From the NCBI RefSeq assembly GCF_019683595.1, contig NZ_JADGHZ010000021.1, forward strand, positions 1 to 36,018: 36,018 bases of DNA, in the 5' to 3' direction. Position numbers and translations under genes: made by a program. Below the pieces are notes generated by a model. That model did not search any database. It was not told where the DNA came from and saw nothing but the letters and a program-made list of their open reading frames with translations. This document shows positions 1 to 36,018 of this stretch, one piece after another; position 1 is the stretch's first letter; every line of letters begins with the position of its first letter. The stretch comes from Sphaerobacter sp. Lineage in GTDB: Bacteria; Chloroflexota; Chloroflexia; Thermomicrobiales; Thermomicrobiaceae.

Positions 1-49
<49 letters not shown>

Positions 50-85
50 CGGGAAGTCCCTGATCGACGATCCAGCGCGTTGACG

Positions 86-1477
86 CTAGCTCCCGATCTC
101 GCTGGCGAACTCGTTCTCGACCTCGGTCAGCGCCTCGTCGACGATCTGCACCATGCGGTCGATCTCCTCGTAGGTCACCACCAGCGGCGGCGCGAAGTGG
201 ACGATGTCCCAAACACGGGTCACCATCCCCTTCTCGTGGATGCGCTGGTCGAGCCGCTTGAGGAACTCCGACCCGCGGCCCCACTTGGCCTTGGTCTCCT
301 TGTTCTTGACCACTTCGATGCCGCACATCAGGCCCAGACCGCGCACGTCGCCGACCGTCGGGTGCGACCGCAGCTTGTTGAGCTGCTCCAGCAGGTAGGC
401 GCCCTTCTCGGCGCTCTGCTGCACCAGCCCCTCACGCTGGATGATCTCGATGTTCTTCAGCGACGCCGCTGCGGCAACCGCCTGGCCGCCGAAGGTGAGC
501 AGGTGCCCCAGCGCCACGTCCTTCTTCTCGGTGAAGATCTCGAAGACCTTGTCGCTGACCGCCACCGCCGCCAGCGGCGCGTAGCCGGAGGTGATCCCCT
601 TGGCCATCGTCATCAGGTCCGGCTGCATCCCGAAGTGCTCGGTTGCGAACATCTTGCCGGTCCGGCCGAACCCGTTGATCACCTCGTCCATGATCAGCAG
701 TACGCCGTATTCGTCGCAGATCTCGCGCAGCCGCTGCCAGTACTTCGGCGAGGGCACGTGCACCCCGTTGGACGTGGAGATCGGCTCACCGATCACCGCG
801 GCGACCGTCTCCGGCCCCTGGTTCTCGATCTCCTGCCGGATGTATTCGGCGCACATCAGGTCGCCCTCTTCGCCCTCCAGGCCGAAGTCGTTGCGGTAAC
901 GGTTGGGTGACGGGACATGGATGACGCCGTACATGAACGGGCCGAAGTAGGTCTCGTTGCGGCTCGCAGTCAGGCTCATCGCGCCGAAGGTCATGCCGTG
1001 GTAGCTACCCCGCCGCGCAATGATCTTGTAGCGCTTGGGGAAGCCGCGCATTGCCTGCACCTGCTTGGCGATCTTCAGCGCACTCTCGACCGCCTCCGAA
1101 CCACCCGAGCAGAAGAAGATCCGGTTCAGGTCGCCCGGCGTCAGCTCGGCCAGGACGTTCGCCAATTGCACTGCCGGCACCGAGGTATAGCTCGCGCTGG
1201 AGACGTACGCCACCTGCGCCGCCTGAGCGGCCATCGCCTCGCCGATCTCGGTCCGACCATGTCCGGCGTTCACGACCCACAGCCCGGCGATGCCGTCGAG
1301 GTACTCACGGCCGTGGATGTCCACCAGCGTGCTGCCGTGCGCGCTCTTGAAGACACGCAGGCCGTTCTGCTCGGCGAGGCGTACCCACTCGGCTGAATGG
1401 ATCCAGACGTGGTCCAGCGCCTCCTGCTCCAGAGCCTGGGCCGACCCCACCCCTGCGGCCTGAGCGCCGTTACCCAT
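86..1477 (-). CDS. Class III PLP-dependent aminotransferase
   Basis: The 463-residue product is a fold-type I, class III (omega) aminotransferase that moves an amino group to a keto acid using PLP; the exact donor cannot be read from sequence. The N-terminal half has the glycine-rich cofactor phosphate loop (FFCSGGSEAVESALK) and the family motif DEVINGFGRTG. The PLP lysine is K293 in MAKGITSGY. The length matches the family (about 430-470). The ATG at 1477 is chosen because the protein becomes family-like immediately after it, a GGAGGGAG lies 10 bases upstream, and an extended -10 promoter at 1556-1564 would lie inside any longer reading. It could be an omega-amino-acid:pyruvate, putrescine or beta-alanine type enzyme. 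It is monocistronic as far as the window shows. Confidence 0.93.
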   Translation of the reverse strand: MGNGAQAAGVGSAQALEQEALDHVWIHSAEWVRLAEQNGLRVFKSAHGSTLVDIHGREYLDGIAGLWVVNAGHGRTEIGEAMAAQAAQVAYVSSASYTSVPAVQLANVLAELTPGDLNRIFFCSGGSEAVESALKIAKQVQAMRGFPKRYKIIARRGSYHGMTFGAMSLTASRNETYFGPFMYGVIHVPSPNRYRNDFGLEGEEGDLMCAEYIRQEIENQGPETVAAVIGEPISTSNGVHVPSPKYWQRLREICDEYGVLLIMDEVINGFGRTGKMFATEHFGMQPDLMTMAKGITSGYAPLAAVAVSDKVFEIFTEKKDVALGHLLTFGGQAVAAAASLKNIEIIQREGLVQQSAEKGAYLLEQLNKLRSHPTVGDVRGLGLMCGIEVVKNKETKAKWGRGSEFLKRLDQRIHEKGMVTRVWDIVHFAPPLVVTYEEIDRMVQIVDEALTEVENEFASEIGS

Positions 1478-1555
1478 GAGTCCCCAACTCCCTCCACAGA
1501 CCGCCCGCTCCGACCGGCGGCGCGGCGGCGGAATCTTACTCAATCCGATGCGCGC

Positions 1556-1564
1556 AGTATAGCA
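1556..1564 (-). promoter_or_regulatory. Extended -10 promoter for the aminotransferase
   Basis: Read on the minus strand this is TGCTATACT: a TATACT -10 hexamer with the TG of an extended -10. It predicts a transcript starting near 1549, about 72 bases ahead of the ATG at 1477. No good -35 hexamer is present, as expected for extended -10 promoters. The same TGCTAKACT motif precedes several other genes in this window. Confidence 0.55.
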
Positions 1565-1605
1565 CTGATACCGGTGGAATCGCGCAGCGTCTGCCGAATC
1601 CCAAC

Positions 1606-1785
1606 AATGAGACCGGTCCTGCCGCCGATCCGGCATTCCGAGGCGGAGCCCGCTCGGCCATCGGGGTCAGCCTGCTCTGCGCCGCAGGAGTCACCGATGT
1701 GACCCATCTCGACGGTGGGATCAACGCCTGGGTCACCGAGGGCCAGTCGGTCGAGCGCGGCGCGGACCTCGTCAGAGCAGCCTAG
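1606..1785 (+). pseudogene. Rhodanese C-terminal relic
   Basis: Reading frame 1 encodes a recognisable C-terminal half of a rhodanese-homology domain ending at a TAG at 1783-1785. The signature is ARSAIGVSLL, then GVTDVTHLDGGINAW, which matches the active-site loop plus the final strand and helix of the family. No start codon or N-terminal half is present. Upstream the frame runs into the promoter region of the aminotransferase, so only about 50 residues of the domain survive. At the place of the catalytic cysteine (usually C-R-x-G-x-R-S) the frame has FRGGARS, so Phe (TTC) stands where Cys (TGC) is expected. I read it as a decayed sulfurtransferase gene rather than a functional one. Confidence 0.6.
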
Positions 1786-1855
1786 CCCGCCCATCCGGCA
1801 CGCCCGCCCTCACGCAACCAGCAGAGGAGAGGCCATTCGGTGGCTCCTTCTCTGT

Positions 1856-1884
1856 TTGTGAACACCGTACGGTCATGCTATTGT
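1856..1884 (+). promoter_or_regulatory. Promoter of the beta-lactamase-like gene
   Basis: TTGTGA (1856-1861) and TATTGT (1879-1884) are separated by 17 bases, and TG at 1876-1877 gives an extended -10. Transcription would start near 1891, about 40 bases before the ATG at 1932. The spacer contains a perfect 10-base palindrome, ACCGTACGGT (1864-1873), in a position where a bound repressor or a DNA-distorting activator would act. Confidence 0.55.
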
Positions 1885-1931
1885 GCTGCGTGCTGTTGGT
1901 CCGGAGAGCCGAGCACAGGGAGGAGCAGGGA

Positions 1932-2846
1932 ATGGCGACCGATCCCAAGGCGACCGTCGAGCGCATTCGCGACCTGGCGGAGGGATTCACGGGAACGATC
2001 GCGGTGGCGGCACGCGACCTCGATACCGGCGCCGAGGTGATGTACAACCCGGACGTTGTCGTCCCCACCGCCAGCACGATGAAGACGGTCCTCCTCTACG
2101 AGCTGTACCGGCAGGTCGACGCCGGGAAGATCGACCCGGCGATGCGCATCACCCTGGAGGAGCGACACCGCGTGCCGGGCTCCGGCGTGCTCCAGGACCT
2201 CGACGCGGGCGTCGCGCCGACGGTGAAGGACATCGCCACCCTCATGATCACCGTGAGTGACAACACCGCCACCGACATGATCTACGACCTGATCGGTCGC
2301 GAGGCCGTAGCGGCCACCATCGAGCGCCTCGGCATGACCAATACGCACCTGCCGCTCGACACCTGGGAGATCCTGGCCGGGCTGCACGACCTCGACCCCA
2401 ATGATCCCACGCTGACCTACGACGGGCTCAAGCAGGCGTTGGCGTCCAAGCCGGCCCCGTGGGACTGCGCGGCACTGCGCGAGACGCCGGACAACGACGT
2501 CTCCACCCCGCGCGACATGCTGCGCCTCTTGGAGGCGATCCACCGCGGGGAGGGGCTCAGCCCCGCATCGCGGGAGGCGGTCATCGACATCTTGAAGCGG
2601 CAGAAGTACACCACCATCATCCCCGAGCAACTTCCGTTCGGCGTCCAGGCGGCCCACAAGACCGGCACCGTCCGCGGCGTCCGCAACGATGTGGGATTGG
2701 TTTTCGCCGGGGAGCGCACCTACGCCGTCGCGCTCATGAGCAAGGGCAGCCCCAACATGGTCGCCTCTCAGCGCCTGCTGTCCGACGTCTCGCGCCTGAT
2801 CTTCGAGTGCTTCATCGGCCCCATCTCGGAGGAGGCCATCCAGTAG
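1932..2846 (+). CDS. Class A beta-lactamase-like serine hydrolase
   Basis: The 304-residue product has the penicillin-recognising serine enzyme core. S48-T-M-K51 is the S-x-x-K nucleophile motif, S109-D-N111 is the second motif and K243-T-G245 is the third. These place it in the beta-lactamase class A-like family (Pfam Beta-lactamase2 type). The omega-loop motif E-x-x-L-N, which supplies the deacylating glutamate of true class A enzymes, is not obvious; the stretch before TPRDM reads RETPDNDVS. No signal peptide is visible from this start, so the protein may be cytoplasmic. The ATG at 1932 follows GGGAGGAG and lies just after the predicted promoter; an in-frame ATG at 1875 would overlap the promoter and lacks an SD. 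Hydrolysis of a beta-lactam or another ester or amide is possible; resistance cannot be inferred. Confidence 0.88.
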   Translation: MATDPKATVERIRDLAEGFTGTIAVAARDLDTGAEVMYNPDVVVPTASTMKTVLLYELYRQVDAGKIDPAMRITLEERHRVPGSGVLQDLDAGVAPTVKDIATLMITVSDNTATDMIYDLIGREAVAATIERLGMTNTHLPLDTWEILAGLHDLDPNDPTLTYDGLKQALASKPAPWDCAALRETPDNDVSTPRDMLRLLEAIHRGEGLSPASREAVIDILKRQKYTTIIPEQLPFGVQAAHKTGTVRGVRNDVGLVFAGERTYAVALMSKGSPNMVASQRLLSDVSRLIFECFIGPISEEAIQ

Positions 2847-2903
2847 ACCCGGCCGCCAGTGGAGCGACCGCGGCTATTGAGCCGTCATCGTCGTCCTGTC
2901 TTG

Positions 2904-2961
2904 GTCATCCTGAGCGGAGCGAAGGATCTCGCGTCGGACCGGCCACGCAGCGAAGGATGAC
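2904..2961 (+). repeat. Dispersed repeat, copy 1, with 8-base inverted ends
   Basis: This 58-base element begins GTCATCCT and ends AGGATGAC, an exact 8-base inverted repeat. Inside, ATCCT and AGGAT can also pair around GAGCGGAGCGA. Bases 2914-2961 recur in reverse orientation at 35943-35990 with 47 of 48 positions identical. It lies in the 303-base gap (2847-3149) between the serine hydrolase and the MFS gene, where I see no gene. It looks like a REP- or MITE-like non-coding element; translated, it gives the arginine-rich RSFAPLRMT reading typical of spurious ORFs over such repeats. Confidence 0.85.
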
Positions 2962-3149
2962 GCCAGCACGGGAGCGGGCTGATTGCGGGTATTCTGGGCT
3001 CGTTCCTGCCGCGGTCGCCCAACGCGCAGGCGCCGTCACCCTCTAGGAGAGTCGGCGGAGATGTGGCACACTGACCGGGACGCTCGAAGAACGGTTGACA
3101 GCCCTGCTGGTGCAGGTGAACCGCTAGGACGAGGGGGATAGGAGTAGGA

Positions 3150-4373
3150 GTGGAGGGCGGGCGGACGAAGCTGTCGGAGTGGCAGCTTGTGCCGTTCCAT
3201 CTGGGCGCGGCGATCGGCCCGATGGGCAGCAACGTCTTCACCGTCCTGTTTACCATCCTGCTCGGCGCCTTCGACGTTGACCGCTCGATCCTCACGCTCG
3301 CCGTCCCGGCCTACCTCTTCCCCTACGCGATCGTGCAGTTCGCCTCGGGTGCCGTCTCCGACCTGACCTCCCGCCGATCGAGCCTCTTCATCGGCTTCGG
3401 CGGCTACGGCGCAGCGTCGCTCCTGGCGGCGTTGTCCCCGAACTTCCCGGTCTTCCTGGTATCCCAAGTGCTCCAGGGCACGACCAACGCCTTCACGACG
3501 CCGATCGTGATGGCGACGCTGGGCGACGTGGTGCCCCGCGAACGGATCGGCCGGTCGATGGGCTACTTCTCGGCGGTCAACCAGGCCGGTGCGATGGTCG
3601 GGCCGCTCGTGGCCGGCGCGCTGGGGGATCTCAACTGGCGCCTCGCCTATCTCGTCATCACCGCCATGAGCTGGTCGCTCGCCGTCTGGTATGCCCTCTG
3701 GTTCCGGCGGTACGGGGCGCTGGTGCCGCCGCGCGTGCGCGGGGAAAGCATCGGCGCCAGCCTTCGGGCGATTGTCGCGTCGCTCGGCGTGCCGGTCCTG
3801 CTGCTGGCCGGTATCGCCTTCCTGGCGAACGGCGCGATGCGCGGGGCGAGCTACCTCTACGCGGAGTACTTATCTAACACGTGGGGCAGCGGTACCGGGC
3901 AGGTCGGGATCATCCTGTCGATGTACGGGCTGGCGGGCCTGCTGGGTGGGCCTGGAGCCGGTCGGTTGGTCGACCGTGTGGGGCCGTACCGGGGACTGAC
4001 GGCCGGGATGGTCGGCGTGGCACTCGCCTTCCTCCTGATGGCCGCGGCGCCCTCCCCGCTCGTGCTGGCAGCCGCGCACTTCGGCGTGGGGCTGGCCGGG
4101 ATCGTCGCCTGGTCCGCGTTCAACACCCTGGTCGTCCAGGCCGTGCCCGAGAGCCGCGGCACGGTCTCCTCAATCACCGGCAGCGCTAAGTTCATCGGCC
4201 AGGGGTCGGCGCCGCTCTGGTACACGCCGCTGTATGGAATGTCCCCGGCATCCATCTTCGTCGGCGCTGCGGCCATGGCGGTTCTCGTCCTCGCGCCGCT
4301 CGCCAGGCTCCGGACAATAGCGGCCGCCCGGGAACACGCCCCGGTCCACGAGCCCGCCGCGCGCGGCCGGTAG
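3150..4373 (+). CDS. MFS transporter
   Basis: The 407-residue product is a hydrophobic protein with the length and helix distribution of a 12-helix Major Facilitator Superfamily permease. The cytoplasmic motif A between helices 2 and 3 reads GAVSDLTSRRSSL (about residues 67-79). A related loop, GPGAGRLVDRVG, occurs at the equivalent place in the second half, consistent with the family's internal duplication. Helix 4 contains a GPLVAGALG stretch common in drug/proton antiporters. The start is a GTG at 3150 preceded by GGGGGATAGGAGTAGGAG. The C-terminus is a short basic tail. Export of a small organic molecule by proton exchange is the family's usual role; the substrate is unknown and the neighbours do not help. 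Confidence 0.88.
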   Translation: MEGGRTKLSEWQLVPFHLGAAIGPMGSNVFTVLFTILLGAFDVDRSILTLAVPAYLFPYAIVQFASGAVSDLTSRRSSLFIGFGGYGAASLLAALSPNFPVFLVSQVLQGTTNAFTTPIVMATLGDVVPRERIGRSMGYFSAVNQAGAMVGPLVAGALGDLNWRLAYLVITAMSWSLAVWYALWFRRYGALVPPRVRGESIGASLRAIVASLGVPVLLLAGIAFLANGAMRGASYLYAEYLSNTWGSGTGQVGIILSMYGLAGLLGGPGAGRLVDRVGPYRGLTAGMVGVALAFLLMAAAPSPLVLAAAHFGVGLAGIVAWSAFNTLVVQAVPESRGTVSSITGSAKFIGQGSAPLWYTPLYGMSPASIFVGAAAMAVLVLAPLARLRTIAAAREHAPVHEPAARGR

Positions 4374-4477
4374 TCGCGCTGCCAGGAGCGCGGGGTCCAT
4401 GCTCAGCCTGACGTGCTCATCCTTCATGAGACAAACGGGATGGGTAGAGGTTCCGCGCGGCGCCCGCCCGCTTCGGC

Positions 4478-7093
4478 TCATCCCGTCCCGTCGAGCGCGC
4501 GGCGGCGCAGCTCGTAGAGGGTGGTCAGGGCTTCGAGCGGCGTCAGAGACTCCACGTCCAGCGCCTTGAGGTCCTCGACGATCGGGTCCGGCACACCGAA
4601 GAGGGTCAACTGCATCGCTTCCACGCGCGGTGCCGCCATCGCCTTGCGACGGCGACTGCGCTCGGCGCGCTCGGCACCCCCCTCCAGGTCCGCCAAGATC
4701 TCCCCGGCGCGGCGCACCACCGCGCGCGGCATCCCGGCGAGTTGCGCCACGTGGATGCCATAGCTGCGATCGGCGCCACCGGGGACAACCCGGTGCAGGA
4801 AGACGACCTCGTCGCCCTCCTCCAGCACATCGACCCGGTAGTTCCGGACCCGTGGCAGGATCTTCTCCAGTTCAGTCAGCTCGTGGTAGTGGGTCGCGAA
4901 GAGCGTCTTGCAACCGAGGCGTGGGCTGTTGTGGATGTGTTCGACAACGGCCCGCGCGATCGCCAGACCGTCGTAGGTGCTGGTGCCGCGCCCGATCTCG
5001 TCCAGCACGACCAGCGAGCGGGGCGTGGCGTGGTGCAGGATCGTTGCGGTCTCGACCATCTCCACCATGAAGGTGCTCTGCCCGGTGGCGATGTCGTCCT
5101 GCGCGCCGATCCGAGTGAAGATCCGGTCAACGATGCCAATCCGCGCCCGCTCGGCAGGGACGAACGAGCCGATCTGCGCCAGCAGCACGATCAGTGCGAC
5201 CTGCCGGAGATAGGTGCTCTTCCCGGCCATATTCGGTCCGGTCAGGATCGTGATCTGGTTGCTTTCCGTGTCGAGGTACGTGTCGTTGGGCACGAACTGG
5301 CCGGTCTCCAGCGTGACCTCGACCACCGGGTGTCGCCCACCAACGATCTCGAGCACGGTGCTGTCATCAAGTTCCGGCCGGACGTAGCGCCGGCGCACCG
5401 CCACCTCGGCCAGCGCCGACAACACGTCGAGCTGCGCCACCGCCTGCGCCGCCGCCCGCACGGAGTCGGCGGCCGCCGCGACCTGGGCCAGCACGCGGCG
5501 GTACACCTGCTCCTCCAGATCAGCGATGCGTTCCTCGGCATTCAGGACCCGGCTCTCGTACTCCTTCAGCTCCGGGGTGATGTAGCGTTCCGCGTTGACC
5601 AGCGTCTGCTTGCGCTGGTAGTCGGCGGGTACCGCGCTGATGTTCGCGCGGCTCACCTCGATGTAGTAGCCAAAGACCTTGTTGAAGCCGACCTTGAGCG
5701 ACTTGATCCCGGTCCGCTCGCGCTCGGCCTGCTCCAGCCCGGCGATCCACTCACGCGCCTCGCGGGAGGACGCGCGCAGGCCGTCGAGTTCGGGGCTGAA
5801 CCCGGCGCGGATCGTCGGCCCGCCCCCGAGAACGGCCGGCGGCTCGTCGACGAGCGCCTGGGCAATGAGACGGGCCGTCTCCGAGCAGTCGGGTGGATCA
5901 GCGACGAGACACGGCCGATCCCCGTCGCCCAGGATCTCGTTGATCTCGGGCAACCGCTGGAGCGAGCGGGACAGCGCCAGCAACTCGCGCGGCCCGGCTG
6001 CGCCGGTCACGACCCGATTGATCAGCCGCTCTAGGTCGGCAACGTGCCCCAGTGCGTCGCGCAGGCGCGCCCGTACCAGCGCGCGATCGACGAAGAAGGC
6101 CACCGCGGCCTGGCGGGCCTGCAATTCGGCCAGGTCGAGCAGCGGCTGGCCGACCCAGCGCCGTAGCATCCGGGCGCCCATCGGCGTCCGGGTCTGGTCG
6201 AGCACGCCGATCAGCGAGTGCCGCCGTTCGCCCCGGCTGCTCTCGGTCAATTCCAGGTTACGGCGCGTCTGGCCGTCGAGCGACATGTAGCGCTCGGTGC
6301 TGTAGGTTACGAGGTCGACGATCTGCTTCAGGCTGCCGACCTGCGTCTCCGCCAGGTACTGCAGCAGCGCCCCAGCGGCTCGGATGGCGAAGGGCTTGCC
6401 TGCGCAGCCATAGGCCTCCAGCGTCTCCACCTCGAAGTGGCGCCGCAACTCCTCATCCGCCACCTCGAGGCGCCACTCGGAGCGGTCCCGCCGGGTGATG
6501 TAGGCACCCTCGGGAACAACCTCGGCCGGCAGGGGATCCTCCCCGTCCGGCTGGCTGGCGGGCGCGACGATCTCGGCCGGGTGGAGGCGCAGGAGTTCGC
6601 GATGCACCGCAGCACGGGCGGCGGCAGCGTCCGCGGCGTTGATCTCGGTCGTGGCGAACTCACCGGTCGAGATGTCCGCCACGGCCAGGCCCGCCCGCGC
6701 GCCGTCCAGGAGGACCGCCGCGATGTAGTGGTTGGTGTCGCTGTCCAGCATCGCCGGGTCCGTCACCGTGCCCGGCGTGACGATCCGGGTGACGCGCCGC
6801 TCAACCAGCTCCCGGCCCGTCGGCTCCCCGATCTGCTCGCAAATGGCGACCTTGTGACCGGCTCCAACGAGGCGGGCGATGTACCCCTGCGCTGCGTGGC
6901 ACGGGATGCCCGCCATGGGGATGCGGTTGCCCCGCCCCATCTCGCGGGACGTGAGCGTGATGTCCAGCACGGAGGCGGCCAGTTTGGCGTCGTCGTCGAA
7001 GGTCTCGTAGAAGTCGCCCAGCCGGAAGAAGACGATCGTGTCCGGGTACTGGCGCTTGATCGAGAGGTACTGCCGCCGAATCGGCGTGGACAT
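4478..7093 (-). CDS. mutS: DNA mismatch repair protein MutS
   Basis: The 871-residue product is full-length MutS, the ATP-driven clamp that recognises mismatches and recruits MutL. The N-terminal mismatch-reading motif is F28-Y29-E30 in RLGDFYETF, equivalent to the Phe-x-Glu wedge of E. coli MutS. The C-terminal ATPase has Walker A GPNMAGKST (K625), the signature STFMVEM, Walker B LVVLDEIGRGTS and the ATHYHEL switch histidine region. A short C-terminal tail after the ATPase carries the dimerisation segment. The ATG at 7093 is chosen over a longer frame from 7126 because GGGAGG lies upstream and STPIRRQYLSIK is where homology begins. It follows the coupled DUF1015 and kinase genes on the same strand, 88 bases after the kinase stop. 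No mutL is in the window. Confidence 0.98.
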   Translation of the reverse strand: MSTPIRRQYLSIKRQYPDTIVFFRLGDFYETFDDDAKLAASVLDITLTSREMGRGNRIPMAGIPCHAAQGYIARLVGAGHKVAICEQIGEPTGRELVERRVTRIVTPGTVTDPAMLDSDTNHYIAAVLLDGARAGLAVADISTGEFATTEINAADAAAARAAVHRELLRLHPAEIVAPASQPDGEDPLPAEVVPEGAYITRRDRSEWRLEVADEELRRHFEVETLEAYGCAGKPFAIRAAGALLQYLAETQVGSLKQIVDLVTYSTERYMSLDGQTRRNLELTESSRGERRHSLIGVLDQTRTPMGARMLRRWVGQPLLDLAELQARQAAVAFFVDRALVRARLRDALGHVADLERLINRVVTGAAGPRELLALSRSLQRLPEINEILGDGDRPCLVADPPDCSETARLIAQALVDEPPAVLGGGPTIRAGFSPELDGLRASSREAREWIAGLEQAERERTGIKSLKVGFNKVFGYYIEVSRANISAVPADYQRKQTLVNAERYITPELKEYESRVLNAEERIADLEEQVYRRVLAQVAAAADSVRAAAQAVAQLDVLSALAEVAVRRRYVRPELDDSTVLEIVGGRHPVVEVTLETGQFVPNDTYLDTESNQITILTGPNMAGKSTYLRQVALIVLLAQIGSFVPAERARIGIVDRIFTRIGAQDDIATGQSTFMVEMVETATILHHATPRSLVVLDEIGRGTSTYDGLAIARAVVEHIHNSPRLGCKTLFATHYHELTELEKILPRVRNYRVDVLEEGDEVVFLHRVVPGGADRSYGIHVAQLAGMPRAVVRRAGEILADLEGGAERAERSRRRKAMAAPRVEAMQLTLFGVPDPIVEDLKALDVESLTPLEALTTLYELRRRALDGTG

Positions 7094-7181
7094 GGCTGAC
7101 TCGACCTCCCGTTTGCCGCGCGGCACGCGGCATCACGCGCGCCTGCAGCCCCGCGTCGACACCGGACTCTGCCGGAGACGG

Positions 7182-8153
7182 TCAGGCCGCGGCGCGGACG
7201 AGCGCGTCCTCCAGCCCGCTGTCCAATTGGTCGAGCAGGGCCAGGCGCGGTTCGGCATCGCGCCCCACAAGCAGGCGCTTCAGGACGACCTGTCGAAGGA
7301 AGAACGGCAGGAGGGCCTGCTCCGCCTCAGTCAGGGGCCAGCGCCGGCAGTAGCAGCGGACGAAGTCGGCCCCCGGCTTGGCGCTCGGCTGCGGGTAGAC
7401 CCCCTCCTTGCCCCCGAACTGGAACGCGGCGTAGGCCAGATCGTACACCCGGCTCTCCCAGAAGGCCGCGTCCAGGTCGACCACGGCGGCGATTTCGCTG
7501 TCGTTGATGACCAGGTTCCCCGGACGATAGTCGCCGTGCACCACCGTCGTCCCGCTCGCCAGCGCGGACGCGTAGGCCGCCGCGTCGAACCGGGCGAGGG
7601 TCTCGTCCACGCGGTGCCGCACGGCGTCCATCAGCTCCGCGTCCGCCGCGGTGCGATCGCCGAAGTCTGCCACGATCTCGTCGACCCGGTCGACCCAGGC
7701 ATCCGCCGGGAGGTACAGCGGCGCCAGGCGGTCCGCCTCCGCCGGAGCGGGGCGGAAGTGGCGCGCAGCCCCGTGCAGGTCGGCCAGCACGCCCGCGGCC
7801 TTGCAGATCATCGGGCCCGACCAGTCATCGTGCAGCGACCCGTTCTCGCCCGACACCCACTCGGTCAACGCCACGGTGCCCAGCGAGGTGCCGGTATAGT
7901 CCTGCCCACCCACCGTCTTGACCGGCTGCGGGAGCAGCGTGAAGCCCTGGGCCAGGATGTACTGCCAGAGGTCAAACTGGAATTCGCGCGGCGGCTTGCC
8001 CGCCTGAGGCCGGAAGATGATCAGGTGCTTGTCGCCGTCGGGGGTCGTGACGCGAAAGTGGAGGTTGAAGCCCGAGTAGACCTCGCTGGCGGCCGAGGCC
8101 GTCACCCCGTAGTGTTGCAGCGCCGGTTCAAGCGCGCGCAATGGCGTCTTCAC
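7182..8153 (-). CDS. APH/choline-kinase-like phosphotransferase
   Basis: The 323-residue product belongs to the aminoglycoside phosphotransferase (APH) superfamily of small-molecule kinases with a protein-kinase-like fold. The Brenner motif is VVHGDYRPGN with catalytic D208 and metal-binding N213 (numbered from the GTG at 8153). The DFG-equivalent is AAVVDLDAAFW (D226, D228). The layout resembles homoserine, choline and SrkA-like kinases more than resistance enzymes. The GTG at 8153 overlaps the TGA of the upstream DUF1015 gene as GTGA, the usual arrangement for translational coupling. A longer frame from 8192 would overlap that gene by 43 bases and has no better SD. The substrate is unknown; a hydroxylated amino acid or amino sugar is plausible. 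Confidence 0.85.
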   Translation of the reverse strand: MKTPLRALEPALQHYGVTASAASEVYSGFNLHFRVTTPDGDKHLIIFRPQAGKPPREFQFDLWQYILAQGFTLLPQPVKTVGGQDYTGTSLGTVALTEWVSGENGSLHDDWSGPMICKAAGVLADLHGAARHFRPAPAEADRLAPLYLPADAWVDRVDEIVADFGDRTAADAELMDAVRHRVDETLARFDAAAYASALASGTTVVHGDYRPGNLVINDSEIAAVVDLDAAFWESRVYDLAYAAFQFGGKEGVYPQPSAKPGADFVRCYCRRWPLTEAEQALLPFFLRQVVLKRLLVGRDAEPRLALLDQLDSGLEDALVRAAA

Positions 8154-9478
8154 GACGGTCCGCTGTCCCCCAATCCATCGGTCGTGGCGCAATCATACAC
8201 CACCAGGCCGATCGGGATCTTCGGGTAGAAGTAGGTCGACTTCTGCGGCATTCGCTCTCCCGCCCCCGCCACGGCGAGCAGGGTACGCAGGCGGGTCGGC
8301 CGCACGAAGAGTGCCGCGGCTGCCGTGCCCGCGCGCGTCTCGGACACGGCTTGCGCGACGTTGGGCGTAAAGTCGACCCGCTCCTCCAGTGAGCCTTCGT
8401 CGATGCCGAGCACGTGGCGCAGCACCACCGCGTCCGCCACCGTCGCGTCCAGGTGGCGTGTCAACCCGGATGCCTCTTGCGGCAACACGTGCTCCACCTG
8501 GTCCCACTGCCGTACCCGGAGGGTGGTCAGACGGCTCGCGCCCGGTTCAAGCAAGAGATAGGCAGGCGGACCGCCGAGGGCGTCGAGCCGCGCGATCTGG
8601 GCGGCAACACCGGACGCCGGATCCTCCGGCGGGAGCGGTGCCTGACTGACGCTGAAGTGCTCGCGCAGGTGCCCGACGACCTCGTCCCAGGTCGAGCCAT
8701 TCAACGCGCGCACGACCCGGTGGATCGGCATGACCATGATGCCCGGGTCTTCCACCGACGCGATGTGGGTCAGGACGTACTCCGCCGCCCCGGCGTCCCC
8801 GGTCGCGGCCCGGCGCTCGTCCCGGTAGATCAGGGCCGCCGTGTAGCGGTGGTGGCCGTCGGCAATGTAGAGCGGCCGCCCGGCGACAGTCGCCTGCAAC
8901 GCCGCGATGACACTCGGGTCGGTCACGACCCAGAGCCGATGGCAGCCGCCCTCGTCGTCCAGGCCGGACTCGGCGGGCGGGGCAGCCATCACCGCGTCGA
9001 GGATGCGCGCGAGCCGTCCCTCGTCCTCAACCAGCGTGTACACCGCGCTCAGATTGGCGCGGATGCCGCGCAGCAGGGCGAGTCGCACAGCCACGTTGTG
9101 CGGCAGGGTCTCCTCATGCGGCAGCACGACCCCGTCCGCCGGGTCCGCAAGGCGCAGCGCGGCGAAAAACCCGCGACGTCGCCGCCGCGTGTTCCCCAGC
9201 AGATACTCGTGCTCATAGGCGTAGAACGCGGGCTGCTCGTCCCGAACGAGCACGCCCTCCCGCAGCCACTGCCGGAATCGTTCTCCGGCCGCGGCGAAAC
9301 GGTCGGTCGTGTCCGGGTCGTGCATCTCGAGACGCACGGAGTGGTAGGGACGCCCGGCCGTCAGCGCCTGCGCCCACTCGTTGGACGGGATGTCCTCCGG
9401 CGGTCCGATCACCGCGCGAAGTCCACCGACCCGCACTGTGTCGTAGCGAACACCACGGAACGGCCGGATCTCGGCCAA
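8150..9478 (-). CDS. DUF1015 family protein
   Basis: The 442-residue product matches the DUF1015 family: it opens with AEIRPFRGVRYD, carries the invariant motif ADGHHRYTAALIYRDE (D207-G-H-H-R211) and ends with QKSTYFYPKIPIGLVVY. The function of the family is not established to my knowledge. The DGHHR motif resembles the one in ParB/sulfiredoxin-fold nucleotide-using enzymes such as free-serine kinases, so an ATP-using role is an inference only. The TTG at 9478 is preferred because GGCGGAGGGTGAG lies 5 to 8 bases upstream and family similarity begins at the next codons. The longer reading to 9532 runs through a perfect hairpin (9517-9536). Its stop overlaps the start of the APH-type kinase gene, so the two are probably made in step. 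Confidence 0.88.
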   Translation of the reverse strand: MAEIRPFRGVRYDTVRVGGLRAVIGPPEDIPSNEWAQALTAGRPYHSVRLEMHDPDTTDRFAAAGERFRQWLREGVLVRDEQPAFYAYEHEYLLGNTRRRRRGFFAALRLADPADGVVLPHEETLPHNVAVRLALLRGIRANLSAVYTLVEDEGRLARILDAVMAAPPAESGLDDEGGCHRLWVVTDPSVIAALQATVAGRPLYIADGHHRYTAALIYRDERRAATGDAGAAEYVLTHIASVEDPGIMVMPIHRVVRALNGSTWDEVVGHLREHFSVSQAPLPPEDPASGVAAQIARLDALGGPPAYLLLEPGASRLTTLRVRQWDQVEHVLPQEASGLTRHLDATVADAVVLRHVLGIDEGSLEERVDFTPNVAQAVSETRAGTAAAALFVRPTRLRTLLAVAGAGERMPQKSTYFYPKIPIGLVVYDCATTDGLGDSGPS

Positions 9479-9516
9479 CGTCTCACCCTCCGCCGCGCGC
9501 TCGCGCGTGATAAGAG

Positions 9517-9536
9517 CGGGGTGGTCCCCCACCCCG
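9517..9536 (-). terminator. Perfect hairpin between ggt and the DUF1015 gene
   Basis: CGGGGTGG (9517-9524) and CCACCCCG (9529-9536) form an 8-base-pair stem with a TCCC loop. It lies 63 bases after the ggt stop and 39 bases ahead of the DUF1015 TTG, both on the minus strand. No T-run follows, so it is either a weak or factor-assisted terminator for ggt or a leader structure for DUF1015. Confidence 0.4.
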
Positions 9537-9598
9537 TCGTGCTAAGTCTTCCAAAGGGTATAACCCGCGTCGAGCGTGATTCACTCCCGGCGGGATGT

Positions 9599-11320
9599 CT
9601 ACCACCCCGCGGCGTAGGCTTCGGCGCGGGCGTCGGCGCCGCCGGTGAGGGTTCCCCGGTCGTGGTCGATCATGATCGCGCAGACGTTGCCCGTGATCCG
9701 GGTCCACTCCGGCCACATGGTCACGTCGTATCCCCGCCCACGCAGATCCTCAGCCACCACCGGCGGGATGCGCGCTTCCAGCATGAGCGACCCCGGGCGG
9801 TAGGTGTGCGGCCAGAACGACTCCGGGTAGTTGAAGGTTCCGAAGCGCGGCTGCTCGATCGCCTCCTGGATGTCCATCCCGAACTCGAGGACGTTCAGCA
9901 GCACCTGGATCATCGACTGCGGCTGCATATCTGCCCCCGGCGTGCCGAACGGCATCCACACGCGGCCGTCGCGGAAGGCAATGGCCGGGTTGGGGGTCAG
10001 GCGCGGGCGCTTGCCCGGCTGGAGCGACGACGCGTGCTCCGGGATCAGCCAGCTCTGCGACCCGCGGCCGGAGCAGATCAGGCCCAAACCGGGCACGATC
10101 GGCGTGCTCCCAATCCCGTCGCTCGGCGTGGCCGAGAAGGCGTTCCCTTCCTCGTCGACGACGCAGACGTAGCTCGTGTCCGGCTGCAACGGCACCCGCG
10201 CGTCCGCGCCCTCCGGCGTCGCCCCCGCGCGGCCGAGTCCCGGCTCCGGCATCGCGCCGAAGGCCCGGCTCGGGTCGATCCGCTCGCGCTGCCGCGCCGC
10301 GTACTCCTTCGAGAGCAGGGTGTCAAGCGGGACGTCAACGAACTTCGGATCCCCGTAGTACGCCTCCCGGTCGGCGAAGGCCAGGTCGAGCGCCGAGACC
10401 ACGGTGTGCACGTAGTCGGCCGAGTTGTGGCCCATCGCGCGGAGGTCGAACCCCTCCAGCACGTTCAGCGTCTGTGGGATGACCGGCCCCTGGCACCACG
10501 GCCCGCAGGCGAAGACGTCCACGCCACGGTAGCTCGTGTGGACCGGGTCTTCGACGTCGACGTGGAACTCGGCAAGGTCCTCCTCGGAGACGAAGCCGCC
10601 CTCGCGGGTGATGAATTCGGCGATCTCCTTGCCGATGTCCCCCCGGTAGCAGAGGTCGCGCGCGGCTTCGATGCCCGCCACACGGCCTCGTCCCGCCGCC
10701 GCGCGCTCAGCGGCGATCATCCGGCGGAAGGTCCGCGCAAGGTCCGGCTGGCGCAGCACGTCGCCGACCGCCGGCACCTCGCCGCCGGGCAGGAAGATCG
10801 CCGCCGTCGAGGGCCACCGGGAGATGACGTCCGCCTCCTTGGCAAGATTGCGGTGCAGCGAGGGGTAGACCGGGAAACCGCCCTCGCACAGCTCGATGGC
10901 GGGCTGCACCACCTCGGCAAAGGAGAGCTTCCCGTAGCGCGCCAGCGCCGTGAGCCAGGCATCCGGTGCACCAGGGACGACCGAGCGCCGTACGCCGACC
11001 GGGATCTCTCCCTGCTCCTCCTCCAGGAAGATCTCCATCTTCGCGCTGCGGCCCCAACAGCCGAGGCCGGTGATGACCTTCAGCTCATCGCTGGCGCGGT
11101 GGTAGACCATGGTCGGTGCCACGCCGCCGAAGCTGGTCAGGTCCGGCAGGAGCACATTGAGGCAGATACCCGCCGCCACGCCCGCGTCGATCGCGTTCCC
11201 GCCCTGAGCCAAAATCCGCAGCGCCGCGGCGGTCGCCAGGTAGTGTCCCGATGCCGCGACGTAGTGCCGCGCCTGAATCGGCGGCCGATGCGACGTGCGG
11301 CGGACCGGCATGCTGGCCAT
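9599..11320 (-). CDS. ggt: Gamma-glutamyltransferase family protein
   Basis: The 573-residue product is a gamma-glutamyltranspeptidase-type Ntn hydrolase, a family that cleaves itself and then transfers or hydrolyses gamma-glutamyl groups such as that of glutathione. The N-terminal part has AAALRILAQGGNAIDAGVAAG and the glycine-rich GLGCWGR. The processing and nucleophile threonine is predicted as T382 in DTSYVCVVDEEGNAFSATPSDG, aligning with T391 of the E. coli enzyme. The small-subunit signature follows with PGLGLICSGRGSQSW and FGTPGADMQPQ. No signal peptide is evident, unlike periplasmic homologues. The ATG at 11320 has GGGAAGG seven bases upstream. It may instead be an acylase or a hydrolase of another gamma-linked amide. 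Confidence 0.9.
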   Translation of the reverse strand: MASMPVRRTSHRPPIQARHYVAASGHYLATAAALRILAQGGNAIDAGVAAGICLNVLLPDLTSFGGVAPTMVYHRASDELKVITGLGCWGRSAKMEIFLEEEQGEIPVGVRRSVVPGAPDAWLTALARYGKLSFAEVVQPAIELCEGGFPVYPSLHRNLAKEADVISRWPSTAAIFLPGGEVPAVGDVLRQPDLARTFRRMIAAERAAAGRGRVAGIEAARDLCYRGDIGKEIAEFITREGGFVSEEDLAEFHVDVEDPVHTSYRGVDVFACGPWCQGPVIPQTLNVLEGFDLRAMGHNSADYVHTVVSALDLAFADREAYYGDPKFVDVPLDTLLSKEYAARQRERIDPSRAFGAMPEPGLGRAGATPEGADARVPLQPDTSYVCVVDEEGNAFSATPSDGIGSTPIVPGLGLICSGRGSQSWLIPEHASSLQPGKRPRLTPNPAIAFRDGRVWMPFGTPGADMQPQSMIQVLLNVLEFGMDIQEAIEQPRFGTFNYPESFWPHTYRPGSLMLEARIPPVVAEDLRGRGYDVTMWPEWTRITGNVCAIMIDHDRGTLTGGADARAEAYAAGW

Positions 11321-11376
11321 CGTCGGACCTTCCCTTCTCTGCTCTCAGCGGCGGTTGCCATCCCTGAATCAGCGGC

Positions 11377-11398
11377 CCCGCCCAGTGTTCCGGGCGGG
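11377..11398 (-). terminator. GC hairpin upstream of ggt
   Basis: CCCGCCC (11377-11383) pairs with GGGCGGG (11392-11398) around an 8-base loop. It starts 33 bases downstream of the small unknown gene ending at 11432 and lies ahead of ggt, both on the minus strand. There is no T-tract. A terminator or attenuator is the likely role. Confidence 0.4.
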
Positions 11399-11431
11399 AC
11401 CGTCACGGGCGGGCGAAGCGCAGCGGACCTG

Positions 11432-11821
11432 CTACGAATGCGCCTTGACCGACTGCAACTGCGCGACGTTGGCGTCGGAGTCGCCCTCAGCCCCGAGCAG
11501 CACGAGCATGACGGCCTCAGGGGCCGGGTCGGCGTCGTTCACGGCCTCCTCGGCGTCGTGGATGTAGCGGTCGTCGCCCCACCCCTCGGGATCGTCCGGC
11601 ATATAGGTCTCGCAGAGCCAGCTCCGGCTGGCGATCGCGTTGCTGCCCAGCTTGCGACGTGGCCGCTCCACGCAGCGATCGATTCGGCCGTTGGGGTGGA
11701 GGGTGAATACCTCGACGACCCGCCGGCCCTCGTGCCGGCCCTTGCTCAGGATCGCAGCGCCGGTCGCCTCGTCGATCTCCTCTGCGGGTGTACCCCGGCC
11801 CGTCTTCAAGTAGTACTTCAC
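11432..11821 (-). CDS. Small protein of unknown function
   Basis: The 129-residue acidic product (MKYYLKTGRGTPAEEID at the N-terminus) matches no family I recognise. It has no membrane segment or signal peptide. The GTG at 11821 has GGAGG seven bases upstream; the TTG three bases earlier (11824) is the alternative. Codon third positions are strongly G or C, as in the neighbours, which supports real coding. A WLCETYMPDDPEGWGDDRY stretch near the middle is rich in Trp, Tyr and Asp. The gene is separated from ggt by a GC hairpin. Confidence 0.6.
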   Translation of the reverse strand: MKYYLKTGRGTPAEEIDEATGAAILSKGRHEGRRVVEVFTLHPNGRIDRCVERPRRKLGSNAIASRSWLCETYMPDDPEGWGDDRYIHDAEEAVNDADPAPEAVMLVLLGAEGDSDANVAQLQSVKAHS

Positions 11822-11824
11822 CAA

Positions 11825-12273
11825 TGAACCTCCGACTGTGGCGCGGCGCCCGAGCGCCGGGGGTCACCGCGCGATACCCCATCAAGTCTGTCGTCACCCG
11901 TTAGTGTACTACGGTCGTGGGCCGCTCCCGCCTCGAACTCGCCGCCGCCACGCGCGGAATCCCGCCATGCTCCGCCCTTGGTAGCGATCGCAGGGCATCG
12001 GGAATGCAAGAGAAGAGTTCAGGGTTGTTACCTTACGCACTTCTCCCGCGTCCAAGCCAGCGTCCTGCGCGGCCGGTCGCACTTGCGGGGAAGCGACGAG
12101 GGTGGACAAGCAGAACCTCGGCATCCACCTCGTCACCGCGTTTACGGGCGACCCGTCGGGGGAACGTGTCCGTCGGCGCCAGCAAGCCGGCCCGCGGCGA
12201 GCGGAGCTTGCCCGCCGACCGGCCGGGACCGGTGCCAGGCGGGGAGGCGTGATCCAACGAGAGGGCACAGTCC
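11825..12273. other. 449-base divergent intergenic region ahead of nhaA
   Basis: I see no credible gene here. It separates the minus-strand gene at 11821 from the plus-strand nhaA at 12274. A weak minus-strand -10 (TACACT, 11903-11908) could serve the small unknown gene. Within the half next to nhaA, ACGGG and CCCGT (12146-12158) form a short hairpin inside a longer CGTT and AACG pairing, and CGAGG and CCTCG can pair around 12096-12120. The length and the hairpins would suit a structured 5' leader of nhaA, but no known riboswitch consensus can be confirmed by eye. Confidence 0.4.
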
Positions 12274-13935
12274 GTGGAGCAAGCAACTACGGAAGCTGTC
12301 TACCAGCAGCCAATCACGCTCGAGATCCGCATCGAGGCCCGGCAAGGCCGGGAACGGGAGTTCGAGCAATATCTCCGCAGCGTCAACCAGGCAGCAGCGA
12401 ACTTTCCCGGATTCCTCGGAGCTCGGGTGATCCGCCCGCCTCGCGGGAGCCGCGAGTACCGGGTGGTCATGCGGTTCGACAAGAAGGTCAACCTTCAACA
12501 GTGGCTCCAGTCGGAGGAAAAGAAGGGATGGCACGCGCGCGGAGAGGGGCTGGCGGAGAACAGCCCTCGAATCGAGAACATCACCGGCACCGCCCAGGAG
12601 CAGCCCCTTGCCCTGGCGCTCGCGCCCGTCAGCGAATTCGTTCGAACCAGCATCTCGGGGATCGGTCTGTTGCTCATCGGTGCCGTCCTGGCACTGATAC
12701 TGGCTAACTCCCCGTGGGCCGCGGCGTACGAGCACTTCTGGGAAACCGAGTTCACGATCGGCACGGCGTCCTTCGGGATCACCGAGTCGCTCCGCCACTG
12801 GATCAACGACGCGCTGATGGCCCTTTTCTTCTTCACCGTCGGCCTCGAGATCAAGCGCGAGGTCTTGGTGGGCGAGCTTCGGCGCCCGCGTCAGGCAGCG
12901 CTCCCGATCGCGGCCGCCATTGGCGGGGCCTTGACCCCCGCGCTCATCTACCTCGTGCTCAACGCCGGCGATGGCACCATGTCCGGGTGGGGTATCCCGA
13001 TCGGGACCGATACCGCGTTCTCACTCGGTATCCTCAGCCTGCTCGCGGCTCGGGTACCACCGCTGCTCGTCGTCTTCGTCACCGCGTTCGCCATCGTGGA
13101 CGACATCATCGCGGTGATGGTGATCGCGGTGTTTTACACCAATCAGATCGCCTGGCCCTCGCTCGGCTTGGCGGCCATCCTTATCGGGGCACTCGTCGTC
13201 GCCAATCTCGCCGGTTTCCACCGCTGGCCGATCTACGCCTTCCTCGGCCTGGGTGTGTGGCTGGCGGTCTTCCATTCCGGGATTCACGGCACCATCGCCG
13301 GCGTTCTCGTCGCGATGACCGTGCCGTCCCGCTCCTGGATCAACCCGAAGGCGTTCGTGACGCGGGCGCGCGAGCTGCTCGACGAGTTCGAGGCAGCCTG
13401 CGACAGCACGATGCGCATCCTGAGTAACGAGCGCCAGCAGCGTGCGACTCAGGAGCTGGAAGAGCTGGCAGAGGATGTCGAGACGCCGCTGACCCATCTG
13501 CAGCACCGGCTCAACCCGTGGGTGGTCTACGCGGTGCTGCCGCTCTTCGCGTTTGCCAACGCCGGGATTCCGCTGGTGGACGGGCTCGGGGACGCGGTCC
13601 GTAGCCCTGTCACCTGGGGCGTGATCGCAGGGTTGGTGCTGGGCAAACCCCTCGGGATCAGCCTCTTCTCCTGGCTCGCCGTGCGGACCGGCGTCGCCCT
13701 TCTGCCGTCGGACATCTCCTTGCGGGATGTCCTGTCCGTGGCCACGTTGGGCGGGATCGGCTTCACGATGTCGCTCTTCATCTCAGAGCTGGCCTTCGGT
13801 CCGGAAATCTCGGCGGACGATGCACGGATCGGGATCCTGATCGGGTCGGTGGTGATCGGTGCGCTCGGCTACCGGATCCTCCGGACGACGCTCCCACCGC
13901 CTGAATCGGCACCGGAGCTCTCGGACGGCGATTGA
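12274..13935 (+). CDS. nhaA: NhaA Na+/H+ antiporter with N-terminal ABM domain
   Basis: The 553-residue product joins two parts. Residues about 14-100 form an antibiotic-biosynthesis-monooxygenase-like (ABM, ferredoxin-like) domain of the COG3224 type, seen in FPGFLGARVIRPPRG followed by EYRVVMRFD and LQQWLQSEE. Residues about 120-540 are a complete NhaA antiporter: FFFTVGLEIKRE, GTDTAFSLGIL, the ion-binding pair D276-D277 in AIVDDI, and K458 in LGKPLGI. These correspond to D163, D164 and K300 of E. coli NhaA. A long acidic cytoplasmic loop (about 355-420) precedes HRLNPWVVYAVLPLFAFANAGI. The antiporter should exchange sodium or lithium for protons. The GTG at 12274 has GAGAGGG about ten bases upstream and is needed to include the ABM domain. 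A strong terminator follows. Confidence 0.93.
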   Translation: MEQATTEAVYQQPITLEIRIEARQGREREFEQYLRSVNQAAANFPGFLGARVIRPPRGSREYRVVMRFDKKVNLQQWLQSEEKKGWHARGEGLAENSPRIENITGTAQEQPLALALAPVSEFVRTSISGIGLLLIGAVLALILANSPWAAAYEHFWETEFTIGTASFGITESLRHWINDALMALFFFTVGLEIKREVLVGELRRPRQAALPIAAAIGGALTPALIYLVLNAGDGTMSGWGIPIGTDTAFSLGILSLLAARVPPLLVVFVTAFAIVDDIIAVMVIAVFYTNQIAWPSLGLAAILIGALVVANLAGFHRWPIYAFLGLGVWLAVFHSGIHGTIAGVLVAMTVPSRSWINPKAFVTRARELLDEFEAACDSTMRILSNERQQRATQELEELAEDVETPLTHLQHRLNPWVVYAVLPLFAFANAGIPLVDGLGDAVRSPVTWGVIAGLVLGKPLGISLFSWLAVRTGVALLPSDISLRDVLSVATLGGIGFTMSLFISELAFGPEISADDARIGILIGSVVIGALGYRILRTTLPPPESAPELSDGD

Positions 13936-13947
13936 GCATCGACACGG

Positions 13948-13980
13948 GGGCGCTGGTGGCGTTACCGAGCACCAGCGCCC
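13948..13980 (+). terminator. Strong terminator after nhaA, shared with GT operon end
   Basis: GGGCGCTGGTG (13948-13958) and CACCAGCGCCC (13970-13980) make a perfect 11-base-pair stem with an 11-base loop, followed by TTCCCC. It begins 12 bases after the nhaA stop. The right arm contains the last codons of the minus-strand glycosyltransferase and the loop contains its TAA (13962-13964), so the structure can act on both converging transcripts. Confidence 0.75.
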
Positions 13981-15137
13981 TTCCCCAGTACGCTCTCATA
14001 GGCCGTGGCGTGGTGTGCAGCGATGCGGGACCAGTCGAACACGGTGGCAGCCGCCCGTGCCGCCTGCCGAAGGCGGTCCCGCATTGCCGCATCGCCGAGG
14101 AGCGACTCGACAGCACGCGCCAGGGCATCCACATCTCCCGGAGGCACCAGCCAGACGCTTTCGCCGCCCACCAGCGGATCGAGTGCATCGCCGGGGGCCG
14201 GACTCGTCGTCACCACCGGTGCGCCCGCGTGGACCGCGGCGATGAGCGTGCCGTTGCGCAAGCTGGCACCCTCGCGAAACGGGAGCGCGACGAGGTCGAG
14301 CGCAGCCAACGCCTCCGCCGCCGCGCGCGGCTCCAGAAAGCCGGTCACCGTGGACGGCACACTGCTCCGGGCGAGGCGCTCGCGCAGCGCCCGGTGGTAA
14401 GCCGCGTTGGCCGCGTCGGTGTCCCCCAGCCCGCCGCCGACGATCACCAGGCGGACGCGGTGTCCACGCAGCCGTTCCAGGGCGTCGAGCAGGAGATCCA
14501 CCCCTTTGTCGCGCGTGAGGAACCCGAAGAAGCCGACCGCGCACTCACCCTCGGCGATGCCTAGCCGCGCTCGGACCGCGGCCGCATCCACGTTCCCCGG
14601 ATCGGGCAGGTTGCTCCCGATCGGGACGAGCACGGTCCGCTCGGCTACGCGCGGCCAGCGCGCCAGATGACTCCGGTCGAGCGCGTTGGTCGCGAACACG
14701 GCGTCGGCGCTGGTTGCCAGCAGCCGATTCGCCCACTGGCGCACGCGCCCCGCCTTCGGGAAGAGGTAGGGGACACGCAGGTCGTGGAAGGTCACCACGA
14801 CGGGGACGCGGGTTCCGGCACGCCGCAGGAGCGTGGGAAGCAGGTTGATGACCGGGTGCATGGCGAAGGCGCCCGTCTGGTACTGGATGTGCACCAGGTC
14901 GGCGCCGGTCGCCTCCAGGGCGCGGCGCACGGTTCTTCGGGCCGACCAGTCCCAGCGGGAGACCCAAGGCAGGACGCGCGGGTCGTCGTTGTCCCGGGCG
15001 GCCGTCGCCGTCAGGATCGACGCTTGCCAGCCGGTGTCCGCCAGCGCCGCGACCAGCCGCGCCGTGTAGTCCCCGACGCCGCCGCGCATCGGCGGGTACT
15101 CGCCGGTGACGAAGAGGACGCGGCCGCCGTGGCTCAC
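13962..15137 (-). CDS. Family 4 glycosyltransferase
   Basis: The 391-residue product is a GT-B fold glycosyltransferase (CAZy GT4-like). The N-terminal acceptor domain opens with RVLFVTGEYPPMRGGVGDYT, typical of the group. The C-terminal donor domain begins near GECAVGFFGFLTRDKGVDLLL and has the E-x7-E-like segment PFREGASLRNGTLIAAVHAGAPVV. It should transfer a sugar from a nucleotide donor to a growing glycan or lipid on the cytoplasmic side. The GTG at 15137 overlaps the stop of the upstream tandem glycosyltransferase as GTGA, indicating translational coupling. It is the last gene of a three-gene operon and its 3' end lies inside the shared terminator hairpin. Confidence 0.9.
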   Translation of the reverse strand: MSHGGRVLFVTGEYPPMRGGVGDYTARLVAALADTGWQASILTATAARDNDDPRVLPWVSRWDWSARRTVRRALEATGADLVHIQYQTGAFAMHPVINLLPTLLRRAGTRVPVVVTFHDLRVPYLFPKAGRVRQWANRLLATSADAVFATNALDRSHLARWPRVAERTVLVPIGSNLPDPGNVDAAAVRARLGIAEGECAVGFFGFLTRDKGVDLLLDALERLRGHRVRLVIVGGGLGDTDAANAAYHRALRERLARSSVPSTVTGFLEPRAAAEALAALDLVALPFREGASLRNGTLIAAVHAGAPVVTTSPAPGDALDPLVGGESVWLVPPGDVDALARAVESLLGDAAMRDRLRQAARAAATVFDWSRIAAHHATAYESVLGKGAGAR

Positions 15138-16900
15138 GACAGGCGCCTCCCGGGGCGGAGCCGGGTGCGGAAGGCGCGCAGGTAAAGCGCGACCCGAGCT
15201 CGCCGCAACTCGGGCTTGTGGCCCGCCAGCCCCTTCGCCCCTTCGATCAGGACCCGCACCAGGTAGCTGGTGAGCAGGAAGGCGCGGAGGAACCGGGCGA
15301 CGCCGCGGCCGTACAGCCGCTCGAACAGGAGCACCTTCGACGTGTCGAAGTCCACCTGCCGCGCCGGGATGTCCTGGCTGCTGCTGGCGCCCTCATAGTG
15401 CGTCACCGCGGCCGAGGGGACGTACATGATCTTCCACCCGGCCTCACGGATGCGCCGGCACCACTCGACCTCTTCCGAGTACATGAAGAAGCGCTCGTCG
15501 AGCAGCCCCGCCATCTCGACCGCCTCCCGCCGGGCGACCAGGCAGGCGCCGACCAGCCAGTCGACCTCCTGCTCCTCGTCGTCCGACCGGTCGGCGACGT
15601 AGTAGCGCCGCAGCACCCGGTTGTTCTTCCAGTAGTCCTGGATGATGGTGCTCTCCAGCAGGCCGGTCGCCAGCGTCGGGAAGCGGCGCCGGGTCGGCTG
15701 GGTGGTCCCGTCCGGGCGGTAGATCCGCGGCCCGGCCACGCCGACGTCGGGGTGCTCCTCCAGGTAGCGGGCCAGCGTGCCGAGCGCGTCCCCGACGACC
15801 GTCGTGTCGGGGTTGAGCAGGGCGATGGCACGCCCGCGCGCCAGCCGGATCCCCATGTTGCACCCGGCGGCGAAGCCCCGGTTGGCTCCCGATTCGACGA
15901 CCCGGACCGACGGGAAGCGACGCCGCACCGCCTCGGCGGTGCCGTCGCCCGAGGCGTTGTCGACCACGATGATCTCGGTCGTCATCCCGCCCGACGCAAA
16001 GGCCGCCTCCAGCGAGGTCAGGCAGGCGAGCAGCAGGTCGCGCACGTTGTAGCTGACGATCACGACGCTCAGGTCGATCTCCGGCAGGGGCAAGGCGATC
16101 GGCTCGACACTGGCCGGCTCGGGCGGCGCCGGCCGTCCCACCCAGAGCCAGGTGCGCAGCTCGTACCAGGCCAGGATGCCCGCGAGAACCAGCCCGAGCG
16201 GCCCGTCCCGATAGCCACGCAGGCGGACGACACGGCGGAAGAACTCCCGGGCCGGCTGGCCGATGTAGGTGCGCCGCCGCGGGAACTGACCGGCCGCCCG
16301 CAGCGACTCCGCGCGCATCCGCGCGTAGTGCGCCTGCTTGTCACGAAACTCCCGCAGGCTGTCGTAGTTCAAGTGCAGCAGCGGCTCCGAGAGCCACCCG
16401 GCCGAGCCGTCCAGGTCTACGATCTCGTGGACCTCACGGCCGACGCGATAGCGTGCGCGGTCGCGGCGCAGGAGCCGGAGCTGGTAGTCCGGCCACCACC
16501 CGCCGCCCCGCATCTCCCGCCCGCGGATCCAATTGCGCCGGGGAAGCCAGTAGCCAGCCAAGTCGGGAGACCCGGTGCGCACGGCGTCGATCACCTCCGC
16601 CGTCAGTGCCGGGCTCAGCCGCTCATCGGCATCGAGGAACAAGACCCAGGGCCGGTCGACCATGCGGAGTGCAGCCTGCCGCTGGCTGGCGTAGCCGTCG
16701 AAGGGCCGCACGGCGACGCGGGCGCCGAAGCGCCGGGCGATCGCCACCGTCTGGTCGGTGCTCTCCGAGTCGAGCACGAACAGCAGCGCCCCGGCCTCAA
16801 CCAGGCCCTGCACGCTCGCCAGGCAGTCCGGCAGGTGGCGCTCCTCGTCGCGCGTCAGCACGACCACCGCCAGCGGGAGCGGGCCGTTCCCCTCAGGCAT
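15134..16900 (-). CDS. Tandem GT2 glycosyltransferase (two catalytic domains)
   Basis: The 588-residue product contains two family 2 (GT-A) glycosyltransferase domains. The first (about 8-245) starts LAVVVLTRDEERHL and has the DxD-type motif FLDADERL; its downstream segments (GGGWWPDYQLRLLRRD, then GYRDGPLGLVLAG) resemble WaaE/KdtX-type enzymes that modify lipopolysaccharide core. The second (from about 275) starts DLSVVIVSYNVRDLLL and has NRGFAAGCNMGI and LLNPDTTV, resembling rhamnosyltransferases of the WbbL type. The C-terminus has a hydrophobic and basic segment that could touch the membrane. Its ATG overlaps the preceding gene by 8 bases and its TGA overlaps the next start, so all three are coupled. 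The domains probably add two successive sugars. Confidence 0.9.
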   Translation of the reverse strand: MPEGNGPLPLAVVVLTRDEERHLPDCLASVQGLVEAGALLFVLDSESTDQTVAIARRFGARVAVRPFDGYASQRQAALRMVDRPWVLFLDADERLSPALTAEVIDAVRTGSPDLAGYWLPRRNWIRGREMRGGGWWPDYQLRLLRRDRARYRVGREVHEIVDLDGSAGWLSEPLLHLNYDSLREFRDKQAHYARMRAESLRAAGQFPRRRTYIGQPAREFFRRVVRLRGYRDGPLGLVLAGILAWYELRTWLWVGRPAPPEPASVEPIALPLPEIDLSVVIVSYNVRDLLLACLTSLEAAFASGGMTTEIIVVDNASGDGTAEAVRRRFPSVRVVESGANRGFAAGCNMGIRLARGRAIALLNPDTTVVGDALGTLARYLEEHPDVGVAGPRIYRPDGTTQPTRRRFPTLATGLLESTIIQDYWKNNRVLRRYYVADRSDDEEQEVDWLVGACLVARREAVEMAGLLDERFFMYSEEVEWCRRIREAGWKIMYVPSAAVTHYEGASSSQDIPARQVDFDTSKVLLFERLYGRGVARFLRAFLLTSYLVRVLIEGAKGLAGHKPELRRARVALYLRAFRTRLRPGRRLS

Positions 16901-17813
16901 CGGCCGCCTCCGCTGTGGCGTAGATGCCAGCCACCTCCCGCAGGGCGGTCGCGCGCGGTCGACCCCGCAGTGCCTCCACCGCAGCCGCGGTACGCGCCGC
17001 CAGCGCGACGGCGCGCAGGAAACGCGGCGAGTGGTAGCGCCGGAAGTAGCGGGCGCGGCTGCGGTGGAGTTGAAGGAACATCGCGTCGGGCACCTGGCTC
17101 GTGCTCTGTCCCCCGTGGTGGATCACCCGCGCGGCAGGAGCGGTCACAATCGTCCATCCCGCCTGGGCGATCCGCCGGCACCAGTCGATCTCCTCGCTGT
17201 AGAGGAAATATCCCTCATCCATCCCGCCGACCGCGTCGACCACCTCCCGCCGGACCAGCATGCAAGCCCCCAGCGGGTGGTCGATGGCGACCGGGCTCAG
17301 GCCGTCCCCCGGAGACATCCGCCCGTTCAGGCGCGAGCCCACGAGGCGCGGGTGAAGCGGGAAGAAGTCGAGCAGTACCTGCGTCAGCCCCGGGAAGCGG
17401 TACCCCGCCGACTGCACCGAGCCGTCCGGGTTCAACAGGAGCGCGCCGGCCATCCCGACGTGCGGCGCCGCATACAGCGCGCGCCACAACGCATCCAGCG
17501 AACCGGGAAGTAGCTCGGCATCGGGATTCAGCAGCAACACGGCCGCGCCGCGGGCACGCGCCAGGGCCAGGTTGTTGGCCGCCGCGAAGCCCCGGTTCTC
17601 CTCCAGCGCCACCAGCGTCGCGACCGGGAAATGCTTCCGCACCACGTCGGGCGTCCCGTCGGTCGAGGCGTTGTCGACCACGACGATCTCACCGCGCAGC
17701 CCGCTCGCCTCCAGCTCGCGCTCGACCGACGCCAGGCAGCGCGCCAGCAGCTCACGCGTGTTCCAGGAAACGACGATCGTGGTGATGTCGATGTCGCCCC
17801 TGGTCTCCGTCAT
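16893..17813 (-). CDS. Family 2 glycosyltransferase, rhamnosyltransferase-like
   Basis: The 306-residue product is a single GT2 domain: ITTIVVSWNTRELL at the start, EIVVVDNASTDGT, ENRGFAAANNLAL and the donor-binding LLNPDAEL (about 94-101). The later GACMLVRREVVDAVGGMDE and YSEEIDWCRRIAQAGW are typical of WbbL-like transferases. It is a clear paralogue of the second domain of the next gene, sharing the SEExxWCRRI and VTHYEG/VIHHGG arrangement. The ATG at 17813 has GGAGG eight bases upstream, and family similarity begins at once; a longer frame back to 18125 is arginine- and proline-rich and not credible. It is the first gene of the glycosyltransferase operon. Confidence 0.92.
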   Translation of the reverse strand: MTETRGDIDITTIVVSWNTRELLARCLASVERELEASGLRGEIVVVDNASTDGTPDVVRKHFPVATLVALEENRGFAAANNLALARARGAAVLLLNPDAELLPGSLDALWRALYAAPHVGMAGALLLNPDGSVQSAGYRFPGLTQVLLDFFPLHPRLVGSRLNGRMSPGDGLSPVAIDHPLGACMLVRREVVDAVGGMDEGYFLYSEEIDWCRRIAQAGWTIVTAPAARVIHHGGQSTSQVPDAMFLQLHRSRARYFRRYHSPRFLRAVALAARTAAAVEALRGRPRATALREVAGIYATAEAADA

Positions 17814-17923
17814 CGGCCGTTCCTCCGCTCTCGCGGTTGAACCGAAACCATCGTGCTGCTTTCCACGCGTTCTTGGTGCGCACCTGTCCCCGGCCGCGGG
17901 GCTGGTTCGGCGACCACGGCCCG

Positions 17924-17932
17924 TGCTAGACT
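17924..17932 (+). promoter_or_regulatory. Extended -10 promoter for the NERD-holB operon
   Basis: TGCTAGACT gives a TAGACT -10 at 17927-17932 with an upstream TG. Transcription would start near 17940, about 65 bases before the ATG at 18004. The -35 region is poor. The 190-base gap to the divergent glycosyltransferase gene must also hold that operon's promoter, which I could not place. Confidence 0.45.
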
Positions 17933-18003
17933 CCGCTGGACGGGGATCGATCGGCATTCCCCACGATTTTTCGCGGACGACGCGGGAAGGCGGGAGTTCG
18001 TCG

Positions 18004-18762
18004 ATGCGGCTGGTCGTCCACCGCGGGTTCATGCGACAGCGCCGCCGCACGGCGCGGTTGATGGTGCTGACGGGCCTGGTGGGGCTCTTCGCCTCGTTCC
18101 CGCTTACCCTGCAGACGCAACTCATCGTGCTGGCCTACGCGGTCCTGATCGTGGGCTTCATCCTGTTCAACACCGGCATGCAGCAGCTTGCCAAGTGGGG
18201 CCGCAGCCCACGACCGGATGAGATCCTCGACCAGCACCTGCGCCGGCTCAACGACCGCTACACGCTGATCCACTACCCGCAGATCCCGGGGTTCAGTCCG
18301 GAGCACGTCCTCGTCTACCCGGGCGGCCTGATCGTCCTGACCACGCGCCAGGTCTTCGGCGGCGTACGGGTCGAGAACGACCGATGGCGCCGGCTCGGTC
18401 GCCGCTGGCTGGCACTATTCAACCTGGCAGGACCGCCGCTCGGCAACCCTACCGACGAAAACAAGCGCCAGCAGGAGTCCCTGAAGCAATTTCTGGAGTC
18501 CAGGCAGTTGCCCGGCGGCGACCTCATCGACGGCATGATCGTCTTCGTCCACCCGCAGGTCGAGCTGGAGGTGATCTCATCCGACCTGACCGTCGTCCGC
18601 GCGGATGAACTCCTGGCGGCGGTGCGCGACCTGGGCACCGAAGCACTCCTGCACAACAAGCAGCGCGAGGAGATCATTGCCGCGCTCTCGGAGGGCGAAG
18701 AGGTCGAGGGGCCGATCTCAATCCCGAGCCGCGACCCCAACGCCCGGCGCGCCGAGGTCTAG
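18004..18762 (+). CDS. Membrane protein with NERD-like domain
   Basis: The 252-residue product starts with a basic stretch (RGFMRQRRRTAR) and two adjacent hydrophobic helices (about 19-36 and 38-57), then a cytoplasmic domain. The domain has the pattern of nuclease-related (NERD) domains: HVLVYPGGLIVLTTRQVFGG followed by LGNPTDENKRQQESL, equivalent to the family's (V)P-x-G-(V/I)-x-V-(I/L)-x-T-(K) and G-N-P motifs. Arg stands where the usual catalytic Lys is found (TTR for the more common TK), so nuclease activity is uncertain. The ATG at 18004 has GGGAG seven bases upstream. It is the first gene of an operon with holB, which starts 29 bases later. The NERD call is by pattern only. Confidence 0.6.
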   Translation: MRLVVHRGFMRQRRRTARLMVLTGLVGLFASFPLTLQTQLIVLAYAVLIVGFILFNTGMQQLAKWGRSPRPDEILDQHLRRLNDRYTLIHYPQIPGFSPEHVLVYPGGLIVLTTRQVFGGVRVENDRWRRLGRRWLALFNLAGPPLGNPTDENKRQQESLKQFLESRQLPGGDLIDGMIVFVHPQVELEVISSDLTVVRADELLAAVRDLGTEALLHNKQREEIIAALSEGEEVEGPISIPSRDPNARRAEV

Positions 18763-18791
18763 GCGGTATCCGAACCGACACGGGACCGACG

Positions 18792-19832
18792 ATGGAGATT
18801 GCCGCCACCCCCTGGCCGATCGTCGGCCACACTGTCGCCGTAGAGATGCTTGCCCGCGCGGCACGCACCGGGCAAGTGGCGCACGCCTATCTCTTTTTCG
18901 GTCCCGAGGGGATCGGCCGTTTTACGCTGGCGCGCATCTTCGCCCAGGCGCTCCTCTGTGAGGCGCCGCCGGACGAACGCCCCTGCGGCCGCTGCTCCGC
19001 CTGCCAGCGGGTCGAGCGTGGGGTTCACCCCGACGTGTCGATCATCAGCCGCGAGACCCAGGCGGCCGGCGACGAGCGCGGCGATGGGAAGCACACCCGC
19101 ATCTCCATCGAGACCGTCCGCAACCTCCGCGCGTCGATCTCCTTACGGCCGATGGAGGGCCGCTGGCGCGTCGCCATCATCGCCGAGAGCGACCTCCTCT
19201 CCCGCGATGCCTTCGACGCACTCCTCAAGACCTTGGAGGAGCCACCGCCCTTCGTCGTGCTGATCCTCATCGCCACCGAGGCCGAGGCACTCCCGGAGAC
19301 GATCCGCTCGCGCTGCCAGCCCGTGCCGCTTGAGCCGCTGAGCCGCGGTGCCGTGGCCGCCGAGCTGACCCGGCGCGGCATCCCGCCGGAGGAAGCGGCG
19401 ACGATCGCCAGCCTCTCCCGTGGGCGCATCGGTCATGCGCTCGCCCTCGCGGCCGATCCGGAGGCACTCGACGCGCGGCGACAGGCGGTCGACGCCGGGC
19501 TGGAGATGATCGAGAGCCCGCTCGCGGCCATCGCCGGGGCGCGGCGCCTGGCCGATACCTATCGCCGCGGCCAGCGCGACGCGGTCGAGCGGCAGATCGA
19601 CCTGCTGCTCGGGCTGTGGCGCGACCTGCTCTTGCTCGCCGGTGGCTGCGACGAGGCGATCGTCAACGCCGACCGGCGCGATCGCCTGGCCCGGCTCGCG
19701 CGGCAGTGGACCCTCGCGGAGATCCACCGCGGGGTCGTCGCCACCCTCCAGGCGCTCGGCGACCTCGCCATCAACGCCCAGCCGCGGTTGGTCCTCGACC
19801 ACATGGTGACGCAATGGCCGCAGCCGCGATGA
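18792..19832 (+). CDS. holB: DNA polymerase III delta prime subunit
   Basis: The 346-residue product is the delta' subunit of the clamp loader that places the beta clamp on primed DNA. The AAA+ domain starts with WPIVGHTVAVEML and HAYLFFGPEGIGRFTLA. The P-loop (37-45) has Arg where the ATP-binding Lys of GKT/S would be, which fits delta' serving as a stator rather than an ATPase. A zinc-binding cluster is present: C56-x8-C65-x2-C68-x2-C71. The sensor 1/arginine finger is SRC at 173-175 in TIRSRCQ. LLKTLEEPP marks the Walker B-adjacent helix. Its TGA overlaps the ATG of the PSP1-like gene as ATGA. The SD ahead of the ATG is weak (CGGGA). Confidence 0.93.
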   Translation: MEIAATPWPIVGHTVAVEMLARAARTGQVAHAYLFFGPEGIGRFTLARIFAQALLCEAPPDERPCGRCSACQRVERGVHPDVSIISRETQAAGDERGDGKHTRISIETVRNLRASISLRPMEGRWRVAIIAESDLLSRDAFDALLKTLEEPPPFVVLILIATEAEALPETIRSRCQPVPLEPLSRGAVAAELTRRGIPPEEAATIASLSRGRIGHALALAADPEALDARRQAVDAGLEMIESPLAAIAGARRLADTYRRGQRDAVERQIDLLLGLWRDLLLLAGGCDEAIVNADRRDRLARLARQWTLAEIHRGVVATLQALGDLAINAQPRLVLDHMVTQWPQPR

Positions 19833-20572
19833 ATCCCAAGCAGCCGCCCGCAGCGACGATCCCGGTCCTGGGCGCCCGCACGCCCGGGCTCGGCCGCGTG
19901 CGCTTCTGCGAGGCGCGCCTGCCTGACCCGGCCCTCGGGGACTGGATCTCCATCCCCGGTCCGGCCGGGGAGGAGCCCGCGCAGGTCGTCGTGACGCCCC
20001 AGCAGGTGGTCCTGGAGCGCCTGCCCCGCCCGCTCCCCGCCGTCACCCGCCGCCTCACACACGAGGAGATCAGGCGGGTTGCCGACCTGACCGAGCAGGC
20101 ACGCGCGGCGCTCGACCGCGCGCTCGACGTCGTACGCGAGGCCGGGCTTCCCGTCTTTCTTACTGGCTTGCGCCTCACGCTGGACGGCGCCACCGCGCTC
20201 GTGTCGTATCGCGGGGGAGAGGAGCAGGCGGGAACGCTCACCTGTACTCTGGCCGGTGCACTGGGCCTGCCGGTCCACGCGGAGCGTGAGGGGCCGCTCG
20301 AGCCGGCCGCCGAGCACCTCTTCGGCGGCGTCGGCCGGCTCCGCACCCGGGACGACGACCTCGACGCGATCGTGGCCGCGCGTTTCGATCCACCCGGCCC
20401 CGAAACCTTCGCGCCGGAGGGACTTCCCCGCATCGGCCGCCGGGTCCGGACCCCGGACGGACCCGGCATCGTCCTGTCCGTCTCCACCCGCCACTGGCAG
20501 GCGACCGTCCGCCTCGACAGCGGCACCGAGGTGACGGTGCCCATCGCCGACCTCGGCCCTGCCGGCGACTAG
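19829..20572 (+). CDS. PSP1/RicT-like protein lacking the cysteine cluster
   Basis: The 247-residue product resembles the PSP1 domain of RicT (YaaT), usually encoded next to holB. Matching parts are the N-terminal GRVRFCEA and GDWISIPGP strands, the LPAVTRRLTHEEIRRVADL link, and LPVFLTGLRLTLDGATALVSYRG, which corresponds to the core PSP1 fold. The C-terminal LPRIGRRVRTPDGPGIVLSV matches the tail that follows the cysteine-rich segment in full-length homologues. The cysteine-rich segment itself is absent: only C27 and C139 remain. RicT of Bacillus acts with RicA and RicF as an iron-sulfur complex that promotes RNase Y activity; without the cysteines that role is doubtful. The ATG at 19829 forms ATGA with the holB stop; an in-frame ATG at 19814 is the alternative. 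Confidence 0.7.
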   Translation: MNPKQPPAATIPVLGARTPGLGRVRFCEARLPDPALGDWISIPGPAGEEPAQVVVTPQQVVLERLPRPLPAVTRRLTHEEIRRVADLTEQARAALDRALDVVREAGLPVFLTGLRLTLDGATALVSYRGGEEQAGTLTCTLAGALGLPVHAEREGPLEPAAEHLFGGVGRLRTRDDDLDAIVAARFDPPGPETFAPEGLPRIGRRVRTPDGPGIVLSVSTRHWQATVRLDSGTEVTVPIADLGPAGD

Positions 20573-20574
20573 CA

Positions 20575-22020
20575 TCACCGCCGCTCGAACGGCACGACCC
20601 ACAGCGCGGGCTCCCACCCGGTGACGATCAGGCGATCGCCGGTCGGGGAGAGACTACCCGATGCGTGCCAACCGGGCTGACTCAGGTCGTAGGCCACCCC
20701 CGAGTCGGCATCGACCACCACCAGGCGCCGTCCATACGCCGGAAAGGTCTGAAGGAACAGCAGTTTGCTGTCCGGCGTCCACTGGGGATCGACGACCCAC
20801 CCGTCAGGCCCGAGCGGGATTCGCCGCACCAAGGAGCCGTCGCGGTCGAAGAGCAGCAGCAACGGGCGCGCATTTTGGTCGGACTGAACCAGGGCCACGC
20901 GCTGGCCGTCGGGACTCCAGGCGATCCGCAACTTCAGGTTGAGCACATGAGCCCGTCCACGCGACGGGGGGCGCCATGTCCCATCCGGGTCACGCACAAT
21001 ACCCGGCTCCGGATACGGCAACTCCACGCGCTGGGACCAACCAGTGGAGCGATCGAACAGGCAGAGGTCACTCCCGCAGGTGTACGCTAGGCGGTTCCCG
21101 CTCGGATCGGGAGCGATGACACCCGAAGACCAACCGGCCGGGAGATCCATCAGCCGGTGAGCCGTCACATCGCCGGCCGCACCAGCCGAGATGTGCCAGA
21201 GCGCGCCGGAGCGCACGAAGAGCACGCAGTCAGGCACTGGAGCGTACCCATCCACGTTGCTGCCCACTTCGCGCCAGACGACGGTTCCCGCACGGTCCAC
21301 CATCGTGAGCACCGGATCTTGGCCTCCGTCATATCTCACGTAGACGATCCCCGAGCCGTCCGCCGTCCACCGGGGAAGGGTCACAGCCCCACCCGGCAAC
21401 GTGAGCGGCTCTCCACCGTCAACTGGCAGGAGGTCGAGTCGTATCTCGTGGGGTATGCCGCGCGACACGATCACCGCATCCCCCTGCGGTGACCAGATCA
21501 GGCGGTCGACACCGCCGGGCGGCGACGAATCGAAGCCCGCGACCCCGGCGAACACCGGGTCCGCGTGATCGAGGCGACGCGGGGTGCCCAGCCGGACTGG
21601 TGCGTCGGGTGAATCGAGGAGCAAGCCGGGCAACGCTTCATGCGGCGTGTTGTAGCGATCGAGGCCGGTGTATGTCCAGCCGGGCCGGAGGCGGTATGGA
21701 TGCGACAGCCACACCCGAACGTCACGGCTGCGGCCGTCCTCATAGATGAAGCGGATCAGAGCCGCGTCGTACTCACCGCGCCCGCCCCGCTCAATGTCCA
21801 GCACCCGCGCCTCGGCGAGCGGGCTCACCGGGTCGAACGGATCAAGTCCGGTCTTCCCGATCAGCCCCTTGAGCCGTTGCTCAAGGAAGACCTTGTCGAC
21901 CGTGTCGTGCAAGATGTCCGCTGCACCGACCGGACCGGCCCCGACCAGCAGGATGACCACCACTGCCAGCAACACCCACTTGCGTCGCAGCGTCGATCTC
22001 CTTTCATGCCGGTTCATCAT
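20575..22020 (-). CDS. Secreted TolB-like beta-propeller protein
   Basis: The 481-residue product has an N-terminal signal peptide (basic LRRKW, hydrophobic core about 16-30, AxA-like GPVGAA cleavage site) and then repeated blades with the WD40-like/TolB pattern: LIWSPQGDAVIVSR, PRWTADGSGIVYVRY, IAPDPSGNRLAYTC, IAWSPDGQRVALVQ, PQWTPDSKLLFLQT and GSLSPTGDRLIVTG. That is six visible blades. Such proteins usually bind partners or ligands outside the membrane; no catalytic motif is seen. Residues 45-110 form a separate N-terminal part of unknown fold. The ATG at 22020 has only a weak SD (CAGGT). A strong AAAGGAG overlaps codons 6-8, so a downstream CTG or GTG may be the real start. It ends 2 bases from the convergent PSP1-like gene. 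Confidence 0.8.
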   Translation of the reverse strand: MMNRHERRSTLRRKWVLLAVVVILLVGAGPVGAADILHDTVDKVFLEQRLKGLIGKTGLDPFDPVSPLAEARVLDIERGGRGEYDAALIRFIYEDGRSRDVRVWLSHPYRLRPGWTYTGLDRYNTPHEALPGLLLDSPDAPVRLGTPRRLDHADPVFAGVAGFDSSPPGGVDRLIWSPQGDAVIVSRGIPHEIRLDLLPVDGGEPLTLPGGAVTLPRWTADGSGIVYVRYDGGQDPVLTMVDRAGTVVWREVGSNVDGYAPVPDCVLFVRSGALWHISAGAAGDVTAHRLMDLPAGWSSGVIAPDPSGNRLAYTCGSDLCLFDRSTGWSQRVELPYPEPGIVRDPDGTWRPPSRGRAHVLNLKLRIAWSPDGQRVALVQSDQNARPLLLLFDRDGSLVRRIPLGPDGWVVDPQWTPDSKLLFLQTFPAYGRRLVVVDADSGVAYDLSQPGWHASGSLSPTGDRLIVTGWEPALWVVPFERR

Positions 22021-22117
22021 TGATTACCTGACAGGAGAACGTAGCATCCGGAACCACGTTGCGAATGGTGTGCAGAGGCGGTCTTGAACCGTGCGCGATG
22101 CGATGCACACATGACGA

Positions 22118-22146
22118 AACCGGCCGGGCGCGATGCCCGGCCGGTT
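22118..22146 (-). terminator. Terminator after the PP2C-like/propeller gene
   Basis: AACCGGCCGGGC (22118-22129) and GCCCGGCCGGTT (22135-22146) form a perfect 12-base-pair stem with a 5-base loop. On the minus strand it lies 26 bases past the stop codon at 22173 and is followed by TCGTCATG after the terminal TT. This is one of the strongest stems in the window and separates this gene from the TolB-like gene downstream. Confidence 0.8.
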
Positions 22147-22172
22147 CAGCAGCGTTGTCAGTGGATTGCGCC

Positions 22173-24629
22173 CTACTGAGGCGGGGCGGGGAGGCGCACC
22201 TGGAGGAGCGCCTGGTCCGTCAGGACGTAGGCGACGCCCAGCACGTCGTCGACAGCGATGTCGCGGATGTTGGCCAGCTCCGGCACGCCCGACCCGGCCA
22301 TGAACTGCTGCACGACCGTGCCGTCCCGCGTCAGCCGCAGCAGGCGATTCTCGCCGTCCGCCACGTACATGTACGGCCGCTCTGCCTGTGCGGACAGCGC
22401 CACGGCGTCCTGGATCGGCGGGGTAACCGACGGCGTGTAGGTGTGGTCCAGCGCGCTCATGTAGAAGTCGAGGATGCGCCCGTCGGACAGCAGCACGTAG
22501 ATGCGGCCGTCGATCTCCATATCGACCGCGGACATGAGGTCGTTCGACGCCAGCCCGCCGGTCCAGTCCTCGGGCTGCTGCTCGTAGGCACCGCTGGCGA
22601 ACTTGAGGATCTGCCCCGACCCAGGCGAGAGCAGATAGAGATTGCCGGCGTAGCCGTTCGACTGGACGATGCCGCTGAAGGGCGTGCCAAACGTTCCGAG
22701 CGGCCGGCGCTGCCAGGTCGCGGTCGTTGGGTCAAACAGGAACGCGGCCGTGCCGGAGAAGGCTACCGGACTGCCGTCGCCCCACGCGGCGCCGAGGAGC
22801 GTTCCGACCGGTTCGCCGCCCACGACGTCCTCAGGCGCCAGCAGGCGGATCAACGTCGTCCCGTCGTTGTCGAGCCGGTAGAGCGCGTCGGTGAACACAT
22901 AGAGTTGCCCGTTGCCGAAGAAGATGCGCGGCGACACGCCCTCCGGCGCAGCCGGGACGCCGCCCAGCACCTGGATGTTGGTCAGGCGCTGGATGCCCAG
23001 GGCCTGATCACGCGCGGTGGCGATCGCCGCCAGCTCCTGCTCCGCTTGGGCCTGATCCAGCCCCGCCGCCAGGGCGAGCTGGATGCGCGCCTCAGCCGCC
23101 TCCAGGTGCGCCTGGGCCGCAACCGGCACGGTCATTTGCGCCGCCTGCTGGCGGAACTCCACCGCTTCCTGGAAAAGTTGCTCGATCCGAGCTTCACGCG
23201 CCCGGGCGCGACTCGATTGAATGGAGAAGACCAGCGCACCGGCCAGGCACAGGACCAGAATCAGCGTTACCGCGGCGGTCAGGCGGCCGGCGGGCACGCG
23301 CGGCAGCCGGCTGCGGACCCCCGCGAGGTCGGGCATGCGGGGCCGATCGGCGTAGCGGTCGAGACGGGGCAGGCCGAGCGTCCCGTCATCCCGCGGCGGC
23401 ACCACCGGCCGGTCACGGCTGACGGTCAGTTGCCAGACACCTACGACGGCGGCAGAGAGCGCCAAGACCGCACCAGCGAGTAGCTCGCTCAGCGTACGTC
23501 TCCCTTCCCCGTCGTCCCCGTCGGACTCAGCTTCGGCGAGCGGATCGTCCCCGTACCACTCGGGCGCGTCGGCATCCGTGTCCACCCCATACCGCGCACC
23601 CGGAACCCAGTAGGCGCCGTCGTCTCCCGAAAAGCCTACCACGGGCGCGTCGTCCTGGTCTTCCTCCAGCGGCCCGTTCCACCCCGCCGGATCCGCCCCA
23701 GCGGCGAACTCGTCGGGTGCAGCGTAGCCGGGTTCGATGTCCGGCGCGTCTCCTGGGGTGACCCCAGTGTGCATCCCTTCCGCGCTCAGGTCAAGCGTCT
23801 CACGACGATGTTTCGCGCTGGATTGAAAACGTCGCGCCGTTTCCTCGGGCAGCAGTTGAGTGAACATCTCGGCTGCGCGACGCAAGAAGCTGATCTGCCC
23901 GTGCGCCCCCCCTCCGGCGCCCGCCGCGGTGACCGCGATCGCCGCGCCGTATGCCTCGCTCACGCCGAAGGTTTCGATCAACCCCACGAGGTGCTCCGCC
24001 ACGGCCGCGGCATCGCCCTCGACGAAGACATCCTGAGGCGCCAGGTCGATCGCCCGCGCTAGGGTGGTCGACACGAGGGTGATCATGTCGCCACGCTCGA
24101 TGCGCGTGTGGTAGAGCTCCGGCTCGATCTCCGGGAACTGGCCGAGAGGCTGGGCGGTCTCCTCCAGCCCATGCCGCCCCCGCCACGTCTCGAGGGAAGG
24201 GAAGGCGTAGAGCACGCCTTCCTGGCCGATCAGAACCTGACTCGGCGGCACCTGGGCCAGGTAGAGGTCGTCATCCCGCGCCACCAGCAGCGTCAGCCCG
24301 AAGCGGAGCCGGTGCGTCAGCGGCCGGTCGACGTTCGCGGCACACAGCCACCCATTGGCGGCCTCGACCGCCGCCAGGAGCGCCGCCGTCGGCGACTGCC
24401 CGCCCCGCCGCGCGATCTCCTCGTGGATCAGATCCAGCACCTCGCGAGCGGCCGACTCCACCCCGGGAACGTCGTCGACCGGCTCCAGGATCGCGAACAC
24501 ATGCCGGGAGCCGCGGCAGCCGAGGTCGTCCGCGGGGTCCAGCGAGAGGAACGGCGAGTCGTCCAGGAGGTGTCCCGCGTCGATCGCCACCACGGCCATG
24601 GGTGCTTCCCGTGTCTGCAGACGAGGCAT
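22173..24629 (-). CDS. Membrane protein: degenerate PP2C-like domain plus propeller
   Basis: The 818-residue product has four parts. Residues about 12-240 resemble a PPM/PP2C phosphatase fold (GLTLLVARDDDLYLAQVPPSQVLI in place of the usual GDSR strand pair, and ERGDMITLVSTTLARAID for the D-x-L-L-L-x-S-D-G motif). The metal-binding Asp residues of DG-x-GG and GDS are missing, so it is probably a pseudophosphatase. Residues 270-380 are an acidic, probably disordered linker. Two hydrophobic segments follow (about 382-402 and 449-471). A helical, glutamine-rich stretch (472-545) then leads to a beta-propeller (about 550-818). The ATG at 24629 has GGAAGG six bases upstream. A signalling or sensing role across the membrane is inferred. 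Confidence 0.7.
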   Translation of the reverse strand: MPRLQTREAPMAVVAIDAGHLLDDSPFLSLDPADDLGCRGSRHVFAILEPVDDVPGVESAAREVLDLIHEEIARRGGQSPTAALLAAVEAANGWLCAANVDRPLTHRLRFGLTLLVARDDDLYLAQVPPSQVLIGQEGVLYAFPSLETWRGRHGLEETAQPLGQFPEIEPELYHTRIERGDMITLVSTTLARAIDLAPQDVFVEGDAAAVAEHLVGLIETFGVSEAYGAAIAVTAAGAGGGAHGQISFLRRAAEMFTQLLPEETARRFQSSAKHRRETLDLSAEGMHTGVTPGDAPDIEPGYAAPDEFAAGADPAGWNGPLEEDQDDAPVVGFSGDDGAYWVPGARYGVDTDADAPEWYGDDPLAEAESDGDDGEGRRTLSELLAGAVLALSAAVVGVWQLTVSRDRPVVPPRDDGTLGLPRLDRYADRPRMPDLAGVRSRLPRVPAGRLTAAVTLILVLCLAGALVFSIQSSRARAREARIEQLFQEAVEFRQQAAQMTVPVAAQAHLEAAEARIQLALAAGLDQAQAEQELAAIATARDQALGIQRLTNIQVLGGVPAAPEGVSPRIFFGNGQLYVFTDALYRLDNDGTTLIRLLAPEDVVGGEPVGTLLGAAWGDGSPVAFSGTAAFLFDPTTATWQRRPLGTFGTPFSGIVQSNGYAGNLYLLSPGSGQILKFASGAYEQQPEDWTGGLASNDLMSAVDMEIDGRIYVLLSDGRILDFYMSALDHTYTPSVTPPIQDAVALSAQAERPYMYVADGENRLLRLTRDGTVVQQFMAGSGVPELANIRDIAVDDVLGVAYVLTDQALLQVRLPAPPQ

Positions 24630-24788
24630 GTTCGGCCTTCCCAACACCTGGTCTGTTTTTCGCCGCAGCGTCACTACGGCCGCGCACGGCACGCACGATC
24701 CCCCAGCGGCGGCCCCTCTCGGTTCCGCCGAGCCGTCAGTTACTGGTACCGTGCGGGGATCAGCCTCTGTGACTGGCTGACAAGGGCC

Positions 24789-24817
24789 AGTCTAGCACAC
24801 GGGTGTACGTACGTCTA
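24789..24817 (-). promoter_or_regulatory. Promoter of the PP2C-like/propeller gene
   Basis: On the minus strand TAGACG (24812-24817) and TAGACT (24789-24794) are 17 bases apart, and TG at 24796-24797 makes the -10 extended. The predicted transcript starts near 24782, about 150 bases before the ATG at 24629. The -35 overlaps the left arm of a GTAC-rich inverted repeat. Confidence 0.5.
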
Positions 24818-24840
24818 GAGTACGTAGGTACAATTTGTAC
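24806..24840. repeat. Pair of GTAC-rich palindromes (operator-like)
   Basis: TACGTAC (24806-24812) and GTACGTA (24820-24826) are 7-base inverted arms around GTCTAGA. Directly after comes GTACAA-T-TTGTAC (24828-24840), a 13-base palindrome. The segment is AT-rich compared with everything around it and overlaps the -35 of the predicted promoter. It begins 24 bases after the stop of the TPR gene (24864). It could be an operator or the stem of a weak terminator. Confidence 0.55.
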
Positions 24841-24863
24841 GGACGGTTAGCTAGCCAGAGGCG

Positions 24864-27020
24864 TTATTCGCGGAACAGGTCCGGCAGCGGTTCCGAGTCG
24901 TCGCTGACCGCGATCTCCCCGAGCAGCAAGTCGTCCGCAACGTCGGCCTGCCCGCCGTTGCTCGGCGCGTTGAGCCAGCGCAGCAGCTCGCGCGCCGCGT
25001 CCGAGGTGGCGAAGTCGCCCGCCATCATCGCCTGCTCGATGGCCTTGTCCAGGTGGCGCCGCGCCTGGTCGTCCTCCTGCCGGTCGTAGAGCAGCGCGCC
25101 GAGGTTGTAGTGGAGGATCGCCGCACTGCCGCGGTCCCCCAGTTCCTCGGTGACCTTCAGCGCCTCGATGTAGGTCTCGATCGCAGCGTCGGCCTTGCCC
25201 GCGGCGTCCTGCACCGTGGCGAGCCCGCGGAGCGCCCGCGCCAGGAAGCGCTGAGAACCTGCCTCCTCGGCCGCGATCGCGGCGCCACGGTAATGCTCCT
25301 CGGCCTCCGCGAGGTGGTTGCTCGACTGGTACAGCCGGGCCAGTTGCCCGTGGAGACGCGCACGCATCTCGGCGCTGCCGTCGACCGTGGCGACTTCGAG
25401 CGCCTGGCGCAGGTGCTTGATCGCCGCCGCGGTTTGCCCCGCCTGCATGCTCAGTTGCGCGAGAATCTGGAGGTAGTGGAGTTGCTCGCCGGGGTCGCCG
25501 TAGGCCCGCGCGATGGCCAGCGCCCGCTGCAGGTTCTCCTCGGCATCCCGCAGCATGCCACGGCTCAGGTTGATCGACCCGACCAGCGCGTAGCCCTCGG
25601 CTTCCAGGCGGCTGCTGCCCGCCTCGCGGGCCAGATCGAGCGCCCGAGCCGCAACCGCGAGCGCATCCGCCGTCTCGCCGAACTGCAAGAGCACTTCGCC
25701 GATGCCGAGGAGCCAGCGGCACTCCGCCTGTCGGTCACCACTGCGGCGCGCGTCCTCGAGCGCCTGCATCAGGCACTCCAGCGCCTCGTTGCGCCGCTCC
25801 AGCGCCCCGTAGGCCAGGCCGAGCAGGCCCAGCACCCGCTGCCGCAGCAGCGGATCGTCCAGGGTCTCGCTCACCTGCGCCGCCGACTCGAGCAGGCCAC
25901 GGGCACCCTCGGCGTCGCGGAGCTTGATGAGCGCCTCGGCGGCTTCGAGGAGCGCCCGAACCGCGGCCGAGCGGTTGCCCAGCCGCTGCTCCAGCTCGGC
26001 CAGCTCGCGGAAGTGCGACGCGGCTTCCGCCAGGTAGCCGCCGTGCTGCTCGACCCGCGACAGCCCCGTCAGGCAGCGGCTCTCCATCGTCAGGTCACCG
26101 ATCTCCCGCGCGCGCTCCAGCGCGCCCAGGAGCTGCGAGCGGGCGCCGTCGAACTGCCCGGCCTCCGCCATCAACGCCGCGGCCTGCACCGCGATCTCAA
26201 CCTGGAGGCGGGTGTCGATCGTCCGCTCCGCCGCGTCCTGCGCCTGCTGCAGCAGCAGCATGGCCTGGTCGCGGTCTCCCTGCTCACGCAGGATCACCAC
26301 CTGGCGCAGCAGGGCATCGACGACGCCTGCGAAGTGACCGACGCGGCGGGCGCTGCGACCGGCACGGTGGTAGAACTCGCGCGCCGCGGCCTCATCCCCC
26401 TCGCCGCGCGCCAGGTCACCCAACAGCAGGGCCGTCTCGACATCTTCCAGGGTGTCGACATCTTCGCGCCCGGCATCCAACTGGCGGGCCAGGAGTTCTC
26501 GGGCGCGCTCGGTTTCCCCCCGCTCGAAGGCGAGGCGCGCCAGGCGGGACAGGGCACGACGCTGGCCGGGGATATTGGCGATGCGCTCGGCGGCGTGGAG
26601 TGCCTCGCGCAGGTGTAGTTCCTGCTCGCGCGTCTCGCCCATCTCCGCGAGCAGCTCGGCCGCGCGCAGGTTGCAGTCGACGAGCACCCGGTCGAAGCCC
26701 TTGTAGCGGGCCGCCAGGATGGCGAGCCGTGCCAGGATCAGCGCCCGCTCCGGGTCATCGACCGCAGCGCGCGCCGCCTCCCGGTCCAGCTCCCAGAGGT
26801 CGCCGTCGGCCAATCGGTTCAGGATGGAATGTTTTTCGACCTCCTGATAGGCCCGCTCGACCGGAATGCGCCCTTCCCACACATCGGTCGCGAGCCGGTA
26901 GACCGGGTTCCGCTCAATCCCTTGCCGGCGGCGCAGCCACCGGCCGACTTGCTCGAACCCAAGGCCCCGCCTCGAGTTCGTCCCCCGCTCGGCGTCGACC
27001 CAGTCCCCGTCCATCGCCAT
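24864..27020 (-). CDS. TPR-repeat protein
   Basis: The 718-residue product is almost wholly alpha-helical and built from tetratricopeptide-type repeats of about 34-40 residues from residue 110 to 670. Clear units include ALEDARRSGDRQAECRWLLG, EENLQRALAIARAYGDPGEQ and YIEALKVTEELGDRGSAAI, with the W/L-G-Y-A-F pattern typical of the family. The N-terminal 100 residues carry no recognised domain and the C-terminus is acidic (DDLLLGEIAVSDDSEPLPDL). No signal peptide or membrane segment is present, so it should be a cytoplasmic scaffold. It starts directly after the TAG of the threonine dehydratase gene (27021) with GGGGAG a few bases upstream of two in-frame ATGs (27020 and 27014). The partner is unknown; the neighbouring propeller proteins are candidates. 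Confidence 0.85.
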   Translation of the reverse strand: MAMDGDWVDAERGTNSRRGLGFEQVGRWLRRRQGIERNPVYRLATDVWEGRIPVERAYQEVEKHSILNRLADGDLWELDREAARAAVDDPERALILARLAILAARYKGFDRVLVDCNLRAAELLAEMGETREQELHLREALHAAERIANIPGQRRALSRLARLAFERGETERARELLARQLDAGREDVDTLEDVETALLLGDLARGEGDEAAAREFYHRAGRSARRVGHFAGVVDALLRQVVILREQGDRDQAMLLLQQAQDAAERTIDTRLQVEIAVQAAALMAEAGQFDGARSQLLGALERAREIGDLTMESRCLTGLSRVEQHGGYLAEAASHFRELAELEQRLGNRSAAVRALLEAAEALIKLRDAEGARGLLESAAQVSETLDDPLLRQRVLGLLGLAYGALERRNEALECLMQALEDARRSGDRQAECRWLLGIGEVLLQFGETADALAVAARALDLAREAGSSRLEAEGYALVGSINLSRGMLRDAEENLQRALAIARAYGDPGEQLHYLQILAQLSMQAGQTAAAIKHLRQALEVATVDGSAEMRARLHGQLARLYQSSNHLAEAEEHYRGAAIAAEEAGSQRFLARALRGLATVQDAAGKADAAIETYIEALKVTEELGDRGSAAILHYNLGALLYDRQEDDQARRHLDKAIEQAMMAGDFATSDAARELLRWLNAPSNGGQADVADDLLLGEIAVSDDSEPLPDLFRE

Positions 27021-28013
27021 CTAGCTCCCCGCCATCGCTAGCGCCCAACGCAACGTGTCAAGCGTAATGTTCCCGCCGCTCACGATCAAGCCGACCTTCC
27101 GCCCGGCCAGCTCCTCGCGCATCTGCTCCGCGGCAGCGAACGCCGCCGCGCCGGCCCCCTCGGCAAGCAGATGCGCCGTCTTGATGAGGTGGACGATCGC
27201 CGTGCGCAAGGCCTCTTCCGAGACCAGCCGCATATCGTCCACAAGATCCCACATGATTCGGAGCGGCAACTCGAACGCGACGCGCGTTGCCAACCCTTCG
27301 GCGAACGTCATGCCGCCGTCTAATTCCAGCAAACGCCGTTCCCGCCATGCGCGGTAGACGACCGGCATCTCCTCCGACTGCACACCGATGACCTGAATTG
27401 CCGGGTTGACCGCCTTCATCACGATCGCGGTGCCGCAGACGCCGCCGCCCGCGCCGACCGGCACGATCACGGTGTCGAGGTCCGGCACCGCCTCGATCAT
27501 CTCCAGCGCGTAGGTGCCAAACCCGGCGATCAGGTCGGGCTCGTTGGCCGAGTGGATGTAGCGCAGACCATCGCGCTCCGCTCGCTCTTCGGCCGCCAGG
27601 CGCGCCTCGTCGAAGTCTCGCCCGGTCAGTACGACCTCCGCTCCCAGCCTCCGCATCGCCGCCACCTTGTCGGGGTTGGCCCCGTCCGGCGCGTACACCA
27701 CGGCGCGGACGCCGAAGAGACGCGCGGCGTACGCGATCGACTGCCCGTGGTTCCCGGTGGAGGCCGTGACGACCCCACGCTCGCGCTCCTCCGGCGCGAG
27801 ACGGCTCATGAGGTAGAGCCCACCACGGATCTTGAAGGCATTGATAGGTTGGAGGTTTTCACACTTGAGATACGCGTCGAAGCCGAGGTGTTCGTTGACA
27901 TTCGGCGAGTGCAGAAGCGGGGTCGGAGCCAGGTAGCGCCGCACCACGTTGCGCGCATCAAGAACGTCCTGTAGCGTCGGCACACGATACGCCGAACCGA
28001 TCCCGGTCCCCAT
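27021..28013 (-). CDS. Threonine/serine dehydratase
   Basis: The 330-residue product is a fold-type II PLP enzyme of the serine/threonine dehydratase group, which converts threonine to 2-oxobutyrate and ammonia or serine to pyruvate. The PLP lysine is K61 in ENLQPINAFKIRGG, the substrate loop is STGNHGQ (about 85-91), and the phosphate-binding glycine loop is VPVGAGGGVCG. SGGNITLD near the end contacts the PLP pyridine. There is no C-terminal ACT domain, so allosteric control by isoleucine is unlikely and a catabolic role is more likely. The ATG at 28013 has GGAG about five bases upstream, and family similarity begins soon after; the frame open to 28316 covers the divergent promoter. Serine racemase is an alternative. 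The TPR gene follows with no gap. Confidence 0.92.
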   Translation of the reverse strand: MGTGIGSAYRVPTLQDVLDARNVVRRYLAPTPLLHSPNVNEHLGFDAYLKCENLQPINAFKIRGGLYLMSRLAPEERERGVVTASTGNHGQSIAYAARLFGVRAVVYAPDGANPDKVAAMRRLGAEVVLTGRDFDEARLAAEERAERDGLRYIHSANEPDLIAGFGTYALEMIEAVPDLDTVIVPVGAGGGVCGTAIVMKAVNPAIQVIGVQSEEMPVVYRAWRERRLLELDGGMTFAEGLATRVAFELPLRIMWDLVDDMRLVSEEALRTAIVHLIKTAHLLAEGAGAAAFAAAEQMREELAGRKVGLIVSGGNITLDTLRWALAMAGS

Positions 28014-28057
28014 CGTCTCTCCATTCCCCCCTCGGTGGGCCGCCACGGTCCCCCTCG

Positions 28058-28086
28058 TTGCTCCGGCTCCACCGGCATTATAGTAT
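28058..28086 (+). promoter_or_regulatory. Divergent pyrF / dehydratase promoter region
   Basis: On the plus strand TTGCTC (28058-28063) and TAGTAT (28081-28086) are 17 bases apart and would start pyrF transcription near 28093. On the minus strand a perfect TATAAT lies at 28077-28082 and would serve the dehydratase gene, although its -35 is weak. The two -10 elements overlap by two bases, so polymerase cannot open both at once. Confidence 0.5.
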
Positions 28087-28167
28087 CTCGCGGACGCGGT
28101 GCATGGCGACCCCAACGCGCCGGTGTGAACGGACACAGTGTAGGAAATGCCGAAGGTGAGGGGCGAA

Positions 28168-29001
28168 ATGAGCTTTCGCGAGCGTTTGCAGGCGGCCAGC
28201 GAGCGGAACGGATCGCTCCTCTGCGTCGGCCTGGACCCCGACCCGGCGCGACTGCCGAGCCACCTCGGCCCAGCCGATGACGCACGCACGGTCGTCGCGT
28301 TCAACCGCGCCATCATCGAGGCGACTGCCGACCTCGTCTGCGCCTACAAGCCGAACCTGGGGTTCTACCTTGCCTACGGCCCCGCCGGCGTCGAGGCGCT
28401 GATCGAAACGCGCCGGCTGATCCCGCCGGAGATCCCGGTGATCCTGGACGCCAAAGTCGGCGATCTCGGCAACACCTCGATCGCCTACGCCCGCGCTTAC
28501 TTCGAAGCCTGGGACTTCGACGCCGTGACGGTGCACCCCTACATGGGCGAGGACAGCCTCGAGCCGTTCCTCTCCCGCGCCGACCGCGCCGTCTTTGTGC
28601 TCGTCAAGACCTCGAATCCCGGCAGCGGCGACCTGCAAGACCTGCTGGTGACGGACGACGGCGCGACCGAGCCCCTCTACCTGCGGGTCGCGGCGCGCGC
28701 TCGCCGCTGGCAGGAGCGCTTTGGCACCTGCGGGCTCGTCGTCGGCGCCACCTACCCCCGGCAACTGGCCGAAGTCCGCGAGCGGTGCCCGGACCTCCCA
28801 ATCCTCGTGCCGGGTGTCGGCGCCCAGGGTGGCGACCTGACTGCAACCGTCCAGGCGGGGCTCGACGAGAGTGGCGCTGGCATCCTCATCAACGCCGCGC
28901 GCGGCGTGATCTACGCCGGCTCCGGTCCCGACTTCGCCGAGGCCTCCCGCCAGGTCGCCACGGACCTCCGCGACGCGATCAATCAGGCACGCCGGCGCTA
29001 G
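28168..29001 (+). CDS. pyrF: Orotidine 5'-phosphate decarboxylase
   Basis: The 277-residue product catalyses the last step of UMP synthesis, decarboxylating OMP. The catalytic tetrad is visible in D94-A-K96-V-G-D99-L-G-N-T (D-x-K-x-x-D-x-x-N-T). LCVGLDPDPARLP opens the barrel and VPGVGAQGGD with INAARGVIYAG forms the phosphate-binding end. The length and motif spacing fit the longer type 2 (archaeal/actinobacterial-like) enzymes of about 270-280 residues rather than the 230-residue E. coli form. The ATG at 28168 has GGTGAGGGG four bases upstream; an in-frame ATG at 28147 is possible but its SD is poorly spaced. No other pyrimidine gene is adjacent. Confidence 0.95.
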   Translation: MSFRERLQAASERNGSLLCVGLDPDPARLPSHLGPADDARTVVAFNRAIIEATADLVCAYKPNLGFYLAYGPAGVEALIETRRLIPPEIPVILDAKVGDLGNTSIAYARAYFEAWDFDAVTVHPYMGEDSLEPFLSRADRAVFVLVKTSNPGSGDLQDLLVTDDGATEPLYLRVAARARRWQERFGTCGLVVGATYPRQLAEVRERCPDLPILVPGVGAQGGDLTATVQAGLDESGAGILINAARGVIYAGSGPDFAEASRQVATDLRDAINQARRR

Positions 29002-29030
29002 GCGCACTCGCGGTGCATTGCCACGGTGCA

Positions 29031-29047
29031 CGCCGGCGCCACCGGCG
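29031..29047. terminator. Possible bidirectional terminator after pyrF
   Basis: CGCCGG (29031-29036) pairs with CCGGCG (29042-29047) around CGCCA. It lies 29 bases after the pyrF stop and 26 bases past the stop of the converging membrane-protein gene. The stem is short and no T-run follows on either strand. Confidence 0.35.
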
Positions 29048-29073
29048 CATGTGCGTGTGCAGGAAACGGCCGG

Positions 29074-29400
29074 CTACCCGGCGGTGGAGTGTCGGTTGGG
29101 GCGGACAACGATCAGCCAGTAGGGCAGCAGGGCGAAGATGTTCAGCATCGCCAGCAAGAGGAGCCAGACCATCCGCGCCTCGTCGGTGATCTGGGTCTTG
29201 GGGCGCTGCGTGACATCGAGTAAGGCCACAATCAGGGCGACCCAGGTGAGCACCACTGCCGGGAACGCGGGCAGGAGGATCAACCAAATCGAGATGTCGC
29301 GCGTCAGCGCCAGCGTGATGATGCCACCGATGTAGAGGAGCGCCACGATCGACGCGGTCGGCAGCAGCCAGGTCAGCCCTTTGATGCTCTGGGTATTCAC
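29074..29400 (-). CDS. Small three-helix membrane protein
   Basis: The 108-residue product has three hydrophobic helices (about 11-32, 38-62 and 78-99) joined by short loops; the longest, DVTQRPKTQITDEAR, is charged and faces one side. The arrangement loosely resembles phospholipase-D-nuclease N-terminal (PLDc_N)-like membrane proteins, but I do not recognise a clear family. The GTG at 29400 has GGAGGAG four bases upstream; the frame continues open to 29622 across the rpsU end, which is not credible coding. It lies downstream of rpsU on the same strand, separated by a hairpin. Confidence 0.75.
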   Translation of the reverse strand: MNTQSIKGLTWLLPTASIVALLYIGGIITLALTRDISIWLILLPAFPAVVLTWVALIVALLDVTQRPKTQITDEARMVWLLLLAMLNIFALLPYWLIVVRPNRHSTAG

Positions 29401-29445
29401 GGACTCCTCCGGCCCCCTGCGGGCCGAGTCGGGCGAATCAGCACG

Positions 29446-29477
29446 AGCGCCCGGTGCCGCGAACGGCAGCGGGCGCT
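29446..29477 (-). terminator. Terminator hairpin after rpsU
   Basis: AGCGCCCG (29446-29453) pairs with CGGGCGCT (29470-29477). Above a G-G mismatch the stem continues as TGCCG and CGGCA, closed by a CGAA tetraloop. It lies 66 bases past the rpsU stop on the minus strand and 46 bases ahead of the membrane-protein start. An AAA precedes it on the minus strand but no T-run follows, so termination may be partial. Confidence 0.5.
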
Positions 29478-29542
29478 TTACTGCATGCACACCAAACCAA
29501 CGGACGGCGTGATCCGGTTCTGCGCTCCGGTGCGGGCAGCAG

Positions 29543-29743
29543 CTACTGCTGCTGCGCCATCTTGGCGAGCTTGCGCCGGCGCTTGTGCTCCGCCTTGCGG
29601 GCCTTGGCGCGCCGCTGCTCACTCTTGCTCACGAACCGCCGCTTGCTCCGATAGTCGCGCAGCAGGCCCGACTTCTGAACTTCCTTGGTGAAGCGCCGAA
29701 GCAGTGAATCGAAACTCTCGGAATCCCTGAGTTCTACGCGCAC
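29543..29743 (-). CDS. rpsU: Small ribosomal subunit protein bS21
   Basis: The 66-residue basic product is bS21: RVELRDSESFDSLLRRFTKE is the family's N-terminal signature, followed by a long basic helix rich in RRK and AEHKRRRKLAK. The protein sits at the platform of the 30S subunit near the 3' end of 16S rRNA. The GTG at 29743 is chosen because similarity starts at VRVEL and an 11-base SD (29750-29760) ends six bases upstream. An in-frame GTG at 29755 lies within that SD and would add only four residues. The gene has its own extended -10 promoter and a leader of roughly 134 bases. It is downstream of citrate synthase on the same strand. Confidence 0.95.
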   Translation of the reverse strand: MRVELRDSESFDSLLRRFTKEVQKSGLLRDYRSKRRFVSKSEQRRAKARKAEHKRRRKLAKMAQQQ

Positions 29744-29749
29744 GAGCCG

Positions 29750-29760
29750 GATCACCTCCT
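29750..29760 (-). promoter_or_regulatory. Eleven-base Shine-Dalgarno of rpsU
   Basis: On the minus strand the sequence is AGGAGGTGATC, which can pair along 11 bases with the conserved 3' tail of bacterial 16S rRNA (GATCACCTCCT). It is the longest such match I noticed in the window and ends six bases before the GTG at 29743. Confidence 0.8.
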
Positions 29761-29883
29761 CTCCCTGGTAGATGGTGACACCCCGTCAGCGACCCACTCG
29801 AGGATCGGCGGCGCCGGCGAGCGGGTGCGTCGCGCCGCTCGCGCGCACGCTGAAACGGCCGGCCGTCCGGTGATGTCTTTATC

Positions 29884-29892
29884 AGTATAGCA
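29884..29892 (-). promoter_or_regulatory. Extended -10 promoter for rpsU
   Basis: On the minus strand the sequence is TGCTATACT, an extended -10 with TATACT at 29884-29889. Transcription would start near 29877, giving rpsU a leader of about 134 bases that contains the 12-base palindrome ACGGCCGGCCGT (29855-29866). No -35 match is seen. Confidence 0.55.
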
Positions 29893-29898
29893 CACCAC

Positions 29899-29913
29899 CG
29901 GCCGGACCGGCCG
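29899..29913 (-). terminator. Possible terminator after citrate synthase
   Basis: CGGCCGG and CCGGCCG are exact inverted arms around a single A, so a CGGCC/GGCCG stem with a GGACC loop can form 22 bases past the citrate synthase stop. There is no T-run, and it sits immediately upstream of the rpsU promoter. Confidence 0.4.
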
Positions 29914-29935
29914 CTCTGTTGCCGCAATTCGCGCC

Positions 29936-31099
29936 TTACCCGCGCTGCTCCAGCGGCACGTAGGGCCGCGGGTCAGGCCCAACGTACGCCGCCTGCGGGC
30001 GGATGATCCGGTTGGCTGCCGCCTGCTCCAGCAGGTTCGCCGTCCAGCCACCGATCCGGCTGACCCCGAACACCGCAGGCATGAGGTCGGTTTCCCCAAG
30101 CAGCGCGTAGAGCAGCGGAGCCGAGTAGAACTCCACGTTCGGGAACAGCTTGCGCTCCAGGAAGTACGGGTGGGTACTCGTGATCTGCTCCAGGCGCACC
30201 GCCAGATCGTGCCAGGTCGTGTCGCCCTTCTCCGCAGCCACCTTCTCGGAGTAGCCCATGAGATGGTCGACGCGCGGGTCGCGGGTCTTGTAGATGCGGT
30301 GGCCCAGGCCCATCAGCCGCCGCTTGATCCGCAGCGACTCCTCCACATAGGCCTCGGCTTTGTCGGCCGACCCGATGGCCAGCAGCATCTCCATCGCCCG
30401 GCGGTTGGCGCCGCCATGGGCATCACCCTTGAGGGTGCCCAGCGCGCTGGAGACCGCCGAGTAGATATCCGACAGCGCCGACAGCGTGACGCGCGCCGAG
30501 AAGGTCGAGGCGTTCATGCTGTGCTCGGCCAGCAGCACGAGGTACGCGTCCATGGCGCGCTCCTGCAGCTCGCTGGCTCGCTCGCCGCGGAGCATATAGA
30601 GGAAGTTGGCGGCATGCCCGAGTGACGGGTCCGGCTCGACCGGCTCTTTGCCGTGTCGCAACCGATCGAACGCCGCCAGCATGGTCGCCATCGCCCCCGT
30701 CAGCCGGATGGAGCGCTCCAAGAGCGCGTCGCGGGAGAAATTGAAGGCGTCGTCGTCTTCCATCCCCATGACGGTGACGGCCGCCCGCAGCGCGTCGATC
30801 GGCTCCCCGCCGCGCGGGAGCACGCGCAGCACCTCCATCACGGAGGGGGACAGCGCGCGAGCGGCGACGAGCTTCGCGTTCAGCTCGTCCAGCTCCGCGC
30901 GGGTCGGCAGCTCGCCATACCAGAGCAGGTAGAGCACCTCCTCAAAGGACGCGCTCTGCACCAGATCATGGATGCTATAGCCCCGGTAGTACAGGCGCCC
31001 GTTGGTCCCGTCTACCAGGCTCAGCTCGGACTCGGCGACGACGATGCCCTCGAGCCCTCTGCCCGCGGTGGTCGCCGCGCCTGTCCCTGCATCAGCCAT
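29936..31099 (-). CDS. gltA: Citrate synthase
   Basis: The 387-residue product condenses acetyl-CoA with oxaloacetate to citrate. Family landmarks are H193 in AEHSMNASTF, the catalytic H228 in KGDAHGGAN and H267 in GLGHRIYKTRDPR. The third catalytic residue, Asp in the usual NVDFYS, is Glu (E323) in NVEFYSAPLL. The C-terminus has FGVSRIGGWTANLLEQ and the CoA-contacting RPQAAYVGP. Length and sequence fit the dimeric, roughly 370-390 residue type of Gram-positive bacteria, archaea and Chloroflexota. The ATG at 31099 has AAGGAGG eight bases upstream; a TTG at 31117 is upstream of that SD. 2-Methylcitrate synthase is a possible alternative. The divergent helix-turn-helix gene may regulate it. Confidence 0.95.
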   Translation of the reverse strand: MADAGTGAATTAGRGLEGIVVAESELSLVDGTNGRLYYRGYSIHDLVQSASFEEVLYLLWYGELPTRAELDELNAKLVAARALSPSVMEVLRVLPRGGEPIDALRAAVTVMGMEDDDAFNFSRDALLERSIRLTGAMATMLAAFDRLRHGKEPVEPDPSLGHAANFLYMLRGERASELQERAMDAYLVLLAEHSMNASTFSARVTLSALSDIYSAVSSALGTLKGDAHGGANRRAMEMLLAIGSADKAEAYVEESLRIKRRLMGLGHRIYKTRDPRVDHLMGYSEKVAAEKGDTTWHDLAVRLEQITSTHPYFLERKLFPNVEFYSAPLLYALLGETDLMPAVFGVSRIGGWTANLLEQAAANRIIRPQAAYVGPDPRPYVPLEQRG

Positions 31100-31170
31100 C
31101 GATCGAACCTCCTTCAAGGGCGCGCAGCCCCGTGGCGGGGTGCCGCCGTGTGGGAAAAGCGTTCATCCGT

Positions 31171-31203
31171 ATGGTAGCACCGCGTCCGGAGGTTGTGTAC
31201 ACA
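31171..31203 (-). promoter_or_regulatory. Citrate synthase promoter with palindromic operator
   Basis: On the minus strand TACACA (31194-31199) and TACCAT (31171-31176) are 17 bases apart, and TG precedes the -10 (TGCTACCAT). The -35 lies inside a perfect 10-base palindrome, TGTGTACACA (31194-31203). A dimeric repressor bound there would block this promoter. Transcription would start near 31165. Confidence 0.5.
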
Positions 31204-31236
31204 TCATGACGAATATTGATTCCCCATGCGCCCGGC

Positions 31237-31265
31237 TTTACGCCGTCCAACCAACCGCCTATACT
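31237..31265 (+). promoter_or_regulatory. Promoter of the helix-turn-helix gene
   Basis: TTTACG (31237-31242) and TATACT (31260-31265) are separated by 17 bases. Transcription would begin near 31272, right at the AGGAGG SD (31272-31277), so the leader would be only about 12 bases long. Confidence 0.45.
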
Positions 31266-31283
31266 GGCCGCAGGAGGCCGACC

Positions 31284-31535
31284 ATGATCAACATCGACGG
31301 TATCGAGTACTTGACTGCGACGGAAGCCGCCGAGTTGCTCGGAGTCAAGGTCACCACGCTGTACGCCTATGCCAGCCGCGGCCGCATTCGCAGCTATCGG
31401 CGCGGCATCAAGCGCGAGCGCTTCTACCGGCGTGCCGAAGTGGAGGCCCTCCTGCGCGTCCGCCCGTCCGCGGCTGGGTCCGACGACACCGAAACGAATC
31501 TCCCCCTGGCCGAGACGTGGATTCCCTATTCGTGA
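31284..31535 (+). CDS. Stand-alone MerR/excisionase-type helix-turn-helix protein
   Basis: The 83-residue product is a single DNA-binding domain: EYLTATEAAELLGVKVTTLYAYASRG is the helix-turn-helix, and RRGIKRERFYRRAEVEALL is the wing and following helix typical of HTH_17/excisionase proteins. The TLYAYASRGRIRS sequence closely resembles the N-terminal helix-turn-helix found fused to citrate synthases in some bacteria. Here it is a separate gene, divergent from citrate synthase with 184 bases between starts. The ATG at 31284 has AGGAGG six bases upstream. The acidic C-terminal tail (about 20 residues) is unassigned. Control of citrate synthase, perhaps through the TGTGTACACA palindrome, is inferred from position. 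Confidence 0.85.
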   Translation: MINIDGIEYLTATEAAELLGVKVTTLYAYASRGRIRSYRRGIKRERFYRRAEVEALLRVRPSAAGSDDTETNLPLAETWIPYS

Positions 31536-31622
31536 CCAGTGCGGTAGACTCCATGAACGGAACCGGGCGGAAGGAGCGGCCGCCCGTCCAACCTGTCGTC
31601 AGCCGGGAAGGGGACTACCGGC

Positions 31623-32057
31623 ATGCTGGAGCATGATCCCGCGGGATCGGACGGAGGTCACGTGGCGCGCATCCTCATCGTCGACGACGATCCCGCGATT
31701 CGAACGTTGCTCGACGAGCTGCTTCGCGAGGAAGGCTACACGACCGTGTTAGCGTGTGACGGGCAGTCCGCGATCGAGCAAGCGCGTGCCACGCAGCCGC
31801 ACTTGATTTTGATGGATCTGATGCTTCCGGTGCTCGACGGCGCCTCGGCCATTCGGATCTTGAAGAGCGACCCTCGTACGAATCAGATCCGGATCATCGC
31901 CATGTCGGCCGGCCACAACCTGCGCCTGCAAGCGGATGATCTCCCGGCCGACGGCGTACTCTCGAAACCGTTCGATCTGGACGCGCTGCTGGCCCAGGTC
32001 GCCGTCTTTACGCGCCATGTCGCCAACCATGAGCAGCGAGAAGTCGCCGGAATCTGA
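31623..32057 (+). CDS. Single-domain response regulator (receiver)
   Basis: The 144-residue product is a lone receiver domain, the phosphate-accepting part of a two-component system. The acidic pair is D21-D22 in ILIVDDDPAIR, the phosphorylated residue D65 in LILMDLMLPV, the switch Ser S95 in IIAMSAG, and the conserved Lys K115 in LSKPFD. No DNA-binding or enzymatic output domain follows, so it works as a CheY- or Spo0F-like shuttle or by protein contact. The ATG at 31623 has AAGGGG about nine bases upstream; a GTG at 31662 with GGAGG closely upstream is a good alternative and would remove a 13-residue non-conserved extension. No histidine kinase is adjacent. The next gene overlaps its 3' end by 29 bases. 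Confidence 0.92.
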   Translation: MLEHDPAGSDGGHVARILIVDDDPAIRTLLDELLREEGYTTVLACDGQSAIEQARATQPHLILMDLMLPVLDGASAIRILKSDPRTNQIRIIAMSAGHNLRLQADDLPADGVLSKPFDLDALLAQVAVFTRHVANHEQREVAGI

Positions 32058-32355
32058 GCGCGCCAACCACCCACCCCTCTACGTATGGCTCGACGCCGAC
32101 CCGCGCGTGGAGCCGCCCGACACCGAGATCGAGGACGTCCCGGGCGTGCCCGATCTCGAGTTGCTCGTGGCTGCGATCCTCGAAGGCCGGTTCGGCTCGC
32201 TCCTGCCCGCGCGCATCGCCGTCTCGCCGCACCGCACGCCGACCAGCCCCAACGCACTCCGGCGCATCGACGTCGGCCGCCTGCTGCGCGACCGCGGCAT
32301 CCCCCATCGCCAGCGCTTCGAGATCCTCCGTCGCCCCGCAGAGGCTGAGTCCTAA
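32029..32355 (+). CDS. Small protein of unknown function overlapping the receiver gene
   Basis: The 108-residue product starts within the last 29 bases of the receiver gene and has no separate SD, so it would be made by translational coupling. I recognise no family. The N-terminal half is acidic and proline-rich (VEPPDTEIEDVPGVPDLELL), and the C-terminal part is basic (RRIDVGRLLRDRGIPHRQRF). Third codon positions are almost all G or C over the whole frame, which favours real coding over the opposite-strand frame. No membrane segment is present. A partner of the receiver protein is a reasonable guess from position only. Confidence 0.6.
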   Translation: MSSEKSPESERANHPPLYVWLDADPRVEPPDTEIEDVPGVPDLELLVAAILEGRFGSLLPARIAVSPHRTPTSPNALRRIDVGRLLRDRGIPHRQRFEILRRPAEAES

Positions 32356-32381
32356 GCGCGGCACCGGGAGTGCCGCGCCGC

Positions 32382-33011
32382 CTACGCGTAGACGCGGATG
32401 AGGATGTCCGTCGGGTGGAAGGCGTTGGTGGCGTTCTGGTCCTGCGGGCAGGCCGACACCGCGACGATCAGGTCCATCTGCGCCCGTAGCAGCACGTAGT
32501 CGTTTGCCTCCGACAGCGGCTCTCGGATCTCCAGCTCGCCGCGTGCCTTGAGCCCGACGTGCATGAACCAGTTGATCGGGTCGGGGATGTGGTCGTAGTG
32601 GATGCCGTACGGCCCCAGCACCGAGGCCAGGTTGTCCCGGCAGTTCGGGTGGTCCTCGATCCCGTAGTCGTTCAGGTAGCGCAGGCGATCGCACGCCGGC
32701 ATAAGCATGTCGTGGCGCCCCACGGAGTCGTCCAGCAGCACCATCATCGGGTTGCGGCGGTTGCTGTACAGGCTCATGCCCTTGATGAGCATCATCGAGT
32801 TGTTGATGCCGCGGGTGTGGGCGGTCGACAGGTACTCGTCGATGTCGTGCCGGTTGAAGCAGACGAAGTCGCAGACCTGCTGCCCTTGCATGTCGGTGAT
32901 CTGGAGGAACTGCCCCTCCTTCATCGGGAACGCGATCGGCGACTGCGGCCGCACCTGGGCGGCCCGGATCGGCATCCGCCCGGCCAGAATCTCGCTGCGC
33001 TTGAGCACCAC
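32382..33011 (-). CDS. DUF1989 / urea carboxylase-associated family protein
   Basis: The 209-residue product matches DUF1989: GQFLQITDMQGQQVCDFVCFN at the start, SVGRHDMLMPACDRLRYLN (H100, D101, C107), HPNCRDNL (C124) and SACPQDQNATNAF (C188) towards the end. Members called CgdA and CgdB form carboxyguanidine deiminase in guanidine breakdown; others are annotated only as urea carboxylase-associated. A single copy is present here, not the usual pair, and no urea/guanidine carboxylase gene is in the window. The start is one of two adjacent GTGs (33011 or 33008) behind GGAGGAGGAG. The agmatinase-family gene lies 28 bases upstream on the same strand, so the two are probably co-transcribed and act on a guanidino compound. 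Confidence 0.88.
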   Translation of the reverse strand: MVLKRSEILAGRMPIRAAQVRPQSPIAFPMKEGQFLQITDMQGQQVCDFVCFNRHDIDEYLSTAHTRGINNSMMLIKGMSLYSNRRNPMMVLLDDSVGRHDMLMPACDRLRYLNDYGIEDHPNCRDNLASVLGPYGIHYDHIPDPINWFMHVGLKARGELEIREPLSEANDYVLLRAQMDLIVAVSACPQDQNATNAFHPTDILIRVYA

Positions 33012-33039
33012 GGGGTTCTCCTCCTCCGCGTTCCGCGCA

Positions 33040-33993
33040 CTAGCGGGCGCGCTCGCGCCGGTTAACCGCCAGCACGCTCAGGAACTCGAAGATGACGTTG
33101 GCGGCGATCAGCGCGGTGATTCCACTCGGGTCATGCGCCGGCAGCACCTCGACGAGATCCATGCCCACGAAGTCGATCCCCACCAGCCCACGCACCAGCT
33201 CCTGCGCCTCACGACTGGTGAAGCCGCCAACCTCGGGCGTCCCGGTGCCGGGGGCGAAGCTGGGATCGACGAAGTCGATGTCGAAGGTGAGGAAGACCGG
33301 CCCGGTCCCGACCCGCCGTCGGATCGCTTCCAGCACGGCGGGCAGCCCCTCACGGCGCACGTCGTCCGTGGTCCAGAGCTCGAAGCCAAGGTCGCGTGAC
33401 TGCTGCAAGTCCCCCGGCCCGTAGAGCGAGCCGCGCATCCCGACCTGGATGGCCCGCGCCGTGTCGATCAGCCCCTCCTCCACCGCCCGGCGGAAGGGCG
33501 TGCCGTGGTTGTACTTCCGCCCGAAGTACTCGTCCCAGGTGTCACCGTGCGAGTCGAACTGGATGAAGCCCACCGGCCCGTACCGCCGCGCGATCGCCCG
33601 CAGCTCGCCCAACGTGACCGAGTGGTCACCGCCGATCGCGACCGGAACCACATTCGCCGCGAGGATTGGCTCCATCGCCGCGACGACCCGGTCGTAGGTG
33701 TCTTCGATGTAGCCCGGGACCGTCGGCAAATCGCCGTAGTCCACCACCGAAAGATGGTCGTACACGTTGACGTCGAGCGACGGGTTGTAGGTCCGCAGCA
33801 TCGCCGACATCTCGCGCACCGCGGCCGGCCCAAACCGGGCTCCGGTGCGGTACGTGGTGGCGGTGTCGAAGGGGATGCCGAACACGGCGACATCGACCTC
33901 CGCCAGATCGCGCACGTGCGGCAGCCGGGCGAAGGTACGCAGCCCGCTGAAGCGCGGGCTCTCCAGGGCGTTGATCGGTGCGTAGCGACCCAC
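33040..33993 (-). CDS. Agmatinase-family ureohydrolase
   Basis: The 317-residue product is a binuclear-metal ureohydrolase that cleaves a guanidino group to release urea. Metal ligands are H124 in GGDHSVT, D147, H149 and D151 in FDSHGDTWD, and D238 and D240 in TFDIDFVDP. The family motif FAPGTGTPEVGG contains the conserved Glu. HGTPFRRAVEEGLID is typical of agmatinases and guanidinobutyrases. The DSHGD variant (Ser instead of Ala, Gly in place of Thr/Cys) does not fix the substrate: agmatine, guanidinobutyrate, guanidinopropionate or guanidine itself are possible. The GTG at 33993 has AGGAG eight bases upstream. The DUF1989 gene follows. Confidence 0.92.
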   Translation of the reverse strand: MGRYAPINALESPRFSGLRTFARLPHVRDLAEVDVAVFGIPFDTATTYRTGARFGPAAVREMSAMLRTYNPSLDVNVYDHLSVVDYGDLPTVPGYIEDTYDRVVAAMEPILAANVVPVAIGGDHSVTLGELRAIARRYGPVGFIQFDSHGDTWDEYFGRKYNHGTPFRRAVEEGLIDTARAIQVGMRGSLYGPGDLQQSRDLGFELWTTDDVRREGLPAVLEAIRRRVGTGPVFLTFDIDFVDPSFAPGTGTPEVGGFTSREAQELVRGLVGIDFVGMDLVEVLPAHDPSGITALIAANVIFEFLSVLAVNRRERAR

Positions 33994-34020
33994 CGGCGGC
34001 GCTCCTCTCCTCTGTCCCGT

Positions 34021-35364
34021 CTACCGTGTCTCCGCCGGCTCGTAGCGGCGGAAGACCAGGCAGGCGTTCTGTCCACCCAGGCCGAAGGAATTGGAGATCG
34101 CGACCCGCACGGACGCGCGGCGCGCCACATTGGGCACGTAGTCGAGATCGCACTCCGGATCGGGCGTCTCGTAGTTGATCGTCGGGTGGATGATCTGGTC
34201 GCGGATGGTCAACACGGTTGCCATGGCCTCGATCGCCCCTGCCGCGCCCATCAGGTGGCCGATCATCGACTTGGCCGAGCTGATCGGGATCTCCGCGGCG
34301 CGCGCGCCCAGCGCTCGCTTGATCGCGACCGTCTCCGCCTTGTCGCCCAGCGGCGTGCTGGCCGCGTGGGCGTTGATGTAGTCCACCTCAGACGGATCCA
34401 CGCCCGCGTCGGCGAGCGCAGCCATGATCGCGCGCGCGGCGCCGGTACCCTCCGGGTCCGGGGCGATCGGGTGGTAGCCATCATTACTGCTGCCCGAGCC
34501 GGCCACCTCGGCGTAGATCGTCGCGCCGCGGGCCAGGGCATGCTCCTCCGACTCAAGCAGCAGGACGGCCGCACCCTCACCGATGACGAAGCCCTCCCGG
34601 TCGGCGTCGAAGGGCCGGCTGGCGCGCTCCGGCTCGTCGTTGCGGGTCGAGGCGGCGCGCTGCACCGCGAAGCTCGCCACGAACAGCGGGAAGATCGCGT
34701 GCTCCGTCCCGCCCGCGAGCGCCACGTCCGCCCGTCCGCTCCGGATCACGTCCAGCGCCTCGCCGATTGCCTGGGCACCGGTCGCGCAGGCGGTGGAAAC
34801 CGTTAGGCTCGGGCCGAGGAAGCGGAAGGTCTGGGCGATGTGGTAGGCCGGGAGGTTGTGGGGGAAGGTCGTCATGAAGAACGGGGAGACGCGCATCAGC
34901 CCCCGCCGCTGCGCCACCTCCTGGGCCTCCAGGATCGTGGCCATACCGCCCGCCCCGGTGCCCATCATCACTGCCGCGGCGCACGGGTCGATCGACCCCG
35001 GGTCGAGCCGTCCGTCCTGCAGCGCCATACCGGCCGCCGCGACGGCAAACTGGCTAAAGCGCGCCATCTGCCGCGCCGTCTTGGAATCGACCCAATCACC
35101 GATGCTGAAGCCGCGCACCTCCCCCGCGATCTGCACCGGGAGGTCACTCGGGTCGAAGCCCTCGATGCGTCGGATCCCGGAGCGGCCGTCGATCAGGCCG
35201 CGCCAGGTCTCCTCAGCAGTCAGCCCCAGCGGTGAGACCGCACCGACGCCCGTGACGACGACTCGGCGCCGCCCCGCGGGCGCCTGATCGCGCAACGCCT
35301 GGCCACACTGCGGACAATAGTTGGCGGCGGCCGGTGTGATCGACTGACATCTCGGACAGCGCAC
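34021..35364 (-). CDS. fabF: Beta-ketoacyl-ACP synthase II with N-terminal zinc ribbon
   Basis: The 447-residue product has a zinc ribbon at its N-terminus (C3-x2-C6-x10-C17-x2-C20) joined by a short linker to a complete KASII domain starting at RVVVTGVGAVSPLG (about 34). The catalytic triad is C193 in STACATGAQAIG, H333 in INAHAASTPLGD and H370 in SAKSMIGHLMGAAGA, with K365 nearby. The enzyme elongates acyl-ACP with malonyl-ACP in fatty-acid synthesis. The ribbon is in frame from a GTG at 35364 that has AGGAGG six bases upstream, so it is a real extension; ordinary FabF is about 410 residues and lacks it. No acyl carrier protein or other fab gene is adjacent. A specialised ketosynthase for another acyl pathway is possible. 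Confidence 0.94.
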   Translation of the reverse strand: MRCPRCQSITPAAANYCPQCGQALRDQAPAGRRRVVVTGVGAVSPLGLTAEETWRGLIDGRSGIRRIEGFDPSDLPVQIAGEVRGFSIGDWVDSKTARQMARFSQFAVAAAGMALQDGRLDPGSIDPCAAAVMMGTGAGGMATILEAQEVAQRRGLMRVSPFFMTTFPHNLPAYHIAQTFRFLGPSLTVSTACATGAQAIGEALDVIRSGRADVALAGGTEHAIFPLFVASFAVQRAASTRNDEPERASRPFDADREGFVIGEGAAVLLLESEEHALARGATIYAEVAGSGSSNDGYHPIAPDPEGTGAARAIMAALADAGVDPSEVDYINAHAASTPLGDKAETVAIKRALGARAAEIPISSAKSMIGHLMGAAGAIEAMATVLTIRDQIIHPTINYETPDPECDLDYVPNVARRASVRVAISNSFGLGGQNACLVFRRYEPAETR

Positions 35365-35418
35365 CGGTATCCTCCTGCTTCGCGGAGCGGGTTCATCGCG
35401 GGTTCAGTGTCTCGACCC

Positions 35419-35443
35419 CATGCCGCACGTCGAGCGCGGCATG
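35419..35443 (-). other. Hairpin in the fabF leader
   Basis: CATGCCGC (35419-35426) and GCGGCATG (35436-35443) form an 8-base-pair stem with a 9-base loop, 55 bases upstream of the fabF GTG on the minus strand. It may be a leader structure; no T-run follows. Confidence 0.4.
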
Positions 35444-35499
35444 CCTGGCAGATCGTACCAGATTCAAGGCCGCGTGCAGAGGAGGATGACGGCATGGAA

Positions 35500-35528
35500 A
35501 CGGGCGGAGGGATCGCCCCACCGCCCGT
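35500..35528 (-). terminator. Terminator after the 48-residue membrane peptide gene
   Basis: ACGGGCGG (35500-35507) and CCGCCCGT (35521-35528) form a perfect 8-base-pair stem with a 13-base loop. On the minus strand it lies 28 bases past the TAA of the small membrane gene and is followed by TTCC after the stem's final T. Confidence 0.6.
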
Positions 35529-35555
35529 GATTGTGCGTCGTCATGGTTCTGACTC

Positions 35556-35702
35556 TTAGACCGCGCGCCGGCCGGTCAGCAATTGCACGATCAGGACAAC
35601 CAATGCCACCACCAGGAGCAGGTGGATCAGGCTGCCGCCGATACTCCCCACAAGCCCCAAGAGCCAAAGAATGACCAGGATCGCGATGATAGCCCACAAC
35701 AT
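35556..35702 (-). CDS. 48-residue membrane peptide (lmo0937-like)
   Basis: The product is a 48-residue hydrophobic peptide with two predicted helices: LWAIIAILVILWLLGLV, then a glycine-serine turn GSIGGS, and LIHLLLVVALVVLIVQLL, ending in a basic TGRRAV tail. This layout and length match the lmo0937-type small membrane proteins, whose function is unknown and which are often stress-linked. The ATG at 35702 has AAGGAG nine bases upstream on the minus strand. A terminator hairpin follows. The bases upstream (35703-35942) contain no gene or clear promoter that I can support. Confidence 0.8.
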   Translation of the reverse strand: MLWAIIAILVILWLLGLVGSIGGSLIHLLLVVALVVLIVQLLTGRRAV

Positions 35703-35942
35703 CAGAAGATGCTCCTTTTCCGTCAGCCTCGCGTACAGGTGCGAGACCCTTCTACTGGGCTAACCCAAGACGCGTGCCACCGCTGCTGGAAGGCACGCCC
35801 CGATCTCCCGCGCCGCCCCGTCCACGGACGTAACCGTCCGGTGTCGCTCTGGGCTTGGTGGAAGCTGACGGACCGGCGAGCATAGGATGGAGTTTGCCGA
35901 ATTAACCATGTCTTCCCGCCAGCTACCCGCGACTCCCCGCGT

Positions 35943-35990
35943 GTCATCCTTCGCTGCGTGGCCGATCCGACGCGAGATCCTTCGCTCCGC
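35943..35990 (-). repeat. Dispersed repeat, copy 2
   Basis: Read on the minus strand this is the same 48-base sequence as 2914-2961, with one C-to-T difference. It lacks the extra GTCATCCTGA that gives the first copy its inverted end; beyond 35990 the sequence is unrelated. It lies in the right-end 316-base stretch (35703-36018), where no gene is visible. Confidence 0.85.
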
Positions 35991-36018
35991 CGCCCGGCGC
36001 TCCCGCGCCGGCCGGCTC

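Follow-up and report, generated by a model that had tools for sequence, protein, structure and literature searches.

NhaA antiporters are homodimers, and their N-terminus lies on the cytoplasmic side. At low pH, residues R6 and F7 of the N-terminal tail of E. coli NhaA block the cytoplasmic funnel as a plug close to E78, E82 and E252, while the dimer is held together by lipids, cardiolipin among them, at R204, R245, R250 and W258 (PMC13408996). The NhaA dimer has few or weak cytoplasmic contacts, in place of which Thermus NapA relies on an additional helix at its N-terminus (PMC6881326). Deletion of the tail in E. coli NhaA has little effect. ABM-type barrels are formed when two domains pair or by tandem duplication, and the haem-degrading ABM enzymes carry an Asn-Trp-His triad (PMC4835899). 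In other ABM enzymes an Asn/Trp pair forms part of the active site (N62/W66 in ActVA-Orf6, N63/W67 in SnoaB), where it keeps aromatic substrates in place in these two enzymes and in RslO4 (PMC8093152).

We have analysed a stretch of 36,018 nucleotides from Sphaerobacter sp. (the window), in which the two families meet in one gene. The gene occupies positions 12274 to 13935 of the + strand, as do all features described below within these limits, and encodes 553 amino acids between a GTG start and a TGA stop. The original prediction of an ABM domain fused to NhaA proved real, as this single protein matches PF03992 and then PF06965. The ABM domain was placed by Pfam at residues 13-89 (12310 to 12540), and its fold extends to residue 102. 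The match to PF03992 has an E value of 1.2e-10 in the whole protein; for residues 1-111 by themselves it reaches 5.4e-12 and 46.1 bits (cut-off 23.1), which refutes the view that no ABM profile fits this part. The profile also matches the fused proteins of genomes G027, G433, G434 and G448 (G000 denotes the source genome and G001 its congener). AlphaFold2 predicted a ferredoxin-like ABM fold for residues 14-102 with a pLDDT of about 90, and Foldseek found solved ABM structures (1x7v, 3fgv, LsrG and SnoaB) with TMt values of 0.76-0.90 among the best. The domain ends in NITGTAQE (residues 102-109, 12577 to 12600), which comprises the last ABM strand and a hinge, is nearly invariant across the fusions and directly precedes the NhaA tail and TM I. 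Residues 105-110 of the hinge have low confidence in the AlphaFold2 model.

The NhaA domain covers residues 121-536 (12634 to 13881). It matches PF06965 with an E value of 5.5e-140 and 466.9 bits against a cut-off of 23.5, and it exceeds the threshold of the NCBIfam NhaA equivalog TIGR00773 (384.5 against 254). AlphaFold2 modelled this half as an NhaA fold, and Foldseek matched it to E. coli NhaA (7s24), with a TMt of 0.90 and 42% identity. Residues 110-124 (12601 to 12645) form a predicted helix that runs into TM I, and the AlphaFold2 model, the alignment and the description of the E. coli tail (PMC13408996) identify them as the native N-terminal tail of NhaA; F122 of this segment corresponds to the plug residue F7 of E. 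coli and is kept in the fused clade. D246 (13009 to 13011) aligns with E. coli D133 and does not vary among the NhaA proteins compared, whether fused or plain. The ion-binding aspartates D276-D277 (13099 to 13104) align with D163-D164, and K458 (13645 to 13647) aligns with K300, which confirms the earlier view that the NhaA part is complete. All four residues are invariant across the fusions, and so are E192, R195 and E196, which correspond to the pH-sensor residues E78, R81 and E82. From the intact transport residues we infer that the fusion would carry out Na+/H+ antiport. About 50 residues between TM VIII and IX (residues 354-403 of the window protein; L020, G000:C257) are extra relative to E. 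coli NhaA. This segment is present in both fused and plain NhaA of the class and adjoins the dimer interface.

Whether the ABM region is translated at all depends on the start codon. If the start were mis-annotated, translation would begin only with NhaA and leave the ABM region untranslated, and an in-frame ATG or TTG does occur in the linker of the fusions of G027, G040, G434 and G448. On the other hand, the linker stretch in G001, G037 and G433 is devoid of a start codon, and in the window protein no in-frame ATG, GTG or TTG occurs between residues 67 and 132. The nearest alternative starts are at residues 52, 64 and 66, within the ABM domain, and at residue 133, within TM I. Accordingly, the NhaA part alone could not be translated from the usual codons, and a downstream start, which had been named as the finding that could overturn the fusion, was rejected for the window gene. 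In addition, the GTG start lies 8 bases downstream of a likely ribosome-binding site, GAGAGGG (12259 to 12265), where GAGAGGGCACA is kept in the congener. The fusion is 93% identical to that of the congener, and for the ABM part of this comparison the differences by codon position are 5, 3 and 21 and the dN/dS is 0.14-0.17, a coding pattern that also argues against an untranslated region. We therefore consider a mis-annotated start extremely improbable. The NhaA part has a dN/dS of 0.05-0.11 in the same comparison. Purifying selection acts on both halves, and the fusion is maintained by selection.

The fusion gene stands alone, flanked by genes on the opposite strand. Two other explanations for its upstream region were discarded: a scan of the window gave no Rfam match that would indicate an upstream RNA switch, and the 195 bases upstream of the fusion occur once in the genome, so that they are not a duplicated promoter. 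Farther upstream, positions 12120 to 12155 (+) read GIHLVTAFTGDP, and the corresponding stretch before the fusion gene of the congener (L002) reads GIHHVTAFTGDP. We take these to resemble the N-terminus of glyoxalase-fold ring-cleaving dioxygenases, a resemblance that then fades, and the stretch is perhaps a gene remnant. A 60-residue peptide from it gave no Pfam match, and the stretch is single in the genome.

The fusion was found in nine of the 61 genomes of the host order, Thermomicrobiales, in eight genera and three families. The frame is open in seven (G000, G001, G027, G040, G037, G433 and G448) and frameshifted in two draft assemblies, within the NhaA half in G434 (L073/L092) and within the ABM half in G446 (L076/L091); these frameshifts are either sequencing errors or decay. 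Fusions were absent from the other members of the class that were searched and from an even sample of 400 genomes of the phylum. Among 396 Actinomycetota genomes only single-ABM matches were obtained, and 249 Gemmatimonadota genomes gave nothing at an E value of 1e-22 in a search that had no positive control. A contig scan with two peptide patterns returned three fusions, all from Thermomicrobiales/Chloroflexi. Two candidates from outside the order, L041 (Gemmatimonadales) and L047 (Actinomycetes), proved to be plain NhaA. Elsewhere, fusions that are more distant could have escaped detection. The scope of Chloroflexota named at first was too broad, because the fusion was found in one order only and is patchy within it. 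A second, plain NhaA is present in G000, G001, G040 and G446. In G027, G037, G433, G434 and G448 no such protein was detected, but these genomes include several incomplete drafts.

No conserved neighbourhood was seen around the fusions. In G027, a small gene resembling UBP-type zinc fingers (WVHLRLCLVCGHVGCCDASRNKHATKHFHATAHP; L093) lies immediately upstream of the fusion and is itself preceded by a DHA2-like MFS transporter gene, and in G434 a DHA2-like transporter gene follows the fusion (L092); these genes were named from sequence alone.

Two trees bear on the origin of the fusion. In a tree of 32 NhaA proteins, the eight fused ones form one group with support of 100/100, apart from the plain NhaA proteins of the same genomes. 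In the ABM tree the fused domains again form one group (100/98), which lies among COG3224-type proteins of Chloroflexota and Actinomycetota that have a single ABM domain and membrane helices of their own, and is distant from the proteins of this order in which tandem ABM domains are joined to a membrane part (ABM-ABM-membrane). Since both trees show one group, the fusion had a single origin. The likeness to COG3224-type ABM proteins suggested earlier was right, and the nearest relatives have a single ABM domain with membrane helices. The alignment shows how the halves are joined. The TG of NITGTAQE is common to COG3224-type ABM proteins, in which it is followed by a WF-containing stretch and then by the membrane helices. 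In the fusions, NITGTAQE leads into the native NhaA tail, LTPLxxFVRTS, for which plain relatives have ITPLEEFIHSE. It is likely that a membrane-bound ABM protein lost its hairpin and became joined to a nearly complete NhaA.

Another reading holds that the ABM domain is an enzyme in need of a membrane, for which NhaA replaced the lost hairpin of the COG3224 type while the two halves function independently. The relatives share the ABM domain and its TG motif and have membrane helices after them, which fits such an exchange, as do the partly conserved ABM active site and the finding that neither G000 nor G001 has a separate COG3224-type ABM protein at an E value of 1e-5. However, G433 has a single-ABM protein in addition to the fusion, and the clustering of NhaA changes near the junction, described below, suggests that the halves influence each other. 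We regard independent halves as unlikely.

In the few kilobases around the single-ABM genes that were inspected, no NhaA gene was found. One of these relatives, L112 in G466, is a single-ABM membrane protein encoded directly downstream of an FMN-reductase-like gene, in a cluster that also holds pirin-like and isochorismatase-like genes; these neighbours, named from sequence alone, may hint at the ligand of ABM domains of this type. Proteins with tandem ABM domains and C-terminal membrane helices (L030, L060, L061, L062 and L064) are common in the order, and such a chain could form a barrel without pairing with a second chain.

The fusion could also be an accident without function, in which the ABM domain is passively retained because NhaA is read in its frame and has no other usable start codon. 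The patchy distribution in nine of 61 genomes of the order, the frameshifted copies in two drafts and the rapid evolution of the ABM domain in some members would all be expected of such a case. Against this, the dN/dS of 0.14-0.17 in the ABM part points to constraint, the residues that define the ABM fold and the NITGTAQE hinge are conserved across three families, and the fusion arose once and has persisted for long. An accident of this kind is improbable in our view.

The pocket of the ABM domain was compared with those of the described enzymes. The original prediction had included the processing of haem, which is contradicted by the residues found. With MhuD as a guide, W66 corresponds to W77 and N7 to I18, and the position of this Asn holds I, I, I, A, F, A, F and V in the eight fusions compared and is never Asn. 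Position 87, equivalent to the His of IsdG, holds H, H, Y, I, L, F, N and S, with His in the two congeners only, and at position 86, where MhuD has its His, the fusions carry W or F. Accordingly, of the Asn-Trp-His triad of IsdG and MhuD only Trp77 is retained; haem degradation is rejected on these residues, and any haem role for the domain appears unlikely. Asn73-x3-Trp77 (12490 to 12504) is the equivalent of the active-site pair of ActVA-Orf6 and SnoaB; Trp77 is invariant in all eight fusions, and position 73 is Asn in six and Asp in two. No fusion (0/8) has an equivalent of the strand-1 Asn, N18 of SnoaB. These residues do not support a known ABM reaction, and it is possible that the pocket binds something; a quinone-like aromatic compound, which the original prediction had also proposed, may be sensed or processed there.

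A ligand, rather than a reaction, is central to another reading, in which paired ABM domains bind a small hydrophobic molecule (a quinone, another aromatic compound or a lipid) at the membrane surface and open or close the antiporter, so that Na+/H+ exchange would be coupled to the redox or lipid state. The invariant Trp77 and the Asn73 kept in six of eight fusions, a pair known to hold aromatic compounds (PMC8093152), favour it, and so do the membrane anchoring of the related single-ABM proteins and the position of L112 directly behind a putative FMN-reductase gene. But the strand-1 pocket Asn is missing throughout, Asn73 has become Asp in two fusions, and the ABM half diverges fast in some members. 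We consider such a gate possible though doubtful. Its specific form, in which the barrel sits at the cytoplasmic mouth and, by binding a quinone-like or other hydrophobic molecule at the membrane surface, frees or holds the N-terminal plug as a redox or lipid switch, would be rather unlikely.

Rates of evolution differ between the halves. In the trees, the end branches of G448 and G433 have lengths of 0.92-0.96 for the ABM half compared with 0.27-0.32 for the NhaA half. Faster evolution of the ABM domain than of NhaA in several members fits a scaffold and not a fixed active site.

The NhaA half, in turn, carries changes specific to the fused clade. H408-L409-Q410 (13495 to 13503) align with R250-L251-E252 of E. 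coli, the cardiolipin and pH-sensor site of TM IX. The first position is His in all nine fusions, compared with Arg in 26 of 33 plain NhaA proteins. The third is Gln in eight of nine fusions, one of which keeps Glu, compared with Glu in 25 of 33 plain proteins; as seven of the 33 plain proteins carry Gln, this residue is not unique to the fusions. R317, the counterpart of E. coli R204, is mostly kept, and W318-P319 occupy the positions of E. coli residues 205-206. Of the 19 substitutions specific to the clade, ten are located in cytoplasmic segments (TM I, VI-VII, VIII-IX and TM IX), which make up 89 of 428 sites (Fisher p 0.0017, for segments picked after the list had been inspected). The ten include the changes at E. 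coli R250, a cardiolipin contact, and at E252, a pH-sensor residue close to the N-terminal plug. The clade-specific substitutions all map to a single long branch, and drift could account for them.

Considering these results together, we favour the tentative reading that the ABM domain is a structural or regulatory cap that does not use haem, in which a paired ABM barrel clamps the NhaA dimer and tunes its gate; we give this a probability of roughly 0.4. With one ABM domain in each chain of the NhaA homodimer, a single ABM barrel for the whole dimer would be the simplest arrangement. The two ABM domains of the dimer would pair into this single barrel, which would clamp the dimer on the cytoplasmic side and tether the N-terminal tail that serves as the plug in E. 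coli NhaA. Such a cap may alter the stability of the dimer or the threshold of pH or Na+ for activation. The intact transport site, the retained pH-sensor residues, purifying selection and the changes near the cytoplasmic interface favour the cap, as do the well-supported fused clade in both trees, the loss of the MhuD/IsdG Asn and of a conserved His, the faster evolution of the ABM half in several members and the position of the NITGTAQE hinge just ahead of the tail. On the other side, Trp77 is invariant and Asn73 is mostly kept, and the pocket may still bind something.

An N-terminal ABM domain gives the well-known transporter NhaA a new domain architecture, and no paper on an ABM-NhaA fusion was found in the open-access literature searched; domain databases may have it on record without remark. 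In this natural fusion the NhaA tail is attached to a folded domain of a kind that normally forms pairs, and the residues beside the plug and cardiolipin site differ from those of plain NhaA. Set beside its form without the ABM domain and a plain NhaA from its own genome, the fusion would provide a direct handle on whether the N-terminus and the cytoplasmic dimer contacts determine the pH response and stability.

NhaA proteins with an added soluble domain also occur in Actinomycetota (Agromyces L042, Actinomadura L046), where a thioredoxin (DsbA-like) domain is found at the C-terminus. These are alike in carrying a soluble domain on the same chain, but it belongs to another family and lies at the opposite end of the protein. 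The COG3224-type single-ABM membrane proteins are the closest to the ABM half by sequence and by tree, and share the W-x2-S motif and the TG after the last strand; they have their own membrane hairpin after the ABM domain, whereas in the fusion NhaA takes its place. IsdG and MhuD share the fold and the haem-ruffling Trp (W77), but the fusions are without their Asn and do not conserve the His. With the cofactor-independent oxygenases ActVA-Orf6 and SnoaB, the fusions have in common the fold and, in six of eight, the Asn-x3-Trp motif, but they differ in being without the N18 equivalent of SnoaB and in the Asp that replaces Asn73 in two of them. Finally, E. coli NhaA (PDB 7s24, 4au5 and the 9rh1 series) is alike in the whole fold and in the equivalents of D133, D163, D164, K300, E78, R81 and E82. 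In contrast to its tail of about 12 residues, the fusion has about 110 extra N-terminal residues that form the ABM domain, and the fused clade has His and Gln in place of R250 and E252.
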